A DNA stretch of 64,000 nt from Alphaproteobacteria bacterium (GTDB lineage Bacteria > Pseudomonadota > Alphaproteobacteria > Caulobacterales > Aquidulcibacteraceae): assembly GCA_018969015.1 (NCBI GenBank), contig JAGWZE010000006.1, positions 1 through 64,000 of the forward strand, given 5' to 3'. Within the stretch, counting starts at the first letter, position 1. The number at the start of each line of letters is the position of its first letter. This document shows, one piece after another, positions 1 to 64,000 of this stretch. Below the pieces are notes generated by a model. That model was not told where the DNA came from. It saw only the letters and a program-made list of their open reading frames with translations, and searched no databases. A program made the translations under genes and the position numbers.

Positions 1-193
1 TTTGGCGCTTCGGGGTGTCCTAGAGGCAAAAGAGCGCCGAGACCCAGGCGGGAACAGTCCCCGGGCAGCCTGCGCGTGAGACGCGAACAGCCCAGAACAC
101 GGCAGCCAAGCAAAAAGATGTGCGGCTCGTGAGACTGCGTCCTTTCCGCGCCTGATGCGGCGGACGTTCATCAATGCCAATGCGGGTGCCCAT
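1..193. other. Leading region, no supported gene
   Basis: Only short open frames are present. In many alphaproteobacteria prmC lies just upstream of the DUF4167 gene, so the first bases may be the tail of such a gene, but nothing recognisable can be read and I make no call. Confidence 0.3.
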
Positions 194-988
194 ATGAAGC
201 GTCAGCGCGGACGCGGCCGAGGCGGTAAGCCGGCCGGCAACCATCCGAACCGGAATTTCGAAAGCTCTGGGCCGGATCTCAAGATCCGCGGCTCAGCGGC
301 CCATATCTACGAGAAGTATCTCCAGCTCGCGCGGGACGCCCAATCATCGGGCGATCGCGTCATGGCGGAGAACTATCTCCAGCATGCGGAGCACTATTTC
401 CGCATCCTGCGCGCCATGCAGCCGCAGCACGTCTCGCCGCAGTTCGAGCAGCGCTTCGATCAGACCTACGATCTTGAGCCGGAAGACGGCGAAGAGGGCG
501 AGGACGGCGAGATGGACGGCCCCGAAGAGGACGGCGAGATCGCCGCCCAGGGGGGCGAAGAAGGACGCGGCCAGCACCAGCAGCGTCAGCGGTTCGAAGG
601 CCCCCGCGGCGAACAGCGCGGCGGCGGTCAGCACCGGGGCGATCGCCGGCAAGGCGGTTTCCGCGAACAGCGTGAACCTCGCGAGCCGCGCGAACACCGC
701 GAGCCCCGCGAAGCGCGCGAACCGCGCGAACCGCGTGAAGGCGGGTTCTCCGGCCAGCCCCACCAGGGCGGCCAGGCGAGCGGCGCTCCCGCGGGTGGCG
801 CCCCGACCGAAGGCGAATTCGCCGGCGAAGGTGAGGGCGATTTCCGCGGCCGGCGCCGTCGGCGTGGTCGCTTCCGGCCGATGAATGGCGAAGGCGGCGG
901 CGAAGGCCGTCCCCCGCGCGAAGGCGGCGAGCAGCCGTCCGTCGAAGGTTTCGGCGACAGCGCCCCCGCGTTCCTCGGCGGCGATTGA
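194..988 (+). CDS. DUF4167 domain-containing protein, probably RNA-associated
   Basis: 264 aa from the ATG at 194. An in-frame ATG at 155 exists, but the conserved basic start (MKRQRGRGRGG) begins at 194. The first 90 residues are the DUF4167 domain, with the hallmark NRNFESSGPD, IRGSAAHI and AENYLQHAEHYFRI motifs. The rest is low complexity: an acidic E/D/G stretch, then a run built from R-E-P units, then a G/R-rich tail resembling RGG-type RNA-binding segments. The domain is widespread in Alphaproteobacteria and its function is not established. RNA binding is inferred from composition only. It is monocistronic here, followed by an inverted repeat element. Confidence 0.85.
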   Translation: MKRQRGRGRGGKPAGNHPNRNFESSGPDLKIRGSAAHIYEKYLQLARDAQSSGDRVMAENYLQHAEHYFRILRAMQPQHVSPQFEQRFDQTYDLEPEDGEEGEDGEMDGPEEDGEIAAQGGEEGRGQHQQRQRFEGPRGEQRGGGQHRGDRRQGGFREQREPREPREHREPREAREPREPREGGFSGQPHQGGQASGAPAGGAPTEGEFAGEGEGDFRGRRRRRGRFRPMNGEGGGEGRPPREGGEQPSVEGFGDSAPAFLGGD

Positions 989-1019
989 GTTCATCGTTTT
1001 CGAGACGGTCGCGTGGGGT

Positions 1020-1151
1020 GGTTCACCCCTCATCCGTCTCGCACGCTGACGCGTGCGATCCACCTTCTCCCACAAGGGGAGAAGGTTGCCGCGTCTGTCC
1101 TTCTCCCCTTGTGGGAGAAGGTGGCGCGAAGCGCCGGATGAGGGGTGAACC
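1020..1151. repeat. Long inverted intergenic repeat, family A copy 1
   Basis: The outer arms GGTTCACCCCTCATCCG and CGGATGAGGGGTGAACC are reverse complements. Inside are two facing copies of a CCTTCTCCCacaaGGGGAGAAGG unit. Near-identical elements lie at 38281-38415 and 51266-51394. It sits between the DUF4167 gene and clpB. Transcribed RNA would fold into a very long hairpin. Confidence 0.9.
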
Positions 1152-1285
1152 GCCGCCGTTCCACGCGTCTTTCAGCCGAACGGCGCACTTGCGCACCCCC
1201 ATCCCCCTTGTGTGACATTCGAGCCACACCTACGTGGATCGCAGCGGCGACGCTCGACGCGCCGGCGAAACAAGGATGAGGCGGT

Positions 1286-3874
1286 ATGGATCTCGAGTCG
1301 TTCACCGAACGCGCGCGCGGGTTCGTCCAGGCGGCGCAGACGATCGCGCTGCGCGAGCAGAACCAGCAGGTGCAAACCGAGCACCTGTTGAAGGCGCTGC
1401 TGGATGATCCCGAAGGCCTGGCGTCGAACCTGATCCGAGTCGCTGGCGGGCGTCCCGAAGCGGCGGCGGCGGACGCGAACGCGGCCGTGCAGGCGCTGCC
1501 GAAAGTGCAGGGCGGCGGCGACCGCATGTATCTCGCGCCATCGCTGGCGCGCGCGCTCGACGCGGCGCAGCAGGCCTCGAAGAAGGCCGGCGACAGCTAC
1601 ACGACAACGGAGCGCCTCCTGTTCGGCCTGCTGCTCGCGCCCGACGGCAAGGCGGCCGAAATTCTCAAGCGCGCCGGCGTGACTCCGCAGGCGCTGGAGC
1701 GCGCGATCGCGGAGCTGCGCAAAGGCCGGCCCGCGCAGAGCGCCAACGCCGAAGACCAGTACGACGCGCTCAAGAAATACGCGCGCGACCTCACGGAAGA
1801 CGCGCGCAAAGGCAAGCTCGATCCGGTGATCGGCCGCGACGAAGAGATCCGCCGCACGATCCAGGTGCTCAGCCGCCGGACGAAAAACAATCCGGTCCTG
1901 ATCGGCGAGCCGGGTGTCGGCAAGACGGCGATCGCCGAGGGCCTCGCGCTGCGCATCGTCAACGGCGACGTGCCGGAAAGCCTCAAGACCAAGAAGCTGC
2001 TCGCCCTGGACATGGGCGCGCTGATCGCCGGCGCGAAGTTCCGCGGCGAATTCGAGGAGCGGCTCAAGGCCGTGCTCAATGAGGTCACGAGCGCGGAAGG
2101 CGGCATCATCCTCTTCATCGACGAGATGCACACGCTCGTCGGCGCCGGGAAATCGGAAGGGGCGATGGACGCCTCGAACCTGCTCAAGCCGGCGCTGGCG
2201 CGCGGGGAGTTGCACTGCGTCGGCGCAACGACGCTCGACGAGTACCGCAAGCACGTCGAGAAGGACGCCGCCCTCGCGCGCCGCTTTCAGCCGGTGTTCG
2301 TGGACGAGCCGACGGTGGAGGACACGATCTCGATCCTCCGTGGCCTGAAGGAAAAGTACGAGGTGCACCACGGCGTGCGCATCGCCGATGGTGCGATCGT
2401 CGCCGCCGCGCAGCTCTCGAACCGCTACATCACGGACCGCTTCCTGCCGGACAAGGCCATCGACCTGATGGACGAGGCGGCCTCCCGCCTGCGTATGCAG
2501 GTCGACAGCAAGCCCGAGGAGCTCGACGAGATCGATCGTCGTCTCGTGCAGCTGAAGATCGAGAGCGAGGCGCTGAAGAAGGAAACCGATCCGGCGTCCC
2601 GCGATCGGCTGGAAAAGCTCGCGGCCGAGATCGGCAAGCTCGACGCGCGCTCGAACGAACTCACCGCCGCCTGGCGCGCGGAGAAGGACAAGCTGAAAGG
2701 CGCGACGTCGCTGAAGGATCAGCTCGACCGCGCGCGCCTGGAGCTCGAGGACGCCAAGCGCCGCGGCGATCTCGCGCGCGCCGGCGAGCTGCAATATGGC
2801 CGCATCCCCGAACTCGAGAAGCGCATCCACGACAGCGAAGGCGACGGAAAGGGTCTCGTGAAAGAGGTCGTCGACGCCGAGGCGATCGCGGGCGTGGTCT
2901 CGCGCTGGACGGGCGTGCCCGTCGAGAAAATGCTCGAAGGCGAGCGCGCGAAGCTGCTCGCGATGGAGGACGCGCTGCGCAAGCGCGTGATCGGCCAGGA
3001 GGAGGCGCTGCGCGCGGTCTCCGATGCGGTGCGCCGCGCGCGCGCCGGCCTGCAGGATCCCAACCGCCCGATCGGCAGCTTCATGTTCCTGGGGCCGACG
3101 GGCGTCGGCAAAACGGAGCTCACGAAGGCGCTCGCGGAATTCCTGTTCGACGACGACACCGCGATGACGCGCGTCGACATGAGCGAGTTCATGGAGAAAC
3201 ACTCCGTGTCCCGCCTGATCGGCGCGCCGCCCGGATACGTCGGCTACGAGGAAGGCGGCGTGCTGACGGAGAGCGTGCGGCGTCGGCCTTACCAGGTCGT
3301 GCTGTTCGACGAGATCGAGAAGGCGCACCCCGACGTGTTCAACGTGCTGTTGCAGGTGCTCGATGACGGGCGCTTGACGGACGGCCAAGGCCGCACGGTC
3401 GATTTCAAGAACACGATCCTGATCATGACGTCGAACGCGGGCGCGCAGTACCTAGCCGATCAGGAGGAGGGCGCGGACGTGGAGGACGTGCGCGATCTCG
3501 TGCTGGGCGAGGTGCGGGGCCGTTTCCGGCCGGAGTTCCTCAACCGGATCGACGAGATCATCCTGTTCCGCCGCCTGCAGCGCGCGCAGATGGGCGAGAT
3601 CGTCAAGATCCAGCTGCGTCGCCTGGAGAAACTGCTCCTGGATCGGAACATCACGCTCGCGCTCGATGCGCGCGCGCAGGCCGAACTGGCCCGCCGCGGC
3701 TACGATGCCGCCTACGGCGCGCGGCCGCTCAAGCGCGTGATCCAGCGCGACATCCAGGATCCGCTCGCGCGGCTCATCCTCGAAGGTCGCCTGAAAGACG
3801 GGGACGTCGCCAATGTCGGGTTCGACGGCAACGATTTCCTGTTCAACGGCGCGGTGGGCAAGCAGGCGGCGTAG
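1286..3874 (+). CDS. clpB: ATP-dependent disaggregase ClpB
   Basis: 862 aa, full family length. Cytoplasmic Hsp100 chaperone that works with DnaK to pull polypeptides out of aggregates. Order seen: N-terminal Clp repeat domain (1-145), AAA-1 with Walker A GEPGVGKT (207-214) and Walker B LFIDEMH, the middle coiled-coil domain (about 400-525) that marks ClpB rather than ClpA/ClpC, AAA-2 with Walker A GPTGVGKT (603-610) and [11 protein letters not shown], then the D2-small domain. A Shine-Dalgarno AAGGATGAGG precedes the ATG. Heat-shock control is expected for the family, but I could not find a convincing sigma-32 promoter in the 134 bp after the repeat element. Confidence 0.98.
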
Positions 3875-3973
3875 CGTCCACCGAAGCCCTCCCCATCCTG
3901 CGAGGGCGGCGCAAGCTCTCCCCACCCCTGACTCCACCCCGGGGGGCTGCAGCCAAAGCTGCGGGGAGGAAAC

Positions 3974-4813
3974 CTAGGCCGCGCGGCGCCATCCCGCGAC
4001 GCGGCGGTAAAGGCCGCGGCGATCGGGCGAGGAGGCGAAGGCGTCGGTGATGCCGAGCGTGGTTTCGGCCGCGCCGAGGAAAAGCACGCCGTCTTCAGCC
4101 ATCGTGCCGGCGATCATCTCGAGCGTGCGGCGCTTCGCATCGCCTTCGAAATAGATCAGCACGTTGCGGCAATACACGATGTCGAACTTGCCGAGCACGC
4201 GCGCGTCCTCGAGCAGGTTGTGGCGCTGGAAGCGGACCATCGACCGGATGCGCTCGCTCAGGCGCCACAGATCGCCGGCCTTCTCGAAATGCTTCACGAG
4301 CATCTGCACCGGCAGGCCGCGCTGCACTTCGAACTGGCTGTAGAGGCCCGCGCGCGCCTTCTCCATGACGCGATCGGAAATGTCGGTCGCGACGATCTCG
4401 ACGTCGCCGATCTTGCCGACGGCGCGCAGCTCCTGGACGAGCATCGCCAGCGAATAGGGCTCCTGGCCGGAGGAGCAGGCCGCGCACCAGATGCGCAGGC
4501 GCGCGCCGGGTGGCCGCGCCTTCATGAGGTCCGGCACGACGAGGTCGCGGAACTGGTCGAAGGGCGTCTTGTCGCGGAAAAAGAACGTCTCGTTCGTCGT
4601 CAGCGCGTCGGCGATCACCCACAGGAGGCGGTCGTCGCGGCGCACGCGCACGGCGCTGATGAGTTCGAGAACCGAGGCGAAGCCCTCCTTGCGCGCGATC
4701 GGCGCGAGGCGGGTTTCGAGCAGGTAGGATTTGTCCGGCGTCAGCACGAGGCCCGATCGCGCGCGGATTTCGCGGGCGATGAATTGGAATTCGTGATCGG
4801 GCAGGGCGTTCAT
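3974..4813 (-). CDS. cheR: Chemotaxis protein methyltransferase CheR
   Basis: 279 aa. Transfers methyl groups from SAM to glutamates on chemoreceptors, opposing CheB. The N-terminal helical domain begins with the usual F-x-x-I-A-x-x-I pattern. The SAM-binding domain shows NETFFFRD (about 74-81), the LRIWCAACSSGQEPYSLAM SAM loop (about 105-125) and FDIVYCRNVLIYF near 210. No C-terminal TPR extension. Its ATG overlaps the cheB stop in an ATGA, so it is the last gene of the cheA-cheW-cheY-cheB-cheR operon. A convergent clpB ends 99 bp away with no good terminator between them. Confidence 0.97.
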   Translation of the reverse strand: MNALPDHEFQFIAREIRARSGLVLTPDKSYLLETRLAPIARKEGFASVLELISAVRVRRDDRLLWVIADALTTNETFFFRDKTPFDQFRDLVVPDLMKARPPGARLRIWCAACSSGQEPYSLAMLVQELRAVGKIGDVEIVATDISDRVMEKARAGLYSQFEVQRGLPVQMLVKHFEKAGDLWRLSERIRSMVRFQRHNLLEDARVLGKFDIVYCRNVLIYFEGDAKRRTLEMIAGTMAEDGVLFLGAAETTLGITDAFASSPDRRGLYRRVAGWRRAA

Positions 4814-5961
4814 AGCGTGCGACCTTCGGCATAAGCCAGGAGAGAGCGGCCGATCTCGTCGATCGGCTTGACGGCGCAGACGAGGCCGGCCGTCGTGACG
4901 GCGCCCGGCATCCCCCAGACGACGCTGGTGGCTTCGTCCTGCGCGATGACGGCGCCGCCGCGTTCGACGATCGCTTCCGCGCCGCGGCGTCCATCCGCGC
5001 CCATGCCGGTCAGCACGGCGCCGAGCACGCCGGGGCCGAAGATCTCGGCGGCGGACTGGAACAGCGGATCCACGGCGGGGCGGCAGAAATTCACCGCGGG
5101 GCCCTGGTCGAGCGCCGCGACGAGCGCGCCATGGCGACGCTGCAGACGCATGTGGAAATCGCCCGGCGCGACATAGATCGAACCCGGACGAACCGGCATG
5201 CCGTCCTTCGCCTCCATCACCGGCGCGCGGGAGAGCTTGCCGAGATGCTCGGCGAGGATGGCCGTGAACATCGCCGGCATGTGCTGCACGATCAGCACCG
5301 GCACGCGCACGCGCGGACCGATCGCGGCGATCACCTTGTTGAGGGCTTGCGGGCCGCCGGTGGAGCAGCCGATCACGAGTACGTCGGCCGGCTTACGCAG
5401 GCCGGGCCGCAGCTTGCCGGGCGCTCCCGGCAGCGGGGCGGCGACCGCGCGTGCGGGTGCGGGGGCGGCGCCGGCGGGCGAGGGCGCGTAGGCGGAGGGG
5501 CGCGGCGGCGGCGCGCCGGGACGGCGGCGCTGGCCGAGCGCGCGCACCCGCGCCACGAGATCGCGGCGGAAATCGGCGGCTGCGGCGATGCGGCCGGTCT
5601 CGGGTTTCGGCACGTAGTCGGCTGCGCCGAGCGACAGGCAGCGCAGCGTGATCTCGGCGTTGCGCTGCGTCAGCGTGGACGCCATCAGGATGCGCACGCC
5701 GGGCGCGGCGGCCAGCACTTTCGGGATCGCGCCGACGCCGTCGAGCTCGGGCATTTCCACGTCGAGGATCATCACGTCGGGCTTCAACGTCCCCGCGAGC
5801 GTCACGGCCTCCTTGCCGTTCGTCGCGACGCCGGCGAGCTCGAAGCCGGGCTCTTCCTTGATCCAGCGTGTGACGAGGCCGCGCACGACCGCGCTGTCGT
5901 CCACGACCAGGACGCGAATGCCGCCAGCTGGCGACGGCGCGGCGGGCGACGCGGTGGTCAC
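4810..5961 (-). CDS. cheB: Chemotaxis response regulator, protein-glutamate methylesterase CheB
   Basis: 383 aa from a GTG. N-terminal receiver domain (about 15-130; acidic pair D21 D22, phospho-acceptor D67, KP at 119-120), a proline/alanine-rich linker (145-185), then the methylesterase domain with the catalytic triad S200 (IGCSTGG), H227 (VQHMP) and D323 (GMGADG). It demethylates or deamidates receptor glutamates when phosphorylated by CheA. The GTG begins one base after the cheY stop, so translation is probably coupled. The ATG at cheR overlaps its stop. Confidence 0.97.
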   Translation of the reverse strand: MTTASPAAPSPAGGIRVLVVDDSAVVRGLVTRWIKEEPGFELAGVATNGKEAVTLAGTLKPDVMILDVEMPELDGVGAIPKVLAAAPGVRILMASTLTQRNAEITLRCLSLGAADYVPKPETGRIAAAADFRRDLVARVRALGQRRRPGAPPPRPSAYAPSPAGAAPAPARAVAAPLPGAPGKLRPGLRKPADVLVIGCSTGGPQALNKVIAAIGPRVRVPVLIVQHMPAMFTAILAEHLGKLSRAPVMEAKDGMPVRPGSIYVAPGDFHMRLQRRHGALVAALDQGPAVNFCRPAVDPLFQSAAEIFGPGVLGAVLTGMGADGRRGAEAIVERGGAVIAQDEATSVVWGMPGAVTTAGLVCAVKPIDEIGRSLLAYAEGRTL

Positions 5962-5962
5962 C

Positions 5963-6328
5963 TCAGATCAGTCCGACTTCGCTGAACTTGGACTGGATGA
6001 TCTCGCCGTCGAACGGCTTCATGATGTACTCGTTCGCGCCGGCCTTCAGCGCCTCGGTGATGTGATCGACGTCGTTTTCCGTGGTGCAGAACACCACGAC
6101 GGGCCGCTCGCCGCCTTCTTCGCGACGCAGCTGGCGCAGGAATTCGATGCCGCTCATCACCGGCATGTTCCAGTCGAGCAGGATCGCGTCGGGCATCGTT
6201 CGGCGGCAGGCGTTCAGCGCCTCGAGGCCATCGGCGGCTTCGTCGATCTGGAAGCGCAGGTCTTCCAGAATGCGGCGGGCCACTTTGCGGATCACGCGGC
6301 TATCGTCGACGACTAGGCAGCTCTTCAT
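5963..6328 (-). CDS. cheY: Chemotaxis response regulator CheY
   Basis: 121 aa, a single receiver domain with no output domain. LVVDDS supplies the acidic pair (D8, D9), phospho-acceptor D52 lies in LLDWNMP, the switch threonine in FCTTEND, and the conserved lysine in MKPFDG. It carries phosphate from CheA to the flagellar switch (FliG/FliN are encoded elsewhere in this window). The ATG at 6328 is chosen because the frame extending upstream is not CheY-like and overlaps cheW. Alphaproteobacteria usually have several CheY proteins, so this may be a signalling or a phosphate-sink copy. Confidence 0.95.
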   Translation of the reverse strand: MKSCLVVDDSRVIRKVARRILEDLRFQIDEAADGLEALNACRRTMPDAILLDWNMPVMSGIEFLRQLRREEGGERPVVVFCTTENDVDHITEALKAGANEYIMKPFDGEIIQSKFSEVGLI

Positions 6329-6344
6329 GTCAGTCCCCGTTGAA

Positions 6345-6821
6345 TCAGGCTGCGGCGGCAATGGTGGAGGGCGGCGCATCGAGCATCTTGGCGATGTCGA
6401 GCGCGACGAGCAGGCCTTTGGGCAGGCGGAACACGCCGCACGCCACTTCGCGCCAGCTTTCGTCGAGATTTCCGGGCGCGTCTTCGCGGATGTCCGCGTC
6501 GAGGCGCAGCACTTCGCCGACGGCGTCGACGACGAGGCCGTAGCTTTCGCCCTCGCGCTCGACGCCGATCGCCATCGCGCCGGCATATCCGCCGGTGCGG
6601 GCGGGCATGCCGAGGCGGCGGCGCGCGTCGATCGCGGTGACGATCCGGCCCCGGAGATTGAGGAGGCCGGCGACGTCGGGCCGCGCGAGCGGCACGGGGG
6701 TCACGGCCTGGATGGCGAACACGTCGTGCACGTCGCTCACCTGCGCGCCGAACCAGCGGCCATCGATTTCGAACGTGACGTACTCGACGCCGCCGTCGAG
6801 CGAACGGTTGGTGTCGGTCAT
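6345..6821 (-). CDS. cheW: Chemotaxis coupling protein CheW
   Basis: 158 aa, one CheW domain. It links chemoreceptors to CheA in the membrane-proximal array. Typical pattern: EYVTFEIDGRWFG at the start, VPLARPDVAGLLNLRGRIVTAIDAR in the middle, and YGLVVDAVGEVL near residue 95. The ATG overlaps the cheA stop (ATGA at 6818-6821), which fixes the start and implies translational coupling. cheY follows after 16 bp. Confidence 0.96.
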   Translation of the reverse strand: MTDTNRSLDGGVEYVTFEIDGRWFGAQVSDVHDVFAIQAVTPVPLARPDVAGLLNLRGRIVTAIDARRRLGMPARTGGYAGAMAIGVEREGESYGLVVDAVGEVLRLDADIREDAPGNLDESWREVACGVFRLPKGLLVALDIAKMLDAPPSTIAAAA

Positions 6822-9502
6822 GCCGCATTCCCCCAGGAGCGTTTTGCGGTCACGGCGTAGTCGAGCGCCGCCAGCAGCTGCGAGCGGTCGGTCTTGCGGA
6901 CGCAGTCGTCGAATTGCGGCGCCTGTCCGCCCGAGCCGGAGAGCGCGATGCGCGCGGCGCCGCTCCACACCGCATCGGCGGCGACCTGTTCGGCGAACGT
7001 GGCCGCGGCGGCGGGATTGGCGTCGACGTCGGCGAGGATCGCGTCGAAGCGCGCGCCGGCTTCGTGCAGGCGCCATGCGTCGTCCGGGGTCGGCGCGGCG
7101 GCGATCTCGTAGCCGGCGGCCTGGATCAGCGGCGTCAGCATGGTGCGCGCGAAATCGCTGCCCTCGACGAGCAGAACGCGCCCGCGCTTCTTGGCGCGGT
7201 TGCGCTGCGACCAGTCCGCCGTGGCCTGCTCGACATAGTAGCCCACGTCGATCATCTCGGTGGCCTTGCCGCGCACGAGCGCCGCGCCGATGACGCCGGG
7301 GCGGTCGGCGGCGAGGTCGAGCGTGACGTCCTCGTGGACGATGTCGACGATCTCGTCGACCGCGAGCCCGAACGGCTGATCGCCATGCGAGAACACGAGC
7401 ACGGGCTGCTGGCCTTCGGTGCGGAACATGTGATCGCCGCCGGCATGGATCACCGGCATCAGCGCGCCGCGATACTTCATCACGGCGCGGCCGTCGGCGC
7501 GCTCGATCGAGGTGGCGTCCGTTTCCTCCAGGCGCGTGATCAGCATCAGCGGGGCGGCCTTCACGCCGCCCGAACCCGCGCGGAACAGAAGCAGGCTTTG
7601 GCGGCCTTCGGACGAAACGGTCGCAATCTCCGCGGCGGCGTTTGCATCCACCGTCTCGGGCGCCGAGCCCAGCGCCTCGCAAAGCCCGTTCGGGTCGAGG
7701 ATGACGACGACGGAGCCGTCGCCCAGGATCGTTGCGCCCGAAAGCCGGGGCACGCCGCGCAGCAGCGTGGCGAGCGGCTTGACCACGATTTCCTCGGTGT
7801 CGTGCACGTCATCGACGACCACGCCGAACCGCGTGGCGCCGACCTGCATGACGACGACGTAGCGCGCGCGCTCCTGCGTGGTCGGAAGCGGCTGGAGCTG
7901 CAGCGCGTCGCCGAGTTCGAGCAGCGGCAACAGCTTCTCGCGCAGGCGCAGCACGGGCGTGCGGTTGATGGTGTCGATCTTGTGCTCGGCGCCGCCGCCG
8001 ACGCGAACGAGTTCGAGCACGGACGTTTGCGGCATCGCGAAGCGCTGGCCGCGCGCGCCGAGGATCAGCGCCGAGACGATCGCCAGCGTCAACGGGATCT
8101 TGATGCGGAACGTGGTGCCCGCGCCTTCGACCGATTGCAGTTCGATCGAGCCGCCGATCACCTCGATATTGGTCTTCACGACGTCCATGCCGACGCCACG
8201 ACCGGACAGGTTCGTGATCTTCGACGCGGTCGAGAAACCCGGCGCGAAGATGAAGCGCTGGATCTGCTGATCCGTCATTCCGGCGGCTTCGGCGGCGCCG
8301 ACGAGACCCTTCTCGATCGCCTTCTCGCGGATGCGCGACGTGCCCAGGCCGGCGCCGTCGTCCTGCACCAGGATGATGATGTGGCCGCCTTCGTGGTGTG
8401 CGGCGAGGCGGATCACGCCGGTGTCCGGTTTGCCTTTCGAGATGCGCGTCTCGGGCGGCTCGATGCCGTGGTCCGCCGAGTTGCGGATCATGTGGGTGAG
8501 CGGATCCTTGATCAGCTCGAGCACCTGGCGATCGAGCTCCGTCGCTTCGCCTTCCATGCGCAGTTCGATGCGCTTGCCGGTCTCGCGGCAGATGTCGCGG
8601 ACGATGCGCGGCAGCTTGCGCCAGGCGGAGCCGACGGGCTGCATGCGGGTCTTCATCACGCGGTCCTGCAGATCCGCGGTGATGTTGGAGAGCCGTTGCA
8701 GGGGCGCCTTGAATTCGGAATCGTTCAGGCCGCGGACCATCTGCAGCAGCTGGTTGCGCGTCAGAACAAGTTCGCTGACCGTGTTCATCAACTCTTCGAG
8801 CACGTCCACGTTGACGCGGATCGTTTGCGCGGCCGAGCCGCGCTCGCCCTTGGCGATGGCGTCGTCTTCCTCGGGCTCGTCGAAGCGCGCGACCGGCTTC
8901 GGCGGCGCAGCGGCGGCGGCGGGCGCCACGGCGGGTTCCGGCGGCTTGGGCGCGGGCGCGACCGCGATCGGCTCGACGGCGGTGTTCTGGAAGGCGGCCT
9001 CGAGTTCGGCGAGAGAGACCTCGCCGGGGCGCAGGAAGCGCTGCAGGTCGGCGTCCCAGCGCTCGCCGTTGGGGCCGACGGGGTGCGCCGGGGCCTGGGG
9101 CTCGGGGGCGGGGGCCGCGCCGAGCTTGCCCTCCGCGGCGGCCTGCAGACCTTCGATGATGGCGCTGTCGTCGCCGGGCTGTTCGGCGCCCGTCGCCTCA
9201 AGGCCCACAAGGATTTCCTTGATGCGGTCGATCGAGCGCAGGACCAGCGTCACGGCCTCGGGGGTGACGGCAAGGGCCTTGTCGCGGAAGCGGCCGAGGA
9301 GGGTTTCGCCCGCATGAGCGACCGCCTCCAGCCGGGGCAGGCCGAGGAAGCCGCAGGTGCCTTTGATCGTGTGGACGAGGCGGAAGATGTTGTTGAGCGT
9401 GGCCTCGTTGCTGGGATCGGATTCAAACCGGACCAGCTCGGTGTCGATGACTTCGAGATTTTCCGCAGTCTCGGTCAAGAACTCCTGGAGGAGGTCGTCC
9501 AT
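6818..9502 (-). CDS. cheA: Chemotaxis histidine kinase CheA with extra C-terminal CheW-like and receiver domains
   Basis: 894 aa, longer than a standard CheA of about 650-700 aa. Domains seen: HPt (1-105) with phospho-histidine H44 in RLVHTIKGTCGFLG; an A/P-rich linker in place of a clear P2; dimerisation helices (about 225-295); HATPase with HMIRNSADHGIE, DDGAGL and GRGVGMDVV; a CheW-like regulatory domain; a second CheW-like segment ending in VDEIVDIVHED; and a receiver domain (about 774-883). The receiver keeps D825, a serine and a lysine but has E-G where the acidic pair should be. First gene of the che operon, with a CtrA-type box about 65 bp upstream. Confidence 0.96.
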   Translation of the reverse strand: MDDLLQEFLTETAENLEVIDTELVRFESDPSNEATLNNIFRLVHTIKGTCGFLGLPRLEAVAHAGETLLGRFRDKALAVTPEAVTLVLRSIDRIKEILVGLEATGAEQPGDDSAIIEGLQAAAEGKLGAAPAPEPQAPAHPVGPNGERWDADLQRFLRPGEVSLAELEAAFQNTAVEPIAVAPAPKPPEPAVAPAAAAAPPKPVARFDEPEEDDAIAKGERGSAAQTIRVNVDVLEELMNTVSELVLTRNQLLQMVRGLNDSEFKAPLQRLSNITADLQDRVMKTRMQPVGSAWRKLPRIVRDICRETGKRIELRMEGEATELDRQVLELIKDPLTHMIRNSADHGIEPPETRISKGKPDTGVIRLAAHHEGGHIIILVQDDGAGLGTSRIREKAIEKGLVGAAEAAGMTDQQIQRFIFAPGFSTASKITNLSGRGVGMDVVKTNIEVIGGSIELQSVEGAGTTFRIKIPLTLAIVSALILGARGQRFAMPQTSVLELVRVGGGAEHKIDTINRTPVLRLREKLLPLLELGDALQLQPLPTTQERARYVVVMQVGATRFGVVVDDVHDTEEIVVKPLATLLRGVPRLSGATILGDGSVVVILDPNGLCEALGSAPETVDANAAAEIATVSSEGRQSLLLFRAGSGGVKAAPLMLITRLEETDATSIERADGRAVMKYRGALMPVIHAGGDHMFRTEGQQPVLVFSHGDQPFGLAVDEIVDIVHEDVTLDLAADRPGVIGAALVRGKATEMIDVGYYVEQATADWSQRNRAKKRGRVLLVEGSDFARTMLTPLIQAAGYEIAAAPTPDDAWRLHEAGARFDAILADVDANPAAAATFAEQVAADAVWSGAARIALSGSGGQAPQFDDCVRKTDRSQLLAALDYAVTAKRSWGNAA

Positions 9503-9564
9503 GTCACGCCCCAGTGCGCCCGACTCGGGCGCGTAAACGAGCGTTCAGATGTGGCCGACAGGTG

Positions 9565-9580
9565 TTGAGGGATGCTTAAC
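9565..9580. promoter_or_regulatory. Probable CtrA-binding box upstream of cheA
   Basis: The sequence reads TTGA-GGGATGC-TTAAC, one mismatch from the full CtrA consensus TTAA-N7-TTAAC. It lies in the 127-bp gap between cheA and chpT, about 63 bp upstream of the cheA ATG. CtrA itself is encoded at 18584-19285. Assignment is by pattern only. Confidence 0.55.
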
Positions 9581-9629
9581 TTGAGCCATCTGCTTGGGGT
9601 GCAATCGCGGAGCCGGGCGAAAACGGCGT

Positions 9630-10268
9630 TCAGCCGATCCGCGGGCTCTGCATGACGAGCTCGATGCGCTCTTCGCCTTCGCGGGCCAGAAGCGTGATCT
9701 GGGCCTGCCGGGCCAGCAGGCCGGTCAGCGTCGGCACCAGATTATAGGGCTGGAAGCCGTCCGGCGGGGCTTCGCCGGCGAGGCACGCGGACGTCTCGGC
9801 CTTGAGCTTGGCGCGGGGGCCGGTGGCGACGATGCGCAGCTCGCCGATCTGGCCTGCGCGGCTCGCCTCCACGCGCACCGTGCCGCCCTTGGGCAGGCAG
9901 TCCGCGGCGATGAACAGCAGATTGAGGACGATCTTCAGCCCCAGCCGCGGAGCGGCCACGTCGTCGACGGTCCACTCGAGGGCGGGCTTCACGGTGCCGT
10001 ACAGACGCTCGGCGGTCGCGCGCGCCTCCACCAGCTTCGCCTCGCCTTCGGAGCCCAGGCCGTCGGCGACGGCCTGGCGGTAGAAGTCGAGGCGGGCGAA
10101 GGCCTTCGTCATGCACTGTTCGATGAGGCCGATGGCCTCGGCGTTGCGACCGGCGGGATCGGCGTCGCGGAGCATCTCAACGCCCTGCATGAGCATGCTC
10201 ATGGGGCTGACGATGTCGTGGCACACCTTCGACGCCACGAGCGCGGCCATTCTCGAATTGTCCAACAT
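9630..10268 (-). CDS. chpT: Histidine phosphotransferase ChpT
   Basis: 212 aa from the ATG at 10268. In Caulobacter, ChpT takes phosphate from CckA and passes it to CtrA and CpdR. It is a dimer that looks like a histidine kinase without ATPase activity. Seen here: an N-terminal helix with ASKVCHDIVSPMSMLMQGVEML, in which the CHD histidine is the phosphorylation site, followed by a degenerate kinase-like fold (LKIVLNLLFIAADCLPKGG) that lacks the G-boxes needed for ATP hydrolysis. The longer frame to 10472 is unlike the family. It lies between the che operon and the oxidase pair on the same strand, 127 bp from cheA. Confidence 0.88.
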   Translation of the reverse strand: MLDNSRMAALVASKVCHDIVSPMSMLMQGVEMLRDADPAGRNAEAIGLIEQCMTKAFARLDFYRQAVADGLGSEGEAKLVEARATAERLYGTVKPALEWTVDDVAAPRLGLKIVLNLLFIAADCLPKGGTVRVEASRAGQIGELRIVATGPRAKLKAETSACLAGEAPPDGFQPYNLVPTLTGLLARQAQITLLAREGEERIELVMQSPRIG

Positions 10269-10356
10269 CAGCCTCTCCGCACGAGGGGCGCACCATAGAC
10301 GATTCGAGCCGTTGGCCAGCCGGAAGCCGCAGCCGTCCGTGCGCCGGGCCCGGCGA

Positions 10357-11385
10357 TCAGGCGACGATGATGCGGCTTTCGGCGACGCCGCGGCCGCCCG
10401 CATGGATCTCGCCGGTGCCCCAGTCGCGGAATTCCAGGCGCGCGCCGTAGGTGCCCGGCGTGGCCGGCGCATCGATCAGGAAATCGAAGCGCTGGGCGGA
10501 GGTCATGTCCACGCTCGTGCCGCGCGGCAGCGGGATCGGCCGGCTCCAGGGCGAGGCGGCGCGGCCGAGACCGCGCCCGTCGACGGCGACGATCGTGGCG
10601 TCCAGGTCGAACGCGACGCGCAGCACGCTGTAGGCGCCATTGATCAGGCGGATCAGAACCTTCTGGCGCGGCTTGGCGCGCACGATCACGCGCGGATCGG
10701 TCAGCGTGCGCGGCGCGGGCACGCCGGAGATCATGAAATAGCGCGGCGAGAAGCGGTCGAGCGCGACGTCTTCGCCGCACAGGCCGGCGTCGTGGTTGTA
10801 CTCGTGCCAGACCGGGTCGACGTCGTCGGCGACCCAGATGGCTTCGACGTCGTAGCGCGGTCCGCCGGTGAAAAGCGTGCCGGGTCCTTCGGGCGGGTCG
10901 ACGATCAGCGGCCCGTACATGCCCATCTCGAAGTGCAGCACGGTGTTCTTGTGACAGTGGTAGAAATACGTGCCGGCGTTCGCGGGCCGCCATTGATAGG
11001 TGTAGGAGCCGCTGACCTCGAAGGAGAGGTGGCCGACGCCGTCGTTGAAGGTCGTGGGGTCCATCCCGTGGTGATGGATCGTGTGCGTGTTCTTCGCGGA
11101 CTTGAGCGTCGTGTGAACGACCTGTCCTTGCCGCACGCGGATCAGCGGCGACGGGAAGGGCTTGTCCTTGTCGGCGTTGGTCGCGTTCGGATCGGAGAAG
11201 CTCCAGAACCGGACCTCCCGCCCGTCGGGCATCAGCACGTCGGCGCCGTCATGCACCTGCCGCGTGAAGCGGATATCGGGCCGAACGAGATCGGGCGTGT
11301 CCGGATTGACGTGCCAGACATTGCAGCCGAAGGAGTCGAAGGTCTGTTCGCCGGAAACGCCGGTCTTCGTGAAGTCGATGGCCAT
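10357..11385 (-). CDS. Multicopper-oxidase-like protein carrying the N-terminal copper motifs
   Basis: 342 aa, two cupredoxin-like domains. The first copper motif is THTIHHHG (H101, H104-H106). The second is YFYHCHKNTVLHFEMGM (H143, C144, H145, H151, M154/M156), which can supply a type-1 site of the C-x6-H-x4-M sort. No C-terminal HxxHxH or HCHxxxH motifs are present; those are in the neighbour 11395-12507, which ends 10 bp upstream. There is no signal peptide, so export would need the Tat-signal partner. Probable copper-dependent oxidation of metal, phenol or another small substrate, but the substrate is unknown. Family membership is confident, while the paired-subunit model is inference. 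Confidence 0.82.
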   Translation of the reverse strand: MAIDFTKTGVSGEQTFDSFGCNVWHVNPDTPDLVRPDIRFTRQVHDGADVLMPDGREVRFWSFSDPNATNADKDKPFPSPLIRVRQGQVVHTTLKSAKNTHTIHHHGMDPTTFNDGVGHLSFEVSGSYTYQWRPANAGTYFYHCHKNTVLHFEMGMYGPLIVDPPEGPGTLFTGGPRYDVEAIWVADDVDPVWHEYNHDAGLCGEDVALDRFSPRYFMISGVPAPRTLTDPRVIVRAKPRQKVLIRLINGAYSVLRVAFDLDATIVAVDGRGLGRAASPWSRPIPLPRGTSVDMTSAQRFDFLIDAPATPGTYGARLEFRDWGTGEIHAGGRGVAESRIIVA

Positions 11386-11394
11386 GGCGCGCGC

Positions 11395-12507
11395 TCAGCT
11401 CGTAGCGGTGGGACGGGTGGGGCCGAGAAGCTCCCAATGGGTCGTCAGGCCCTGTGGATAGTTCCCGCCGCCGGCCGTCTGCGACATCTCGGTGTGGCAG
11501 TGCATCGCGTAGCGCAGCGGGAAGGGCTCTTCCTTCGGCGGCCACGCGCCGGGTGGAATGTCCTGCGGGCGCTCGAACGGCAGGATCAGGTCCTTGCGAT
11601 CGAGGGCGCGCATGATCCAGGTGTCGCGCTCGATGATGTTGTCGCGCACGACGACGCTCCCATCGGCGCCGACTCCGGACAGTTCGAGCACGTGGTTGCC
11701 GTGGATGTGCGGCGCGTGCGTGTTGCGGCCGGCGTTCAAGTTGCGGATGAGCAGCGGTTGGCCGACATAGCCTTTCGGCTTCACCGTCTCGGCTTCGGAG
11801 GAGTCGAAGCCGCTCAAGCCGTTGATCGTGAAATAGCGCGGCGCGAACGTGCGCTGCACGGCGGCGCCGTCGATCGGCCGGCGCAGTTCGGCCTGCTCGC
11901 AGAGCGCCGGATCGATCTGGGCGAACAGCCAGATCTTCTCGCGGGCGGGGCGCCACGGATCGCCGACAAAGCGCGCCGTCGGATCGTCGCGCATCGCGTC
12001 GAACAGGAGGCGCGTGGCCGGCGTCAGCGTTTCCGCGGAGAACGGCGTCAACGCGCCGCCGGGCGTGTGGCCGTCGCGCGGCGTCGAGATCAAGGCGCCG
12101 TGCAGGCCGAGCAGGCGATGCGCGGGCGCGTTGAGCGGATCGAGATAGAGATACGTGCCGCCGCGGGGCGCCCGGAACGTCACCTCGCCGCGGCCGCCGG
12201 GGGCGATGGCGGCGATCTCGGCGCCGGGCGCGCCGGGAATCGCGAACGCATGTGGCTCCGGCGCGTTGTTCCGTAACGTGACGGTGACGAGATCGCCTTC
12301 CGTCACGCGGATGACCGGTCGCGGCTCACTCTGCGCAGCGCCGTAGAACAAGAGCTGATAGACGACGCGGCCGTCGATCAGCTCGACGTCGGCGGGCTCG
12401 ACGGAAAGGTCGATGCGCGTCGCCGTGGCTTGGGCATACGCTTCCTCCGACGCGGACAATACTGCCGCGCCAGCCCCGCCATAGGTGAGGAACTGTCGTC
12501 TGTTCAT
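11395..12507 (-). CDS. Tat-exported multicopper-oxidase-like protein carrying the C-terminal copper motifs
   Basis: 370 aa from the ATG at 12507, chosen because it begins a Tat signal (MNRRQFLTYGGAGAA) that ends in AYAQA; the upstream frame is unlike a signal peptide. The N-terminal cupredoxin domain has a single histidine (EPHAFAIPG) where HxHG is usual. The C-terminal domain holds HAPHIHGNH (H264, H267, H269, H272), equal to classical motif 3, and MHCHTEMSQ (H336, C337, H338), equal to motif 4 but without the following type-1 histidine. First gene of a two-gene unit with 10357-11385. It was probably folded with copper in the cytoplasm or periplasm, then acts in the periplasm. Confidence 0.82.
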   Translation of the reverse strand: MNRRQFLTYGGAGAAVLSASEEAYAQATATRIDLSVEPADVELIDGRVVYQLLFYGAAQSEPRPVIRVTEGDLVTVTLRNNAPEPHAFAIPGAPGAEIAAIAPGGRGEVTFRAPRGGTYLYLDPLNAPAHRLLGLHGALISTPRDGHTPGGALTPFSAETLTPATRLLFDAMRDDPTARFVGDPWRPAREKIWLFAQIDPALCEQAELRRPIDGAAVQRTFAPRYFTINGLSGFDSSEAETVKPKGYVGQPLLIRNLNAGRNTHAPHIHGNHVLELSGVGADGSVVVRDNIIERDTWIMRALDRKDLILPFERPQDIPPGAWPPKEEPFPLRYAMHCHTEMSQTAGGGNYPQGLTTHWELLGPTRPTATS

Positions 12508-12621
12508 GTGAAAGCCACCCCGGCTTGCATCTGCTTTCACAAGCAGACGCGTACTCGGAGATACTCGCCGCGATTTGGCTGGCAACGGGTAAGGTAAAAT
12601 TTTTTTGAGCCGCGCGCGGAA

Positions 12622-12849
12622 TTACTCGCGATGAGGGCCCTGCTGGTCGTCGTACCCGCGCCGCGCGCTGTAGAAGACGAGGCTCATCAGCCCGACACCG
12701 AGCGCGATCGACAGCACCACGCCCAGCGAGAGGGCGATCCAGCCGTGCAGGCTGAGTTCGAGCCCGACGCCCTTCCACGCCTGCGCCACGCCGTACACGG
12801 ACAGAGCGAGAATGCCGAGCAGCGCGGCGATGAGAGCCGCGATCTTCAC
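12622..12849 (-). CDS. Small two-helix membrane protein of the ydbH operon
   Basis: 75 aa from a GTG that overlaps the upstream DUF1318 gene stop in a GTGA, which argues for coupled translation. Two hydrophobic segments: residues about 3-26 (ALIAALLGILALSVYGVAQA) and about 37-60 (WIALSLGVVLSIALGVGLMS). A charged tail rich in R, D and Q follows. I do not recognise a family. Position as fourth gene after ydbH, ynbE and ydbL suggests an inner-membrane accessory of that envelope system, but this is inference from context only. Confidence 0.65.
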   Translation of the reverse strand: MKIAALIAALLGILALSVYGVAQAWKGVGLELSLHGWIALSLGVVLSIALGVGLMSLVFYSARRGYDDQQGPHRE

Positions 12850-13232
12850 GAGCCGCAGAAGCTCGGGAGCTTTACGGGCGCCGCGCCGTCGCGCTTGCGC
12901 CACGCGCCGGTCTCGTCGCGATAGGCCTGGTTGGGACCGACGCGCGACTTGAACAGCTCGCATGCCGTCGCGGCGGCCATCGCATCGACGGTGACACCAC
13001 GCTCCGAGGCGCTCTGGGTGTAGAGCGCGCGGCGCTTGATGTTGATCTGGTCGACGCGGGCCTTGAGGTCGGCCGAGCCGCCCGAGGCGATGCCGAGATA
13101 GCCGTCGGCCTGCTCGCCGACCTGGCCGGCGGCGCGCGCCTGTTCGACCACGGCGTCCTGGGCGAGTGCCGTTCCCGCGAAGAGCGTCAAGCCAGCCAAA
13201 GCGGCGACGGACAGGCGAAGAGTGCGCAACAT
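12846..13232 (-). CDS. ydbL: YdbL family DUF1318 periplasmic protein
   Basis: 128 aa with a Sec signal peptide (LRLSVAALAGLTLFAGTALA) cleaved near residue 24. The mature part shows the DUF1318 pattern: a helical segment, GYLGIASGGSADLKARVDQINIKRRALYTQSA, and a C-terminal RDETGAWRKRD. In enterobacteria ydbL is the third gene of ydbH-ynbE-ydbL and is thought to help the YdbH-YnbE envelope bridge. The order is the same here: the start lies 13 bp after ynbE. A small membrane gene overlaps its stop. Confidence 0.88.
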   Translation of the reverse strand: MLRTLRLSVAALAGLTLFAGTALAQDAVVEQARAAGQVGEQADGYLGIASGGSADLKARVDQINIKRRALYTQSASERGVTVDAMAAATACELFKSRVGPNQAYRDETGAWRKRDGAAPVKLPSFCGS

Positions 13233-13244
13233 GTCGGTGGCCTT

Positions 13245-13436
13245 TCAGAACACGTTCGGATTGTTCTTGATCAGGTTCTGGGCGTCGCCTTTGAGCGTGA
13301 CGACGACCTCCTGCTTGATGTTCACGTTCAGATTTATGTCGATCGGCTTGTCCTGCGCCAGTTGCACCTGGACGCACCCCGCCGCGAGGAGGGCGAGCAG
13401 CGCCGGAGCGGCGAGGAGCGGAACGGGTCGTTTCAT
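13245..13436 (-). CDS. ynbE: YnbE family outer-membrane lipoprotein
   Basis: 63 aa. Signal peptide with lipobox LAAGC, cysteine 21, so the mature protein is about 43 residues anchored in the outer membrane. The mature chain shows IDINLNVNIKQEVVV, the beta-strand pattern of YnbE, and ends near KNNPNVF as in the family. In E. coli YnbE extends the YdbH beta-groove to the outer membrane. It lies 103 bp downstream of ydbH and 12 bp before ydbL on the same strand. Confidence 0.88.
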   Translation of the reverse strand: MKRPVPLLAAPALLALLAAGCVQVQLAQDKPIDINLNVNIKQEVVVTLKGDAQNLIKNNPNVF

Positions 13437-13539
13437 GCGGGCCTCGAACTTGTGCTTTCGGAACTATCGGGGGGCGCGAGGGCAAGTCAACGCGGCGACA
13501 TTGCCCGGCCGCGGCTGAACCGGGCCTGAACTGTGACCG

Positions 13540-16500
13540 CTAGGGAACCTTGGAGGGATCGAGGCCCTTCCGCGCGCGCGCCGCTTCGATCGCGCCCAAC
13601 GGGTTGACGATCTGGTTGGCGCCCTTCGCGATGTCCTTGAACGGGGCCCGCACCGTGACGTTGAACCGGAAGGGCAGGCCGGTGGCGCCGACGGTCTTCA
13701 GGCCGGGGACGAGCGTCGCCGCCTTGATGGGCGCATTGTTCACGCCCTGGAAGCGGATGCCCGTGACGATCTCCCCGTCGAGGTCGCCGTTCAATTCCAG
13801 CGCGAGATTGTCGTAGCGGAAGCTGCGCAGCGCATCGAACGCCACCTGTCCGGCGCCGGAGGAGACGGCGTCTGCGGCTTGCCCCGTGTAGGCGATCATG
13901 CCGCCGCCGGGCGCCGCCGTCAGGACGCCGTTCTCGATGCGCGCGCCCGTCCGTGTGACGATCAGCGGAAACACGCCTTGCACCTTTCCGGTGGCGGCGA
14001 GGTCCTTGAAGTCGAGGTCGCGCATCAGCTGGGCGACGTCGACGTCCTTGAGCTCGAGCGTGTAGCGGGTCTCGGCCGCGCCGATCGTCACCTGCGCGGG
14101 CTGCACCGAAAGAATGCCGCGCGCGAACGGGAACTGCGCGGACTCCAGCGCAATGATCCCGTTCTCTTTCAGCTGGAACCGCACCGTGCCGTCGCGCACC
14201 ACGACACCGGGATTGATCTCGCCCAGGCGGATTTCCTGGCCGGGCGGCGTCGTGAAACGGGTGAGATCGTCGAACGCGATGACGCCGACGACGCCGGAGA
14301 TGGGGCCGAGCCCCGCCGTCGCGGCGGAAACCGAATTGATCTTCACGAGGCCGTCGCTGGTGAGGCGGTCGCCTGCCCAGCGGACATGGCCGGTGACGTC
14401 GATCGGCCCTTCGGCGTTCTCGACCACACCGCGCGCGAGCTCGGAAATCTTGAACGGCTGCAGCTGTTCGTCGAACCTCAAGTCCTCTGCGCGCACGGTG
14501 GCTTCGCCCTCGTTGGCGGCGATGTCGTGCCGCGCCTCGAAGCGACCCAGCGCCGAGCCCGTGCTTTCCAGGCGCAGATCGCCCGTGCTGCGCACGACGC
14601 CGTCGGCGATGACGGCGACGCCATCGACGATCGTCACCGGGTTGAAGGCGGGGCGCGCGGCTTTGTCCGTGACGCGCGCGGTTACGTCGCTGACGCGTAC
14701 GATCGCCGCGTTGCCAGCGGGCTCGACGGCGAGAATGCCGGCGCCCGACGTCACCGCCGCGGGCAGGCCGGGATCGTCGATGACGGCGCCGGTGAACCGT
14801 CCATCGATGCGCCAACTGCCGCCGGCGCGCACGTTGGCGGTCACCGTCTCGGAGGTGGCGGTCAAGGTGCGGTCCGCCGCCATCAGCTGGGTGAACCGCG
14901 GCGCATCCATCTCGAGGCGGATCAACGGGCGCGACGTCGAGCCCGCGAACGCCGCCGTGACGCCGCCGAAGCCGAGGCTGACCGGAGCCGGGCGTTCGCC
15001 GGCCTGGACGCCGCGCAGCGTGGTTGGCGCGATCCGCAGCGCGCCGCCGAGCCCGCCGCCGGGCGCGACCGTTGCGAGCACGCCGTCCGCGCCGCTGCCG
15101 CAGATGTCGAGCCGCGGCGCCGTGAAGCGGAGGCCCACGGCCTCGATGGCGCCGGCCGTGAGCGGGAGGCATCCCGTGCGCGCCGCGATGCGCCAGCCGC
15201 CCGCCCGTTCGAATATGTCGAGATCGAGCGGCGCCACGGCGTCGCGCAGCGCCATCCCCGCGAAGGGGCCGGTCAAGCGCATGTCGCCTGACACCGAAAG
15301 GCGACCATCGCCGGCGCCGCCGCGCCAGGCGACGTCGAGATCGGTGGTGGAGACCGCCGCGCCGCCGCCGCGCCATTCGGCGATGGTCAGCTGGCCCGCG
15401 GCCGTCGTTTCTCCCTTGGCCAGATCGAGGGCGAGCCGGCGCACGATCATGTCCGGCAGGCCGCCGCCCTGCAGGCTGAGCGTGCCCGCGACGCCGACGC
15501 GAGGGCCGGGCAGGGTCACCTGCCAGGGCGGCGCATCGGCGGGCGGCGCGAGATCGAGGACGGCGCCGCTTGCGGCGCGAAGCGTCACCGGCCCGGTCCC
15601 GCGGATGGCGCCCGCGCCATCCGCCCAGGCGAAGGCGATCGGCGCGTCCACGTCGAACGCGGCGAGGGCGCGGGCGAGGGCGGGCTTGATCGCCGCCGCC
15701 GCCGGGCCAGCCGGGGTGGCGCCGAGGACATCCAGGGCGTCCGCCGCCTGCGCCGGATTTCGGGCGCGGCCATTGCGCGCCTGGATCGCGCCGGCGCCGG
15801 AGAGACGGCCCTCGCGCAGAGACACATCGCCTTCGGCCGAAACGGGGGCGGTGAGGCCCGCCGCGACGACTTCGGCCGCGGAGAGGCGCCACGCGCCCTT
15901 GGCGGTGGCGGCGTCGCCCGTCAGGTCGAGGCCCGCGGCGACGCCGTTCAGCGCCCCGCCGGGAACCGTCGCGCGCGCGACCTCGTTTCGCAGGCTGGCC
16001 CGCCAGGCTGAAGCGCGCAGCCCCGGCCCGAGGTCGGACGCGGCCGCCGTCGCCGTCGCAGACCAGCCGGAGAACGCCATGCCCTCGTGGGCGCCTTGCT
16101 CGACGCGGATCGTCCCCTGTGCGTTCGCCGCGGCGAGGGCCCGATCGACATCGCCTGTCAGGTCGATGCGCAGGCCGGACAGGCGCGTCTTTGCGCTCTC
16201 GAGGCGGGCGAGATCGGCCGCGACCTCGAGCTTGAGGCCCCCGTTCTCCGTCACGGCCGTGGCCCGCGCGGCGAGGCCCTCGATCCGGCCGCCCTCGCCC
16301 TCGGTCGACGTGGGCGCAATGACGGCGGCGGCGGAGAAGTCCCGCGTCAGGCGGCCCGCCGCTTCGATCCGCGCGGTAAGGGGGCCGTATGGGGTGGCAA
16401 GATCCGCAGTCAGGTTCTTCGCCGAAATCTTCAAATCCGGCAGCGGCTTGCGGGCCGCTGACGGGCCGGGCCCGGCGAGTTTGCCGAGATCGCCAAGATC

Positions 16501-16881
16501 AAGCCCGGCGGGCGTCCAGGCCGCGCGCAGGCGCCCGCCTTCGACGGCGACGCCCGCGAGCCGCGGGCCCCAGCCCCAGCCGAACGACACCGTCACGCTG
16601 CGGGCTTCGAAATCGGGCTTTGCCTGCGGGCCGATGCGGACGTCACCAAGCCGCGCGCCGGCAAGATCGAGCCGATCGACCTGGAACGACGCCGTGGCCC
16701 CGCGCTCGGCGATGGCGCTGCGGAGGAGGGCGTCCGCGGCGGGCAGGCGGATGATCCAGGCCCCGCCCAGCAGCACGACGGCGCCCAGACCGACGGCCCC
16801 GAGGGCGGCCGCGGGGCGCACGCGCCAGGCGCGTTTGCGGTCCGGCGGAAGGATCGTCGCGGCCCCCTGGTCCATGTTCAT
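13540..16881 (-). CDS. ydbH: YdbH-like AsmA/TamB-type intermembrane lipid-transport protein
   Basis: 1113 aa. An N-terminal transmembrane helix (about 24-46, AVGLGAVVLLGGAWIIRLP) is followed by more than 1000 residues of repeating beta-strand-rich periplasmic sequence, then conserved C-terminal blocks around VIVRDGTVRFQLKENGIIALESAQFPFARG and LALELNGDLDGEIVTGIRFQG. Members of this family form long hydrophobic grooves that carry phospholipid between the membranes, redundantly with TamB and YhdP. A second ATG two codons on is equally possible. Divergent from the M23 peptidase gene, and first gene of the ydbH-ynbE-ydbL operon. Confidence 0.88.
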   Translation of the reverse strand: MNMDQGAATILPPDRKRAWRVRPAAALGAVGLGAVVLLGGAWIIRLPAADALLRSAIAERGATASFQVDRLDLAGARLGDVRIGPQAKPDFEARSVTVSFGWGWGPRLAGVAVEGGRLRAAWTPAGLDLGDLGKLAGPGPSAARKPLPDLKISAKNLTADLATPYGPLTARIEAAGRLTRDFSAAAVIAPTSTEGEGGRIEGLAARATAVTENGGLKLEVAADLARLESAKTRLSGLRIDLTGDVDRALAAANAQGTIRVEQGAHEGMAFSGWSATATAAASDLGPGLRASAWRASLRNEVARATVPGGALNGVAAGLDLTGDAATAKGAWRLSAAEVVAAGLTAPVSAEGDVSLREGRLSGAGAIQARNGRARNPAQAADALDVLGATPAGPAAAAIKPALARALAAFDVDAPIAFAWADGAGAIRGTGPVTLRAASGAVLDLAPPADAPPWQVTLPGPRVGVAGTLSLQGGGLPDMIVRRLALDLAKGETTAAGQLTIAEWRGGGAAVSTTDLDVAWRGGAGDGRLSVSGDMRLTGPFAGMALRDAVAPLDLDIFERAGGWRIAARTGCLPLTAGAIEAVGLRFTAPRLDICGSGADGVLATVAPGGGLGGALRIAPTTLRGVQAGERPAPVSLGFGGVTAAFAGSTSRPLIRLEMDAPRFTQLMAADRTLTATSETVTANVRAGGSWRIDGRFTGAVIDDPGLPAAVTSGAGILAVEPAGNAAIVRVSDVTARVTDKAARPAFNPVTIVDGVAVIADGVVRSTGDLRLESTGSALGRFEARHDIAANEGEATVRAEDLRFDEQLQPFKISELARGVVENAEGPIDVTGHVRWAGDRLTSDGLVKINSVSAATAGLGPISGVVGVIAFDDLTRFTTPPGQEIRLGEINPGVVVRDGTVRFQLKENGIIALESAQFPFARGILSVQPAQVTIGAAETRYTLELKDVDVAQLMRDLDFKDLAATGKVQGVFPLIVTRTGARIENGVLTAAPGGGMIAYTGQAADAVSSGAGQVAFDALRSFRYDNLALELNGDLDGEIVTGIRFQGVNNAPIKAATLVPGLKTVGATGLPFRFNVTVRAPFKDIAKGANQIVNPLGAIEAARARKGLDPSKVP

Positions 16882-17097
16882 CCTCTTGACTCGGCCGGCC
16901 GGGGTCGACCCTATACCCCCGCCCGCCGCCGCTGGCGCGGACTTTGCTGTGTGCCGACAAGCGGTTTCGTCCGCGTCATGGCCGGAATTTGGGCGCGCGC
17001 TGAGCGCCGTACAGTGCGATTGGTTGACGTCTCTTTACGATCTCGGGGATCCAAGAAACGCAATCTTTCAATGTTGCGCCCGAAATGGTGCCTGGAA

Positions 17098-18498
17098 ATG
17101 GACGGAAGGTCGGTTTCGTTGAGGTCAGAACGCCAAGCGATTGCCGGAGTTCAGCCGCCGTGGCGCAAGCCCGCGGTTGTGACGGCGTGCGCGATGGCGC
17201 TGGCCGCCGCCCTGTACGGGGCCGGGCACCTGATCGTCACCCAGCAGACCCGGGAAAAGCAGCTCGAAGCGCTGCGGGCCGAGGCCGCCATCGAGCAGGC
17301 CGAGCACGAGGCCTTCACCCAATCCTTGGTCGGCGAAGAGCAACGGACGATCCAGATCGCCCGGGGCGAGACACTCGCCATGATGCTGTCGCGGGCGGGG
17401 GCGCCCTGGCAGGACATCAATGCCGCGGTCGCCAGCGTCTCGCCGATCTTCAACCCGCGCCGGGTGCGGCCGGGGCAGTCCATCACCGTCTATTTCGAGC
17501 CGAAGGGCGGCGAAGCTACGCTGACCGGCTTCTCCTTCCGCTCCGATCCCGGCGCTTCGGTCACGGTCTCGCGCCTGTGGGACGGCACCTTCAGCGCCCG
17601 CCAAATCCTGACGCCCGTCACCTATGAGGTCGCGCGCGTGGCCGGGGCGGTGGACGGCTCGCTCTACGAATCCGCCCTCAAGCTCGGCGCGACTGACCGG
17701 GAAGTGGCGCAGCTCTCCGACATCTTCGCCTATGACGTCGACTTCCAGCGCGACATCCGCCCTGGCGACGGCTTCGAACTGGTGTTCGAACGCTACGTCG
17801 ACGACGACAACCAGACGGTCCGCACCGGGGACCTGCTGTATGTCGCCCTCGTCGTGCGCAACCAGCCCAAGGCCTACTACCGCTTCAAGGCGCCCGGCGA
17901 CGTCGAGGCGGCCTGGTACGATCCGCTCGGCCGGACGGCCCGGAAGTTCCTGATGAAGACGCCGATCAACGGCGCGCGGCTCTCGTCCGGCTTCGGCATG
18001 CGCCGCCACCCGATCCTCGGCTATTCGAAGATGCACCGCGGCACCGATTTCGCCGCGCCGCCCGGCACGCCGATCATGGCGGCGGGCGACGGCGTGGTGG
18101 AGCGCGCCGGTTTCTTCGGCGGCTATGGGCGTTACGTGCGCCTCAAGCACTCGGGTGACTACGCCACCGCCTATGGCCACATGAGCGCTTTCGCCCGCGG
18201 CATGCGGCCTGGCGCGCGGGTGCGGCAGGGGCAGGTGATCGGCTATGTCGGCTCGTCCGGCGCCTCGACGGGCCCGCACCTGCACTACGAGGTGCTGCTG
18301 CGCGGGGCGCAGATCAATCCGATGTCGATGCGCGTGCCCACCGGCCGCAATCTCGACGGCAAGGCGCTCGCTGCGTTCGAGATCGAGCGCGACCGGATCG
18401 ACGCGCTGCGCAAGGCGCAGTCCAAGGCGTTGTTCGTCTCGGCGACATCGCCCTACAAGACCGCGTCCGAAGCCGCGCCGTCCCGCGGGCTTCAGTAA
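17098..18498 (+). CDS. Membrane-anchored M23 (LytM) peptidoglycan endopeptidase
   Basis: 466 aa from the ATG at 17098. In-frame ATGs at 16951 and 17071 are possible, but 17098 best fits the N-terminus and has GGA just upstream. One transmembrane helix (about 25-45), a coiled-coil-like stretch, an OapA/LysM-like region (about 80-150), then the M23 domain. All zinc ligands are present: H313-x3-D317 in HRGTDFAAP, the catalytic histidine in AYGHMS, and H394-x-H396 in GPHLHYE. It is therefore probably an active cell-wall hydrolase rather than an EnvC/DipM-type activator. A YtfB/MepM-like role in growth or separation is likely. Terminates 85 bp before the convergent ctrA. Confidence 0.9.
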   Translation: MDGRSVSLRSERQAIAGVQPPWRKPAVVTACAMALAAALYGAGHLIVTQQTREKQLEALRAEAAIEQAEHEAFTQSLVGEEQRTIQIARGETLAMMLSRAGAPWQDINAAVASVSPIFNPRRVRPGQSITVYFEPKGGEATLTGFSFRSDPGASVTVSRLWDGTFSARQILTPVTYEVARVAGAVDGSLYESALKLGATDREVAQLSDIFAYDVDFQRDIRPGDGFELVFERYVDDDNQTVRTGDLLYVALVVRNQPKAYYRFKAPGDVEAAWYDPLGRTARKFLMKTPINGARLSSGFGMRRHPILGYSKMHRGTDFAAPPGTPIMAAGDGVVERAGFFGGYGRYVRLKHSGDYATAYGHMSAFARGMRPGARVRQGQVIGYVGSSGASTGPHLHYEVLLRGAQINPMSMRVPTGRNLDGKALAAFEIERDRIDALRKAQSKALFVSATSPYKTASEAAPSRGLQ

Positions 18499-18583
18499 CC
18501 ACGTCTTTTAGGAATTTCCGGACGCAGCGCGCCCGCCAAAGGCCGCGCGTCGCCGTTCCGTATGTCCGGATCAGGCGCGGCGA

Positions 18584-19285
18584 TCAGGCCGCGGCAATGC
18601 CCTTGGCTTCGTTCGGATCGCGCAGCACGTAGCCGCGGCCCCACACCGTCTCGATGTGATGTTCGCCGCCGGTGGCCGCCGCGAGCTTCTTGCGCAGTTT
18701 GCAGATGAAGACGTCGATGATCTTCAGCTCGGGCTCGTCCATGCCGCCATAGAGGTGGTTCAGGAACATTTCCTTCGTGAGCGTCGTGCCTTTGCGCAGG
18801 CTCAGGAGCTCGAGCATCTGGTACTCTTTGCCCGTGAGATGCACGCGCTGGCCGCCCACTTCGACGGTCTTCGCATCGAGGTTCACGACGACGTCGCCGG
18901 TCTTGATGACCGATTGCGCATGGCCTTTGGAGCGGCGGACGATCGCATTGATGCGGGCGACGAGCTCGTCCTTGTTGAACGGCTTTGTCAGGTAGTCGTC
19001 TGCGCCATAGCCGAGGCCGCGCACCTTCGCTTCGATGTCAGCCGTCGAGGAGAGGATGAAGATCGGCGTGTTCACGCGGGCGACGCGAAGCTGCTTCAGC
19101 ACCTCGAAGCCGTTCATGTCCGGCAGCGACAGATCCAGAAGGATGATGTCGTAGTCGTACAGCTTGCCGAGGTCGATGCCTTCCTCGCCGAGGTCCGTCG
19201 TGTAGATGTTGAAGCCTTCGGTCTTGAGCATCAGTTCGATGCCCTGCGCCGTGACGCTGTCATCCTCGATCAACAGAACCCGCAT
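18584..19285 (-). CDS. ctrA: Cell-cycle master response regulator CtrA
   Basis: 233 aa, the family length. OmpR-type: receiver domain with acidic pair D8 D9, phospho-acceptor D51 in LLDLSLPD, switch serines in ILSSTAD and lysine in LTKPFN, then a winged-helix DNA-binding domain (about 125-225) with [12 protein letters not shown] and [11 protein letters not shown]. The C-terminus ends in Ala-Ala, the degron read by ClpXP in Caulobacter. It binds TTAA-N7-TTAA to control flagellar, chemotaxis and division genes. The upstream 225-bp gap shared with fliI has TTAA half-sites that could give autoregulation. ChpT and SciP, its phosphate donor and its inhibitor, are in the same window. Confidence 0.98.
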
Positions 19286-19326
19286 CGCGCCCGTCTCCCC
19301 CGACGCACGCTGGGTGCGCCACGAAG

Positions 19327-19352
19327 TTAATCAAGCCTAAGATCGACGTTAA
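19327..19352. promoter_or_regulatory. Candidate CtrA half-site cluster between ctrA and fliI
   Basis: TTAA at 19327-19330 and TTAA at 19349-19352 are separated by 18 bp, with CTAA/TAAG centred between so that the spacing on each side is close to N7. No single full TTAA-N7-TTAA box is present. It lies 42-67 bp upstream of ctrA, where autoregulatory boxes occur in relatives. Confidence 0.35.
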
Positions 19353-19395
19353 GGCTTGCCAATTCGTAAACAGGGATGAGTCGCTTCGCCGAATC

Positions 19396-19411
19396 TGGCA
19401 AGCGTTTGGCA
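19396..19411 (+). promoter_or_regulatory. Sigma-54 -24/-12 promoter for fliI-fliJ
   Basis: TGGCAAGCGTTTGGCA matches TGGCAC-N5-TTGCA with the essential GG and GC exactly 10 bp apart. It lies about 100 bp upstream of the fliI start, giving a start of transcription near 19423. FlbD (24273-25631) is the likely activator. Confidence 0.55.
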
Positions 19412-19510
19412 AGTGCGAGGCGGAATATTTTTTCAGTCCGAGTCCGGAGCATCATTGCGCAGCCGAAACGAGTCGGCAACCTCTCGGTAACGAAATCGGC
19501 GCACCACCGG

Positions 19511-20845
19511 ATGATGACGGACGTTCTGGCGCGCATCGCCGACGACATCTCCTCCATCGAGCCGCGGCGCTTCGAGGGCCGCGTGGCGGGCGTGAACGGG
19601 CTGCTGATCGAAGCGACCGGGCCCGCGCAGGCGCTGGTGCTCGGCGCGCGCTGTGCCGTGGAGGGGCCGCGCCCGACGCGCGGCGAGATCGTCGGCTTCC
19701 GCAACGGGCGCGCGCTTGTGCTGCCCTTCGATACGATGGACTCGATCCGTCCGGGCGCGCGCGTGCGGCTCTCGCCCGCACGGCCCAGCGTGCGGCCCAC
19801 TCGCGCCTGGCTCGGTCGCGTGATCGACGCTTTCGGCCAGCCGATCGACGGTCTTGGCCCCCTTCCGGACGGCCCGGGCGAGGGCAGGGCCGTGCGTGGC
19901 GATCCGCCTCCGGCCCATGCGCGGGCGCGCGTCGGCGCGCGCATGGATCTCGGCGTGCGCGCCCTCAACACCTTCGCCGCGTGCTGCCGCGGGCAGCGCA
20001 TGGGCATTTTCGCAGGCTCGGGCGTCGGCAAGTCGGTGCTGCTCTCGATGCTTGCGCGCAACGCCGCGGCGGACGTGATCGTCATCGGCCTAATCGGCGA
20101 GCGGGGCCGCGAAGTGCGGGAGTTTCTCGAGGAGACGCTGGGGCCGGAAGGCCTTGCGCGCGCCGTCGTCGTCGTGGCGACGTCCGATGAGCCCGCGGCG
20201 CGCCGCCGGCTCGCCGCCTATCTCGCCGCCGCGATCGCCGAACACTTCCGCGACGTCGGCGACGACGTGCTCCTGCTGTTCGACAGCGTGACGCGTTTCG
20301 CGATGGCCGGGCGCGAGATCGGCCTCGCCGCCGGAGAACCGCCGACGACCAAGGGCTACACGCCGTCCGTCTTCGCCGAATTGCCGCGGCTTCTCGAGCG
20401 GGCGGGGCCGGGCCCGGAGCGTCCGGGCCAAAAGACGGGGTCGATCACCGGCCTCTTCACCGTGCTCGTGGATGGCGACGACCACAACGAACCGATCGCG
20501 GACGCGGTGCGCGGCATTCTCGATGGCCACATCGTGATGGAGCGCGCGATCGCCGAGCGCGGCCGCTATCCCGCGATCAACGTGCTCAAGTCGATCTCGC
20601 GGACGATGCCGATGTGCCATGCGCCGCACGAGATGGCGCTCGTCACCGCCGCGCGGCGCGCGCTTTCGGCCTATGCCGACATGGAAGAGCTGATCCGCAT
20701 CGGCGCCTACAAGCCCGGCGCCTCCGCCGAGCTCGACGAGGCGATCCGCCTGCGTCCCGCCCTCGAAGCGTTCCTGAACCAGGGCCGCGACGAAGTCTCC
20801 AGCATCGAAGAGAGCTTCGCGGCTCTGGAAGGCGCCTTGCGATGA
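19511..20845 (+). CDS. fliI: Flagellum-specific ATP synthase FliI
   Basis: 444 aa from the ATG-ATG at 19511/19514; the longer frame from 19376 has no family similarity and overlaps the promoter. F1-beta-like ATPase of the flagellar type III export gate. Walker A AGSGVGKS (168-175), the [10 protein letters not shown] block, Walker [13 protein letters not shown] and the C-terminal [17 protein letters not shown] stretch typical of FliI. It works with FliH (25981-26613) and FliJ, whose ATG overlaps its stop in an ATGA. Divergent from ctrA. Confidence 0.96.
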
Positions 20846-21255
20846 AAGGCCTCGCCACCCTGATGCGCCTCGCGCGCGCCGAGATCGACGCGCGCCAGCG
20901 CGCGCTGGCCGAGATCGATGCGCGGGTCGCGGCGCTCGATCGCGACGCCGCCGCGCACGATCGCGCAATGATGCGGGAATCCATGGAGGCCACGGCCGAT
21001 CCGACGGCGATGGCGGTGTATGGCGCGTACGTCCATGCGGCGATCGCGATGCGCGCCGATTTCGCCCGCCGCCGCACCATCCTCGCCGACGAGGCGCAGA
21101 CGATCCGCGCCGCGCTCAACGAGGCGTTCATCGAGCTCAAGCGGCTCGAACTTCTGGCCGAACGTTTGGCGACGGAGGAAGAGAAGGCGGCTGCCGCGCG
21201 CGAAGGCGCCGCCCTCGACGAAATGGCGATCGCCCGCTACGCGCGGCACGGCTGA
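20842..21255 (+). CDS. fliJ: Flagellar export chaperone FliJ
   Basis: 137 aa. Almost entirely helical with heptad-like A/R/E patterns, as expected for the FliJ coiled coil that inserts into the FliI hexamer. Sequence identity in this family is low, so the call rests on length, coiled-coil character and the ATGA overlap with fliI. The reading frame extending upstream inside fliI is not used. It ends 16 bp before the convergent flhG. Confidence 0.8.
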
Positions 21256-21271
21256 GCGCGCGAGCGCAACC

Positions 21272-22078
21272 TTACGCGGGATCGATGGCGATCTGATCGG
21301 CGATGCGGATGACGTCGTCCAACGCCGGCGCGCCGGGCGAGCGGATCGGCAGCGGCGTCTGCGCACGGATGCACTCGGGCACCGCGGTGTCGCGCACGAT
21401 CACCCCGGCCAGCGGCGGGCGCACGCCGAGATACGCCTCGCACGCCTTCGCGAGCTGGTCGTAGATCTTCCGGCCGGTCAGGCGCTTGTCGGCCATGTTC
21501 ACGACGATCGACGGCGTGAGCAGGGGATTGTGCAGGCGCAGGACCTTGATGAAAGCGTAGGCGTCCGTGAGCGCGGTGGGCTCTTCCGTCGTCACCACCA
21601 CGACCTTGTCCGCGGCGCCGGCGAGGCGGATCGTCTGGGCGTCGACGCCGGCGGCGAGATCGAGAATCACGCGGTCATAGTGGAACGCGAGCGTCGCGAG
21701 CCCCGCGACGATGCCCGCGACGTCCTCCATGGTGACGTTCGCCAGGCGCCCCGAGCCGGAATGGCCGGGCAGGAGATCGAAGCCGCCCGTCTTCGAGGGG
21801 CCGCCAAGCACGGGCGTCACCGCCGCCTCGAGATCGATCCAGCCGTTGACGACGGCGGCAAGATCCGACTTCGGACGAATGCCGAGCTGCACGTCCACGT
21901 TGGCGAGGCCGAGGTCGCCGTCCACCAGCAGCGTGCGGCGGTTCTGGCGGCCATAGGTGCAGGCCAAAGTCGTTGAGAACCAGGTCTTTCCGACCCCGCC
22001 TTTGCCGGATGCGACGGCGACGATCGGCGCGGGATTGACGCGCTGCGGAGTGGGGGCGCGGCGGGCGAGCGCGGACAT
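21272..22078 (-). CDS. flhG: MinD/ParA-family ATPase, FlhG-like
   Basis: 268 aa. Deviant Walker A GKGGVGKT (25-32), the VDGDLGLANVDVQLG block, and VILDLAAGVD as Walker B, all typical of FlhG/FleN/YlxH proteins that set flagellar number and place. The extended N-terminal DQAxxLR helix, through which FlhG activates FlhF, is not seen, and no flhF is in this window. A C-terminal membrane-targeting helix is also not obvious. It sits 92 bp downstream of flhA on the same strand. Could instead be a more general MinD-like protein, though the flagellar context favours FlhG. Confidence 0.82.
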   Translation of the reverse strand: MSALARRAPTPQRVNPAPIVAVASGKGGVGKTWFSTTLACTYGRQNRRTLLVDGDLGLANVDVQLGIRPKSDLAAVVNGWIDLEAAVTPVLGGPSKTGGFDLLPGHSGSGRLANVTMEDVAGIVAGLATLAFHYDRVILDLAAGVDAQTIRLAGAADKVVVVTTEEPTALTDAYAFIKVLRLHNPLLTPSIVVNMADKRLTGRKIYDQLAKACEAYLGVRPPLAGVIVRDTAVPECIRAQTPLPIRSPGAPALDDVIRIADQIAIDPA

Positions 22079-22170
22079 TTGCGACCTTCTGATCGTTTGA
22101 ACCGACAGGATCGCCGCCCCGGGTTTCCGGCCCCTTTACGCCGCGCGGATTGCCGCCATTAAGGTTCCGG

Positions 22171-24264
22171 TCACACTTGGCCGAGCGTGCGCAGCTTCAC
22201 CTTCGGGTGGATCTCGTTCTGCGACATCACCACGGTCGAGGGGCGGAAGCGTTCGATCAGCGCGCGCAGATAGGGGCGCACGATCGGGCTCGTCAGCAGC
22301 ACCGGCATGTCGCCCGTCATTGCCGCGCGCTCGAAGGCCGTGCGGATGTCGGCCACGAACTGGTGCAGCTTCGTCGGCGCGAGCGCGAGCTGGCGTTCGC
22401 CCTTCTCGCCGACGAGCGCTTCCGCGAAGGCCTGCTCCCAGGCGAGCGAGAGCGTCAGGATCGGCAGCGCGCCGTCGGGCGCTTTGTGCTGCGCGCAAAT
22501 CTGGCGGGCGAGCTTGGCGCGGACATATTCGGTGATCTGCACGAGGTCGTTGTTGCCCGGCGCCGCTTCGGCGATGGCCTCCACGATCGCGCCGAGGTCG
22601 CGGATCGACACACGCTCGCGCAGGAGGTTCTGCAGCACGCGTTGCACGCCGGCCCAGGAGATGTGCGTGGGGGTGACGTCGTCCAGCAGGGACTGCGTGT
22701 CCTTCGGGAGCTCCTTGATGAGCTTCTTCGTCTCCGCGAACGTCAGGAGCTCGGGCATGTGCTCCTTGATGATCTCGGTGAGGTGCGTGGTGAGCACCGT
22801 CGCGGGATCGACGACGGTGTAGCCGCGGAAGCTCGCTTCTTCGCGGTCGGATTCGGCGATCCAGGTCGCGTCGAGGCCGAACGCCGGCTCCTTCACCGCG
22901 TCGCCCGGCAGCGTAACGCCGCGGCCCGAGGGATCCATCGCGAGAAGGTGGCCGAGCCGCAGGCGGCCTTCGCCCACTTCCATCTCGCGCACGCGGATCG
23001 AGTACTGGTCCGAGCCGAGCTGCACGTTGTCGAGAATCCGCACGGGCGGCGTCACGAAGCCGAGATCCTGCGCCAGCGTCTTGCGCAGCGCCTTGATCTG
23101 GTCGGTGAGGCGACGGCCCTGCACGTCGTTGATCAGCGGCAGGATGCCGAAGCCGAGCTCGATGCGGATCTCGTCCATCGCCAGCGCGGCCTGCGGGGTT
23201 TCCTCCGCCGTCGCCGCGGCGGCTTCGTCCGCGGCCTTCTGCTGCTGTTCCGCCTCGACCTTCTGCAGGCCGATCCGCCTCAGGTTCCAGGCGAGCAGGC
23301 CGGAGGCGATCGCGAGCGACCAGAAGGGGAGCAGCGGCATGCCGGGCAGAACGCCGGCGATCGCGGCGCAGGCCGCCACCATGCCGAGCGCCTGCGGATA
23401 GCCCGCGAGCTGCGCGGCGAGCGCCTTGTCCGCCGCGCCGTCGACACCGGCCTTCGAGACGAGCAGGCCCGCGGCGACGGAGATGATCAGCGCCGGAATC
23501 TGCGAGACGAGGCCGTCGCCGACGGTCAAGCGGGTGTAGACGTCGCCCGCTTGCGCGATGTCGAGCCCATGGCTCGTGACGCCGATGATGATGCCGCCGA
23601 TGATGTTGATGACGGTGATCAGCAGCCCGGCGATCGCATCGCCGCGCACGAATTTGCTCGCGCCGTCCATGGCCCCGAAGAAGGAGCTCTCATCCTCGAG
23701 CGCCTTGCGGCGCGCGCGGGCTTCCTTGTCGTTGATGAGGCCGGCGGAGAGATCGGCGTCGATCGCCATCTGCTTGCCGGGCATCGAGTCGAGGGTGAAG
23801 CGCGCGGCGACTTCGGCAATCCGCGTCGAACCGCGGGTGATGACGACGAAGTTCACGATCACCAGGATGATGAAGACGATCACCCCGATGACGAAATTCC
23901 CCTCCATCACGAACTCGCCGAACGCATTGATCACGTCGCCGGCGGCCTGCGGGCCCTGGTGCCCGTGCGACAGGATCAGGCGCGTCGACGCCACGTTGAG
24001 CGCGAGGCGAAACAGCGTGGTGAGCAGCAGCACGGCCGGAAACGCCGTGAACTCGAGCGGATTCTTGATCAGCAGCGCCGTGAGCAGGATCAGGATCGAC
24101 GACGTGATCGACAGCGCGAGCAGGAAATCCATGCCCCATGCCGGCAGCGGCACGAGCAGGATCGCCAGGATGAACAGGACGATACAGGCCAGCGCGACGT
24201 CGCCGCGCATCACGGCTTGCAGCAGGCTGCGGGCGTCCAGGCGGAGCGGTGCGGCGGCGGCCAT
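22171..24264 (-). CDS. flhA: Flagellar type III export gate protein FlhA
   Basis: 697 aa, normal length. The N-terminal half has about eight transmembrane helices with the FHIPEP signature region (FVIGVIVFIILVIVNFVVITRG, then RFTLDSMPGKQMAIDADL). The C-terminal half is the cytoplasmic nonamer ring that docks FliI-FliH-FliJ and chaperone-substrate complexes, including WIAESDREEASFRGYTVVDPATVLTTHL. Last gene of the fliF-fliG-flbE-fliN-flbD-flhA series. It begins 8 bp after flbD, so it is co-transcribed. Confidence 0.97.
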   Translation of the reverse strand: MAAAAPLRLDARSLLQAVMRGDVALACIVLFILAILLVPLPAWGMDFLLALSITSSILILLTALLIKNPLEFTAFPAVLLLTTLFRLALNVASTRLILSHGHQGPQAAGDVINAFGEFVMEGNFVIGVIVFIILVIVNFVVITRGSTRIAEVAARFTLDSMPGKQMAIDADLSAGLINDKEARARRKALEDESSFFGAMDGASKFVRGDAIAGLLITVINIIGGIIIGVTSHGLDIAQAGDVYTRLTVGDGLVSQIPALIISVAAGLLVSKAGVDGAADKALAAQLAGYPQALGMVAACAAIAGVLPGMPLLPFWSLAIASGLLAWNLRRIGLQKVEAEQQQKAADEAAAATAEETPQAALAMDEIRIELGFGILPLINDVQGRRLTDQIKALRKTLAQDLGFVTPPVRILDNVQLGSDQYSIRVREMEVGEGRLRLGHLLAMDPSGRGVTLPGDAVKEPAFGLDATWIAESDREEASFRGYTVVDPATVLTTHLTEIIKEHMPELLTFAETKKLIKELPKDTQSLLDDVTPTHISWAGVQRVLQNLLRERVSIRDLGAIVEAIAEAAPGNNDLVQITEYVRAKLARQICAQHKAPDGALPILTLSLAWEQAFAEALVGEKGERQLALAPTKLHQFVADIRTAFERAAMTGDMPVLLTSPIVRPYLRALIERFRPSTVVMSQNEIHPKVKLRTLGQV

Positions 24265-24272
24265 GGTTCAGA

Positions 24273-25631
24273 TCACGCGGCGGCGCTGTTGGGGGGCGGC
24301 GGCACGTCCACGCCCTGATCCAGATAGATGCGCAGCTTGTTGCGCAGCGTCCGGATCGAGATCCCGAGGATGTTGGCCGCGTGCGTGCGGTTGCCGAGGC
24401 AATGCGTCAGCGTCTCGAGGATGAGGTCCTGCTCGACGTCGGCGACGGTGCGGCCCACCAGCGCGCGGGCCGCGGCCTGGGCGGCGTCGGCCGCGCGGGC
24501 GGCGTACTCGTCGCGCGCGGCGGTGATCAGTGAGCCGTCGGGCGTGCGGATGGCGTCCACGCCGATCTCCGGTCCGGACGACAACAGCACGGCGCGATGC
24601 ATCGCGTTCTCCAGTTCACGGACGTTGCCGCGCCACGCATGGTCGCAGACTTGGCGCAGCGCCTCCGGCGACAGCCGCTTCGGGCCCACGCCGTTCGCCG
24701 CGGCGTACTTGCCGATGAAGTAGGCCGCGAGCGCGGGGATGTCGGACTTTCGCTCGCGCAGGGGCGGGATGCGCAGATTGACGACGTTGAGGCGGTAAAG
24801 GAGATCCTGCCGGAACGTGCCTTCACGCACGGCGAGCGAAAGGTCCCGGTTCGACGTGGCGAGGATGCGGATGTCGACGGGCACGGGCTTGGCGCCGCCG
24901 ACGCGGTCGATCACACGCTCCTGGATCGCGCGCAGCAGCTTGGCCTGAAGGCGCAGATCCATTTCGCTGATTTCGTCCAGCAGAAGCGTGCCGCCATGCG
25001 CTTCCTCGAACTTGCCGATGCGGCGGGCGAGCGCCCCCGTGAAGGCGCCTTTCTCGTGCCCGAACAGCTCCGATTCCAGCAGGTTTTCGGGGATTGCGGC
25101 GCAGTTCACTGCGATGAACGGCGCGGCCGCGCGCTTGGAGCTTTTGTGGACGTAGCGGGCGAGCACTTCCTTGCCGACGCCGCTTTCCCCGGTGATCAGG
25201 ATCGACGCGTCGCTCGCCGCGACCTGATCGGCCAGCGTGAAGACCTCCAGCATGCGCGGGTCTTCGGCGATCAGCGGGCGATCATCGCTCGACACGGCCG
25301 CGAGCACCGCCGCGATCAGCTCCGCGTCGGGCGGGAGCGGGATGTACTCCTTCGCGCCGGCGCGGATCGCTTGGGCGGCGAGCTTCGGATCCGAGCCGAT
25401 GCCGCACGCCACCACGGGCACGCGGATCCGCTCGCTCTCGTTGGCGTCGATCAGCGCGGCGATGTCGAGCGCGACGTCGACCATCAGAAGGTCCGCGCCC
25501 TTTCCCGAGCGCAGCGCCGTCGTCGCCTGGCCGATATTCTCGGCGTGCTGGACTTTCGCGCCCTGGTCGAGCGCGATTTTCATGGCTGCCGCGATCTGCC
25601 CGTTCAGCGGGCCGACAATGAGAACGCGCAT
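24273..25631 (-). CDS. flbD: Sigma-54-dependent flagellar regulator FlbD
   Basis: 452 aa, very close to Caulobacter FlbD. The N-terminal receiver-like domain (1-120) lacks the acidic pair at strand 1 ([10 protein letters not shown]) as FlbD does, so it is not a normal phospho-switch. The AAA+ domain has Walker A GESGVGKE (148-155), the sigma-54 contact loop GAFTGA (195-200) and [10 protein letters not shown]. The C-terminal Fis-type HTH (about 405-440) shows [22 protein letters not shown]. In Caulobacter FlbD activates late flagellar genes and represses fliF. Sigma-54 sites upstream of fliK, flgK and fliI fit this. It lies 17 bp after fliN. Confidence 0.96.
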
Positions 25632-25648
25632 GTCCTACCCCCTGCCGC

Positions 25649-25984
25649 CTAGGCTGCGGCGTCGCCGTCCTTGATGATTTCCGTCATGGTCACGCCCAGG
25701 CGCTCGTCGACGAGCACCACTTCGCCGCGCGCGACGAGACGGTTGTTGACGTAGATGTCGATGGCCTCGCCGACCTTGCGATCGAGCTCGATGACCGAGC
25801 CGCGCGAGAGCCGCAGCAGCGTCGCGACGTCGACGCTCGCTTTCCCGAGGACCGCCTGGATGTTGACGGGAACGTCGAACACCGGCGCGAGATCGACGGC
25901 GCTCTTGGTCGCCTCGTCGTCGCCGGACTCCGTCAGCGCTCCGGGCTCCTGCCCGAGATCGGGGAGGGTGAGATCTGTGCTCAT
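25649..25984 (-). CDS. fliN: Flagellar motor switch protein FliN
   Basis: 111 aa. The C-terminal SpoA (surface presentation of antigens) domain is clear: VPVNIQAVLGKASVDVATLLRLSRGSVIELDRKVGEAIDIYVNNRLVARGEVVLVDERLG pattern across residues 38-98. A short acidic N-terminal segment precedes it. Part of the C-ring with FliG, where CheY-P changes rotation. The ATG overlaps the flbE stop in an ATGA and flbD follows after 17 bp. Confidence 0.95.
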   Translation of the reverse strand: MSTDLTLPDLGQEPGALTESGDDEATKSAVDLAPVFDVPVNIQAVLGKASVDVATLLRLSRGSVIELDRKVGEAIDIYVNNRLVARGEVVLVDERLGVTMTEIIKDGDAAA

Positions 25985-26613
25985 GCCGTGATCCTTTCGG
26001 AAGCCTCGGTGGCGGACAGCATCGCGCGCACGCGCGTCTCGATTTCAGCGGCCGCATCGGCGGCGCGCAGGGCGACCAGGCCTTCGCCCCAGTCCACGAC
26101 GACGTCGCCGGGGCCGAGATCGGCGTCGTCGCGCACGTGCAGCGCGCCCGAGAACCCGAACTCCTCGGCGAGCGCCTCGACCTGCGGACGCAGGCGTTCG
26201 CGCGCGGCGGGCTCGACCTTGACCATCAGACGCGGCGCGGTGAGCGCTTCGGCGAACACCTCTTCGAGCAGCGCGCGGATGCGGGCGTCGCCATGGGCGG
26301 CGAGCGCGTCGCCGGCAATGGCGCGGGCGGCGGCCATGGCCATCTCCGCCGCGCCGTCGCGGATGCGCAGCACGTTTCCGGCGTAGTCCGCGTAGAGCTG
26401 GCGCAGGCCGTTGGTCACCGTCTCGAGCTGCGCGCTGACGAGCGCGAGCTGGCGCGCGGTTTCGTCGGTGCGGCCAGCCTCGTAGGCGGCCTGGCGTTCC
26501 GCTTCGACCTCCTCCGCCGTGAAGACATTGCGCGTGCCGGACGCGTCGCGCAGCACCTCTCCGGTGGGGGAGAAGACCGTGTCGAAGGCGAATTTGCGCA
26601 TCGTCTGCATCAC
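25981..26613 (-). CDS. flbE: Flagellar export ATPase regulator FliH (FlbE-type)
   Basis: 210 aa. An N-terminal FAFDTVFSP segment, a central A/E-rich helical stretch (about 34-115) and a C-terminal domain with VKVEPAARERLRP and DADLGPGDVVVDWGEGL, the FliH/FlbE pattern. It tethers the FliI ATPase to the export gate and C-ring. The position between fliG and fliN matches Caulobacter flbE. An alternative start lies at the fifth codon. Gap to fliG is 4 bp; fliN overlaps at the far end. Confidence 0.88.
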   Translation of the reverse strand: MMQTMRKFAFDTVFSPTGEVLRDASGTRNVFTAEEVEAERQAAYEAGRTDETARQLALVSAQLETVTNGLRQLYADYAGNVLRIRDGAAEMAMAAARAIAGDALAAHGDARIRALLEEVFAEALTAPRLMVKVEPAARERLRPQVEALAEEFGFSGALHVRDDADLGPGDVVVDWGEGLVALRAADAAAEIETRVRAMLSATEASERITA

Positions 26614-26617
26614 GCCC

Positions 26618-27646
26618 TCAATAGATCAGTTCGTCTTCGGCGGAGTTCTCGGAAAGGATGATCTCGCCCTTTTGGGCGAGGTCCTTCGCGATCACCACCA
26701 TCTGCGATTGCGCGCCGTCCACGTCCTTCAGACGCACCGGCCCCATGGCGACCATGTCGTCCTTCAGGATCTTCGCGGCCCGTTCGGACATGTTGCCAAT
26801 GAAGAGCTGGCGCAGTTCGTCGGACGCGCCCTTGAGCGCAAGGGCCAGAACGTCCTTCGGCACCGAACGCATCAGCGTCTGGACGCCGGCGGGGTCCAGC
26901 TTGCGGAGGTCGTCGAAGACGAACATCAGCTGGCGGATGCGGTCGGCGCTTTCGCGGTTCTTCTCTTCGAGCGCGCCGAGGAAGCGCCCTTCGGTCTGGC
27001 GGTCGAAGTTGTTGAAGATTTCCGCCATCATCTCGTGGCTGTCGCGCTTGGACGTGCGCGCGAGGTTGGACATGAACTCGTTGCGCAGCGTCATCTCGAT
27101 CTTGTCGAGAATGTCGCGCTGCACCGGCTCCATGCGCAGCATCCGGTTCACGCACTCGATGCCGAACTCTTCCGGCAGCTCCGTCAGCACCTTGGCGGCG
27201 TGGTCGGAGCGCAGGCGCGACAGGATGACGGCGACGGTCTGCGGATATTCGTTCTTCAGATAGTTCGCGAGCACGACCTCATTCACGTTGTGGAGCTTGT
27301 CCCACATCGTGCGGCCGGCCGGGCCGCGGATTTCCTCCATCAGCGCCTCGACCTTGTCCGTCGGCAGGAATGCCGACAGCAGGCGCTGCGTGGCCTCGTA
27401 GGAGCCGATCAGGGCGCCCGAGCCGGAGAGCTTCTTCACGAACTCGACGATGAGCGTCTCGACCACGGACGAATGCACGACGCCGAGGTTCGACATCGCG
27501 TGGGAGACGTCCTTGATCTCGTCCTCGTCGAGCATCGCGAGGATCTTCTCAGCGTGATCGCCGAGCGCGAGCATGATGACGGCCGCGCGCTCCGGCCCGC
27601 TGAGCTGTTCGACCTTGTCGACGGGACCTCGGGGAGAGTCAGCCAT
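26618..27646 (-). CDS. fliG: Flagellar motor switch protein FliG
   Basis: 342 aa. N-terminal FliF-binding domain ([22 protein letters not shown]), middle ARM-like domain with the EHPQ-equivalent [26 protein letters not shown], and C-terminal torque domain with [33 protein letters not shown], which carries the charged stator-facing residues. Rotor part of the C-ring on the cytoplasmic face of the MS ring. Second gene of the fliF operon, 6 bp after fliF. Confidence 0.97.
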
Positions 27647-27652
27647 GGGTCG

Positions 27653-29311
27653 TCACACCGCGTTGTTGAGCCAGCTGCGCAGGATCGCCACGGATTCATC
27701 CGGGTGCTGCTGCACGATTTCCGCGACCTGCTTGATGGAAGAGGCCTTCACGTCGCCGCGGATGCGCGCGAGGTCGACATTGAGGTCGTTGTTGCCGATC
27801 GTCAGCGCGCCGCTTTCGCCCGATGGGCCGGGGAGGGCCGCCGCGCCGCCGGCAATCGCCAATTGGCCACCACCGCCGCCGCCGCCCGCGCCGGCTGCGC
27901 CTGCGCCGCCGGCCTCCTGGGGCAGGCCGGCCGCCGGACGCGCCAGGCTTCCGACGAGCGGGCGCAGCACGAAGAACACGAAGGCCAGCGCCGCGATCAG
28001 GCTTGCGAGAAGCTCGGCGCCCCGCATCGGATCGAGTTTGGACAGGTCGAACGGGCCTTCCTTCTTCACCTCGGTGCCCTGCGTGGGCGTGGGGGCGAAG
28101 CGCACGTTCACGACCTCTACGCGATCGCCGCGCTTCTCGTCGAAACCGACGGCGGAGCGCACGAGCGTGTTCAGCCGCTCGAGTTCGGCCGCGTCGCGCG
28201 CGGCCCATTGCGGCGGTTGACCTTGGGCGCCGGGCGTCGTCACCCCGTCGACGGCGACCGCGACCGACAGGCGGCGCAGCCGGCCGCCTTCGATCAGTTC
28301 GGTCTTCGTCGTGTTGGACACGACGTAGGTCGTCGATTCGGAGGTGGTGGTCGAAGCGCTCTGGCCGCCTTGTCCGGAGGCCGCGCCGGTGGCGTCGGGC
28401 ACGTTGCGGCCGGACGTCGCGGCGTTCGGGGTCGCCTCTTTTTCCTGCTGGTCCGTCGACGTGCTGGACACGCTCGTGGCCACGCGGCCCTCGGGATCGT
28501 AGGTCTGGGACTTCTGCTCGATGCGGTTGAAGTCCATCTCGGCGGAAACCTGGACGCGCGCCTTGCCGGGGCCGACCACGCTCTCGACGATGTCCTGCAC
28601 GGTCTTGCGGATGCGCTCTTCATACGCGGCCTGGCGCGAGTCGACGCCGTCCGACGACCCGCCAAGCGCGTCGTCCGGATTGCCGCTGGCGAGCAGGCGC
28701 ATGTCCTGATCGACGACCGTCACGCGTTGCACCGACAGCTGCGGGACGGCGCCGGCGACGAGATTGCGGATCGCCCGGATCTGGCCGGCGCTCAGGGGCG
28801 ACCTCAGCGTCAGCACGATCGCGGCCCGCGGGTCCTGGGCGTCGCGCTCGAACAGCTGGCGTTCCGGCATCACGAGGTGGACGCGCACCGCCTTGACGCC
28901 CTCGATGGACAGGATCGTCCGGGCCAGTTCGCCCTCCAGGGCGCGGCGGCGATTGATGACCTGCTGCTCCTGGGTCGCGCCAAGGGCGCTTTGCTGGTCA
29001 AAAACCTCGTTGCCCATCACCGCGCCCGTCGCGGTCGAGCCGGCGAGCTGCAGGCGCAGCCTGTCGGCCTGCGAGCGCGGCACGAGGATCGAGTTGCCGC
29101 GGACCTCGTACTGGACCTGCTGCTGGTCGAGCTGTTCGACGATGCTCTGCGCTTCCTTGCCTTCGAGGTCGGCAAACAGCAGCGTCTTTTCCTCGCCCCC
29201 CATGCGGAAAACGAGCGTGAACACGGCGGCCGCGACGATCGCCGTCACACCGAGTGCGGCGATGAGTCGTCCGGGGCCTGCGCGCAGCAGGAATTGCATC
29301 AGGGCGTTCAC
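27653..29311 (-). CDS. fliF: Flagellar MS-ring protein FliF
   Basis: 552 aa. Transmembrane helix near residues 18-38 (ALGVTAIVAAAVFTLVF), a periplasmic YscJ/RBM region with VPRSQADRLRLQLA and VRVHLVMPERQLFERD, a variable T/S/G-rich loop (about 270-320), and a second transmembrane helix near 430 (LLASLIAALAFVFFVLRPLV). The C-terminal cytoplasmic tail, which binds FliG, ends VAILRSWLNNAV. First gene of the operon; a CtrA-type box lies about 75 bp upstream and a GGCA-N5-TGCC dyad lies between box and gene. Confidence 0.97.
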   Translation of the reverse strand: MNALMQFLLRAGPGRLIAALGVTAIVAAAVFTLVFRMGGEEKTLLFADLEGKEAQSIVEQLDQQQVQYEVRGNSILVPRSQADRLRLQLAGSTATGAVMGNEVFDQQSALGATQEQQVINRRRALEGELARTILSIEGVKAVRVHLVMPERQLFERDAQDPRAAIVLTLRSPLSAGQIRAIRNLVAGAVPQLSVQRVTVVDQDMRLLASGNPDDALGGSSDGVDSRQAAYEERIRKTVQDIVESVVGPGKARVQVSAEMDFNRIEQKSQTYDPEGRVATSVSSTSTDQQEKEATPNAATSGRNVPDATGAASGQGGQSASTTTSESTTYVVSNTTKTELIEGGRLRRLSVAVAVDGVTTPGAQGQPPQWAARDAAELERLNTLVRSAVGFDEKRGDRVEVVNVRFAPTPTQGTEVKKEGPFDLSKLDPMRGAELLASLIAALAFVFFVLRPLVGSLARPAAGLPQEAGGAGAAGAGGGGGGGQLAIAGGAAALPGPSGESGALTIGNNDLNVDLARIRGDVKASSIKQVAEIVQQHPDESVAILRSWLNNAV

Positions 29312-29358
29312 GTCTCGGAAACCTTCTCCGCAACGCGGCAGATCATGCCGGGTCGCTG

Positions 29359-29371
29359 GGCAGGTTTTGCC
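29359..29371. promoter_or_regulatory. GGCA-N5-TGCC dyad in the fliF promoter region, possible FlbD site
   Basis: GGCA-GGTTT-TGCC, same core as the two stronger dyads beside fliK/flgK. It lies between the CtrA-type box and the fliF start, 48-60 bp upstream of the gene, where a repressor site would act. FlbD represses fliF in Caulobacter. Binding here is inference, and a 4-bp core is weak evidence by itself. Confidence 0.35.
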
Positions 29372-29381
29372 GGGCGGTCGG

Positions 29382-29396
29382 TGAACGAGGAGTTAA
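29382..29396 (-). promoter_or_regulatory. CtrA-binding box upstream of the fliF operon
   Basis: Minus strand reads TTAA-CTCCTCG-TTCAC, one mismatch from TTAA-N7-TTAAC. It lies 71-85 bp upstream of the fliF ATG. fliF is a direct CtrA target in Caulobacter. Confidence 0.6.
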
Positions 29397-29474
29397 ATCA
29401 CGGCGCCAGAACGCCGAACGCCGCCGCATCCGTGCAGACGCGGCGGCGAAAGGGTGTGAGTAAGTTGGGCCGAC

Positions 29475-29756
29475 TTACGGGGTCGAGCCGCGGTAGTGTT
29501 GGATGCGCGTCGTGCGCAGGCCGGGAAGCCCATGGCGCTCGATGGACGCGCGCCATGCTTCGAACTCTTCGATGGAAAGATTGTAGCGTTTGCACGCGTC
29601 TTCCAAAGAGAGCAGCCCGCCACGGACGGCGGCCACAACTTCGGCTTTGCGGCGAATGACCCAGCGCGTCGTGGACGGCGGGGGCAGATCGTCGATCGTC
29701 AGCGGATTCCCATCGGGACCCATCACCATGCCTTCGAGGCGGCGTTGCTTCTGCAT
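29475..29756 (-). CDS. sciP: CtrA inhibitor SciP (DUF1153)
   Basis: 93 aa. A DUF1153 helix-turn-helix protein: the N-terminal GPDGNPLTIDDLPPPSTTRWVIRRKAEVVAAVRGGLLSLEDACKRYNLSIEEFEAW pattern is close to Caulobacter SciP, which binds CtrA at promoters and blocks RNA polymerase recruitment in G1. A clear AAGGAG lies 10 nt before the ATG. It is adjacent to fliF on the same strand, as in Caulobacter, with a 163-bp gap that holds the fliF promoter elements. Confidence 0.95.
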   Translation of the reverse strand: MQKQRRLEGMVMGPDGNPLTIDDLPPPSTTRWVIRRKAEVVAAVRGGLLSLEDACKRYNLSIEEFEAWRASIERHGLPGLRTTRIQHYRGSTP

Positions 29757-29857
29757 GCGCCTTTTCTCCTTATGGTGTCTCCCTTTTACCTCAAGGCTTT
29801 GAAGAAACGCCTAAGCGACGGGGTTTACGCCCGTTAGAACGGCTGTACGCAAATGGG

Positions 29858-29884
29858 CGCCCCGGGCGCTTCCGGCCCGGGGCG
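29858..29884 (-). terminator. Perfect GC-rich hairpin after flgE
   Basis: CGCCCCGGGC (29858-29867) pairs perfectly with GCCCGGGGCG (29875-29884) around a 7-nt loop, 30 bp after the flgE stop on the minus strand. No U-tract follows, so intrinsic termination may be weak. Confidence 0.5.
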
Positions 29885-29913
29885 TGTGATCCAAACTGGC
29901 GCGGAAGTCTTAA

Positions 29914-31260
29914 TCAGCGCTTGATGCGGATCAGCTCGTCGAGCATTTCGTCCGCCGTCGTGATCACCCGCGAGGAGGCCGAGTAGGCCCGCTGCGTGAC
30001 GATCATGTCCGTGAACTCCGTGCCGAGATCCACGTTCGAAGCTTCCAGCGCGTTCGATTGCAGTTTGCCGGCGCTGCCCGTGCCCGCCGAGTTGATCGTG
30101 ACGAGGCCGCTCTCGACCGATTGCCGGAAGGCGTTGCCGGCTTCGGTGGCCAGCCCGTTCGGGTTCAGGAACGTGGCGACTGGGATCAGATAGAGCGGCT
30201 CGCTGCGGCCGTTCGAGAACTTCGCCGTCAGGATGCCGGTCTCGCTGATGTTCACGCCCGTCAGATTGCCCGGGGGCGAGCCGTCGGCGGTCGCCGAGTT
30301 GAGCGAGGAGGTCAGCGCGAACTGCTTCAGGCTCGAGGTGAAGTCGAATTTCAGTCGCTGGTCGGCCGCGCCGGTGCCGGTCGCGGGCGGGCCCACAGCC
30401 GTCCAGTTGATCGTGAAATCGCGGATGTCGGTCGGCGCCGCCGACGTGATCGTCTGGATCTGGCCGTCCTGGCCGAACTGGATCGTGCCATTGGCGAGCG
30501 CCGTGCGCGCGTTGGTGTTCGGATCGGAATAGTAGATCTCGGCCGCCCAGGTGTTGGTGGGCGTGTTGGTCTTGAGGAACGCCAGCGTCAGCGTGCGCAC
30601 GGCGCCGAGGCTGTCGAACACCTCGACGGAGCGCTCGAGCGTCGGCCGGACGTAGTTCGCCGCCGCAGGATCGAGCGACATGCGGCCCGCGACGTAAGCC
30701 GGCGAGCCGGCATAGGCGCTTTCGCGGGAGTCCAGGTTGGCGTTGATGGCGACCTGGGTCGTCGCGATGGCGCGAGCGCCCACCGACGACAGGTCGATCG
30801 GCTCGAGCGCGGCGAGCGTGGAGGGCGCCGTGGCGTTGGGCTGGGTGGGGTCGACCGGGGTGCCGAGCAGGTAGTAGCCCTGCGCGTTGACGAGCCGGCC
30901 CTGCGCATCGAGCGAGAACGCGCCCGCGCGGGTGAACAGGCCGCCGCCATTCCCGCGGGCAGTGTTGGGGTCGTTGGTGACGATGAAGAACCCGTTGCCC
31001 GCGATCGCGAGGTTGGTGTTCGAGGCGGACTGCTCGATCGCGCCCTGCACGTCCACCATGCGCCGCATCGACGTGGTGACGCCGCCCGCGTTGTACGCGG
31101 ACGTCGTGCCCTGGCTGTTCAGGACGGCCTTGAAGTCGGTCGTGCCGCGCTTGAAGCCGATGGTGTTGACGTTCGCGATGTTGTCCGAAATCAGCGCCAT
31201 CTGCGACGCGTTGGCCTGGAGGCCGGAAACACCGGCGCGCATCGCCGTGTAGATGCTCAT
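29914..31260 (-). CDS. flgE: Flagellar hook protein FlgE
   Basis: 448 aa. N-terminal D0 motif with SGLQANASQMALISDNIANVNTIGFKRG, and the C-terminal LQSNALEASNVDLGTEFTDMIVTQRAYSASSRVITTADEMLDELIRIKR helix, both standard for rod/hook proteins. The middle D1-D2 region (FlgE-type, about 170-330) is long enough for a hook rather than FlgF/FlgG rod protein. It polymerises outside the cell to form the hook with cap FlgD and length ruler FliK, both upstream in the same operon. flgD ends 51 bp upstream. A hairpin terminator follows. Confidence 0.95.
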   Translation of the reverse strand: MSIYTAMRAGVSGLQANASQMALISDNIANVNTIGFKRGTTDFKAVLNSQGTTSAYNAGGVTTSMRRMVDVQGAIEQSASNTNLAIAGNGFFIVTNDPNTARGNGGGLFTRAGAFSLDAQGRLVNAQGYYLLGTPVDPTQPNATAPSTLAALEPIDLSSVGARAIATTQVAINANLDSRESAYAGSPAYVAGRMSLDPAAANYVRPTLERSVEVFDSLGAVRTLTLAFLKTNTPTNTWAAEIYYSDPNTNARTALANGTIQFGQDGQIQTITSAAPTDIRDFTINWTAVGPPATGTGAADQRLKFDFTSSLKQFALTSSLNSATADGSPPGNLTGVNISETGILTAKFSNGRSEPLYLIPVATFLNPNGLATEAGNAFRQSVESGLVTINSAGTGSAGKLQSNALEASNVDLGTEFTDMIVTQRAYSASSRVITTADEMLDELIRIKR

Positions 31261-31311
31261 GCCCTTAACTCCCTTTCGACCCGTCTCGTCTCTTCGATCG
31301 TCCGAATTGCC

Positions 31312-31971
31312 CTATTCACGAACCTGCAGGATCGAGGCGAAGGCGCGCTGGCCCGTCGCCGTCGTCACGCTCGGGGTCGCTCCGGTGAGATCGACGCCCG
31401 TGATCCTTTCGTTGACGCGCACCGTGGAGGTCACCGCGGCGCCCGCGCCGTTTGTGGCCTTCACGACGAGGCGGTAGACGCCTTCCGGCGCCGTCTGACC
31501 GTTGGCGGTCTTGCCGTCCCACGTGAACGTCGTGTCGCCCTTCGCGCTGGAGCCGACCGTGCGAAAGACCTCGCGGCCGCTCGCATCGACGACGGACAGA
31601 GTGGTTTGCGCGGCGCCGGCGGCGAGGCCGTACGTCCAGGTGGCGCCATCCGCGTCGAGGCGCGTGTCGGTGCTGGTGATCGTCGCCGTACGGCCGAGAT
31701 AGGCGAGGGCCGCGCCGGCGGTCGTCGTCTTCTGCTGGTCGGCCAGCTTCGTCAGCATGTCGTTCGTCTGGATCTGCTGCTCGACCTGGCTGTACTGCAC
31801 GAGCTGCTGCGTGAACTGGTTGGAGTCTACGGGCGCCAGCGGATCCTGGTTCTTCAGCTGCGAGGTGAGCAGCGTCAGGAACGTGTCGAAGTTCTGCGAG
31901 AGCGTCGCCCGCGACTTCGCCGTCGCGCTGGTGGCGGCGGCCTGGGTTGCGGTGTCGATGGCGATCGTCAT
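31312..31971 (-). CDS. flgD: Hook-cap scaffolding protein FlgD
   Basis: 219 aa. The N-terminal FlgD region has FDTFLTLLTSQLKNQDPLAPVDSNQFTQQLVQYSQVEQQIQTND, the classic signature. A Tudor/FnIII-like core follows (TWDGKTANGQTAPEGVYRLVV, about 155-180). It caps the growing hook and allows FlgE assembly. Between fliK (9 bp) and flgE (51 bp) in one operon. Confidence 0.96.
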   Translation of the reverse strand: MTIAIDTATQAAATSATAKSRATLSQNFDTFLTLLTSQLKNQDPLAPVDSNQFTQQLVQYSQVEQQIQTNDMLTKLADQQKTTTAGAALAYLGRTATITSTDTRLDADGATWTYGLAAGAAQTTLSVVDASGREVFRTVGSSAKGDTTFTWDGKTANGQTAPEGVYRLVVKATNGAGAAVTSTVRVNERITGVDLTGATPSVTTATGQRAFASILQVRE

Positions 31972-31980
31972 GGCGGCTCC

Positions 31981-33561
31981 TCAAGCCCAAACGTCGAGAC
32001 GCGCGCCGGACCAGCGCGACAGGGAAAGCGGTGAGGCGGCGCGGCGCGGCTCTTCGGCAGGCGCGGCGGCGTCGGCCATGTCGCCGCGCGACGTCGGCGC
32101 AGCGTGACCGCGCGGATCGGAGTCGCCGCGCGCCTGCGCGAACGCGGCGCCGCCATCTCCAGACAGCGTGAAGGACAGTCCGGAGTCGGCCACGTCCAGC
32201 CCCGCATCTTTCAGGGCCTGCTCGAGATCGCGCGAGGCGCGCACGAGATCGGCGAGCGTGGAGGCGCTTTCCGCGGCGACGGTGGCTTTCACCTTGCGGT
32301 CCGAGCCGACCTCGATGCGCACGTCGACGCGCCCGAGTTCGGCGGGATCGAGGCGCACGTCGAAGCTCGTCGTGCGGCCATCGAAGCGGCGCATGATCTG
32401 GGACGCGATCTGGCCGGTCGCGGCCGCGCCGCGATCGGCGAAGACGTGGCCGTGCGGGCCGGCGGGCGAGGGCGTCGCGCTCGCGGGCGTGGCGGACGTC
32501 GCGCCGCCGGTTTGCGGCGCGCCCAGCACAGACCCGTCGGGGGCGCCGGCGTCGGACGTCATCGTCATCGCCGCGGCGGCAAGGGCCGTTTGCGGCGAGG
32601 ATGCGGGCGTTCCCGCCGTCGTCGCTTGCGGTCCGCCGGCGATCTGCGCCGCGCCGTCCTTCGGCGCGGCGAAGCCGGAAGTGTCGGCCGCTTTCGGGTC
32701 GACCGGGGTCACGGCGGCAGGCTGGGCGCCGTCGTCGCGCCCGGCGCGCAGCTGGCGCAGCGGGCCGTCCGTCGTGGCGGCGCCGTCGGCTTTCGTGTCG
32801 CCCTGTGGCGCGCCCGCCTTTTTGGGTGCGCTCGCCGTCGGGGCGGCGGCGGCGGGCTTCGCCGGGGGTTCAGCCGGCGCTGCGGCGGCGCTCGTCATCA
32901 TGTCACGCGCGAACGCCGCCATGCGCGCCGGATCGAATGCGGCGGTCTGCGCCGCGCTTGCCGTCGTGGTCGTTGGCGCCGTCGTGGGTGCGGCATCCGT
33001 CGTCGTGGTCGCCGCGTCGGGACCGTTTTGCAGCGCCGGGCCGTTCGTCGTCGACGTGTCGGCGGCCGGTCCGCGTGCGGCGATCTGGTCGCGCCCGACC
33101 GCAGGCGCCGTCTCGACGGCGCGCGTCGTCGCCGGAGACGATGCGACCGCGCCGATCATCTCGGCGTTCGCGGGCGGCGCGGGTTGCGATCTGGATGGAG
33201 GGAAAGACGCATTCGCAGGCGCATCGCCGCTCACCGCCTGAGTCGTCAGCAACGCCGCCATCGCGAGGGCCGTGTCGCCCGCTTGAGACGACGCCAGAAC
33301 CTCGTCGCCGGCGTTGGCCGTGGGCGTCGCCTTGGACTGCGCTTCGGGCGCCGTCGCGGACGCTGTCATCGTCGCCGTCGTCGCGTCGCCCGTCGCGTTG
33401 CCCATCGCGCCCATTGGGCTCGTGCTCGCTTCGGCGTCGCCGGTCGCGAGCAGGGGCGCGATCAACGACGCGAACGCCGACGCCGCCGACGACATTTGCG
33501 GCGTGCGCCGCGGCGTCGCGGGCTGAGCGATGTCGATGGCGGCGGACGAAGCGGCGTCCAT
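31981..33561 (-). CDS. fliK: Flagellar hook-length control protein FliK
   Basis: 526 aa from the ATG at 33561, which has GAGG 10 nt upstream; the frame to 33627 is rejected. Residues 1-370 are A/T/P/D-rich, low complexity and probably unfolded, as in ruler domains of FliK. The C-terminal Flg_hook domain (about 380-480) has RLDPAELGRVDVRIEV and LRASRDLEQALKDAGLDV-like helices that switch the export gate from hook to filament. First gene of the fliK-flgD-flgE operon, with a sigma-54 site 50-65 bp upstream. Extreme composition bias makes the exact start less sure. Confidence 0.88.
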   Translation of the reverse strand: MDAASSAAIDIAQPATPRRTPQMSSAASAFASLIAPLLATGDAEASTSPMGAMGNATGDATTATMTASATAPEAQSKATPTANAGDEVLASSQAGDTALAMAALLTTQAVSGDAPANASFPPSRSQPAPPANAEMIGAVASSPATTRAVETAPAVGRDQIAARGPAADTSTTNGPALQNGPDAATTTTDAAPTTAPTTTTASAAQTAAFDPARMAAFARDMMTSAAAAPAEPPAKPAAAAPTASAPKKAGAPQGDTKADGAATTDGPLRQLRAGRDDGAQPAAVTPVDPKAADTSGFAAPKDGAAQIAGGPQATTAGTPASSPQTALAAAAMTMTSDAGAPDGSVLGAPQTGGATSATPASATPSPAGPHGHVFADRGAAATGQIASQIMRRFDGRTTSFDVRLDPAELGRVDVRIEVGSDRKVKATVAAESASTLADLVRASRDLEQALKDAGLDVADSGLSFTLSGDGGAAFAQARGDSDPRGHAAPTSRGDMADAAAPAEEPRRAASPLSLSRWSGARLDVWA

Positions 33562-33610
33562 GAAATCCTCGTGGGCCGCACACCCGATCGGCTGCAGCGC
33601 GTTTTCTCCG

Positions 33611-33626
33611 AGCAAGCCGCGCGCCA
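33611..33626 (-). promoter_or_regulatory. Sigma-54 -24/-12 promoter for fliK-flgD-flgE
   Basis: Minus strand TGGCGCGCGGCTTGCT: GG and GC are 10 bp apart and TTGC is intact, two small departures from TGGCAC-N5-TTGCA. Transcription would start near 33600, about 40 nt before fliK. Confidence 0.6.
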
Positions 33627-33723
33627 CGTCGCGGCCCAGCGATGTTCTTCAAGGCGCACAAGACATTCGGGAGTTTCTCGATGCGCGCGCCGTGCCGCGT
33701 CTCCCGGCAAATAGGATCACGCG

Positions 33724-33742
33724 CTCGGCAGAGTTTGCCGAG
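33724..33742. promoter_or_regulatory. Inverted repeat CTCGGCA-N5-TGCCGAG, possible FlbD site
   Basis: Perfect 7-bp arms with a 5-bp spacer. It lies about 98 bp upstream of the fliK -24 element and 21 bp upstream of the flgK -24 element, a normal place for an enhancer-type site. Confidence 0.5.
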
Positions 33743-33762
33743 GCCGTGCGTGGCGCCGCTCG

Positions 33763-33778
33763 CGGCAAAGGGATTGCA
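33763..33778 (+). promoter_or_regulatory. Sigma-54 -24/-12 promoter for flgK-flgL
   Basis: CGGCAAAGGGATTGCA: GG and GC are 10 bp apart, TTGCA is exact. Transcription would start near 33790, leaving a leader of about 170 nt that includes the second dyad. Confidence 0.6.
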
Positions 33779-33894
33779 GGAGAAACGACGGGCGGCCACG
33801 CCCGCGGTCGTCTCGTGAGGCGACGCGACGGAGGAATGTGCAAGTGGCGCAAGGCGATACGCATCGACACGGCGCAACGCCGTCGATCCGCGCA

Positions 33895-33915
33895 GCCCGG
33901 CAAGTCTTGCCGGGC
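33895..33915. promoter_or_regulatory. Perfect 10-bp palindrome with GGCA-N5-TGCC core
   Basis: GCCCGGCAAG and CTTGCCGGGC flank a single T. It lies about 115 bp downstream of the predicted flgK transcription start and 45 bp before flgK. It could be a downstream enhancer for FlbD, as such sites occur in Caulobacter, or an RNA hairpin in the leader. Confidence 0.5.
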
Positions 33916-33959
33916 GCCGGGATGATGTTGCCGCGCGCCTGCACGCGAGGAGAGCGCCG

Positions 33960-36083
33960 ATGCTGACGGGCATCATCCAGAACGGCCTTTCCGGTCTCCA
34001 GGCGAGCCAGACCGGCCTGCGCGTGACGTCGCAGAACATCACCAATGCCGATACCGCCGGCTACGCGCGTGCGAGCGTGGATCTGCAGCAGCGCCTGATC
34101 GGCGGTCGCGGCGCCGGCGTCGAGATCGCCGCGATCCAGCGCGCGGCGGATCGTTTCCTCACGGCGGCTGCGCTCACCGCCACGTCGATGCAGAGCAGTG
34201 CGGGCGCGCGCGCCGGACTTCTCGATCGCGCGCAGTCGATCTTCGGCGATCCCTCGGCGGACACCTCGACGTTCGGCTCGATCGATCGGATGTTCTCGAA
34301 CCTGACGTCCTGGAGCCTCGATCCGACGAGCTCCGTGCGGTCCAGCCAGGCCGTCAACGACCTCGCCGCCGTGTTCACGGAGCTGCGCCGCAACGCTTCG
34401 GATCTCGAAGCCCTGCGCGTCGAGGCCGATCAGCGTATTTCGGGCGTCGCGTCCGACATCAATGGCCTGTTGACGCAGATCGCAGAGCTCAACAAGAGCG
34501 TCCGCTCGGCCAAGGTCAACGGGCAGGACGCGACGGGCACCGAGAACGCCATTTCGCAGATGATCGACAAGCTCTCGAAGCTGATCGACATCCGCGTCTC
34601 CGAGGTGTCCTCGGGCGGGTTCGAGGTTCGCACGCAGTCGGGCGTGCTTCTCGTCGGCGATCGCGCCTCGCAGCTGAGATACAACGCCACGGGCGCGCCG
34701 TTCGCGGCGACGTCGTCGCTGCAGATCGTCGACGGGTCCGGCGCCGCGCGCACGTTCGATGGCGGCATCGTGAGCGGCGAACTCGCCGGCCTCATGCAGG
34801 CGCGCGATCAGGACATTCCCGCCCTGGCGGAGGCGCTCGGCGGGCTGGCGGGCGCGCTCGCCGATGCGCTCAATGCGGCCCACAATGACAGCACGACCGT
34901 TCCCGCACCCGTTGCGCTGGACGGCCGCCGGACGGGACTCGTGGCCGGCGACGCGCTCGGCTTCACGGGCAAATTCACGCTGGGCGTGACGGACTCGGCC
35001 GGCGCATTGGTGCGACGGATCGAAGTGGACTTCACCGCGGGAACGATCACCGTCAATGGCGGCGCGGCGACGTCGTTCGCTGCGGCGCCACCCGCAACCA
35101 CCACCGTGGGCGGGTTCGTCACCGCGCTGAATGCGGCGATGACCGGCTTCGGCGCCGTGAGTTTCGATTCCAACGGCGCTCTGCATCTGAGCGCCTCCGG
35201 TGGCGGCGCCGGGCTCGCGTTGCGCCAGGACGCGACGGCGCCCAGCGATCGCGGCGGACGCGGCTTCTCGCACTTCTTCGGGCTCAACGACGTGGCGGTG
35301 CGCGCCGCGCCGTCCTTCTACGAAACGGGCCTGACCTCCGCCGATCCCGGCTTCGGGGGCGGGCCGATCGTGCTGCGCGTGCGCGACGCCCAGGGCCAAC
35401 TCGTCGTGGAGCGTTCGATCGCGGCGGTCGGGGCGAGTGTCGGCGGCATGATCACGGCGATCAACGCCTCGGGAACGGGGCTTGGCCCCTATGCACAGCT
35501 GTCGGCCCCCGACGCCAACGGCCGTGTGACCCTCTCCACCGCGTCTGGCTTCGTGGTCGAAGTCGTCAGTGACGCGACGGCGCGCGGCGGACAGTCCTTC
35601 TCGACCTTGTTCGGGATCGGCGCACCGACGCGCGCGGCGCGGGCGATCGAACTCGGCGTGCGCAGCGACATCGCCGCGACCCCTATGAAGCTCTCGATGG
35701 CGCGTCCTGACCTGAGCGCCGCGATCGGTACGCGCGTGCTCGAACGCGGCGACAGCCGAGGCTTGCAGGCGCTGGCCGCCGCCAAGACTGCGACGCTCGA
35801 TTTCGCGGGCGCGGGGCCGCTCGCCGCGCAGACCACGAGCCTGTCGCGGATCATGTCCGGGTTCGCCGGCGAGGTGGGCCGTCGCGCCGCAACCGCGGAG
35901 CGCGACGAGAAGGCCGCGACCGCCGTCGCCGATGCGGCGATGGAGCGGCGCACCTCGCGCGAGGGCGTCAATCTCGACGAGGAGCTGATGAACATGACGC
36001 GCTACCAGCAGTCCTACGCCGCGTCGTCGCGCCTCATCCAGGCCGCGAAAGAGATGTTCGACATCCTGATCAACCTCAAGTGA
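33960..36083 (+). CDS. flgK: Flagellar hook-filament junction protein FlgK
   Basis: 707 aa. The N-terminal QNGLSGLQASQTGLRVTSQNITNADTAGYARASVDL and the C-terminal VNLDEELMNMTRYQQSYAASSRLIQAAKEMFDILINL helices form the D0/D1 coiled coil of HAP1. The large middle region (about 330-600) is beta-rich and variable. It joins hook to filament together with FlgL, which follows after 17 bp. A sigma-54 promoter and two dyads lie upstream. Confidence 0.95.
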   Translation: MLTGIIQNGLSGLQASQTGLRVTSQNITNADTAGYARASVDLQQRLIGGRGAGVEIAAIQRAADRFLTAAALTATSMQSSAGARAGLLDRAQSIFGDPSADTSTFGSIDRMFSNLTSWSLDPTSSVRSSQAVNDLAAVFTELRRNASDLEALRVEADQRISGVASDINGLLTQIAELNKSVRSAKVNGQDATGTENAISQMIDKLSKLIDIRVSEVSSGGFEVRTQSGVLLVGDRASQLRYNATGAPFAATSSLQIVDGSGAARTFDGGIVSGELAGLMQARDQDIPALAEALGGLAGALADALNAAHNDSTTVPAPVALDGRRTGLVAGDALGFTGKFTLGVTDSAGALVRRIEVDFTAGTITVNGGAATSFAAAPPATTTVGGFVTALNAAMTGFGAVSFDSNGALHLSASGGGAGLALRQDATAPSDRGGRGFSHFFGLNDVAVRAAPSFYETGLTSADPGFGGGPIVLRVRDAQGQLVVERSIAAVGASVGGMITAINASGTGLGPYAQLSAPDANGRVTLSTASGFVVEVVSDATARGGQSFSTLFGIGAPTRAARAIELGVRSDIAATPMKLSMARPDLSAAIGTRVLERGDSRGLQALAAAKTATLDFAGAGPLAAQTTSLSRIMSGFAGEVGRRAATAERDEKAATAVADAAMERRTSREGVNLDEELMNMTRYQQSYAASSRLIQAAKEMFDILINLK

Positions 36084-36100
36084 CCGTGAGACGCTGACTC

Positions 36101-37033
36101 ATGACCATCACGTCCCTGGCGACCTTCTTCACCGGCGAACAGACGCGCTCGCAGTTCGCGCGCATCCAGAGCGATCTCACCGTCACCCAGACGCAGATCG
36201 CGACGGGCAAGAAGGTGGCCGAGCTCACCGACGCCGGTGTCGGCGCGACATCGATTGTGCTCGCGCGCGACATGCTCGCGCGGTTCGATACGCGCGCGCA
36301 GGTGATGCGGGAGGTCTCGCCGCGGCTGGAGCTGCAGGACACCGCGCTCGGCGCCGCAAGCGACATCGCGAAGAACCTTCGCCTCGACGTGTTGAAGATG
36401 ATCACGCTGGGGGACGCCACGGGCTTGCCCGATACGCTCCAGCAGGCGTTCGCTTCGGCGACGACGCAAATCAATTCGCAGTACAACGGGTTCTACATGT
36501 TCGGCGGCGATCGCGTCGACACCGCGCCCATGGCCGCTGCGACGCTCGCCGATCTCGCCGCCCTGCCGAACGGGCAGGCCGCCTTCGCCACCGTTGCGCG
36601 CCAGCAGTCGATGGATTTCGGCGAGGGCTTCCAGGCGCAGATCGCGGATCGCGCCGTCGATGTCGCCGGCGGCCTGTTCGATGCGATCCGTGACATCAAG
36701 GTGCTGCTCGACGCCAATGGCGGCGCGCTCGCCAAGCCGCCGACGCCCGCCCAGCGCACCGCGCTCGAGGCGGCGCTGAGCAAGCTCGATCAGGCTACCA
36801 AAACCCTGACCCAGGCGCAGGCGCGCAACGGGGAGCTCCAGAATCGTGTCGATCGGGAAATCACGGCTTCGGACGGTCGTGTCGCCCTGCTGGAAAAAAC
36901 CATCAGCGATGCGGTCGACGCCGACCTGCCGGCGCTCTCCGTGCGGTTGAACCAGCTGATGACGAAGTACCAGGCCTCCGCCTCGACCTTCTCGCAGCTC
37001 CGGTCCATGTCCCTGCTGAATTACCTGAAGTGA
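36101..37033 (+). CDS. flgL: Flagellar hook-filament junction protein FlgL
   Basis: 310 aa. Flagellin-like N-terminus (QTRSQFARIQSDLTVTQTQIATGKKVAELTDAG) and C-terminal helix (LNQLMTKYQASASTFSQLRSMSLLNYL). Residues about 100-140 contain the QINSQYNGFYMFGGDRVDTAP stretch that is typical of FlgL/HAP3. The protein forms the second junction layer under the filament. Second gene of flgK-flgL; mnmA begins 53 bp on and is probably separate. Confidence 0.94.
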   Translation: MTITSLATFFTGEQTRSQFARIQSDLTVTQTQIATGKKVAELTDAGVGATSIVLARDMLARFDTRAQVMREVSPRLELQDTALGAASDIAKNLRLDVLKMITLGDATGLPDTLQQAFASATTQINSQYNGFYMFGGDRVDTAPMAAATLADLAALPNGQAAFATVARQQSMDFGEGFQAQIADRAVDVAGGLFDAIRDIKVLLDANGGALAKPPTPAQRTALEAALSKLDQATKTLTQAQARNGELQNRVDREITASDGRVALLEKTISDAVDADLPALSVRLNQLMTKYQASASTFSQLRSMSLLNYLK

Positions 37034-37086
37034 TCGGGTAAAGAAGCGTCGTCGCCCTGGGCCTTGACCCCAGGGGGAGGAGAGCC

Positions 37087-38268
37087 ATGACCATCGCCGA
37101 TCCCGTTGCGGGCGCGTCCGCGCCGCCGCGCCTGGCCGGGCGCAATTCGCTCGGCTTCGCCAAGCCCCCCGCCGAAACCCGCGTCGTCGCCGCCATGTCG
37201 GGCGGGGTCGATTCCTCCGTCGTCGCCGCGGTGCTCAAGCGCGACGGCTATGACGTGGTTGGCGTCACGCTGCAGCTCTATGACCACGGTGCGGCGATCC
37301 AGAAGTCCGGGGCCTGCTGTGCCGGCCAGGACATCCACGACGCGCGCCGTGTGGCCGACCGCATCGGCATCCCGCACTACGTGCTCGATTACGAGAGCCG
37401 CTTCCGGCAGTCCGTGATGGAGGAGTTCGCCGACGCCTACCTCGCCGGCGAGACGCCGATCCCCTGCGTCCGCTGCAACCAGAACGTCAAGTTCAAGGAC
37501 CTCCTGGCGCTGGCGCAGGATCTGGGCGCGGACTGTCTCGCCACGGGCCATTACGTGCAGCGGCTCGAGGGCCCGCGCGGGCCGGAGCTTCACCGCGGCG
37601 CCGATCCGGACCGGGACCAGTCCTATTTCCTGTTCGCGACGACGCGGCCGCAGCTCGATTATCTGCGCTTCCCGCTCGGCGGCATGGCCAAGCCCGACGT
37701 GCGCGCGCTCGCGGCCGAGTTCGGGCTGGCCGTCGCCGACAAGCCGGACAGCCAGGACATCTGCTTCGTGCCGAGCGGCAAGTATACGAGCGTCGTCGAG
37801 AAGCTGCGGCCGGGCGCGATCGAGCCCGGCGAGATCGTCCATGTCGACGGCCGCGTGCTCGGCCGCCATGACGGCGTGATCGGCTACACCGTCGGCCAGC
37901 GCCGCGGGCTTGGCGTCGCCACCGGCGAGCCGCTGTTCGTGGTGCGCCTCGACGCCGAGGGCAAGCGCGTCATCGTGGGCCCGCGCGAAGCGCTCCGGGT
38001 GCGGCGTATTGCGCTGAAAGAGGTGAACTGGATCGGCGCGCCCGTCGCCGACGAGGAGGCGCTGGATGGGCTACCCGTGCTCGTGCGCGTGCGCTCCACG
38101 CGACCGCCGGTTCCCGCACGGCTCTCCACGCGCGCCGGCTGGTACGTCGAGCTCGACACGCCGGAGGAGGGCGTCGCGCCGGGCCAGGCCGCGGTCTTCT
38201 ACGCCGCCGATGCGCCGAGCCACGTGCTCGGCGGCGGCTGGATCGCGCGGACGGAAATGGCGGTGTGA
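37087..38268 (+). CDS. mnmA: tRNA 2-thiouridylase MnmA
   Basis: 393 aa. Thiolates U34 of tRNA-Lys, -Glu and -Gln using ATP and persulfide sulfur. P-loop SGGVDSS (38-44), the catalytic cysteine pair C130 ([13 protein letters not shown]) and C226 ([11 protein letters not shown]), and the C-terminal beta-barrel with [18 protein letters not shown]. An extra CCAG cysteine pair at 77-78 is common in the alphaproteobacterial form. Shine-Dalgarno GGGGGAGGAG precedes the ATG. Followed by a family-A inverted repeat. Confidence 0.97.
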
Positions 38269-38280
38269 TCGGCAGCGGAG

Positions 38281-38415
38281 GTGGTTCACCCCTCATCCGG
38301 CGCTCCGCGCCACCTTCTCCCACAAGGGGAGAAGGACCACTGCGGCGACCTTCTCCCCTTGTGGGAGAAGGTGGATCACGGCTGAAAGCCGCGAGACGGA
38401 TGAGGGGTGAACCAC
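38281..38415. repeat. Long inverted intergenic repeat, family A copy 2
   Basis: Arms GTGGTTCACCCCTCATCCG and CGGATGAGGGGTGAACCAC, with two facing CCTTCTCCC/GGGGAGAAGG units inside. It lies between the convergent mnmA and glucosidase genes, where the hairpin could serve as a two-way terminator. Confidence 0.9.
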
Positions 38416-38421
38416 CCCGTA

Positions 38422-40074
38422 CTATCCCGTCACCCGAACCCGCGCCTCCCACGGCCGGAGCGTTCCGTCGTCGCCGGCGTCGGCGTAGTTGTAGAACACC
38501 GTTTCTCCATCCGGCGTCGCGTTCCGCGCGATGCTCCGGCTCCGGAGATTGATCTCGACACGCGCCACGCGCGCGCCGAGGCGGCGTTCGTAGACGAACA
38601 GGTCGGGGTCGCCGGGCGCGAGATCCGCATAGGCGCCCTCGGTCCAGATCGGATCGCTTTTGCGCAGCGCGATCAGACGGCGCGCGGTTTCGAGCGGGGA
38701 GGCGGGATCGGCCGTCTGCGCCGCAACATTCACGCGCCCCGCATCGGGATGCACGCGCAGCCACGGCGACGTCGTGGAGAAGCCGGCGTTCGGCCCAGCA
38801 TCCCACTGCATCGGCGTGCGGGCGTGGTCGCGCGTCATCGCGCGCGCGGCGGCGAAGGCCTCGGCCTCGGAGGCGCCGGCCTCGCGCTTCAGGCGGTAGG
38901 TCGTTTTCGCCCACACGTCGTCGAGCTCGTCCATGCCGGCGAAGGGGCAATTCGACATGCCGATCTCGTCGCCTTGATAGAGGAACGGCGTGCCGCGCTG
39001 GGTGAACAGCAGGGTGAGCAGCGCCGTTGCGCTCTCGCGCCAGTACGCGCCGTCGTCGCCGTAGCGCGAGACGACGCGCGCGAGATCGTGATTGCCCGTG
39101 ACGATCGTGTTCCAGCCGCGCGCGCCAATGCCTTCGTCCCACGCGGCGAAGATGCGCTTGAAGGTGAGGCGGTCCCAGTCTCCGGCGGCGTCGCGGCGCG
39201 GCTCCACGAGATCGAAATGATAGATCAGATCGAGCATCGGATCGGCGGGGTCGACGAGCGCGCGCGCCCGCGCGGGATCGACGCCGGGCGCCTCGCCGAC
39301 GATCACGCAATCGAAGTGCTGAAATACCTCGCGCCGCATCTCGCGCAGGAATTCGTGCAGGCGGGGGCCGCCGGCGAGATCGCGATAAAGGGGGCCCGGC
39401 CTCGGATCGCGCGCATCGGGCAAATCGGGGTGCTTGGAGATCACCGTCACGACGTCTAGGCGGAAGCCGCCCGCGCCGCGCTGCAGCCAGTGCCGCATCG
39501 CGTCGTGGATGGCCGCGCGCACGGCGGGGTTCTCCCAGTTGAGATCGGCCTGCGTGCGGTCGAACAGATGGAGATAGAGATCGTCCGATCCGGGCGCCGG
39601 CGACCAGGCGGGGCCGCCGAAAATCGACAGCCAGTTGTTCGGCGCGCGGCGCGTCCCCGGCCGATCTTCCTGCGCGGGCCTGAACCAGTACCAGTCGCGA
39701 TAGGCGCTGGACGGATCGAGCGCGGCCTGGAACCAGGGATGGGCGGTGGAGGTGTGGTTCAGCGCCACGTCCAGCAGCACGCGCATCCCGCGCCGTTTCG
39801 ACTCGGCGAACAATTCGTCCGCATCCGCATCATCGCCGAACAGCGGATTTGTCGCTTTGTAGTCGCTGACGTCATAGCCGTTGTCGATCATGGGCGAGGC
39901 GAAGATCGGCGACAGCCAGATCATGTCGACGCCCAAGCGCTGCAGATACGGCAGCTGCTGGATGATCCCGCGCAGATCGCCCACGCCGTCGCCCGAGGCG
40001 TCGCGGAAGGACTTCGGATAGATCTGATACACGACGCCCTGGCGGCGGGCGTCCGGTCCGTAGGGAGGGCTCAT
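38422..40074 (-). CDS. GH13 alpha-glucosidase (oligo-1,6-glucosidase/maltase type)
   Basis: 550 aa from the ATG at 40074. The alpha-amylase barrel has all four conserved regions: DVALNHTS, GFRLDVV with nucleophile D207, IVGEAPG with acid/base E261, and TGNHD with D330. QIYPKSFRDASGDGVGDLRGI and YDVSDY are typical of the GH13 subfamilies that split alpha-1,4 or alpha-1,6 glucose links in oligosaccharides. No signal peptide, so cytoplasmic. Trehalose-converting or sucrose-related activity cannot be excluded by eye. No maltose regulator or transporter is adjacent. Confidence 0.92.
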   Translation of the reverse strand: MSPPYGPDARRQGVVYQIYPKSFRDASGDGVGDLRGIIQQLPYLQRLGVDMIWLSPIFASPMIDNGYDVSDYKATNPLFGDDADADELFAESKRRGMRVLLDVALNHTSTAHPWFQAALDPSSAYRDWYWFRPAQEDRPGTRRAPNNWLSIFGGPAWSPAPGSDDLYLHLFDRTQADLNWENPAVRAAIHDAMRHWLQRGAGGFRLDVVTVISKHPDLPDARDPRPGPLYRDLAGGPRLHEFLREMRREVFQHFDCVIVGEAPGVDPARARALVDPADPMLDLIYHFDLVEPRRDAAGDWDRLTFKRIFAAWDEGIGARGWNTIVTGNHDLARVVSRYGDDGAYWRESATALLTLLFTQRGTPFLYQGDEIGMSNCPFAGMDELDDVWAKTTYRLKREAGASEAEAFAAARAMTRDHARTPMQWDAGPNAGFSTTSPWLRVHPDAGRVNVAAQTADPASPLETARRLIALRKSDPIWTEGAYADLAPGDPDLFVYERRLGARVARVEINLRSRSIARNATPDGETVFYNYADAGDDGTLRPWEARVRVTG

Positions 40075-40147
40075 GCGCGCCAGTCTACCGCAGGCCTCGC
40101 CGCCGCGCGCCCCCGCTCTAAATCCCCCAGGGGCGGCAGGAGCAGGC

Positions 40148-40432
40148 ATGCGCGCGTTTTTCGAAGACACGGCCAGCGTCCTGAGCGCGAAGATCCTGTC
40201 CCTCACGCTGGGCACGGCCTTCGTCACCATCGGCGTCCTCGGCGCGCCGCTGCAGCAGGATCCCCGTGCGCTGCTATTCCTGGCGCTGGGCTGCTACATC
40301 ACGGCGGCAAGCCTCGTGGGTCTCCGGCAGGGGCGGGCGGCGTGGCCGGTCTATGCGCCGGCGGGGTTCGCCTCGATCGCGGCGGTCGCCGGTCTGGCGC
40401 TCGCCGCCGGCCTGACGACCCCGCAGGTCTGA
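40148..40432 (+). CDS. Small hydrophobic membrane protein
   Basis: 94 aa from the ATG at 40148, preceded by GGAG. Three likely transmembrane helices: about 14-33 (AKILSLTLGTAFVTIGVLGA), 43-62 (LLFLALGCYITAASLVGLRQ) and 70-90 (APAGFASIAAVAGLALAAGL). Family not recognised. It diverges from the glucosidase gene and converges on the DUF3108 gene, so context gives no function. The GC pattern is like the neighbours. Confidence 0.6.
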   Translation: MRAFFEDTASVLSAKILSLTLGTAFVTIGVLGAPLQQDPRALLFLALGCYITAASLVGLRQGRAAWPVYAPAGFASIAAVAGLALAAGLTTPQV

Positions 40433-40448
40433 CCCGCGCGCTCGGCAA

Positions 40449-41255
40449 TCAGGGCGTGGGCGTGACCGTTTCCGACGCCACGTCCACCTGTGCGCGCTTG
40501 TAGCTGGCCAGCCGGATCGCCGCGTGTCCGAGCGGCAAAGGCGCCGTGACGCGCACCGGCGGCGCGAAGCTCTCCGTGCCGTCCAATGCGAACCAGATCT
40601 CGCCCTCCGGGATGCGTTTGCGCATGTTGTCCGGCGTGTCGTAGCCGCTGACGGGAACGTAGCGCATCCTGCACTTGAGGACGGGCCCGCTATAGCCGCC
40701 GCCGGCATGCCGGTCGCGGCCCTCCACGCGCAGCACGAGATCGTAGCGAAAGCGCCCGTCGAACGTGGGGTAGGCGCCCGCACACGTGCCTGTGCGCGCC
40801 ACCGCCACGCTCATCGCCACGATCGAGGAGATCGGATCGCGCGCGACGCGCTTCTCCTCAAGGGAGACCGGGTTGACCGAAGGCCGGAAGGCCGGCGTGA
40901 TCTGCGCCTGTGGCGGCCCGTCCGGCGTCGCGCGCAGGGCGACGACGCGCCGTTTGCGCGCATAGGCGTGATCGAGGTCATAGGTGCGCCAGGACACCGC
41001 GGGGCCGGCGACGGCGCCCGTCGCGACGCCGCGCAGGTCGGTGCGGTCGAACAGCGCGGAGAGGCCGCCGGATTTGATCTGCGCGGCGGCGCGGTAGCTG
41101 TCGTCGCCGAGCGAAATGTCCATCGTCGCGTGGCCGAGCGGAATGAAGCCGTAGGCCGAGCCGTCGAAGGTGAGCAGAACGCGGTCCGCGTGCGCCGGCG
41201 TCGCCGTGGTCGCCATCGCGCACAGGATCGCCGCTGCAGTCGCCGCCACGCGCAT
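40449..41255 (-). CDS. DUF3108 secreted protein
   Basis: 268 aa. Sec signal peptide ending PAHA near residue 23. The mature part fits DUF3108: GFIPLGHATMDISLGDDSYRAAAQIKSGG near the start, a central DPISSIVAMSVAVARTG, and a C-terminal block around PLPLGHAAIRLASYKR. Members are beta-rich periplasmic proteins without a settled function. Located 160 bp from the next gene on the same strand, so probably its own unit. Confidence 0.82.
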   Translation of the reverse strand: MRVAATAAAILCAMATTATPAHADRVLLTFDGSAYGFIPLGHATMDISLGDDSYRAAAQIKSGGLSALFDRTDLRGVATGAVAGPAVSWRTYDLDHAYARKRRVVALRATPDGPPQAQITPAFRPSVNPVSLEEKRVARDPISSIVAMSVAVARTGTCAGAYPTFDGRFRYDLVLRVEGRDRHAGGGYSGPVLKCRMRYVPVSGYDTPDNMRKRIPEGEIWFALDGTESFAPPVRVTAPLPLGHAAIRLASYKRAQVDVASETVTPTP

Positions 41256-41414
41256 GGGATCTCCTCACTCCGTGTGTGATGTAGCGCGCCGCGCCCGCGA
41301 AGTCAGGCGCGCGCGGACATCAGGCTCGAAGCCTCACGGACACGATTACAGGAGAATGGAGACGAGATCGCGACGCTGCGGAGTGAAATCCGCGCGTCGA
41401 ACGCCGCCTGCGGC

Positions 41415-42389
41415 TCAGAGCGGGCGGACGTTCACTTCGCGCGAGGTCAGCGGCAGTTCGAGCAGCAGGCCGGAGCGGCCGGCGACGACGTCCGACAGGC
41501 CCGCCTGCTTGGCTTCGCGGACCTGGAACTCGGCGATCATCGGGTTGGGATCGACGCCCGTGAGCACCAGCATGCCGGCGCCGGCGGTCTTCGCGGCCGT
41601 GGCGACTTCGAACGGCGTGGCGATGTCGTCCTGGTGCAGCTGCGCGAGCATCTGCGATTGCGCGCCGTGCATCACGACGTCGGCGTCGGCGGCGGCCTGG
41701 GCCCACTCGGCGCGGCCGTCACCGGCGATCACGAGCGAACGGCCGCGATAGTCGAAGCGGTAGCCGACTCGGCCCTTGAAGGCGTCCGTCTCGGTGGTGA
41801 AGGCGCTGACGCGCAGGCCGTCGCCTTCGAACACGATCACCGATTGGCCCGGCTCCGGGGCCGGAGCCCAGGGCTGCAGGCCGCCCGGCACGCCTTGCGC
41901 GGCGAGCGCCATGTTGAGGCCTTCGACGACCGCATGCGAATCCGCAGGGCCGTAAACCGGCAGGGGGCGCTCGTTGCGCGGCGAGGCCGCACGAACCCAC
42001 AGTTCGTCCAGATCGGCGGCGCGGACCGGATCGGCGCCCGTCAGCAGCACGGCTTCGAGGCGGCCGAGTTGGACAGCGCGGCGATCGAGCGCCAGCGCGG
42101 CGCCCGAGCCAGCATCGACGATGAACAAGCGGCCCGCCGCCGCGACGGCGAGGCAGGGCCGCGCTTCGCGGCTTTCCGGCCCGGCGCCAACGCCGCAGAC
42201 CAGCGCGCGCAGCGCGTTCGGGGCGAAGAGATCCTGCTCCTCACCGGCCAGTTCTTCAGCGGTATAGGCGGCGTACGCTTTCGCGAGCGCTTCCTGCCCC
42301 TGCGGAGTCTGTGATCCGACGAGCCAGCCCCCCCAGAAGAGACCGGACAACGTCACGAACACGACCGAAGATGCACCGACCGGATTCAT
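41415..42389 (-). CDS. Membrane-anchored MBL-fold-like protein that has lost the metal motif
   Basis: 324 aa. One N-terminal transmembrane helix (about 7-25, SSVVFVTLSGLFWGGWLVG). The rest follows a metallo-beta-lactamase (RNase Z-like) outline: LFIVDAGSG, LEAVLLTGADPVRAADLDELWVRA, YRFDYRGRSLVIAGDG, DADVVMHGAQSQM and TGVDPNPM. In active enzymes the second segment reads HxHxDH; here that motif is absent, and only isolated histidines remain. It is therefore probably not a metal hydrolase, or is a binding or structural derivative. Fold assignment is from pattern only. Confidence 0.65.
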   Translation of the reverse strand: MNPVGASSVVFVTLSGLFWGGWLVGSQTPQGQEALAKAYAAYTAEELAGEEQDLFAPNALRALVCGVGAGPESREARPCLAVAAAGRLFIVDAGSGAALALDRRAVQLGRLEAVLLTGADPVRAADLDELWVRAASPRNERPLPVYGPADSHAVVEGLNMALAAQGVPGGLQPWAPAPEPGQSVIVFEGDGLRVSAFTTETDAFKGRVGYRFDYRGRSLVIAGDGRAEWAQAAADADVVMHGAQSQMLAQLHQDDIATPFEVATAAKTAGAGMLVLTGVDPNPMIAEFQVREAKQAGLSDVVAGRSGLLLELPLTSREVNVRPL

Positions 42390-42490
42390 ACGTTTGACCC
42401 CATGGTTGCCGGACGCTTACGACGGCCGACGCGGTGTCATAGCTCAGCCCTACGATTCTCGGGAATCTGGTAAAGAAATTATCAACAGGT

Positions 42491-43258
42491 ATGTTTGCGA
42501 AAGTTAATGATCTTCGGCGCAAGCCGATTTTGGACGTCGCCGCGATGCGGATCGCGCGTCGCGGCGCGCGCCAGTGGCCGATCGCGCATGACACATCCTT
42601 CGCGGCCGAACCGCTCGTGGATGCACGCGCGTACGGCCTCTCCGCACTTAATTATTACGCGCTCGAGCGCAATCCACCCTATTGGGGCCGCGTGCCCGGC
42701 GCGATCGACGTCGTGCTGCTGCGCAAGGGCGTCGCCGAGCGCCTCGCGATGATCAACGAACACCTTCGCGCTCAAGGGTTTGCGCTGCATCTGCATGATG
42801 GCTGGCGCCCCGTCGAAGTGCAGCGATATTTTCATGACGTCTGGTTGCCGGCGCGCCTGCGTGAACGCCGGCCGGACCTCTCCGGACAGGCGCTGCTCGA
42901 CGAGGTGGAGCGGTACTGGGCGGCGCCGACGATCGACGCGTCGTCGCCCGCGCCGCACGCCACGGGCGGGGCCGTCGATCTCACGCTGACCTTCGCCGAC
43001 GGAGAGCCCTTGTGGATGGGATCTTTGTTCGACGACGCGAGCCCGCTCGCGCACCTCGACCGCTTCGAGACGGACGACGAGGGTGATTCGTTTTCCGACG
43101 AGGAGGCCCGCGCCAACCGTCGCGCGCTGTTCTGGACGATGACCGATGCCGGGTTCGTCGCGCATCCCGACGAGTGGTGGCACTTCTCCTTCGGCGATCA
43201 GACCTGGGCCAAGCTCACCGGCGCGCCGGCGGCGCTCTACGGGCTCGTTGCGCCATGA
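42491..43258 (+). CDS. D-alanyl-D-alanine dipeptidase (VanX/DdpX family, M15D)
   Basis: 255 aa. Zinc ligands H156 and D163 (PHATGGAVDL) and H231 with general base E228 (DEWWHF); DGWRP supplies the transition-state arginine R106. No signal peptide, which favours a cytoplasmic role in cleaving D-Ala-D-Ala for recycling, not VanX-type resistance; no vanH, vanA or regulator is nearby. Its stop overlaps the murI ATG (ATGA), joining D-Ala-D-Ala breakdown with D-Glu synthesis in one operon. An in-frame ATG at 42545 is a possible shorter start. Confidence 0.88.
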   Translation: MFAKVNDLRRKPILDVAAMRIARRGARQWPIAHDTSFAAEPLVDARAYGLSALNYYALERNPPYWGRVPGAIDVVLLRKGVAERLAMINEHLRAQGFALHLHDGWRPVEVQRYFHDVWLPARLRERRPDLSGQALLDEVERYWAAPTIDASSPAPHATGGAVDLTLTFADGEPLWMGSLFDDASPLAHLDRFETDDEGDSFSDEEARANRRALFWTMTDAGFVAHPDEWWHFSFGDQTWAKLTGAPAALYGLVAP

Positions 43259-44085
43259 CGCGCGCGCTGGTCTTCGATTCAGGGGTGGGCGGTCTCTCGG
43301 TGCTCGACGCCATGCTCGACACCGACCGCGACTGGCGCATCGACTACCTCGCCGACACCGCCTGGCTGCCCTACGGCGAGAAGGCCGACGCCGATCTGGT
43401 CGCGCGCGTTCCGGCGCTGATCGAGGCGGTGGCGGCAGAGTGGGCTCCGGAGGTCGTGGTGATCGCGTGCAATACGGCGAGCACGATCGCGCTCGACGCC
43501 GTGCGGGCGCGCCTGCCCGTGCCGGTGGTGGGCGTGGTGCCGCCGATCAAGCCTGCGGCCGCGGCCAGCGTGTCCGGCGTGATCGGCGTGCTCGCGACGC
43601 CGGCGACGGTCCAGCGACCCTATACCGACGATCTCATCGCGCGGTTCGCCGCCGGGTGCACGGTGATCCGCGTCGGCACGACCGTTCTGGTGGCCCAGGC
43701 CGAAGCCAAGGCGCGCGGGCAAGCCGTTGATCTCGCGGCGGTGCGCGCGGCGATCGCGCCGCTGTTCGAGGGCGAGGCGGGGGCGCGGCTCGACGTCGTG
43801 GCGCTGGCCTGTACGCATTTCCCTTTGTTGCGGGACGAGTTGATCGCGGCCGCGCCGCGTGCGGTGACGTGGCTGGACTCTGGCGCCGCGGTGGCCCGGC
43901 GCGCGGCTGACGTCGCGCATGCGCCGGAGGGCGCGCCGCGCGTGCGCCGCATCGGTCTCACGGCCCCTGGCGGGTTTCGCGAACTGGCCCCGGCGCTTTC
44001 CGCGCGCGGCTTCGATGCGTTCGCCGCCGTGCGCGATCGGCCGCCGTTCGATCTCGATGTCTGGCGCAGTCAAAGTCCGGCTTGA
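43255..44085 (+). CDS. murI: Glutamate racemase MurI
   Basis: 276 aa. Makes D-glutamate for peptidoglycan. The two catalytic cysteines are C72 (IACNTAST) and C186 (ALACTHFPLL), with the substrate motif FDSGVGGLSVL at 7-17 and DTAWLPYG near 34-41. The start is fixed by the ATGA overlap with the dipeptidase gene. Nothing else of the mur pathway is adjacent. Confidence 0.96.
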   Translation: MTRALVFDSGVGGLSVLDAMLDTDRDWRIDYLADTAWLPYGEKADADLVARVPALIEAVAAEWAPEVVVIACNTASTIALDAVRARLPVPVVGVVPPIKPAAAASVSGVIGVLATPATVQRPYTDDLIARFAAGCTVIRVGTTVLVAQAEAKARGQAVDLAAVRAAIAPLFEGEAGARLDVVALACTHFPLLRDELIAAAPRAVTWLDSGAAVARRAADVAHAPEGAPRVRRIGLTAPGGFRELAPALSARGFDAFAAVRDRPPFDLDVWRSQSPA

Positions 44086-44238
44086 TTCTTTCGCGCTGCG
44101 TGCGACGAACATGTGACATTGCAGTCACGTCGTCTCGACGCGGCGTGCTGCGACGATCGTCGAAGCTTGGCGTTGGCGCCCGTGCCGTCTATCCAGGCGC
44201 GCGGGGGGGCAAACGAAAGCCCTAGGCGGGGAAACGAC

Positions 44239-45921
44239 GTGACCGACTTTGATGCGGCGCCGGAAGGCTTCCGCGCGAGCATTGTGACGCTCCACACGCT
44301 TTTGTCTAAGAAAGGCCCGCTGATTACCCCGCGGTATCAGCGCCCTTACTCGTGGACGGATTTCGAAGTCACGCGCTTGTTTGCCGATCTTCTCGAGGCC
44401 TTCGGGGTTGGTCGCCCGTACTACTTCATGGGCACGATCGTCGTGATCGCGGGGCGCGCGGCGGAGATCGTCGATGGCCAGCAGCGGCTGGCCACGTTCA
44501 CGCTTTTGTTGGCGGCGCTGCGCGATCGGCTGCCCGAAGGCTCGCCCACGCATACGCTCGCACAGCACCTCATCGCCGACACGATGCGCAACCAGACGCG
44601 CCTGCTGCTGCGGGAGGCCGATCGCGCGTTCATTGCGGTCTATGTCCACACGCCCGGGCAGTTCGCGGAACTGTGTGAGCTGGACGAAGACGCCGAGCGC
44701 CCCTCGTCGCAGACGGCGCTGATCCTTGCCGCGCGCGCCATCGCCACCGCGCTCGACGCCGAGCAGCAGGAAGAGGCGTTCGACCTCGAGGGCTTCACGA
44801 AGTTCGTCGCCAAGGGCGCCGTGTTCAACCTCATCGAGACGGACGATCGCGACAACGCCCCGCGCATGTTCACGGTGCTGAACGAGACGGGGCTCGATCT
44901 CTCGGCCACCGATCTCGTGAAGTCCGAGCTGTTCGTGCGGGCGGGCTTCACCGAGTCCGAAGCCGATGACGCCGGCCGCGCCTGGGATCAGCACCTTGAT
45001 CGCCTCGGCCGGCGCGGCATGGACGAGCTCTTGAGCTTCATGCCCGCGATCGCGACGCGCAAGGTCTACACTTCGCCGGGCGATTTCACCTTCTTCCGCC
45101 GCAACTTCACCGACGTCGTCGATCCGCGCCGCTTCCTGACGTCGGATCTGTCGCGCTACGTGCGCGCCTATGAAGGGCTCACCACCTTCACGATCGACGG
45201 CGGCCCGCTCTCGGCCGAGATCAATCGCCGCGCGCGGTGCCTCGCGAATCTGCGCGAGCGCGGGTGGTTGGGCGTGGCGATCGGTTTCGTCGCCGATCAC
45301 GAAGACGATCCCAAGCTCGTCGCGCGGTTGATGCAGGCGCTCGAGCGCTATGCCTACGCGCTCCTGTTCAACGTCGTGCCCGCCAATGCGCGGCTCTCGC
45401 GCGCCAACAAGATCTTCGGCGCCCTCGGAAACGCGGCCTCGCTTCTCGATGCGCGCAGCCCCTTGATGCTGTCGCCCGGCGAGATGCGCGAGATGCAGAC
45501 GATCTTCCGCAGCCCGTTCCGGCGGGACCATTTCCGCCGCCGTTTCATCCTGTTGCGCCTCAACGCCGCGCTCCCCAACGGCGAGGTTTTGGCGCCGACC
45601 GACGACGCGACGGTGGAGCACGTGCTGCCCGTGAAAGCGAAAGGGGCGTGGGAGCGCGCCTTCCCGGACGCGCAGGTGCGCGAGACGCTCACGCATTCGT
45701 GCGGGAACATGGCGCTGCTGACGCAGGTCCAGAACGCGCTCGCGGCCGACAAATCCTACGCCGAGAAGCGGGAAATCTATTTCGAGACGCCGAACGCGCC
45801 GCTGCGCGCGCTCACCGCCTCGATCCAGTCCATCCCTGAATGGACGCCGGCGGCGATCCGCAATCGCACCAAGGTCTTGATGGACGCCATCGAGCGTGAT
45901 CTGGGCCTTGAGGCGGGCTGA
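44239..45921 (+). CDS. DUF262-DUF1524 (GmrSD-like) protein, candidate type IV restriction nuclease
   Basis: 560 aa from the GTG at 44239, which has GGGG 8-10 nt upstream; an upstream ATG at 44113 would add an unrelated tail. N-terminal DUF262 with PRYQRPYSW (QRPYSW 34-39) and the ParB-like nucleotide motif VDGQQRL (DGQQR 79-83). C-terminal DUF1524 HNH-like nuclease with VEHVLP (H461) and CGNMALL (N490). In GmrSD and relatives, DUF262 hydrolyses NTPs and DUF1524 cuts modified phage DNA. It stands alone among housekeeping genes with no other defence gene seen. Defence function is inferred from the family. Confidence 0.88.
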   Translation: MTDFDAAPEGFRASIVTLHTLLSKKGPLITPRYQRPYSWTDFEVTRLFADLLEAFGVGRPYYFMGTIVVIAGRAAEIVDGQQRLATFTLLLAALRDRLPEGSPTHTLAQHLIADTMRNQTRLLLREADRAFIAVYVHTPGQFAELCELDEDAERPSSQTALILAARAIATALDAEQQEEAFDLEGFTKFVAKGAVFNLIETDDRDNAPRMFTVLNETGLDLSATDLVKSELFVRAGFTESEADDAGRAWDQHLDRLGRRGMDELLSFMPAIATRKVYTSPGDFTFFRRNFTDVVDPRRFLTSDLSRYVRAYEGLTTFTIDGGPLSAEINRRARCLANLRERGWLGVAIGFVADHEDDPKLVARLMQALERYAYALLFNVVPANARLSRANKIFGALGNAASLLDARSPLMLSPGEMREMQTIFRSPFRRDHFRRRFILLRLNAALPNGEVLAPTDDATVEHVLPVKAKGAWERAFPDAQVRETLTHSCGNMALLTQVQNALAADKSYAEKREIYFETPNAPLRALTASIQSIPEWTPAAIRNRTKVLMDAIERDLGLEAG

Positions 45922-45922
45922 G

Positions 45923-45938
45923 CGCCCGCCTGCGGGCG
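45923..45938. terminator. Short hairpin between convergent genes
   Basis: CGCCCGC and GCGGGCG flank two bases, directly after the DUF262 gene stop and before the end of the convergent glycosyltransferase gene. No U-tract, so low confidence. Confidence 0.3.
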
Positions 45939-45942
45939 AGCG

Positions 45943-47544
45943 TCATTCCGGCCGGCTGCGGATCGCTTCGAGATAGGCGGCGTCACGCGTCGCCGGCGCA
46001 AAGCCCGAACCAACGCGGAACGTGAGCGCGCGCACGCGATCGCCGCCGAGCGGAATCTCCACCCGCTCGATCGGGCCTACCTCGCGAAAATCCGCTGCGA
46101 TCCAGGGCTCGTAGGGCGGCGTCGCGCCCACGATCAGCACGCGCGCGCCTTCCTCCTTGCGCATCGGGGCCGTGCGTTCGGCCTGGTTCGCGGGCTTGTC
46201 GAGCAGCACCCACATGCGCAGCGGCGCGGCCGGCGCGTCGTCGCGGAAATAATAGGACAAGTCGTTGAACACGAGGCGGTTGTCGACGAGCACCGCGGTA
46301 TAGGGGCCGTCCGGCGTGCCGGCCGCCGCGCGTTCGCGCACGATCTGCGCCGTCAGTTCCCATTCGCGCGCGCGCTTGAGCCCGTTCCCCAGGCCGATCG
46401 CGTCGGCGAAGGGGGCGCTCACCATGGCCGCGAGGAACAGGACGCCGAACACCGCATGCAGGCCCGCGATCCCGAACGCCGCGGCCCGCGTGCGAGCCGA
46501 CGCGGGACCGCGCCCGAACGCCCACACCGTCACCAGCGTCACGGCCGCGGGATAGGCCGTCGCCGCCCAGTTTCCGTGCGCGCGAGAGATGAAGGCCTGC
46601 ACGAGGATGATGATCAGCGGCGGCGCGGCGAACGCGATCAGGAACTTGAACCGGGGATCCACGGCCAACCATCCGCCCGCATCGCGCACCGCCCGCCACG
46701 CGCAGAACAAGGCGAGCGGAAACAGGATCGGACCCGCCACTCCGAGCTGGTCGACGAGGAAATTCAACGCCGCGATGGGATCGCCGATCGGGCCGGACCA
46801 CGCCGCATTCGCAGCTGTGTGCTCGAGGGTCGCGAAGTCGTTGCCCGCGTTCCAGAGGAGGTTGGGCGCGACGATCGCGACCGCGGTCGCCAGCGCCGCG
46901 AGCGCCGGCCGCGTCAGGAGCGCGCGCCGCACATCGACGGACCACAGCGCCGCCAAAGCGAGCCCGATCGCGAAATAGCTCATGGCGTACTTGGCGAGGA
47001 GGCCGACGCCGATCGCCGCGCCCATCGCCACGGCCCAGCGCCAGGACTGGGTCTCCACGAAGCGCCACGTCGCAAACAGCGCCGCCGCCCATGCGGGCAA
47101 CAGCAGAGCGTCCGTCGAGATCAGCGCCGACGACAGCCACACGCCGGGCATCAAAAGCCAGGCGAGGCCCGCCCACACGCCCGCCTCCGTCGTCGCCATG
47201 CGCCGGCCGAGCGCGAACAGCGCCACCGCCGCGCCTGCATGCGCCAAGGGCGCGGCGAGCCGCACGGCCCACTCGTCATTGCCGAACAGCCTGGTGGTGG
47301 CGGCGATCGTCCACGCGATCAGCGGCGGCTTGGAGAAGTAGCCCCAGTCCAGCGCCCGCGACCACATCCAGTACTGCGCCTCGTCCCCGTGGAGGTCGAT
47401 CGGCGTCGCGAGCAAGGCGCCGACGCGCAACGCGGTGACCAGGGCGACCAAAACCGCAAAGAACGTCACGTTCGCAGACAGGGCAGAACGCTTTTCAGTC
47501 GTACTCAATGTTGTCTGCCTGTTGATCGCTGTTTGCGGAGACAC
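45943..47544 (-). CDS. GT39/ArnT-like membrane glycosyltransferase
   Basis: 533 aa with ten or more transmembrane helices. DLHGDEAQYWMWSRALDWGYFSKPPLIAW near residues 50-78 is the ArnT/PMT-type motif: the acidic DEAQYW loop that holds the catalytic aspartate and the lipid-phosphate sugar donor. The C-terminal soluble part (about 390-533) is periplasmic. It transfers sugar or aminosugar from a polyprenyl-phosphate donor to lipid A, protein or another envelope acceptor. No arn genes are adjacent, so donor and acceptor are unknown. Divergent from the TonB receptor across a 185-bp gap. Confidence 0.88.
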   Translation of the reverse strand: MSPQTAINRQTTLSTTEKRSALSANVTFFAVLVALVTALRVGALLATPIDLHGDEAQYWMWSRALDWGYFSKPPLIAWTIAATTRLFGNDEWAVRLAAPLAHAGAAVALFALGRRMATTEAGVWAGLAWLLMPGVWLSSALISTDALLLPAWAAALFATWRFVETQSWRWAVAMGAAIGVGLLAKYAMSYFAIGLALAALWSVDVRRALLTRPALAALATAVAIVAPNLLWNAGNDFATLEHTAANAAWSGPIGDPIAALNFLVDQLGVAGPILFPLALFCAWRAVRDAGGWLAVDPRFKFLIAFAAPPLIIILVQAFISRAHGNWAATAYPAAVTLVTVWAFGRGPASARTRAAAFGIAGLHAVFGVLFLAAMVSAPFADAIGLGNGLKRAREWELTAQIVRERAAAGTPDGPYTAVLVDNRLVFNDLSYYFRDDAPAAPLRMWVLLDKPANQAERTAPMRKEEGARVLIVGATPPYEPWIAADFREVGPIERVEIPLGGDRVRALTFRVGSGFAPATRDAAYLEAIRSRPE

Positions 47545-47729
47545 CGGCTGTTCTCGGTGTGGACGTAGCTAGTGCACAAGCTGTTGCGCGCCTGCATCGG
47601 TTTTGGGCGGAAATGCGGTCATTCAAAAAACCATCATGAATTTTTAATGCAACTGCCAAACGTCCGCTCTACCTCGCGCTGCGGAGAACGCGTCCAAGTT
47701 GGGCGGTGGGTAGCGGGGTAGTCCTCATC

Positions 47730-50102
47730 ATGAACATGAACAAGCTTTGGCGCTACGCCACGACGGCGCTTGCGGGCACGATGCTGACGTCCGGCGTGGC
47801 GATGGCGCAATCGACGGGCTCGCAAAAGTTCGAAGACATCGTCGTTACTGGCAAACGCACCCGCGACATCGGCGGCGCGATCCAGGCCGAAACCGTCGCC
47901 AAAGCGCGTTCGACGATCAGCCAGGAATACATCGAGCGGCAAGCGGCCGGCCAATCGGCGCTGCAGCAGATCAACCTGCTGCCCGCGGTCAACTTCACCA
48001 ACAACGACCCCTACGGCACGTCGGGCGGCAACCTGCGCATCCGCGGCTTCGACGGCAACCGCATCGCGCTCACCGTCGATGGCGTGCCGCTGAACGACAC
48101 CGGCAACTACGCGATCTTCTCCAACCAGCAGCTCGATCCGGAACTGCTCAGCAAGATCACCGTCAATCTCGGCTCGACCGACGTCGACAGCCCGACGGCC
48201 GCGGCCGCCGGCGGCACCGTCAACTTCTCGATGATCAACGCGAAGACCAATCCCGGCCTCGACACCGTCACGTCGTTCGGCACGGACGAGTTCTTCCGCA
48301 TCTTCACCCGCGGCGACACGGGCGAGATCGGCCCGCTCGGCACGCGCGTTTTCGGTTCGGCGTCCTACACGAACTACAACAAGTTCAAAGGCCCAGGCCA
48401 GCTCGAGAAGAAGCAATACAACGCGCAGTTTTACCAGCCGCTCAACGGCTCGGATTTCGTCAGCATCGCGTTTCACTACAATGAGAACCGCAACAACTTC
48501 ATCCGCAACCTGACGCTGGCGCAGTTCCTCGCGACGCCGAACCTCGACAACGACAACAACTGCATCCGTCCGACGCCGGTGAACGGCACGGTGCAGAACG
48601 AGTCGACCACGACCTGCACGAACTACTACAACCTGCGCATCAACCCTTCGAACACGGGCAACATCCGTGTCCGTTCGAAGTTCAGCCTCACCGACAAGCT
48701 GACGCTGACGATCGATCCCTCGTTCCAGTACGTCCTCGCCAATGGCGGCGGCTACACGCTGGTGCAGGAAACCGACGCCCGTCTGCGCGGCGCCTCGACG
48801 GCGGCCGGCGTCGACCTCAACGGCGATGGCGACACGCTCGACAACGTCGGTCTGTTTTCCCCGAACAACACCAACACGCGCCGCTATGGCGTGATCGCCG
48901 GCCTGATCTGGGAGATCAACGCCGATCACCGCGTCCGCGCGACCTACACGTACGACTACGGCCGTCACCGTCAGACGGGCGAGTTCTCCTTCCTCGACCA
49001 GTACGGCAATCCCGCCAGCGTGTTCGGTGGCAAGGACGGTTGGGGCCCGAAAGTGCGCACGGCCGATGGCCGGTTCCTGCGCGGCCGTGACCGCTTCTCG
49101 ATCGCCGAACTCAACCAGTTCTCGGTCGAGTACCGCGGCGACTACCTGAACGGCGACCTCACCGCGACGGTCGGCGCGCGGATCCCGCAGTTCAAGCGCC
49201 AGCTGAACCAGTTCTGCTTCCAGATCGCGGGCACCGCGACCTGCACCACCGGCGCGCCGCCGACGGAGACCGTGCCGGGCACGCGCAACAGCCCGAACCG
49301 CGTCGAAGTGAAGTACGACAAGGTGCTGCCGAACGTCGGCCTTCTGTATCGCCCGTTCGAGAACGCGCAGATCTTCGCGAGCTACGCGCAAACGCTCTCC
49401 GCGCCGCGTACGGACAACCTCTACAACTACCCGCGCGCGCAGGTGGGCAAGCTGAAGCCGGAAACCGGCGAGAGCTTCGACCTCGGCGTCCGCTATCAGA
49501 CGGATTCGCTGATCAGCTCTGTGACGGTCTGGAAGAACAACTTCCAGAACCGCATCCAGTCGTCGTTCGATCAGGACCTCGGCATCAGCGTCGATCGCCA
49601 GGTCGGCGACGTCGAGCTGAAGGGCGTCGACGCCGAGCTCGGCTACTCGCCGGGCAACGGCTTCACCGCCTACGCGTCGGCTTCGTACAACGACAGCAGC
49701 TACAAGCGGAACATTCCGCTTTCGGCGACGACGTTCGCGGCGACCGCCGGCAAGCGTCTCGCGGAAACGCCGGAATGGACGTATGGCGGCCGTGTCGAGC
49801 AGAAGATCGGGCGCTTCCGCCTCGGCCTCGACGGCAAGCACGTCGCCGATCGTTACCTCTTCGACGACAACGATCCGCGCGGCACGGTGCCGAGCTACCA
49901 GGTGTTCAACGCGGACGCGAACGTCGACCTCTCCGGCATCGTCCCGGGCACGAAGAAGGTCGAGCTGCAGGTCAACGTCACGAACCTGTTCGACAAGGTC
50001 TATCTCGGCAGCCTCGGCTCCAGCACGAACTTCTCGGCCACGACGACTTCGGCCGTCGGCGCGCCGCGGACGGTGATGGTGACGCTGAAGGCCGGCTGGT
50101 AA
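47730..50102 (+). CDS. TonB-dependent outer-membrane receptor
   Basis: 790 aa from the ATG at 47730; the second ATG at 47736 is as likely. Signal peptide ends AMAQS near residue 28. TonB box-like EDIVVTGKR just after it. Plug domain with [48 protein letters not shown] and [15 protein letters not shown], then a 22-strand barrel ending in an aromatic tryptophan (LKAGW). Ligand not evident: no uptake genes adjoin. A strong terminator follows at 50147. The preceding 185 bp is more AT-rich than its surroundings and probably holds the divergent promoters. Confidence 0.93.
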
Positions 50103-50146
50103 GCCGCCCGCCGCGCCCTCGACGCGCGGCGACGCAAGAACCGGAG

Positions 50147-50177
50147 AAGGGGCGGCGTTTGCCGCCCCTTTTTCTTT
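50147..50177 (+). terminator. Rho-independent terminator after the TonB receptor gene
   Basis: AAGGGGCGGC and GCCGCCCCTT form a 10-bp stem around GTTT, followed by TTTCTTT. It lies 45 bp after the stop and is the clearest terminator in the window. Confidence 0.85.
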
Positions 50178-50236
50178 GCCCTTTTGCTCGCCGCGCCGCG
50201 CGTGTACGGCTCGCGCGCTTTTTCGAGGTCCGCCTG

Positions 50237-51238
50237 ATGTCCGATCCGTCTTTCGCCGCTACGCCGATCCCCGCCGAATGGGCGCCGCACGCCGCGATCT
50301 GGACGGCGTGGCCCTCCGCGGCCGATCTTTGGGAGGCCGATCTGGAGCCCGCCCAGGCCGAAGTCGGCGCGATGGTGCGTGCGCTGGCGGCGGGCGAACC
50401 GGTCAAGGTGCTCGCGCACGGCGATGCGGCCGTCGCCTCCGCCCGCGCCGCGCTTGCCGGCGTCGACGCCGAAGTGATCGCCGCGCCGTTCGGCGATATC
50501 TGGCTGCGCGACACCGGCCCGATCTTCCGCCGCAAGGACCTTGCGCACGGCTTCCGCTTCAACGGCTGGGGCGGAAAGTACGAGCTGGAGCACGACGACA
50601 CCGTCGGCGCCCGTGTCGCGGCGCGCGCCGGCGCGCGCCTCGTCGCGCATGACTTCATCCTCGAAGGAGGCGCCATCGAGATGGACGGCGAGGGCACGCT
50701 GCTCACCACGCGCCAATGCCTGCTCAACCCGAACCGCAACCCGGGCTGGACGCAGGAGACCGCCGAAGCCGCACTGCGCGCCGCGCTGGGCGCGCGCAAG
50801 GTGCTGTGGCTCGACGAGGGCCTCGCCAACGATCACACCGACGGCCACATCGACAATCTCGCCCGCTTCGTCGCGCCGGGCCGCGTCGTGTGCCAGGCCC
50901 CGTCCGGCCGCGATGATCCCAACGCCGCCGTGCTCGACCAGATCGCCCGCGCCCTCGAGGCGATGACCGACGCCGCCGGCCGCCGGCTCGAGGTCGTGCG
51001 CATCCCGAGCCCGGGCCGCGTGCTCGACGAGGACGGCGATCCCATCCCCGCCTCGCACATGAATTTCGTGATCGGCAACACCGCCGTACCCGTGCCGATC
51101 TATTCCGACACCGGCGACGACGCCGTGCGCGCGCTGGCGCCGCTGTTCCCCGGGCGCACCGTGATCGGCCTGTCCGCCACCGCCATCCTCACCGGCGGCG
51201 GGGCGTTCCACTGCATCACGCAGCAGCAGCCGGCGTGA
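50237..51238 (+). CDS. aguA: Agmatine deiminase
   Basis: 333 aa. Converts agmatine to N-carbamoylputrescine and ammonia. [12 protein letters not shown] near residue 86, [41 protein letters not shown] and the catalytic cysteine C326 in GGGAFHC are all in family order. The ATG at 50237 is chosen because the upstream frame is inside the receptor gene. AguB, the next enzyme of the putrescine pathway, lies 1.1 kb on at 52334. Confidence 0.95.
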
Positions 51239-51265
51239 GGGGCGTTTTTCGGCGCTGAGCGCCGA

Positions 51266-51394
51266 CACCCCTCATCCGTCTCGCACGCTGACTCGCGCGA
51301 TCCACCTTCTCCCACAAGGGGAGAAGGACCACTGCGGCGACCTTCTCCCCTTGTGGGAGAAGGTGGCGCGGAGCGCCGGATGAGGGGTGAACCA
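51266..51394. repeat. Long inverted intergenic repeat, family A copy 3
   Basis: Same layout as the elements at 1020 and 38281. The inner GAAGGACCACTGCGGCGACC spacer matches copy 2. One outer arm is shortened (ACACCCCTCATCCG against CGGATGAGGGGTGAACC). It sits between convergent aguA and the lipid kinase gene. Confidence 0.9.
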
Positions 51395-51416
51395 CCTGCG
51401 CCTGACGGTCAGCGCG

Positions 51417-52247
51417 TCACCCCTCCGCCCGCAACAGCAGCACCGGCGCCCGCTCGGCGATGAGCGTCAGCGGCGTCATGCCCAGCGGCTCGCCGTCCAC
51501 TTGTGTTGGCGCGGCGGGATCGGCGGTGATGTGCGCGGTGCGGAAGGGCGCGAGCTGCACGCCCGGCGCCGCCGCAAGCCGTGAGGCCGCCACCGCCGCC
51601 AGCTGCATCGGCCGCAGCGCCGGCCCTCCCGTGAACGTCGCCACCAGCAGCCGCGCGCCGACGCGCCGGGGCGTCCGCCGCGTCGCGGTGCACAGCACCC
51701 AGTCCGCAACCATCGGCGGGCGGCCGTCGAGGCTCACGCTCAGGCGGTGCGCCGCCAGGGAGGCGCGCGCGATGCCGGCCCAATAGGCGGCGCGGCCGAG
51801 CGGCTTTTTCAGCGCTTCCGCATGCAGCGCGGCCATGCCGTCGAGCCCCGCGCCGGCGATCACCACGAACGGGGCGCCGTTGGCCCGGCCCCAGGGCAAA
51901 GGGCGCGGAACGCCGTGCGCCAGCAGCGCGGCGATCGCATCGGGCGACCGCGGCGCCCGCGTCTCCAGCGCCAGGACGTTCGCCGTGCCGGTCGGGATCA
52001 GGGCCACGGGAAGAGCCCGCTCGGCCAGCGCCGGCGCCGCGACGCGCACGGTGCCGTCGCCGCCGGCGAGGCCGATCACGTCCGCCTCCGCGGCGCGCAC
52101 GGCCTGCCCCAGCGCCTCCGCCCCCTCCGGCGCGGCGATCTCCACCGCGAGCCCGCGCGCCGCCGCAGCGTGCGCCACGGCCTCGGCTTGCGCGGCCCCG
52201 CCGCGGCCGGCCGCCGGATTGCGCAGGATCAGGACGCGACGGGCCAT
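51417..52247 (-). CDS. Diacylglycerol kinase family lipid kinase
   Basis: 276 aa. Phosphorylates diacylglycerol or a related lipid. NPAAGRGG at 10-17 and the nucleotide-binding GGDGTV (62-67), followed by PTGTANVLALE, are the DAGKc domain signatures; the C-terminal VDGEPLGMTPLTL block is also usual. Cytoplasmic, membrane-associating. Lies between aguA and aguB on the other strand, so its link with putrescine metabolism is probably accidental. The true lipid substrate cannot be told from sequence. Confidence 0.9.
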   Translation of the reverse strand: MARRVLILRNPAAGRGGAAQAEAVAHAAAARGLAVEIAAPEGAEALGQAVRAAEADVIGLAGGDGTVRVAAPALAERALPVALIPTGTANVLALETRAPRSPDAIAALLAHGVPRPLPWGRANGAPFVVIAGAGLDGMAALHAEALKKPLGRAAYWAGIARASLAAHRLSVSLDGRPPMVADWVLCTATRRTPRRVGARLLVATFTGGPALRPMQLAAVAASRLAAAPGVQLAPFRTAHITADPAAPTQVDGEPLGMTPLTLIAERAPVLLLRAEG

Positions 52248-52333
52248 GCGCGCTTGCTCTTTCCAGATGGACCGGCTCTTGCCATATGCAGCCCCGCGTT
52301 CGGCCCCCCGTTCCTCGGCCCAGGGAGATCATC

Positions 52334-53179
52334 ATGGCACGCACGATCAGCGTTGCGGCGCTGCAGACATCCTACGGCGCGGACATGGGCGAGAACATCG
52401 CCAAGACCGCCGCGCTCGTGGAGCGCGCGGCGCAACAGGGCGCCGAGGTGATCCTGCCCTCCGAGCTCTTCCAGGGGCCGTATTTCTGCACCACGCAGGA
52501 CGAGCGTTGGTTCGCCACTGCGTTTCCCGCTCCCACGCATCCGTGCGTCACGGCGCTGCAGCCGCTCGCCAAGGCGCTCGACGTCGCGATCCCCGTCTCG
52601 ATCTACGAGAAGGACGGCCCGGCCTACTACAACAGCGTCGTCATGCTCGACGCCGGCGGCGAGATCATGGGCGTCTACCGCAAGAGCCACATCCCGGACG
52701 GGCCGGGCTATCAGGAGAAGTACTATTTCCGCCCCGGCGACACCGGCTACCGCGTGTGGCCGACGAAGTTCGGCAATGTCGGCGTCGGCATCTGCTGGGA
52801 CCAGTGGTACCCGGAGTGCGCCCGCGCGATGGCGATGATGGGCGCCGACGTGCTGATGTATCCCACCGCAATCGGCTCGGAGCCGCACGACGGCTCGCTC
52901 GACACGCGCGATCCGTGGCGTCGCGCCATGCAGGGCCATGCCGTCTCCAACATCATCCCGGTCGTCGCCTCCAACCGCATCGGCGTGGAAGAGGGCCTCG
53001 GCGCGCCGCAGAACTTCTATGGCTCGTCCTTCATCGCCGACTGGCGCGGCGATCTCGTGCAGAGCTTCGACCGCACCGAGGAAGGCGTGCTGATCCACAC
53101 CTTCAATCTCGACTTCCTCGACCGCCACCGGGCCGCCTGGGGCTTCTTCCGCGACCGGAGAGCGGACCTCGCGCCGTAA
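52334..53179 (+). CDS. aguB: N-carbamoylputrescine amidase
   Basis: 281 aa from the ATG at 52334, which has AGGGAGA upstream. Nitrilase-superfamily triad E44 (LPSELF), K117 (YRKSHIPD) and C154 (GICWDQWYPE). PEGPGYQEKYYF-like PDGPGYQEKYYF and YPTAIGSEPHD are specific to the putrescine enzyme. Releases putrescine, CO2 and ammonia from N-carbamoylputrescine made by AguA. Confidence 0.96.
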   Translation: MARTISVAALQTSYGADMGENIAKTAALVERAAQQGAEVILPSELFQGPYFCTTQDERWFATAFPAPTHPCVTALQPLAKALDVAIPVSIYEKDGPAYYNSVVMLDAGGEIMGVYRKSHIPDGPGYQEKYYFRPGDTGYRVWPTKFGNVGVGICWDQWYPECARAMAMMGADVLMYPTAIGSEPHDGSLDTRDPWRRAMQGHAVSNIIPVVASNRIGVEEGLGAPQNFYGSSFIADWRGDLVQSFDRTEEGVLIHTFNLDFLDRHRAAWGFFRDRRADLAP

Positions 53180-53266
53180 GGCGGCTGCCGCGGCGCGAGT
53201 CGGACGGACGGGAGTGAGTCAGCTTTTCGCCGGGTGCAGACGCCTAACTCGACCGCACAATACCTT

Positions 53267-53440
53267 CGTCATTCCGGGGCGCGCGGCACGCGCGAACCCG
53301 GAACCCAGGGGATCGGGCGCGTCCGCCTGCGCTGGCGGCTTGACGTCATCGGCGCGCCTCTCTTCGCCGTCGTGCGCTCGTCTTCGCAGCGCCCAGTCTC
53401 CTGGGTTCCGGGTTCGGCCTTCGGCCGCCCCGGAATGACG
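53267..53440. repeat. Long inverted intergenic repeat, family C
   Basis: CGTCATTCCGGGGC (53267-53280) is matched by GCCCCGGAATGACG at 53427-53440, and inner GGAACCCAGG by CCTGGGTTCC. About 174 bp. Elements starting GTCATTCCGGG are common in alphaproteobacterial genomes; only one clear copy is in this window. Confidence 0.8.
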
Positions 53441-53480
53441 CAGTACGTTATGTGAGTGTCCGATACGGGCCCAACTCAGA

Positions 53481-53588
53481 CCTCTCCGTCATCCTGGATG
53501 CGCCGGAGGCGCGTCCGGGATCCATGGCCGCCGCACCGCCCCTGGATCCCGGGCTCGCACGGGGTGCGAGCCCAGGATGACGGAGAGG
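53481..53588. repeat. Long inverted intergenic repeat, family B copy 1
   Basis: CCTCTCCGTCATCCTGG and CCAGGATGACGGAGAGG are exact reverse complements; GGGATCCA and TGGATCCC pair inside. Similar elements occur at 57168-57264 and 60348-60440. Confidence 0.85.
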
Positions 53589-53637
53589 GGGATTTCCCCC
53601 ACCAAACCCTTCCCCGCTGGAGGAGGGCTTTGAGCCT

Positions 53638-54327
53638 CTACTTCGCCAATTCCGCCGCCGCCGTGCGCATCGCGTCCTGGAAGCCCGGCTCCGCATGCAG
53701 GCGCGCGATCTCGGCCGCCGCCAGCACGCGCCCGGCCTCGACGTCGGACGGATAGTGCACGCCGCACACCACGCGGCTGTCGCCGTACTCGCGCCCGCGC
53801 TGCAGGATCGCGGAGGCCTTGTCCGGCGTGGCCTCGGCCAGCACCAGCGCCCAGCCCCAGCCGATCGCGGAATGGCCCGAGGGGTAGGAGCCGCTCGCGC
53901 GCAGGCGGTCGTCCGGCGTGATGCAGGTGGCGCGCGTCGGATCGACGATGAACGGCCGCGGCCGCTTCCAGTGGTCCTTCGTGACGCCGATGTTCGGGCC
54001 GAGCGCGCGGATCGTCTTTTCGAAGAGCGCCTTCGTGGCGGGGTATTTGTCGGCGGTGAAGCCGGGGCCCATCGCGGGCGCGAACGCCTTGAAGGCGTCG
54101 ATCTCGTTGTCGGCGCGCGCCTGCGCCAGGCGCGCCTCCGACCACACCTGCTCCGGCGGGCCTTCTTCGAGCTTCGCGCGCGGGGAGCCCGGCGCCGGCG
54201 GCGGCGCGAGGATGGCGACGCCATCGACGGCCCCCGTCAGTTTCGCCGCGACGGGCGCAGCGACGGTGGCGACGTGGGCGCATCCGCCCAGCGACACGAG
54301 AAACACGGCGGCGATGATGGCGCGCAT
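53638..54327 (-). CDS. Class A-type acid phosphatase / PAP2 lipoprotein
   Basis: 229 aa. Lipobox SLGGC with C16, so probably lipid-anchored in the periplasm or outer membrane. PAP2 catalytic motifs are complete: KRPRPF (121-126), PSGHS (149-153) and SRVVCGVHYPSD (184-195). PhoN/PhoC-type non-specific acid phosphatases have the same order. It removes phosphate from organic phosphomonoesters outside the cytoplasm. Natural substrate unknown. Stands alone between an inverted repeat and epmB. Confidence 0.92.
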   Translation of the reverse strand: MRAIIAAVFLVSLGGCAHVATVAAPVAAKLTGAVDGVAILAPPPAPGSPRAKLEEGPPEQVWSEARLAQARADNEIDAFKAFAPAMGPGFTADKYPATKALFEKTIRALGPNIGVTKDHWKRPRPFIVDPTRATCITPDDRLRASGSYPSGHSAIGWGWALVLAEATPDKASAILQRGREYGDSRVVCGVHYPSDVEAGRVLAAAEIARLHAEPGFQDAMRTAAAELAK

Positions 54328-54468
54328 GGGGTCCCCCTCAGGCAGTGGTCGCCGCCGCGGGCCCTCCGCGCCGCAGCGGTTGCGTTCGCATCGCGCGGCG
54401 GGAAAGGATGGGCAAGGCGCAAAAAAGCGCAGGGCCCGGCAGAGGTGTCGATCGCCCGAGTTTCGGCG

Positions 54469-55434
54469 TCAGTCCCCATACTCCCGCCACGCGCCCGCAT
54501 CGTCGAGCACTGCGCCGTCGCGCACATGGCTCGGCGTCAGCGGCGCCTTGCCGTGCCCGCCGGGGATGTCGAGCACGTAGGTGGGCTGCGCAAGGCCGGA
54601 GGCGCGCAGCTTCAGCTCGCGGACGATCCGCTGCCCCTCGTCGATGGTGAGGCGGAAGTGTCCCGTGCCCGGCGCCATGTCGGGATGGTGCAGGTAGTAG
54701 GGCTTCACGCGGCACGCCACGAACGTGCGCATCAGCGCCTCGAGCGTTGCGGCGTCGTCGTTCACGCCGCGCAGAAGCACCGTCTGGCTCACCAGCGCCA
54801 CGCCCGCATCGGCAAGCCGCGCCAGCGCCGCGCGGCCCTCCTCGGTGAACTCGCGCGCGTGGTTGGCGTGCAGCGCAAGCCACACGGCCTTGCCCGGCGC
54901 CTTCAGCGCCGCAACCATCTCGTCTGAAATACGCGCGGGATCGACGAGCGGCACGCGCGTGTGCCAGCGCAGCACGGCGACGTGCGGAATGGCTGCGATC
55001 CGCGCCGTCAGCTCCGCCACGCGCCGCGGCGAGAGCGCCAAAGGATCGCCGCCGGTGAAGATCACTTCCCAGATCTCGGGATGGCCCTCGATATAGGCGA
55101 TCGCCGCATCGATCTCCGCGGCCGAAAGACCGCGCGCCTTGCCGGGGCCCACGCTCTCGCGCCGGAAGCAGAAACGGCAATAGACGGGGCACACGGCCGT
55201 CACCTTGAACAGCACGCGATCGCGGTAGCGGTGCACGATGCCGGTCACGGGGCTGTGCGGATCGTCGCCGATCGGATCGGCCAGTTCTTCGGGCGTGGTG
55301 TCGAGTTCGCGCACGTCGGGCCGGAACTGGCGCGCGATCGGATCGTCCGGATCCGCCGGATCGATCAGCGCCTCCATTGCCGGCGTGATCGCGACGGCAT
55401 AGCGGCGGGCGACGTCGTCGAGCGTTCCGGTCAT
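54469..55434 (-). CDS. epmB: EF-P lysine 2,3-aminomutase EpmB (YjeK)
   Basis: 321 aa. Radical SAM enzyme that turns L-alpha-lysine into R-beta-lysine for EF-P. The 4Fe-4S motif CPVYCRFC (C82, C86, C89) is followed by RRES, FTGGDPL, and HTRVPLVDP. It lacks the extended C-terminal domain of catabolic lysine aminomutases. The start is fixed by the ATGA overlap with epmA. EpmA and EF-P are the next two genes. Confidence 0.95.
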
Positions 55435-56456
55435 GGCGCGGGCGTCCACAGCACATCGTCGATGCGGCGAGCGCCTGCGGCCAGCATCACGAGCCGATCG
55501 AACCCGAGCGCGACGCCGCTCGCCGCCGGCATGTGCGCGAGCGCGGCGAGGAAGTCCTCGTCGATCGGATAGCGCTCGCTGTAGCGGGCCTCCTTCACGT
55601 CCATCTCGATCTCGAAGCGCCGCCGCTGTTCGATCGGGTCCGTCAGTTCGCCGAACCCGTTCGCGAGCTCGACGCCGCAGCAATAGAGCTCGAACCGGTC
55701 CGCCACGCGCGGGTCGCGCGCGTTCGGGCGGGCAAGCGCGGCTTCGCAGATCGGGTACTCCGTCAGCAATGTGGGGCGCCCGATGCCCAGGTGCGGCTCG
55801 ACGCGCGTCGAGATCAGCCGGCTGAACAGGTCGGACCAGTCGTCGTCGGCGCCGACGCGCACGCCCAGGCGCGTGGCGTGCGCCGCCAGCGCGTCGCGAT
55901 CGTCGAGGGTCGCCAGAAGATCGACCCCGCAATGCCGGGCGAAGGCGCCCGCCACGGTGAGCCGCTCGGGTTCGGCCCGCGGCTCGCAGGTACGGCCGCG
56001 CCACTCGAACCAGCGCGCGCCGGCGGCGTCGGCCGCGACGGCGAGCAGCGCCGCCGCGTCGTCCATCACCGCGTCGACCTCGACGCCCGCCCGGTACCAC
56101 TCCAGCATCGTGAACTCCGGCGCGTGCAGCGGCCCGCGTTCGCCGCGGCGAAACACGCGCGCCAGCTCGAAAATCCGCGCCTCGCCCGCCGCGAGCAGCT
56201 TCTTCATCGCGAACTCGGGGGAGGTGTGCAGGTAGAGACGGCGCCCGTCCTCCTCGACGCCATAGGCCGCCAGGTGGGCCTCGTTGCCGGGCGACACCGC
56301 CAGCTGCCCCACCTCCGTCTCGGTGAAGCCTCGCGCTTCGAACCACCCGCGCACCGCCGCGCGGACACGCCCGCGCGCCGCCAGGAAGCCGCGGCGGTCG
56401 GCGTGCCGGGCCTTGTCCCAGAAGGGCGAGGCGGAGGGGGAAGGGGGCGAGGACAC
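55431..56456 (-). CDS. epmA: EF-P--(R)-beta-lysine ligase EpmA (PoxA/GenX)
   Basis: 341 aa from a GTG with GGAG 6 nt upstream; the long upstream frame overlaps efp and is rejected. Class II lysyl-tRNA-synthetase core without the anticodon-binding domain. Motif 2 region [27 protein letters not shown] (about 110-140) and motif 3 [12 protein letters not shown] near the C-terminus. It joins beta-lysine to the EF-P lysine. Divergent from efp across 84 bp and overlaps epmB. Confidence 0.94.
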
Positions 56457-56540
56457 CGAAAGCTCCGCTTGGAACCCGCCGCGTCGCGGGCTATGAGGGC
56501 CCCTTTCCGGGCCACGGGGCCAGGGGTCAAGGGGTCGATC

Positions 56541-57116
56541 GTGGTTAAGGTCATCGCCAGCGACGTGCGCAAAGGCAACGTCATCGAGCACGAGGACGGG
56601 CAACTCTACGTGGTCATGAGCCACGAAACGTTCCGTCCCGGCAAGGGCACGCCGACCACGACGATCGTCATGCGCCGCATCGTCGACGGCGTGAAGACGA
56701 CCGTCACCTACAAGACCACCGACGGTCTGGAAAAGGCGTTCGTCGAAGAGGTGAAGCACACCTACCTCTACGAGGACGGCGACGTCGGCTACGTCTTCAT
56801 GAACCCCACCACCTACGAGCAGGTCACCGTCGGCAAGGACACTGTCGGCGATCAGGCCGCGTTCCTCGCCTCTGAGATGGAATGCTTCCTGACGATGTAT
56901 GACGGGCAGGCCCTCTCCATCGATCTGCCGCCGCGTGTCACGCTCACGATCGAAGAGACCGAGCCGGTCGTGAAGGGCCAGACGGCGTCCTCCTCCTACA
57001 AGCCGGCCAAGCTGTCGAACGGCGTGCGCACGATGGTGCCGCCGCACATCGAAGCGGGCACCCGCGTGATCGTGTCGACGGAAGACGGCGCCTACGTCGA
57101 GCGCGCGAAGGACTGA
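56541..57116 (+). CDS. efp: Translation elongation factor P
   Basis: 191 aa from the GTG at 56541 with AAGGGG upstream. Three beta-barrel domains. The KOW-like N-terminus is [17 protein letters not shown]; the modified loop is RPGKGTP with K35, the expected target of EpmA; the C-terminal domain ends [18 protein letters not shown]. It rescues ribosomes stalled at proline runs. One such protein, with nine prolines in a row, is encoded only 0.9 kb away (57306-58859). Confidence 0.97.
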
Positions 57117-57167
57117 GGCGCGCTTGGCGCCCTGTGCGCCGCTTTGAGCAATGCATCCAACAGGCTG

Positions 57168-57264
57168 GCGTCATCCTCGACGCGCCGAAGGCGCGGCGGG
57201 GATCCAGGCGGGAGATGCCACCATTTCTGGATTCCCGCCTCGCGCTGCGAGACGAGGATGAGGG
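57168..57264. repeat. Long inverted intergenic repeat, family B copy 2
   Basis: GCGTCATCCTCGACGCGCCGAAGGC pattern at the left, GAGACGAGGATGAGGGC at the right, with GGGGATCCAG and CTGGATTCCC inside. It lies between efp and the convergent DUF4139 gene. Confidence 0.8.
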
Positions 57265-57305
57265 CGAGCGCTCGGGGAAGCGTTTGGGCTGCGACCGCCG
57301 GCCGT

Positions 57306-58859
57306 TTATCCCCGCACATACCGCAGCGTGTACGTCACGCGCGTCTCGCCGCCGGCCGCGACCGGCACGCTCCACGTCACGTCGCCGTCCTTCATGCGCC
57401 AGGGCGCCGACGCGTTCGTGACCTTGAGGCTCGCGCCGACCGGCATCTGCTGCAGTTCGAGCGTCGTCGCGGTGGGCAAGGCGTTGGCGACGTCGACCGA
57501 AATCGTGTCGACGATGCGCACCCGGCCGTCGCGCAGTTTCGTTTCCTTGCGGGAGATCAGGCGGCGCTGCGCCGTCACGCTCGGGCTCGCGCCGATCGAC
57601 AGCTCCCAATCGAGGCCGATCGCGGTGTCCTTCTTGTCGTCCGAACCCAGATAGAACAGGCCGCCGCGCGCCGGCGCCATGACGCGCGCCGTGCCTTCCG
57701 GCAGCGGCGCGCCGAGTCCACGGTCCTCCACGTTTTTGAAGCGCAGCAGCACTTCGGTTTGGCGCGGGCCGTCGTCGCCCCGCGGGGACGCCCAGCCCAG
57801 CCGCAGCCTGTGCAGGCGCTCCGGCGTGGCGGCGTCCTTCGTCAGGAACATCACCTGCTTGGTCTGGTTCGCGGCGAGATCGGTGGGCGCAGTCAGCCGA
57901 TAGAGCTTGTAGTCGCCGAGGTCTTCCTGCGCGACCTTGGCGCCGGTCACCATGACGTCCTCTGCCATCATCGGCGCGGGTGGAGGCGGTGGCGGCGGCG
58001 GTGGCGCCATCGCCATCATGCGCGCCGTCGGGCGAATGTCCTCGTAGTCGCGCGCGCTGATGCGCGGCAGGTTCGACGTGGTGTTGCCCATCGCCCAGCA
58101 GGCGCGGCCGGCGTAGGCCTGGATGAATTCGCGCATGCGCGGCGGCGCCACGCGCGCGAGATCGCCGGCCACCACCGACACCTGCGATTGCGGAAAGCCC
58201 CGCTCGCCGCCGTTCGTGAGCGTCACCCACGCGCGCACGTCCGCGCTCCGCGCGCCCGGCGCGAGCGTCACGACGTAGTCCGCCGACCAGGAGAGGCCCG
58301 TCGCGAGATAGCTGACGGTGACGGTGCGCTTGCCGGCAGGCGCGTCGATCGTCGTGGACAACGTCGGATCCGGACGAAGTCCGTCGGGGATCTTCGGGAA
58401 CACGATGCGCTCGGGCAGGCCGCCGCAGCCCAGGGCCTCGACGCGGCCGTCATACTGCAGCACGACGCCATTTCCGGCCGCGGCGATGCGCGCGTCTTCC
58501 GTGACGGCCGCCGCACGCTTGCGATGGCTGCGCACGACCTGCACCCGTTCGCCGATCGAGCGCCACAACAGCGACCGCGGCGAGAGCCCGTCGAAATCGA
58601 AATTGCGCTCCGTCTCTGCGCCTTCGAGCCCGCGCACGATCGCCGATTGCGGAATGACGCTGTCGAGCACGCCGGCAAAGGCAAGCTTCACCGGCCCACC
58701 CGGCAGGTCGACGGTGCGCGTCTCGGTGATCAGCGCCAGATTGTCCCGATAGATCGTCACCGCGACCTGATCGGCCGCGGGCGAGACGATCGCGCGCGGC
58801 GACTCCGCAAGCGCGGGCGCCGCCATCAGCATCGAGAGGGTGAGGGCCGTCCGGATCAT
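57306..58859 (-). CDS. DUF4139 secreted protein with a polyproline run
   Basis: 517 aa from the ATG at 58859, fixed by the ATGA overlap with 58856-60232. Signal peptide ends ALAES near residue 20. An N-terminal DUF4140-like region has ITIYRDNLALITETRTVDLPGG-type text, and the DUF4139 region holds YLATGLSWSADYVVTLAP, VRAWVTLTNGG and SQVSVVAGD. It has nine consecutive prolines near residue 290 followed by APMM, then LGDYKLYRLTAPTDLAANQTKQVMF. DUF4139 proteins are beta-rich and not characterised; periplasmic or surface location is inferred. Confidence 0.85.
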   Translation of the reverse strand: MIRTALTLSMLMAAPALAESPRAIVSPAADQVAVTIYRDNLALITETRTVDLPGGPVKLAFAGVLDSVIPQSAIVRGLEGAETERNFDFDGLSPRSLLWRSIGERVQVVRSHRKRAAAVTEDARIAAAGNGVVLQYDGRVEALGCGGLPERIVFPKIPDGLRPDPTLSTTIDAPAGKRTVTVSYLATGLSWSADYVVTLAPGARSADVRAWVTLTNGGERGFPQSQVSVVAGDLARVAPPRMREFIQAYAGRACWAMGNTTSNLPRISARDYEDIRPTARMMAMAPPPPPPPPPAPMMAEDVMVTGAKVAQEDLGDYKLYRLTAPTDLAANQTKQVMFLTKDAATPERLHRLRLGWASPRGDDGPRQTEVLLRFKNVEDRGLGAPLPEGTARVMAPARGGLFYLGSDDKKDTAIGLDWELSIGASPSVTAQRRLISRKETKLRDGRVRIVDTISVDVANALPTATTLELQQMPVGASLKVTNASAPWRMKDGDVTWSVPVAAGGETRVTYTLRYVRG

Positions 58860-60232
58860 TTCGGGTCGGGCTTCTCTTCCCTGCCTTCGCGCACCGTGAA
58901 GCTGAGCTTCGTCTCGCCGCGGGCCGGAATCGGCACGCGCCACGCATAGGTTCCGGCGTCGACGCGTTCGCCCGGCGCGCTCGACTCCACGAGTTCGTTG
59001 TCGGGATTGACGCCCTGCGAGAAGAGCACCGTCGCAGGCTCGGCGCGCGCGTTGCGGAAGGTGTAGGTGATGCTCGTCACCGTCACGCCCTTCTTCGGCG
59101 CGTCGCGCTTCGTCACCTGCGATTGCGCCGTCACGTCGAACGCCGTGCCGATGGCGAGCTCCAGCTTCGAGCCCTGCGCCACGTGTCCGAGCTCGTCCTC
59201 GCCGATGAACTGGGCGCGGCCTGCCGAATCCTTCGCATACAGGCGCAGCGTGCCGGCCGGCAGCGCGGCGCCAAGCCCGGAGGCGGCGTCATTGGCGAAG
59301 CGCAGCTTCACCGCGGCGCCTTCCGGCGTGCGCTGGGAGGAGAACCCGCCGCGGTCGACGAGATAGACCTTCTGGGCCTTCACGCCGGCGGCGTCGATGA
59401 AGCTCACCTGCTTGGTCTGGTTCTCGGCGATCGTCGTGGGGAGCTTGAGGGTGTAGAGGTGATAGTCGCCGAACGAGGTGGCGTCGTCGGACGCGCCGCC
59501 CGTCCCGCCTTCCGTCGCGCCGAGCACGGCGTCGCCGGCCTGGCCGGGCGCCCCCGCGATCAGCTGCGTCTTGGCGTCCGTATAGGACGTGCCCGAACGA
59601 TTGGTGAGCGTCACCCAGCCCTGAAGGTCGAGCTTGCCGGCCTTCTCGTCGAAGACGCCGACATAGTCCGCAGACCATCCGATCCCGGAGGTCAGATAGC
59701 GCAGCGCCACCGGCCGCGCGCCCGCCGTCTTCGACGTGACGGTGACGGACAGCGTCGGCTTTGCGCGCAGATTTTCCGGGATCTTGTCGAACAGCACGCG
59801 CACGGGAAGGCCGTCGTCCCGCAGGACTTCGATCCGGTCGCCGATCTTCAGCACCACGCCTTCATTGGCGGAGAGCACCTTCGCGGTTTCGATCGTCTCC
59901 CTGCCCGTTGCCGGATTGACGCGCACGAGCTGGACCGTCGAACCGACCGCCTTCTCCATCATCTTGGAGGGCGTCAGCAGGTCGAAATCGAAATTCTGCT
60001 CGACGATGTCGATCCCGTCGCCCGTCAGCGCCGCGGTTTCGGGGCGGATGCGCGCGGAAACGCCGGGGAACTCAAGCCTCTGCCGGCCGGGCTGCAGATC
60101 GAGCGTCCGCACGTCCTCCACCAGGGCGGTGTCGTCATTGTAGATCGTGATCGCCACCTTGGCCGGCTCGGCCCAGGCCGCGCCGCACAGCACGGCGAGC
60201 GCTGAACACGTATAAAGAACCTTGCGCATCAT
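58856..60232 (-). CDS. DUF4139 secreted protein, tandem paralogue
   Basis: 458 aa. Signal peptide ends AAWAEP near residue 22. Same architecture as the next gene: VAITIYNDDTALVEDVRTLDLQPG, LRYLTSGIGWSADYVGVFDE, LQGWVTLTNRSG, YTDAKTQLIAG, and FGDYHLYTLKLPTTIAENQTKQVSF. It has no polyproline run. The shared block order shows that the two arose by duplication and then diverged strongly. First of the pair, separated from the transglutaminase gene by a 243-bp gap with a family-B repeat. Confidence 0.85.
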   Translation of the reverse strand: MMRKVLYTCSALAVLCGAAWAEPAKVAITIYNDDTALVEDVRTLDLQPGRQRLEFPGVSARIRPETAALTGDGIDIVEQNFDFDLLTPSKMMEKAVGSTVQLVRVNPATGRETIETAKVLSANEGVVLKIGDRIEVLRDDGLPVRVLFDKIPENLRAKPTLSVTVTSKTAGARPVALRYLTSGIGWSADYVGVFDEKAGKLDLQGWVTLTNRSGTSYTDAKTQLIAGAPGQAGDAVLGATEGGTGGASDDATSFGDYHLYTLKLPTTIAENQTKQVSFIDAAGVKAQKVYLVDRGGFSSQRTPEGAAVKLRFANDAASGLGAALPAGTLRLYAKDSAGRAQFIGEDELGHVAQGSKLELAIGTAFDVTAQSQVTKRDAPKKGVTVTSITYTFRNARAEPATVLFSQGVNPDNELVESSAPGERVDAGTYAWRVPIPARGETKLSFTVREGREEKPDPK

Positions 60233-60347
60233 GTACCCCGGATGATCCCGAACCGAGGCTATAGCGCGGTGACCGACGCGTCCATATTGCGGCGCGATCG
60301 CGGCGGTGCGGGGGCGGAGGGGGATTTCTGCCGCGCCCGCCCTCGTG

Positions 60348-60440
60348 CGTCATCCTCGGCGCGCCGCAGGCGCGGCGGGGATCCAGAGGGCGGCGCTGCG
60401 TCGCTGGATCCCCGTCTCGCTGCGCGAGACGAGGATGACG
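60348..60440. repeat. Long inverted intergenic repeat, family B copy 3
   Basis: CGTCATCCTCGGCGCGCCGCAGGCG pattern at the left and GAGACGAGGATGACG at the right; GGGGATCCAG and CTGGATCCCC pair inside. It lies between transglutaminase and DUF4139 genes on the same strand. Confidence 0.85.
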
Positions 60441-60475
60441 GAGCGGCCTGTTGATCGGGGGACGAAACGACCCTT

Positions 60476-61267
60476 CTACTGCTCCGCATACGGAGCGACG
60501 TCCACGCGCACGCTCAGCTTCTCCGTCGCCCCGCCGAGCCGCACGCCCCGCACCGGCGCGACGTCCTCGTAATCGAGGCCAGCGGCCACGCGCACGTAGT
60601 TCTCGCCGGCGGTAACGCCGTTCGCAGGATCGATGCCGATCCAATGGTCGCCCGGGCGGATCTCGACCCAGGCATGGCTCGCGGGCTCGGCCGATTTGCC
60701 GGTGTGCAGATAGCCCGAGACGTAGCGCGCCGGCACGTCCGCGGCGCGCGCGGCGGCGAGCGCGATGTGGGCGTGGTCCTGGCAGACGCCGGCGCGCTGC
60801 GCGAACGCCTCCGCCGCCGTCACGCCCGTCGTCGTCGCGCCGGGGCGGAAGGCCACCGTTTCGTGCAGCCGCCGCATGAGCGTCCGCGCGGGATCGTCCG
60901 CGCGCGCGATCTCGGCGCCCAGCGCGGCCAGATGCGCATCCGGCTCGGTGAGGCGGGTGGGACGCAGGAAATAGAGAGGCGGCAACGTATCGGGCACGCC
61001 GTCCAGCACGCCGTCGGTGTCGTGCGTGACGACGTCCCCCTGCACGAGGATGATCGTCTCCGACGCCGGCCGCCGCGACACCGCGAGCGCGTACCCGTTG
61101 CCGAGCCCGTCCAGCGACGGCTTGAGCCCACGCCCGCCGACGGACACGCGCCAGGAGAGAATGTCGAGGCCGGCATGCGCGCGCGGGAACAGGCGCACGA
61201 TCTGTGCGGCCCCGCCGATCGGGCGGTCATAAGCGTACGTCGTCTGGTGGCGGACGGTGAGGCGCAG
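60476..61267 (-). CDS. Transglutaminase-like cysteine protease with a non-standard start
   Basis: 263 aa if it begins at the CTG at 61267. The first standard start, a GTG at 61198, would cut off 23 residues (LRLTVRHQTTYAYDRP and on) that match the conserved beginning of the bacterial transglutaminase N-domain. No ATG, GTG or TTG occurs in frame between that GTG and the end of the upstream gene. Catalytic triad C162 (GVCQDHAH), H198 (SHAWVEI) and D213 (GIDPANG). It is third in the ATP-grasp / alpha-E / transglutaminase set, 29 bp after the alpha-E gene. Probably a peptidase or amide-bond hydrolase; no substrate is known. Confidence 0.85.
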   Translation of the reverse strand: MRLTVRHQTTYAYDRPIGGAAQIVRLFPRAHAGLDILSWRVSVGGRGLKPSLDGLGNGYALAVSRRPASETIILVQGDVVTHDTDGVLDGVPDTLPPLYFLRPTRLTEPDAHLAALGAEIARADDPARTLMRRLHETVAFRPGATTTGVTAAEAFAQRAGVCQDHAHIALAAARAADVPARYVSGYLHTGKSAEPASHAWVEIRPGDHWIGIDPANGVTAGENYVRVAAGLDYEDVAPVRGVRLGGATEKLSVRVDVAPYAEQ

Positions 61268-61296
61268 GGCTGGAACCGGCTCGGATCGAAGGTGGA

Positions 61297-62226
61297 CTAG
61301 AGAAGATACAGCTTGGCGATCTCGTTCCCGATTTCTGCGGTCCGCTCAACCGAATCCGTCAGGAACTCATGCAGACCCTGCTGGAAGATGCTGTCGATGC
61401 GGGCGTAGCGCAATCGGGACGCTGCGGCGCCCGCGAGACGGTGGCATTCGCCCCGCCGGCCGTAGGCTTCGGCCAGGCGGTCGAGGTTCTCCGTGATCTC
61501 GTCGAAGCAGGAGCGCAGCGAGCGGGGCATTTCCGGCCGCAGGATCAGGAGATCCGCCACGTTCCACGGCGTCACCCGGCCATGATACACCACCTTATAG
61601 GCGCGCACCGCCGAGACGGCCTGGAGGATCGAGGTCCACTGGTAGTAGTCCAGCATCCCGCCGACTCCGGAATAATCCGGCAGCAGCACGTGGTACTTCA
61701 CGTCGAGGATGCGCGCGGTGTTGTCGGCCCGCTCGATGAACGTGCCGAGCCGCGTGAACCAATAGACGTCGTTGCGCAGCATCGTGCCGGCATAGGCGCC
61801 GCGGAAGCGGGTGGCCGTCCGCTTCACCCAGTCGAGCGTGTGGGGCAGGTTCTCCATCGCGAACGCCGACGGCGGCAGCGAGCGGCTTTCCAGCCACGCC
61901 TCGTTCACCGCGTCCCACATGTCGCGCGTGAGGGCGATGCGCATCGCGCGCGCATTCGACCGCGCCTGATCGAGGCAGCAGAGGATCGCGCTGGCGTTGT
62001 CACGATCGGCCGCCATGTAGCGCACGACGTTTTCCGGCGTGGTCGTGTCGTACTTGAGGGCGTAGCCCTGGTCGCAGCCGGCGGCGACGAGCGCCGATTG
62101 CCACTCGGCCGCGTCCGCGCTCAACGCCGACATGTGCTGCGCCGCTTCGAGAAGACGCGCGACGTTTTCCATGCGCTCCATGTAGCGCGCGAGCCAGAAC
62201 ATCGAGTCCGCTGTGCGTGCGAGCAT
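61297..62226 (-). CDS. Alpha-E domain-containing protein
   Basis: 309 aa from the ATG at 62226, which overlaps the upstream stop (TGATG). Almost all helical, beginning LARTADSMFWLARYMERMENVARLLEAAQHM, the alpha-E hallmark, with LPHTLDWVKRTATRFRGAYAGTMLRNDVYWFTRLGTFIERADNTARILDVKYH in the centre. Alpha-E proteins occur almost only beside circularly permuted ATP-grasp and transglutaminase genes, as here. No enzymatic motif is visible; a scaffold or substrate-holding role is inferred. Confidence 0.92.
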   Translation of the reverse strand: MLARTADSMFWLARYMERMENVARLLEAAQHMSALSADAAEWQSALVAAGCDQGYALKYDTTTPENVVRYMAADRDNASAILCCLDQARSNARAMRIALTRDMWDAVNEAWLESRSLPPSAFAMENLPHTLDWVKRTATRFRGAYAGTMLRNDVYWFTRLGTFIERADNTARILDVKYHVLLPDYSGVGGMLDYYQWTSILQAVSAVRAYKVVYHGRVTPWNVADLLILRPEMPRSLRSCFDEITENLDRLAEAYGRRGECHRLAGAAASRLRYARIDSIFQQGLHEFLTDSVERTAEIGNEIAKLYLL

Positions 62227-63668
62227 CACTTGCCTCCCGCAGCAGCATTGGTCGCGCGCAGCACCCACGTGTCCTTAGTGCCCCCGCCCTGGCTCGAGTT
62301 CACGACGAGCGAGCCGTCCTTCAGCGCCACGCGCGTGAGGCCGCCCGGCGTGATGCGCACGCGATCCGCGCCGACGAGGACGAACGGCCGCAGATCGACG
62401 TGCCGCGGCGCCACGCCCGACTCGACGAAGGTGGGGCAGGTGGAGAGCGCCAGCGTCGGTTGCGCGATATACACGCTCGACGCCGCCTTCAGCTTCTCCG
62501 CGAACGCCGCGCGCTGCGCTTTCGTCGCATGCGGGCCGACGAGCATCCCATAGCCGCCCGAGCCGCGCGCCTCTTTCACGACGAGCTCGTGCAGGTTGTC
62601 GAGCACGTATGCGAGCGAGTCCGGGTCGGCGCAGTCGTGTGTGGGCACGTTCTTCAGAATCGGCTCTTCGCCGAGATAGAAGCTGATCATGTCCGGCACG
62701 TAGCGGTAGATCGCCTTGTCGTCGGCGATCCCGGCGCCCGGCGCGTTCGCCAGCGTCACGCCGCCTTCCCGGTAGGCCGCCATCAGGCCCGGCGCGCCGA
62801 GAACGCTGTCCGGCCGGAACGCCAAGGGATCGAGGAACTCGTCGTCGATGCGGCGATAGATGACGTCGACGCGCTTGAGCCCCTGCGTGGTGCGCATGAA
62901 GACGCGCCCGTCATCCACCACCAGGTCCGCGCCCTCGACGAGCTCGACGCCCATCTCGTCGGCGAGGAAGGTGTGCTCGTAGTACGCGCTGTTGAACTGG
63001 CCGGGCGTGAGCAGGACGACGGTCGGCTCGCCCTCGCAGGCCGGCGGCGCGAGCGACCGCAACGTCTCGAGCAGGTCTTCCGGGTAGCGCGAGATCGGCG
63101 CCACGGCGCAGCGCGAGAAGAGGTCCGGGAAGAGCCGCATCATCACTTCGCGGTCTTCGAGCATGTAGGAGACGCCGGACGGCGTGCGGCAGTTGTCCTC
63201 CAGCACGTAGAACTCGTCGGCGGAGACGCGCACCACGTCGATGCCGGCGATGTGGGTATAGACGCCGCCGGGCGGCGCCAGGTCCTGCATCTCGGCCCGG
63301 AAGGCCGGGTTGAGCAGGATGGAGCGCTCGGGGATCAGGCCGGCGCGGACGATCTCGCGCGTGCCGTAGACGTCCTTGAGGAAGAGGTTCAGCGCCCGCA
63401 CCCGCTGCGTCAGGCCCCGTTCGAGGAACGCCCATTCGTCGGCGTCGATCACGCGCGGAATGATGTCGAACGGGATCAGCCGCTCGGTGTCGGCCCCCTC
63501 GGTATAGACGGCGAAGGTGATCCCGATGCGCCGGAACAGCCGCTCTGCCTCCTCGCGCTTGGCGGCCAGCACCTCGGGCGGCGTCGCATTGAGCCATGCG
63601 GCGACGGCCTCATAGGCCCGCCGTGGCGATCCGTCCTTGCCCCGCATTTCGTCGAACGCGTTCGTCAT
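62226..63668 (-). CDS. Circularly permuted ATP-grasp protein
   Basis: 480 aa from the ATG at 63668, with GGAG six bases upstream. DUF404/DUF407/DUF403-type architecture: VYTEGADTERLIPFDIIPRVI near residue 60, FLKDVYG, GVYTHIAGIDVVR, FYVLEDNCRTPSGVSYMLEDR, and the ATP-grasp blocks LVVKEARGSGGYGMLVG and VDLRPFVLVG. The ATP-grasp fold suggests a carboxylate-amine ligase, so it probably makes a peptide or amide that the neighbouring transglutaminase later cleaves or edits. First gene of the trio. Confidence 0.92.
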   Translation of the reverse strand: MTNAFDEMRGKDGSPRRAYEAVAAWLNATPPEVLAAKREEAERLFRRIGITFAVYTEGADTERLIPFDIIPRVIDADEWAFLERGLTQRVRALNLFLKDVYGTREIVRAGLIPERSILLNPAFRAEMQDLAPPGGVYTHIAGIDVVRVSADEFYVLEDNCRTPSGVSYMLEDREVMMRLFPDLFSRCAVAPISRYPEDLLETLRSLAPPACEGEPTVVLLTPGQFNSAYYEHTFLADEMGVELVEGADLVVDDGRVFMRTTQGLKRVDVIYRRIDDEFLDPLAFRPDSVLGAPGLMAAYREGGVTLANAPGAGIADDKAIYRYVPDMISFYLGEEPILKNVPTHDCADPDSLAYVLDNLHELVVKEARGSGGYGMLVGPHATKAQRAAFAEKLKAASSVYIAQPTLALSTCPTFVESGVAPRHVDLRPFVLVGADRVRITPGGLTRVALKDGSLVVNSSQGGGTKDTWVLRATNAAAGGK

Positions 63669-63750
63669 GTCCCACTCCGCAGGGGGCAGCGAAGCGGGGT
63701 TCAAGGGCCCCGTCGAGGCGCCGCGCCTGACCCCTGCCTGGCGATCGGCG

Positions 63751-63771
63751 GGCGCCTGCCGCGCAGGCGCC
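63751..63771 (-). terminator. Perfect 9-bp hairpin after the SDR gene
   Basis: GGCGCCTGC and GCAGGCGCC flank CGC, 47 bp after the SDR stop on the minus strand. No U-tract follows. It separates the SDR gene from the ATP-grasp operon. Confidence 0.45.
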
Positions 63772-63817
63772 TTCGCCTAGGAAATATGCGCAGCCCCGAC
63801 CCGCCGGGCCGCCCTGT

Positions 63818-64000
63818 TCAGTCCGTGCGCCGGAAGCGCGCCGATTGCGCCCGCATGATCCCCAGCAGCACGCCCTCCGGCAGCACCTTCGCCAAACCGG
63901 TGATGGCGCGGTTCGCCCCGCCGGGTACGACGGTCGCCTGGCCGGCCTCGTTGGCGGCGATGGCGGCCTCCACCACCTCGTCCGCCTCCTGCCACATCCA
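63818..64000 (-). CDS. Short-chain dehydrogenase/reductase, C-terminal fragment
   Basis: Last 60 codons only; the gene runs off the window. The frame reads QEADEVVEAAIAANEAGQATVVPGGANRAITGLAKVLP and ends FRRTD. The VVPG-N-R and A-K-L-P pattern resembles the tail of SDR family oxidoreductases. The catalytic Tyr-Lys region is outside the window, so substrate and activity cannot be judged. Confidence 0.6.
   Translation of the reverse strand, partial: WMWQEADEVVEAAIAANEAGQATVVPGGANRAITGLAKVLPEGVLLGIMRAQSARFRRTD

What the first reader, a model, noticed from the sequence alone, without database searches (positions are those of the whole stretch)
10357..12507. Multicopper oxidase split into two genes with copper motifs in swapped order
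The upstream gene (11395-12507) has only the classical C-terminal motifs (HAPHIHGNH and MHCH) and a Tat signal. The downstream gene (10357-11385) has only the N-terminal motifs (HTIHHHG and YHCHKNTVLHFEMGM) and no signal peptide. Neither alone carries a full trinuclear set, but together they do, in the reverse of the usual order. This suggests an obligate heterodimer with the cluster at the interface, and co-export of the second chain through the Tat signal of the first. The motif-4 histidine for type-1 copper is missing in the first protein while the second has a possible type-1 set, so the electron route may also be moved.
Basis: partly seen in the sequence, partly recalled or inferred. Interest (0 to 1): 0.6.

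Follow-up and report, generated by a model that had tools for sequence, protein, structure and literature searches.

The report
Two-protein copper oxidase sharing one active site
Two neighbouring genes encode two incomplete halves of an oxygen-reducing copper enzyme whose three-copper centre can only be completed where the two proteins meet; the pair is conserved together across many bacterial phyla, although characterised enzymes of this kind are built from a single type of protein chain.

Summary
Gene A (11395-12507, -) has a Tat signal and only motifs 3/4. Gene B (10357-11385, -) has no signal and only motifs 1/2. Among 70 relatives of B found in public genomes, 65 have A directly upstream on the same strand, one is a natural A-B fusion (858-aa frame), and four start at or near a contig end. 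In 68 of 69 pairs all eight trinuclear-centre histidines are present, four on A and four on B; the exception is damaged. B always carries the type-1 site (fourth ligand Leu or Tyr in four rows); A never does. AlphaFold2 packs the pair confidently (pLDDT 94, pTM 0.94; natural fusion 0.93) like ceruloplasmin domains 1-4, placing A domain 2 against B domain 1.

One correction: this is not a three-domain enzyme cut in two with its order reversed. A and B are ancient paralogues, each laid out like a homotrimeric two-domain oxidase, that lost complementary halves of their copper sites. The motif order is already known from single-chain six-domain oxidases such as MnxG. New here is the obligate heteromeric form, with B dependent on A for the cluster and probably export. 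The substrate is unknown; flanking SCO1, PCuAC and peroxidase genes suggest copper loading and extracytoplasmic redox work.

The parts
11395..12507 (-). Gene A: Tat-exported two-cupredoxin-domain subunit, 370 aa; supplies motif-3/4 half of the trinuclear centre
12427..12507 (-). Twin-arginine (Tat) signal region of A (MNRRQFLTYGGAGAAVLSASEEAYAQA); cleavage site not determined
   Evidence: Pfam TAT_signal E 9e-4, below its cut-off; R3 and R4 conserved in 98% of 65 A proteins
12073..12420 (-). A domain 1: cupredoxin with all copper ligands lost (domain limits approximate)
   Evidence: Pfam Cu-oxidase_3 match, residues 59-142; no His conserved above 78% there
11692..11718 (-). A motif 3, H264-H272 (trinuclear ligands H267, H269)
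   Evidence: H267 100%, H269 99%, H272 99%; H264 only 84%
11494..11502 (-). A motif 4, H336-C337-H338 (trinuclear ligands H336, H338; no type-1 site)
   Evidence: H336 and H338 100%, C337 72%; no His at position 342 in any of 69 rows
11386..11394 (.). 9-nt spacer between A stop (TGA) and B start; same frame, which is at chance rate in the family
10357..11385 (-). Gene B: signal-less two-cupredoxin-domain subunit, 342 aa; carries type-1 copper site and motif-1/2 half of the trinuclear centre
11068..11085 (-). B motif 1, H101-H106 (H101 type 1; H104, H106 trinuclear)
   Evidence: H101, H104, H106 100%
10924..10959 (-). B motif 2 fused to the type-1 site: H143, C144, H145, H151, M154
   Evidence: 100% for H143, C144, H145, H151; M154 95%; aligns to HCHVNVNEHV..GM of type-C oxidases 2zwn and 3g5w
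10768..10845 (-). B linker patch E181, D187, D190, W193, H194, H198, C203: conserved acidic/His cluster, possible substrate-metal site (inference)
   Evidence: E181 and D190 73/73, D187 67/73, H194 59/73, H198 60/67
10360..10863 (-). B domain 2: cupredoxin without copper ligands (domain limits approximate)
   Evidence: no conserved His in this domain; hhalign collinear with A

Best explanation
A and B are the two subunits of a heteromeric, periplasmic multicopper oxidase. Each has two cupredoxin domains. Electrons from a reduced substrate enter at a type-1 copper in B domain 1 (H101, C144, H151, M154). They pass through the H143-C144-H145 bridge to a trinuclear copper centre built at the A/B contact from B H104, H106, H143, H145 and A H267, H269, H336, H338, where O2 is reduced to water. 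Neither chain can form the centre alone. The folded pair, or a larger assembly, is exported by the Tat signal on A, with B carried along. A and B descend from one two-domain ancestor by duplication and complementary loss of copper sites. Shown: the genes, their pairing, ligand conservation, paralogy, high-confidence co-folding, signal on A only. Inferred: copper occupancy, electron path, oxidase activity, co-export, stoichiometry.
For: All eight trinuclear His in 68/69 pairs, split 4+4; B type-1 set in all rows (three with Leu and one with Tyr as fourth ligand), never a complete set in A. Adjacency, order and strand conserved in 65/70 loci plus one natural A-B fusion (L070); 58/61 B places paired in 40 whole genomes. 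A and B distances correlate, r 0.87 against at most 0.21 in 1000 permutations. AlphaFold2 of A+B: pLDDT 94.4, pTM 0.94; natural fusion 94.7 and 0.93. Both models align whole to ceruloplasmin domains 1-4: 508 residues, rmsd 3.8, Z 21.9; 509, 3.9, Z 21.2, so A domain 2 meets B domain 1 like ceruloplasmin domains 2/3. RR signal on A in essentially all full-length rows, none on B in the paired loci examined. A and B are paralogues; A and B clades well supported. SCO1/PCuAC copper-insertion genes flank many pairs.
Against: No coordinates were available, so no His-His distance was measured. The window model was folded as one chain by reading the TGA between the genes as Trp; the natural fusion mitigates this but is also one chain. 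Copper binding, activity and export are untested. One contig (L081) has two tandem B genes, the second with its own Tat-like lipoprotein signal, so dependence on A for export is not universal.
Confidence: 0.86

Rival explanations
1. A and B are two of the three two-domain units of a six-domain ring: the working enzyme is a heterotrimer (A, B and a second A or B, or another subunit) or higher oligomer, not an AB dimer. The active site is the same; only the stoichiometry differs.
For: The AB model matches only domains 1-4 of six-domain ceruloplasmin. Related three-gene operons exist in L121 and L122, with X related to B, Y related to A, and a third ligand-poor subunit Z. L083 has B-A-B and L081 B-B gene order. 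Homotrimeric two-domain oxidases have six domains (PMC13151041).
Against: AB loci have no third two-domain oxidase gene next to the pair in the neighbourhoods read; a natural A-B fusion exists.
Confidence: 0.4
2. Each chain works alone: B is a blue-copper electron-transfer protein and A a copper-binding or degenerate oxidase; they are merely co-transcribed.
For: B alone carries a complete type-1 site; A alone could hold one or two copper ions.
Against: Trinuclear His are invariant on both chains although neither could use them alone; near-absolute pairing; a natural fusion; high pTM for the pair.
Confidence: 0.05
3. The pair is a recently broken or decaying single-chain oxidase, or is expressed as a fusion by stop-codon readthrough.
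For: A and B lie in one frame with a single TGA in the window.
Against: In-frame arrangement occurs in about 23 of 65 two-gene loci, the one third expected by chance; both genes are intact and conserved over many phyla; A and B clades are old.
Confidence: 0.02
4. Function: the complex belongs to an extracytoplasmic metal-oxidising system (for instance Mn(II)), acting beside peroxidases.
For: RTX-type animal haem peroxidases (PF03098 plus PF00353, the architecture of the Mn oxidase MopA, PMC6247904) lie 0.8-2.3 kb downstream in 7 loci; CCP/MauG-type peroxidases in 11 loci; bacterial MnxG has the same centre position (PMC3600357); acidic/His patch in B.
Against: No substrate test; the window copy itself has no such neighbour; SCO1, PCuAC, Cus and NosL neighbours fit copper handling equally well.
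Confidence: 0.2

Closest known systems
Type-C two-domain multicopper oxidases (mgLAC 2zwn; Nitrosomonas europaea blue copper oxidase 3g5w)
   Same: Two cupredoxin domains per chain; type-1 copper in the N-terminal domain with motif HTIHxHG / HCHxxxxxH; trinuclear centre between domain 1 of one chain and domain 2 of another (established for the family; PMC13151041)
   Different: Those are homotrimers in which every chain has both halves; here A lost the domain-1 set and B lost the domain-2 set, so two different genes are needed
Bacterial six-domain oxidases (MnxG, 9bxa)
   Same: Trinuclear centre between domains 2 and 3, so motifs 3/4 precede motifs 1/2 (PMC3600357); first or second Foldseek match of both AB models
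   Different: MnxG is one chain of six domains with its type-1 site in domain 2; here four domains in two chains, type-1 site in the domain-3 equivalent
Ceruloplasmin
   Same: Fold of domains 1-4 over both chains
   Different: Its trinuclear centre is between domains 1 and 6; one chain
Heterodimeric fungal laccases such as POXA3 (from memory, not checked here)
   Same: Two different subunits
   Different: There the small subunit carries no copper ligands; here both chains contribute to one copper centre

Membership tests
Multicopper oxidase superfamily (pair taken together) | Cupredoxin domains recognised by Cu-oxidase models | tested here: met
   PF07732 in both chains above cut-off, PF07731 in B
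Multicopper oxidase superfamily (pair taken together) | Eight trinuclear His plus one type-1 site (His, Cys, His, Met/Leu) | tested here: met
   68 of 69 pairs; only across both chains
Multicopper oxidase superfamily (pair taken together) | Four coppers and four-electron O2 reduction | not testable with these tools
   needs protein
Type-C two-domain multicopper oxidase | Type-1 site in the N-terminal domain | tested here: met
   B only; alignment to 3g5w and 2zwn
Type-C two-domain multicopper oxidase | Each chain carries both halves of the trinuclear set | tested here: not met
   A lacks motifs 1/2, B lacks motifs 3/4
Type-C two-domain multicopper oxidase | Homotrimer | not testable with these tools
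   only single-chain prediction available
MnxG-type six-domain oxidase | Trinuclear centre between domains 2 and 3 | tested here: met
   by equivalence: A domain 2 and B domain 1, models aligned to ceruloplasmin domains 1-4
MnxG-type six-domain oxidase | Six domains in one chain | tested here: not met
   two chains of two domains; fused only in L070 and apparently in a frameshifted Arthrobacter copy
MnxG-type six-domain oxidase | Type-1 site in domain 2 | tested here: not met
   A never has it; statement on MnxG from PMC3600357
Three-domain laccase / CueO / CopA | Three domains in one chain, type-1 site with motifs 3/4 | tested here: not met
   CopA and CueO NCBIfam scores far below cut-off
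Tat 'hitchhiker' export | Twin-arginine signal on one partner only | tested here: met
   one contig (L081) has a B gene with its own signal
Tat 'hitchhiker' export | Partner exported only with the signal-bearing subunit | not testable with these tools
   needs fractionation of deletion strains

The most novel reading that the evidence does not exclude
A whole, widely scattered class of heteromeric multicopper oxidases (AB, natural AB fusion, and a three-gene XYZ form) arose from a homotrimeric two-domain oxidase by duplication and complementary loss of copper ligands, so that the catalytic trinuclear centre is shared by different gene products and the signal-less chain depends on its partner for both cofactor and export.
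Probability: 0.65. Interest if true: 0.75.

Novelty: new variant of a known kind. Interest (0 to 1): 0.66.

Why it matters
Multicopper oxidases are described as monomers or as homotrimers (PMC13151041). A conserved enzyme whose eight-histidine centre is divided between two different genes would be a clear natural case of a homomer turned into an obligate heteromer by complementary loss. It gives a ready test of how Tat exports a copper enzyme assembled from a signal-bearing and a signal-less chain. It also explains why both halves are annotated only vaguely ('multicopper oxidase domain-containing protein', 'hypothetical protein') and would be discarded as incomplete oxidases.

Tried and rejected
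Readthrough or broken single gene: rejected, in-frame spacing is at chance rate and both genes are intact. Independent proteins: rejected by pairing and ligand data. Reversed three-domain oxidase: rejected, both chains are collinear two-domain paralogues. Viral origin: the viral-contig scan found no relative. Distance measurement between the His groups: not possible, no coordinates are released. Literature searches for heterodimeric, heteromeric, heterotrimeric or split multicopper oxidases found no report of this arrangement, but only an open-licence library was searched; the 3g5w structure paper was not held. Single relatives found at low score in the phylum sample (G472, G727) proved to be ordinary single-chain two-domain oxidases with both ligand halves.

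Full report
WHAT IS THERE. On the minus strand, gene A (12507 to 11395, 370 aa) is followed after 9 nt by gene B (11385 to 10357, 342 aa). Both match multicopper-oxidase domains, and A starts with a Tat-like MNRRQFL sequence. A carries H264xxH267xH269GxH272 and H336-C-H338. B carries H101TIH104HH106G and H143-C144-H145...H151..M154. The flanking genes (CheA-like, histidine phosphotransferase, DUF1318, YdbH-like) have no evident link. The same genome has two more A-B pairs, 59-71% identical to the window pair.

DISTRIBUTION AND PAIRING. The family is rare. In 289 genomes of the class and 398 of the phylum only the window genome has a true member. A scan of one genome per species found 70 loci, in Alphaproteobacteria, Gammaproteobacteria, Desulfuromonadales and other 'deltaproteobacteria', Nitrospirota, Myxococcota, Bdellovibrionota, Planctomycetota and Actinomycetota. 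The scan needs near-exact short motifs, so this is a lower bound. In 65 loci A lies directly upstream of B on the same strand; L070 is one 858-aa frame holding A then B; four loci start at or near a contig end. In 40 of these genomes searched whole, 58 of 61 B places have A just upstream. Two exceptions begin at contig starts and the third is a related three-gene system. A and B sequence distances correlate with r = 0.87 (62 pairs; maximum of 1000 permutations 0.21).

LIGANDS. Across 73 B rows H101, H104, H106, H143, C144, H145 and H151 are invariant where present, and M154 is 95%. Across 69 A rows H267, H269, H336 and H338 are 99-100%, whereas the would-be type-1 residues of A are not kept: C337 72%, H264 84%, and no row has His at position 342. 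All eight trinuclear His occur in 68 of 69 pairs; the exception, L023, is a damaged gene. So A has half a trinuclear set and no type-1 site, and B has the other half and the only type-1 site. B aligns with the type-C two-domain oxidases 2zwn and 3g5w, whose type-1 site is in the first domain.

STRUCTURE. A and B are in the same frame, so the stretch can be read through its TGA. About 23 of 65 two-gene loci are in frame, the chance rate, so this is a device and not biology. AlphaFold2 on this chain with 102 aligned rows gave pLDDT 94.4 and pTM 0.94. The natural fusion L070, with no device needed, gave 94.7 and 0.93. The whole AB model aligns to ceruloplasmin residues 1-697, domains 1-4, over 508 residues at 3.8 A (Z 21.9), and L070 likewise over 509 at 3.9 A. 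MnxG is the second and first Foldseek match. Each half also matches a complete two-domain oxidase. In a six-domain ring the contacts 2/3, 4/5 and 6/1 are equivalent and are where trinuclear centres sit (PMC3600357). A domain 2 against B domain 1 is that 2/3 contact. Coordinates are not released, so distances were not measured.

ORIGIN. Profile-profile comparison aligns A and B collinearly through domain 1 into domain 2 (99.6%). In a tree, A is one group (98/94), B one group (99/94), and B with its X relatives lies on the same side as single-chain type-C two-domain oxidases (the root is for drawing only). Three-gene operons in L121 and L122 encode X (B-like, type-1 plus motifs 1/2), Y (A-like, motifs 3/4) and Z (ligand-poor), grouping with B and A accordingly. 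The simplest reading is duplication of a homotrimeric two-domain oxidase followed by complementary loss. The 'swapped order' is therefore not a rearrangement; it is the order already reported for single-chain bacterial six-domain oxidases, whose centre lies between domains 2 and 3 but whose type-1 site is in domain 2 (PMC3600357). Here the type-1 site is in the domain-3 equivalent.

EXPORT. A has an RR motif in essentially every full-length row (R3 and R4 98% of 65), sometimes with a lipobox (L050, L063, L070). B starts are plain cytoplasmic-looking sequences; a hydrophobic stretch of at least 1.5 occurs in 5 of 68 B rows against 37 of 61 A rows. One exception is the second B of L081, which has its own RR-lipoprotein start. 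Co-export through A is thus likely but inferred.

NEIGHBOURS AND FUNCTION. SCO1/SenC genes occur in 30 of 75 loci, mostly immediately downstream of B, PCuAC in 6, CusA/CusB/NosL in a few. Di-haem peroxidases (CCP/MauG) occur in 11 loci and RTX animal-haem peroxidases in 7. The last have the domain layout of the Mn oxidase MopA (PMC6247904), but MopA identity was not tested. This points to extracytoplasmic copper loading and redox chemistry; Mn(II), Cu(I), Fe(II) or phenols are all possible substrates. A conserved acidic/His patch in the B linker (E181, D187, D190, H194, H198) may bind a metal substrate (inference).

VERDICT. It is a new variant of a known kind: a heteromeric multicopper oxidase.

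Noticed in passing
L122:2422-6811 and L121:2376-5999: Three consecutive two-domain oxidase-like genes X (type-1 plus motifs 1/2), Y (motifs 3/4) and Z (ligand-poor): apparently a three-subunit, six-domain multicopper oxidase.
   Followed up: partly
L008, L016, L025, L027, L028, L030, L031, L035, L037-L040 and others: SCO1/SenC genes directly downstream of B (sometimes also upstream of A, with PCuAC), suggesting dedicated copper insertion.
   Followed up: partly
L016, L020, L021, L024, L026, L032, L058: Large RTX animal-haem peroxidase genes 0.8-2.3 kb downstream of the pair, of MopA-like domain layout.
   Followed up: partly
L055, L064-L069, L072, L046, L051, L075: Di-haem cytochrome c peroxidase / MauG-like gene downstream of the pair, mostly in Desulfuromonadales-type genomes.
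   Followed up: partly
L116:4658-7005 (Arthrobacter plasmid NZ_CP084562.1): A-B fusion apparently interrupted by a frameshift in the B part; annotated as two multicopper oxidase domain proteins.
   Followed up: partly
L114:5784-8023 (Indioceanicola profundi plasmid): Pair carried on a large plasmid; A annotated only as hypothetical protein, which shows how the pair is overlooked.
   Followed up: no
L008:3361-5735 and L021:3-2006: Curlin-like repeat protein genes just upstream of the pair in the window genome's C3 copy and in a same-family genome.
   Followed up: no
Skermanella aerolata loci L033, L034, L044, L046, L047, L048, L051: Seven B genes, each next to an A gene or gene fragment, in one genome: marked lineage-specific expansion.
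   Followed up: no
L081:2-2196: Two tandem B genes, the second with its own RR-lipoprotein signal; upstream lies beyond the contig end.
   Followed up: no
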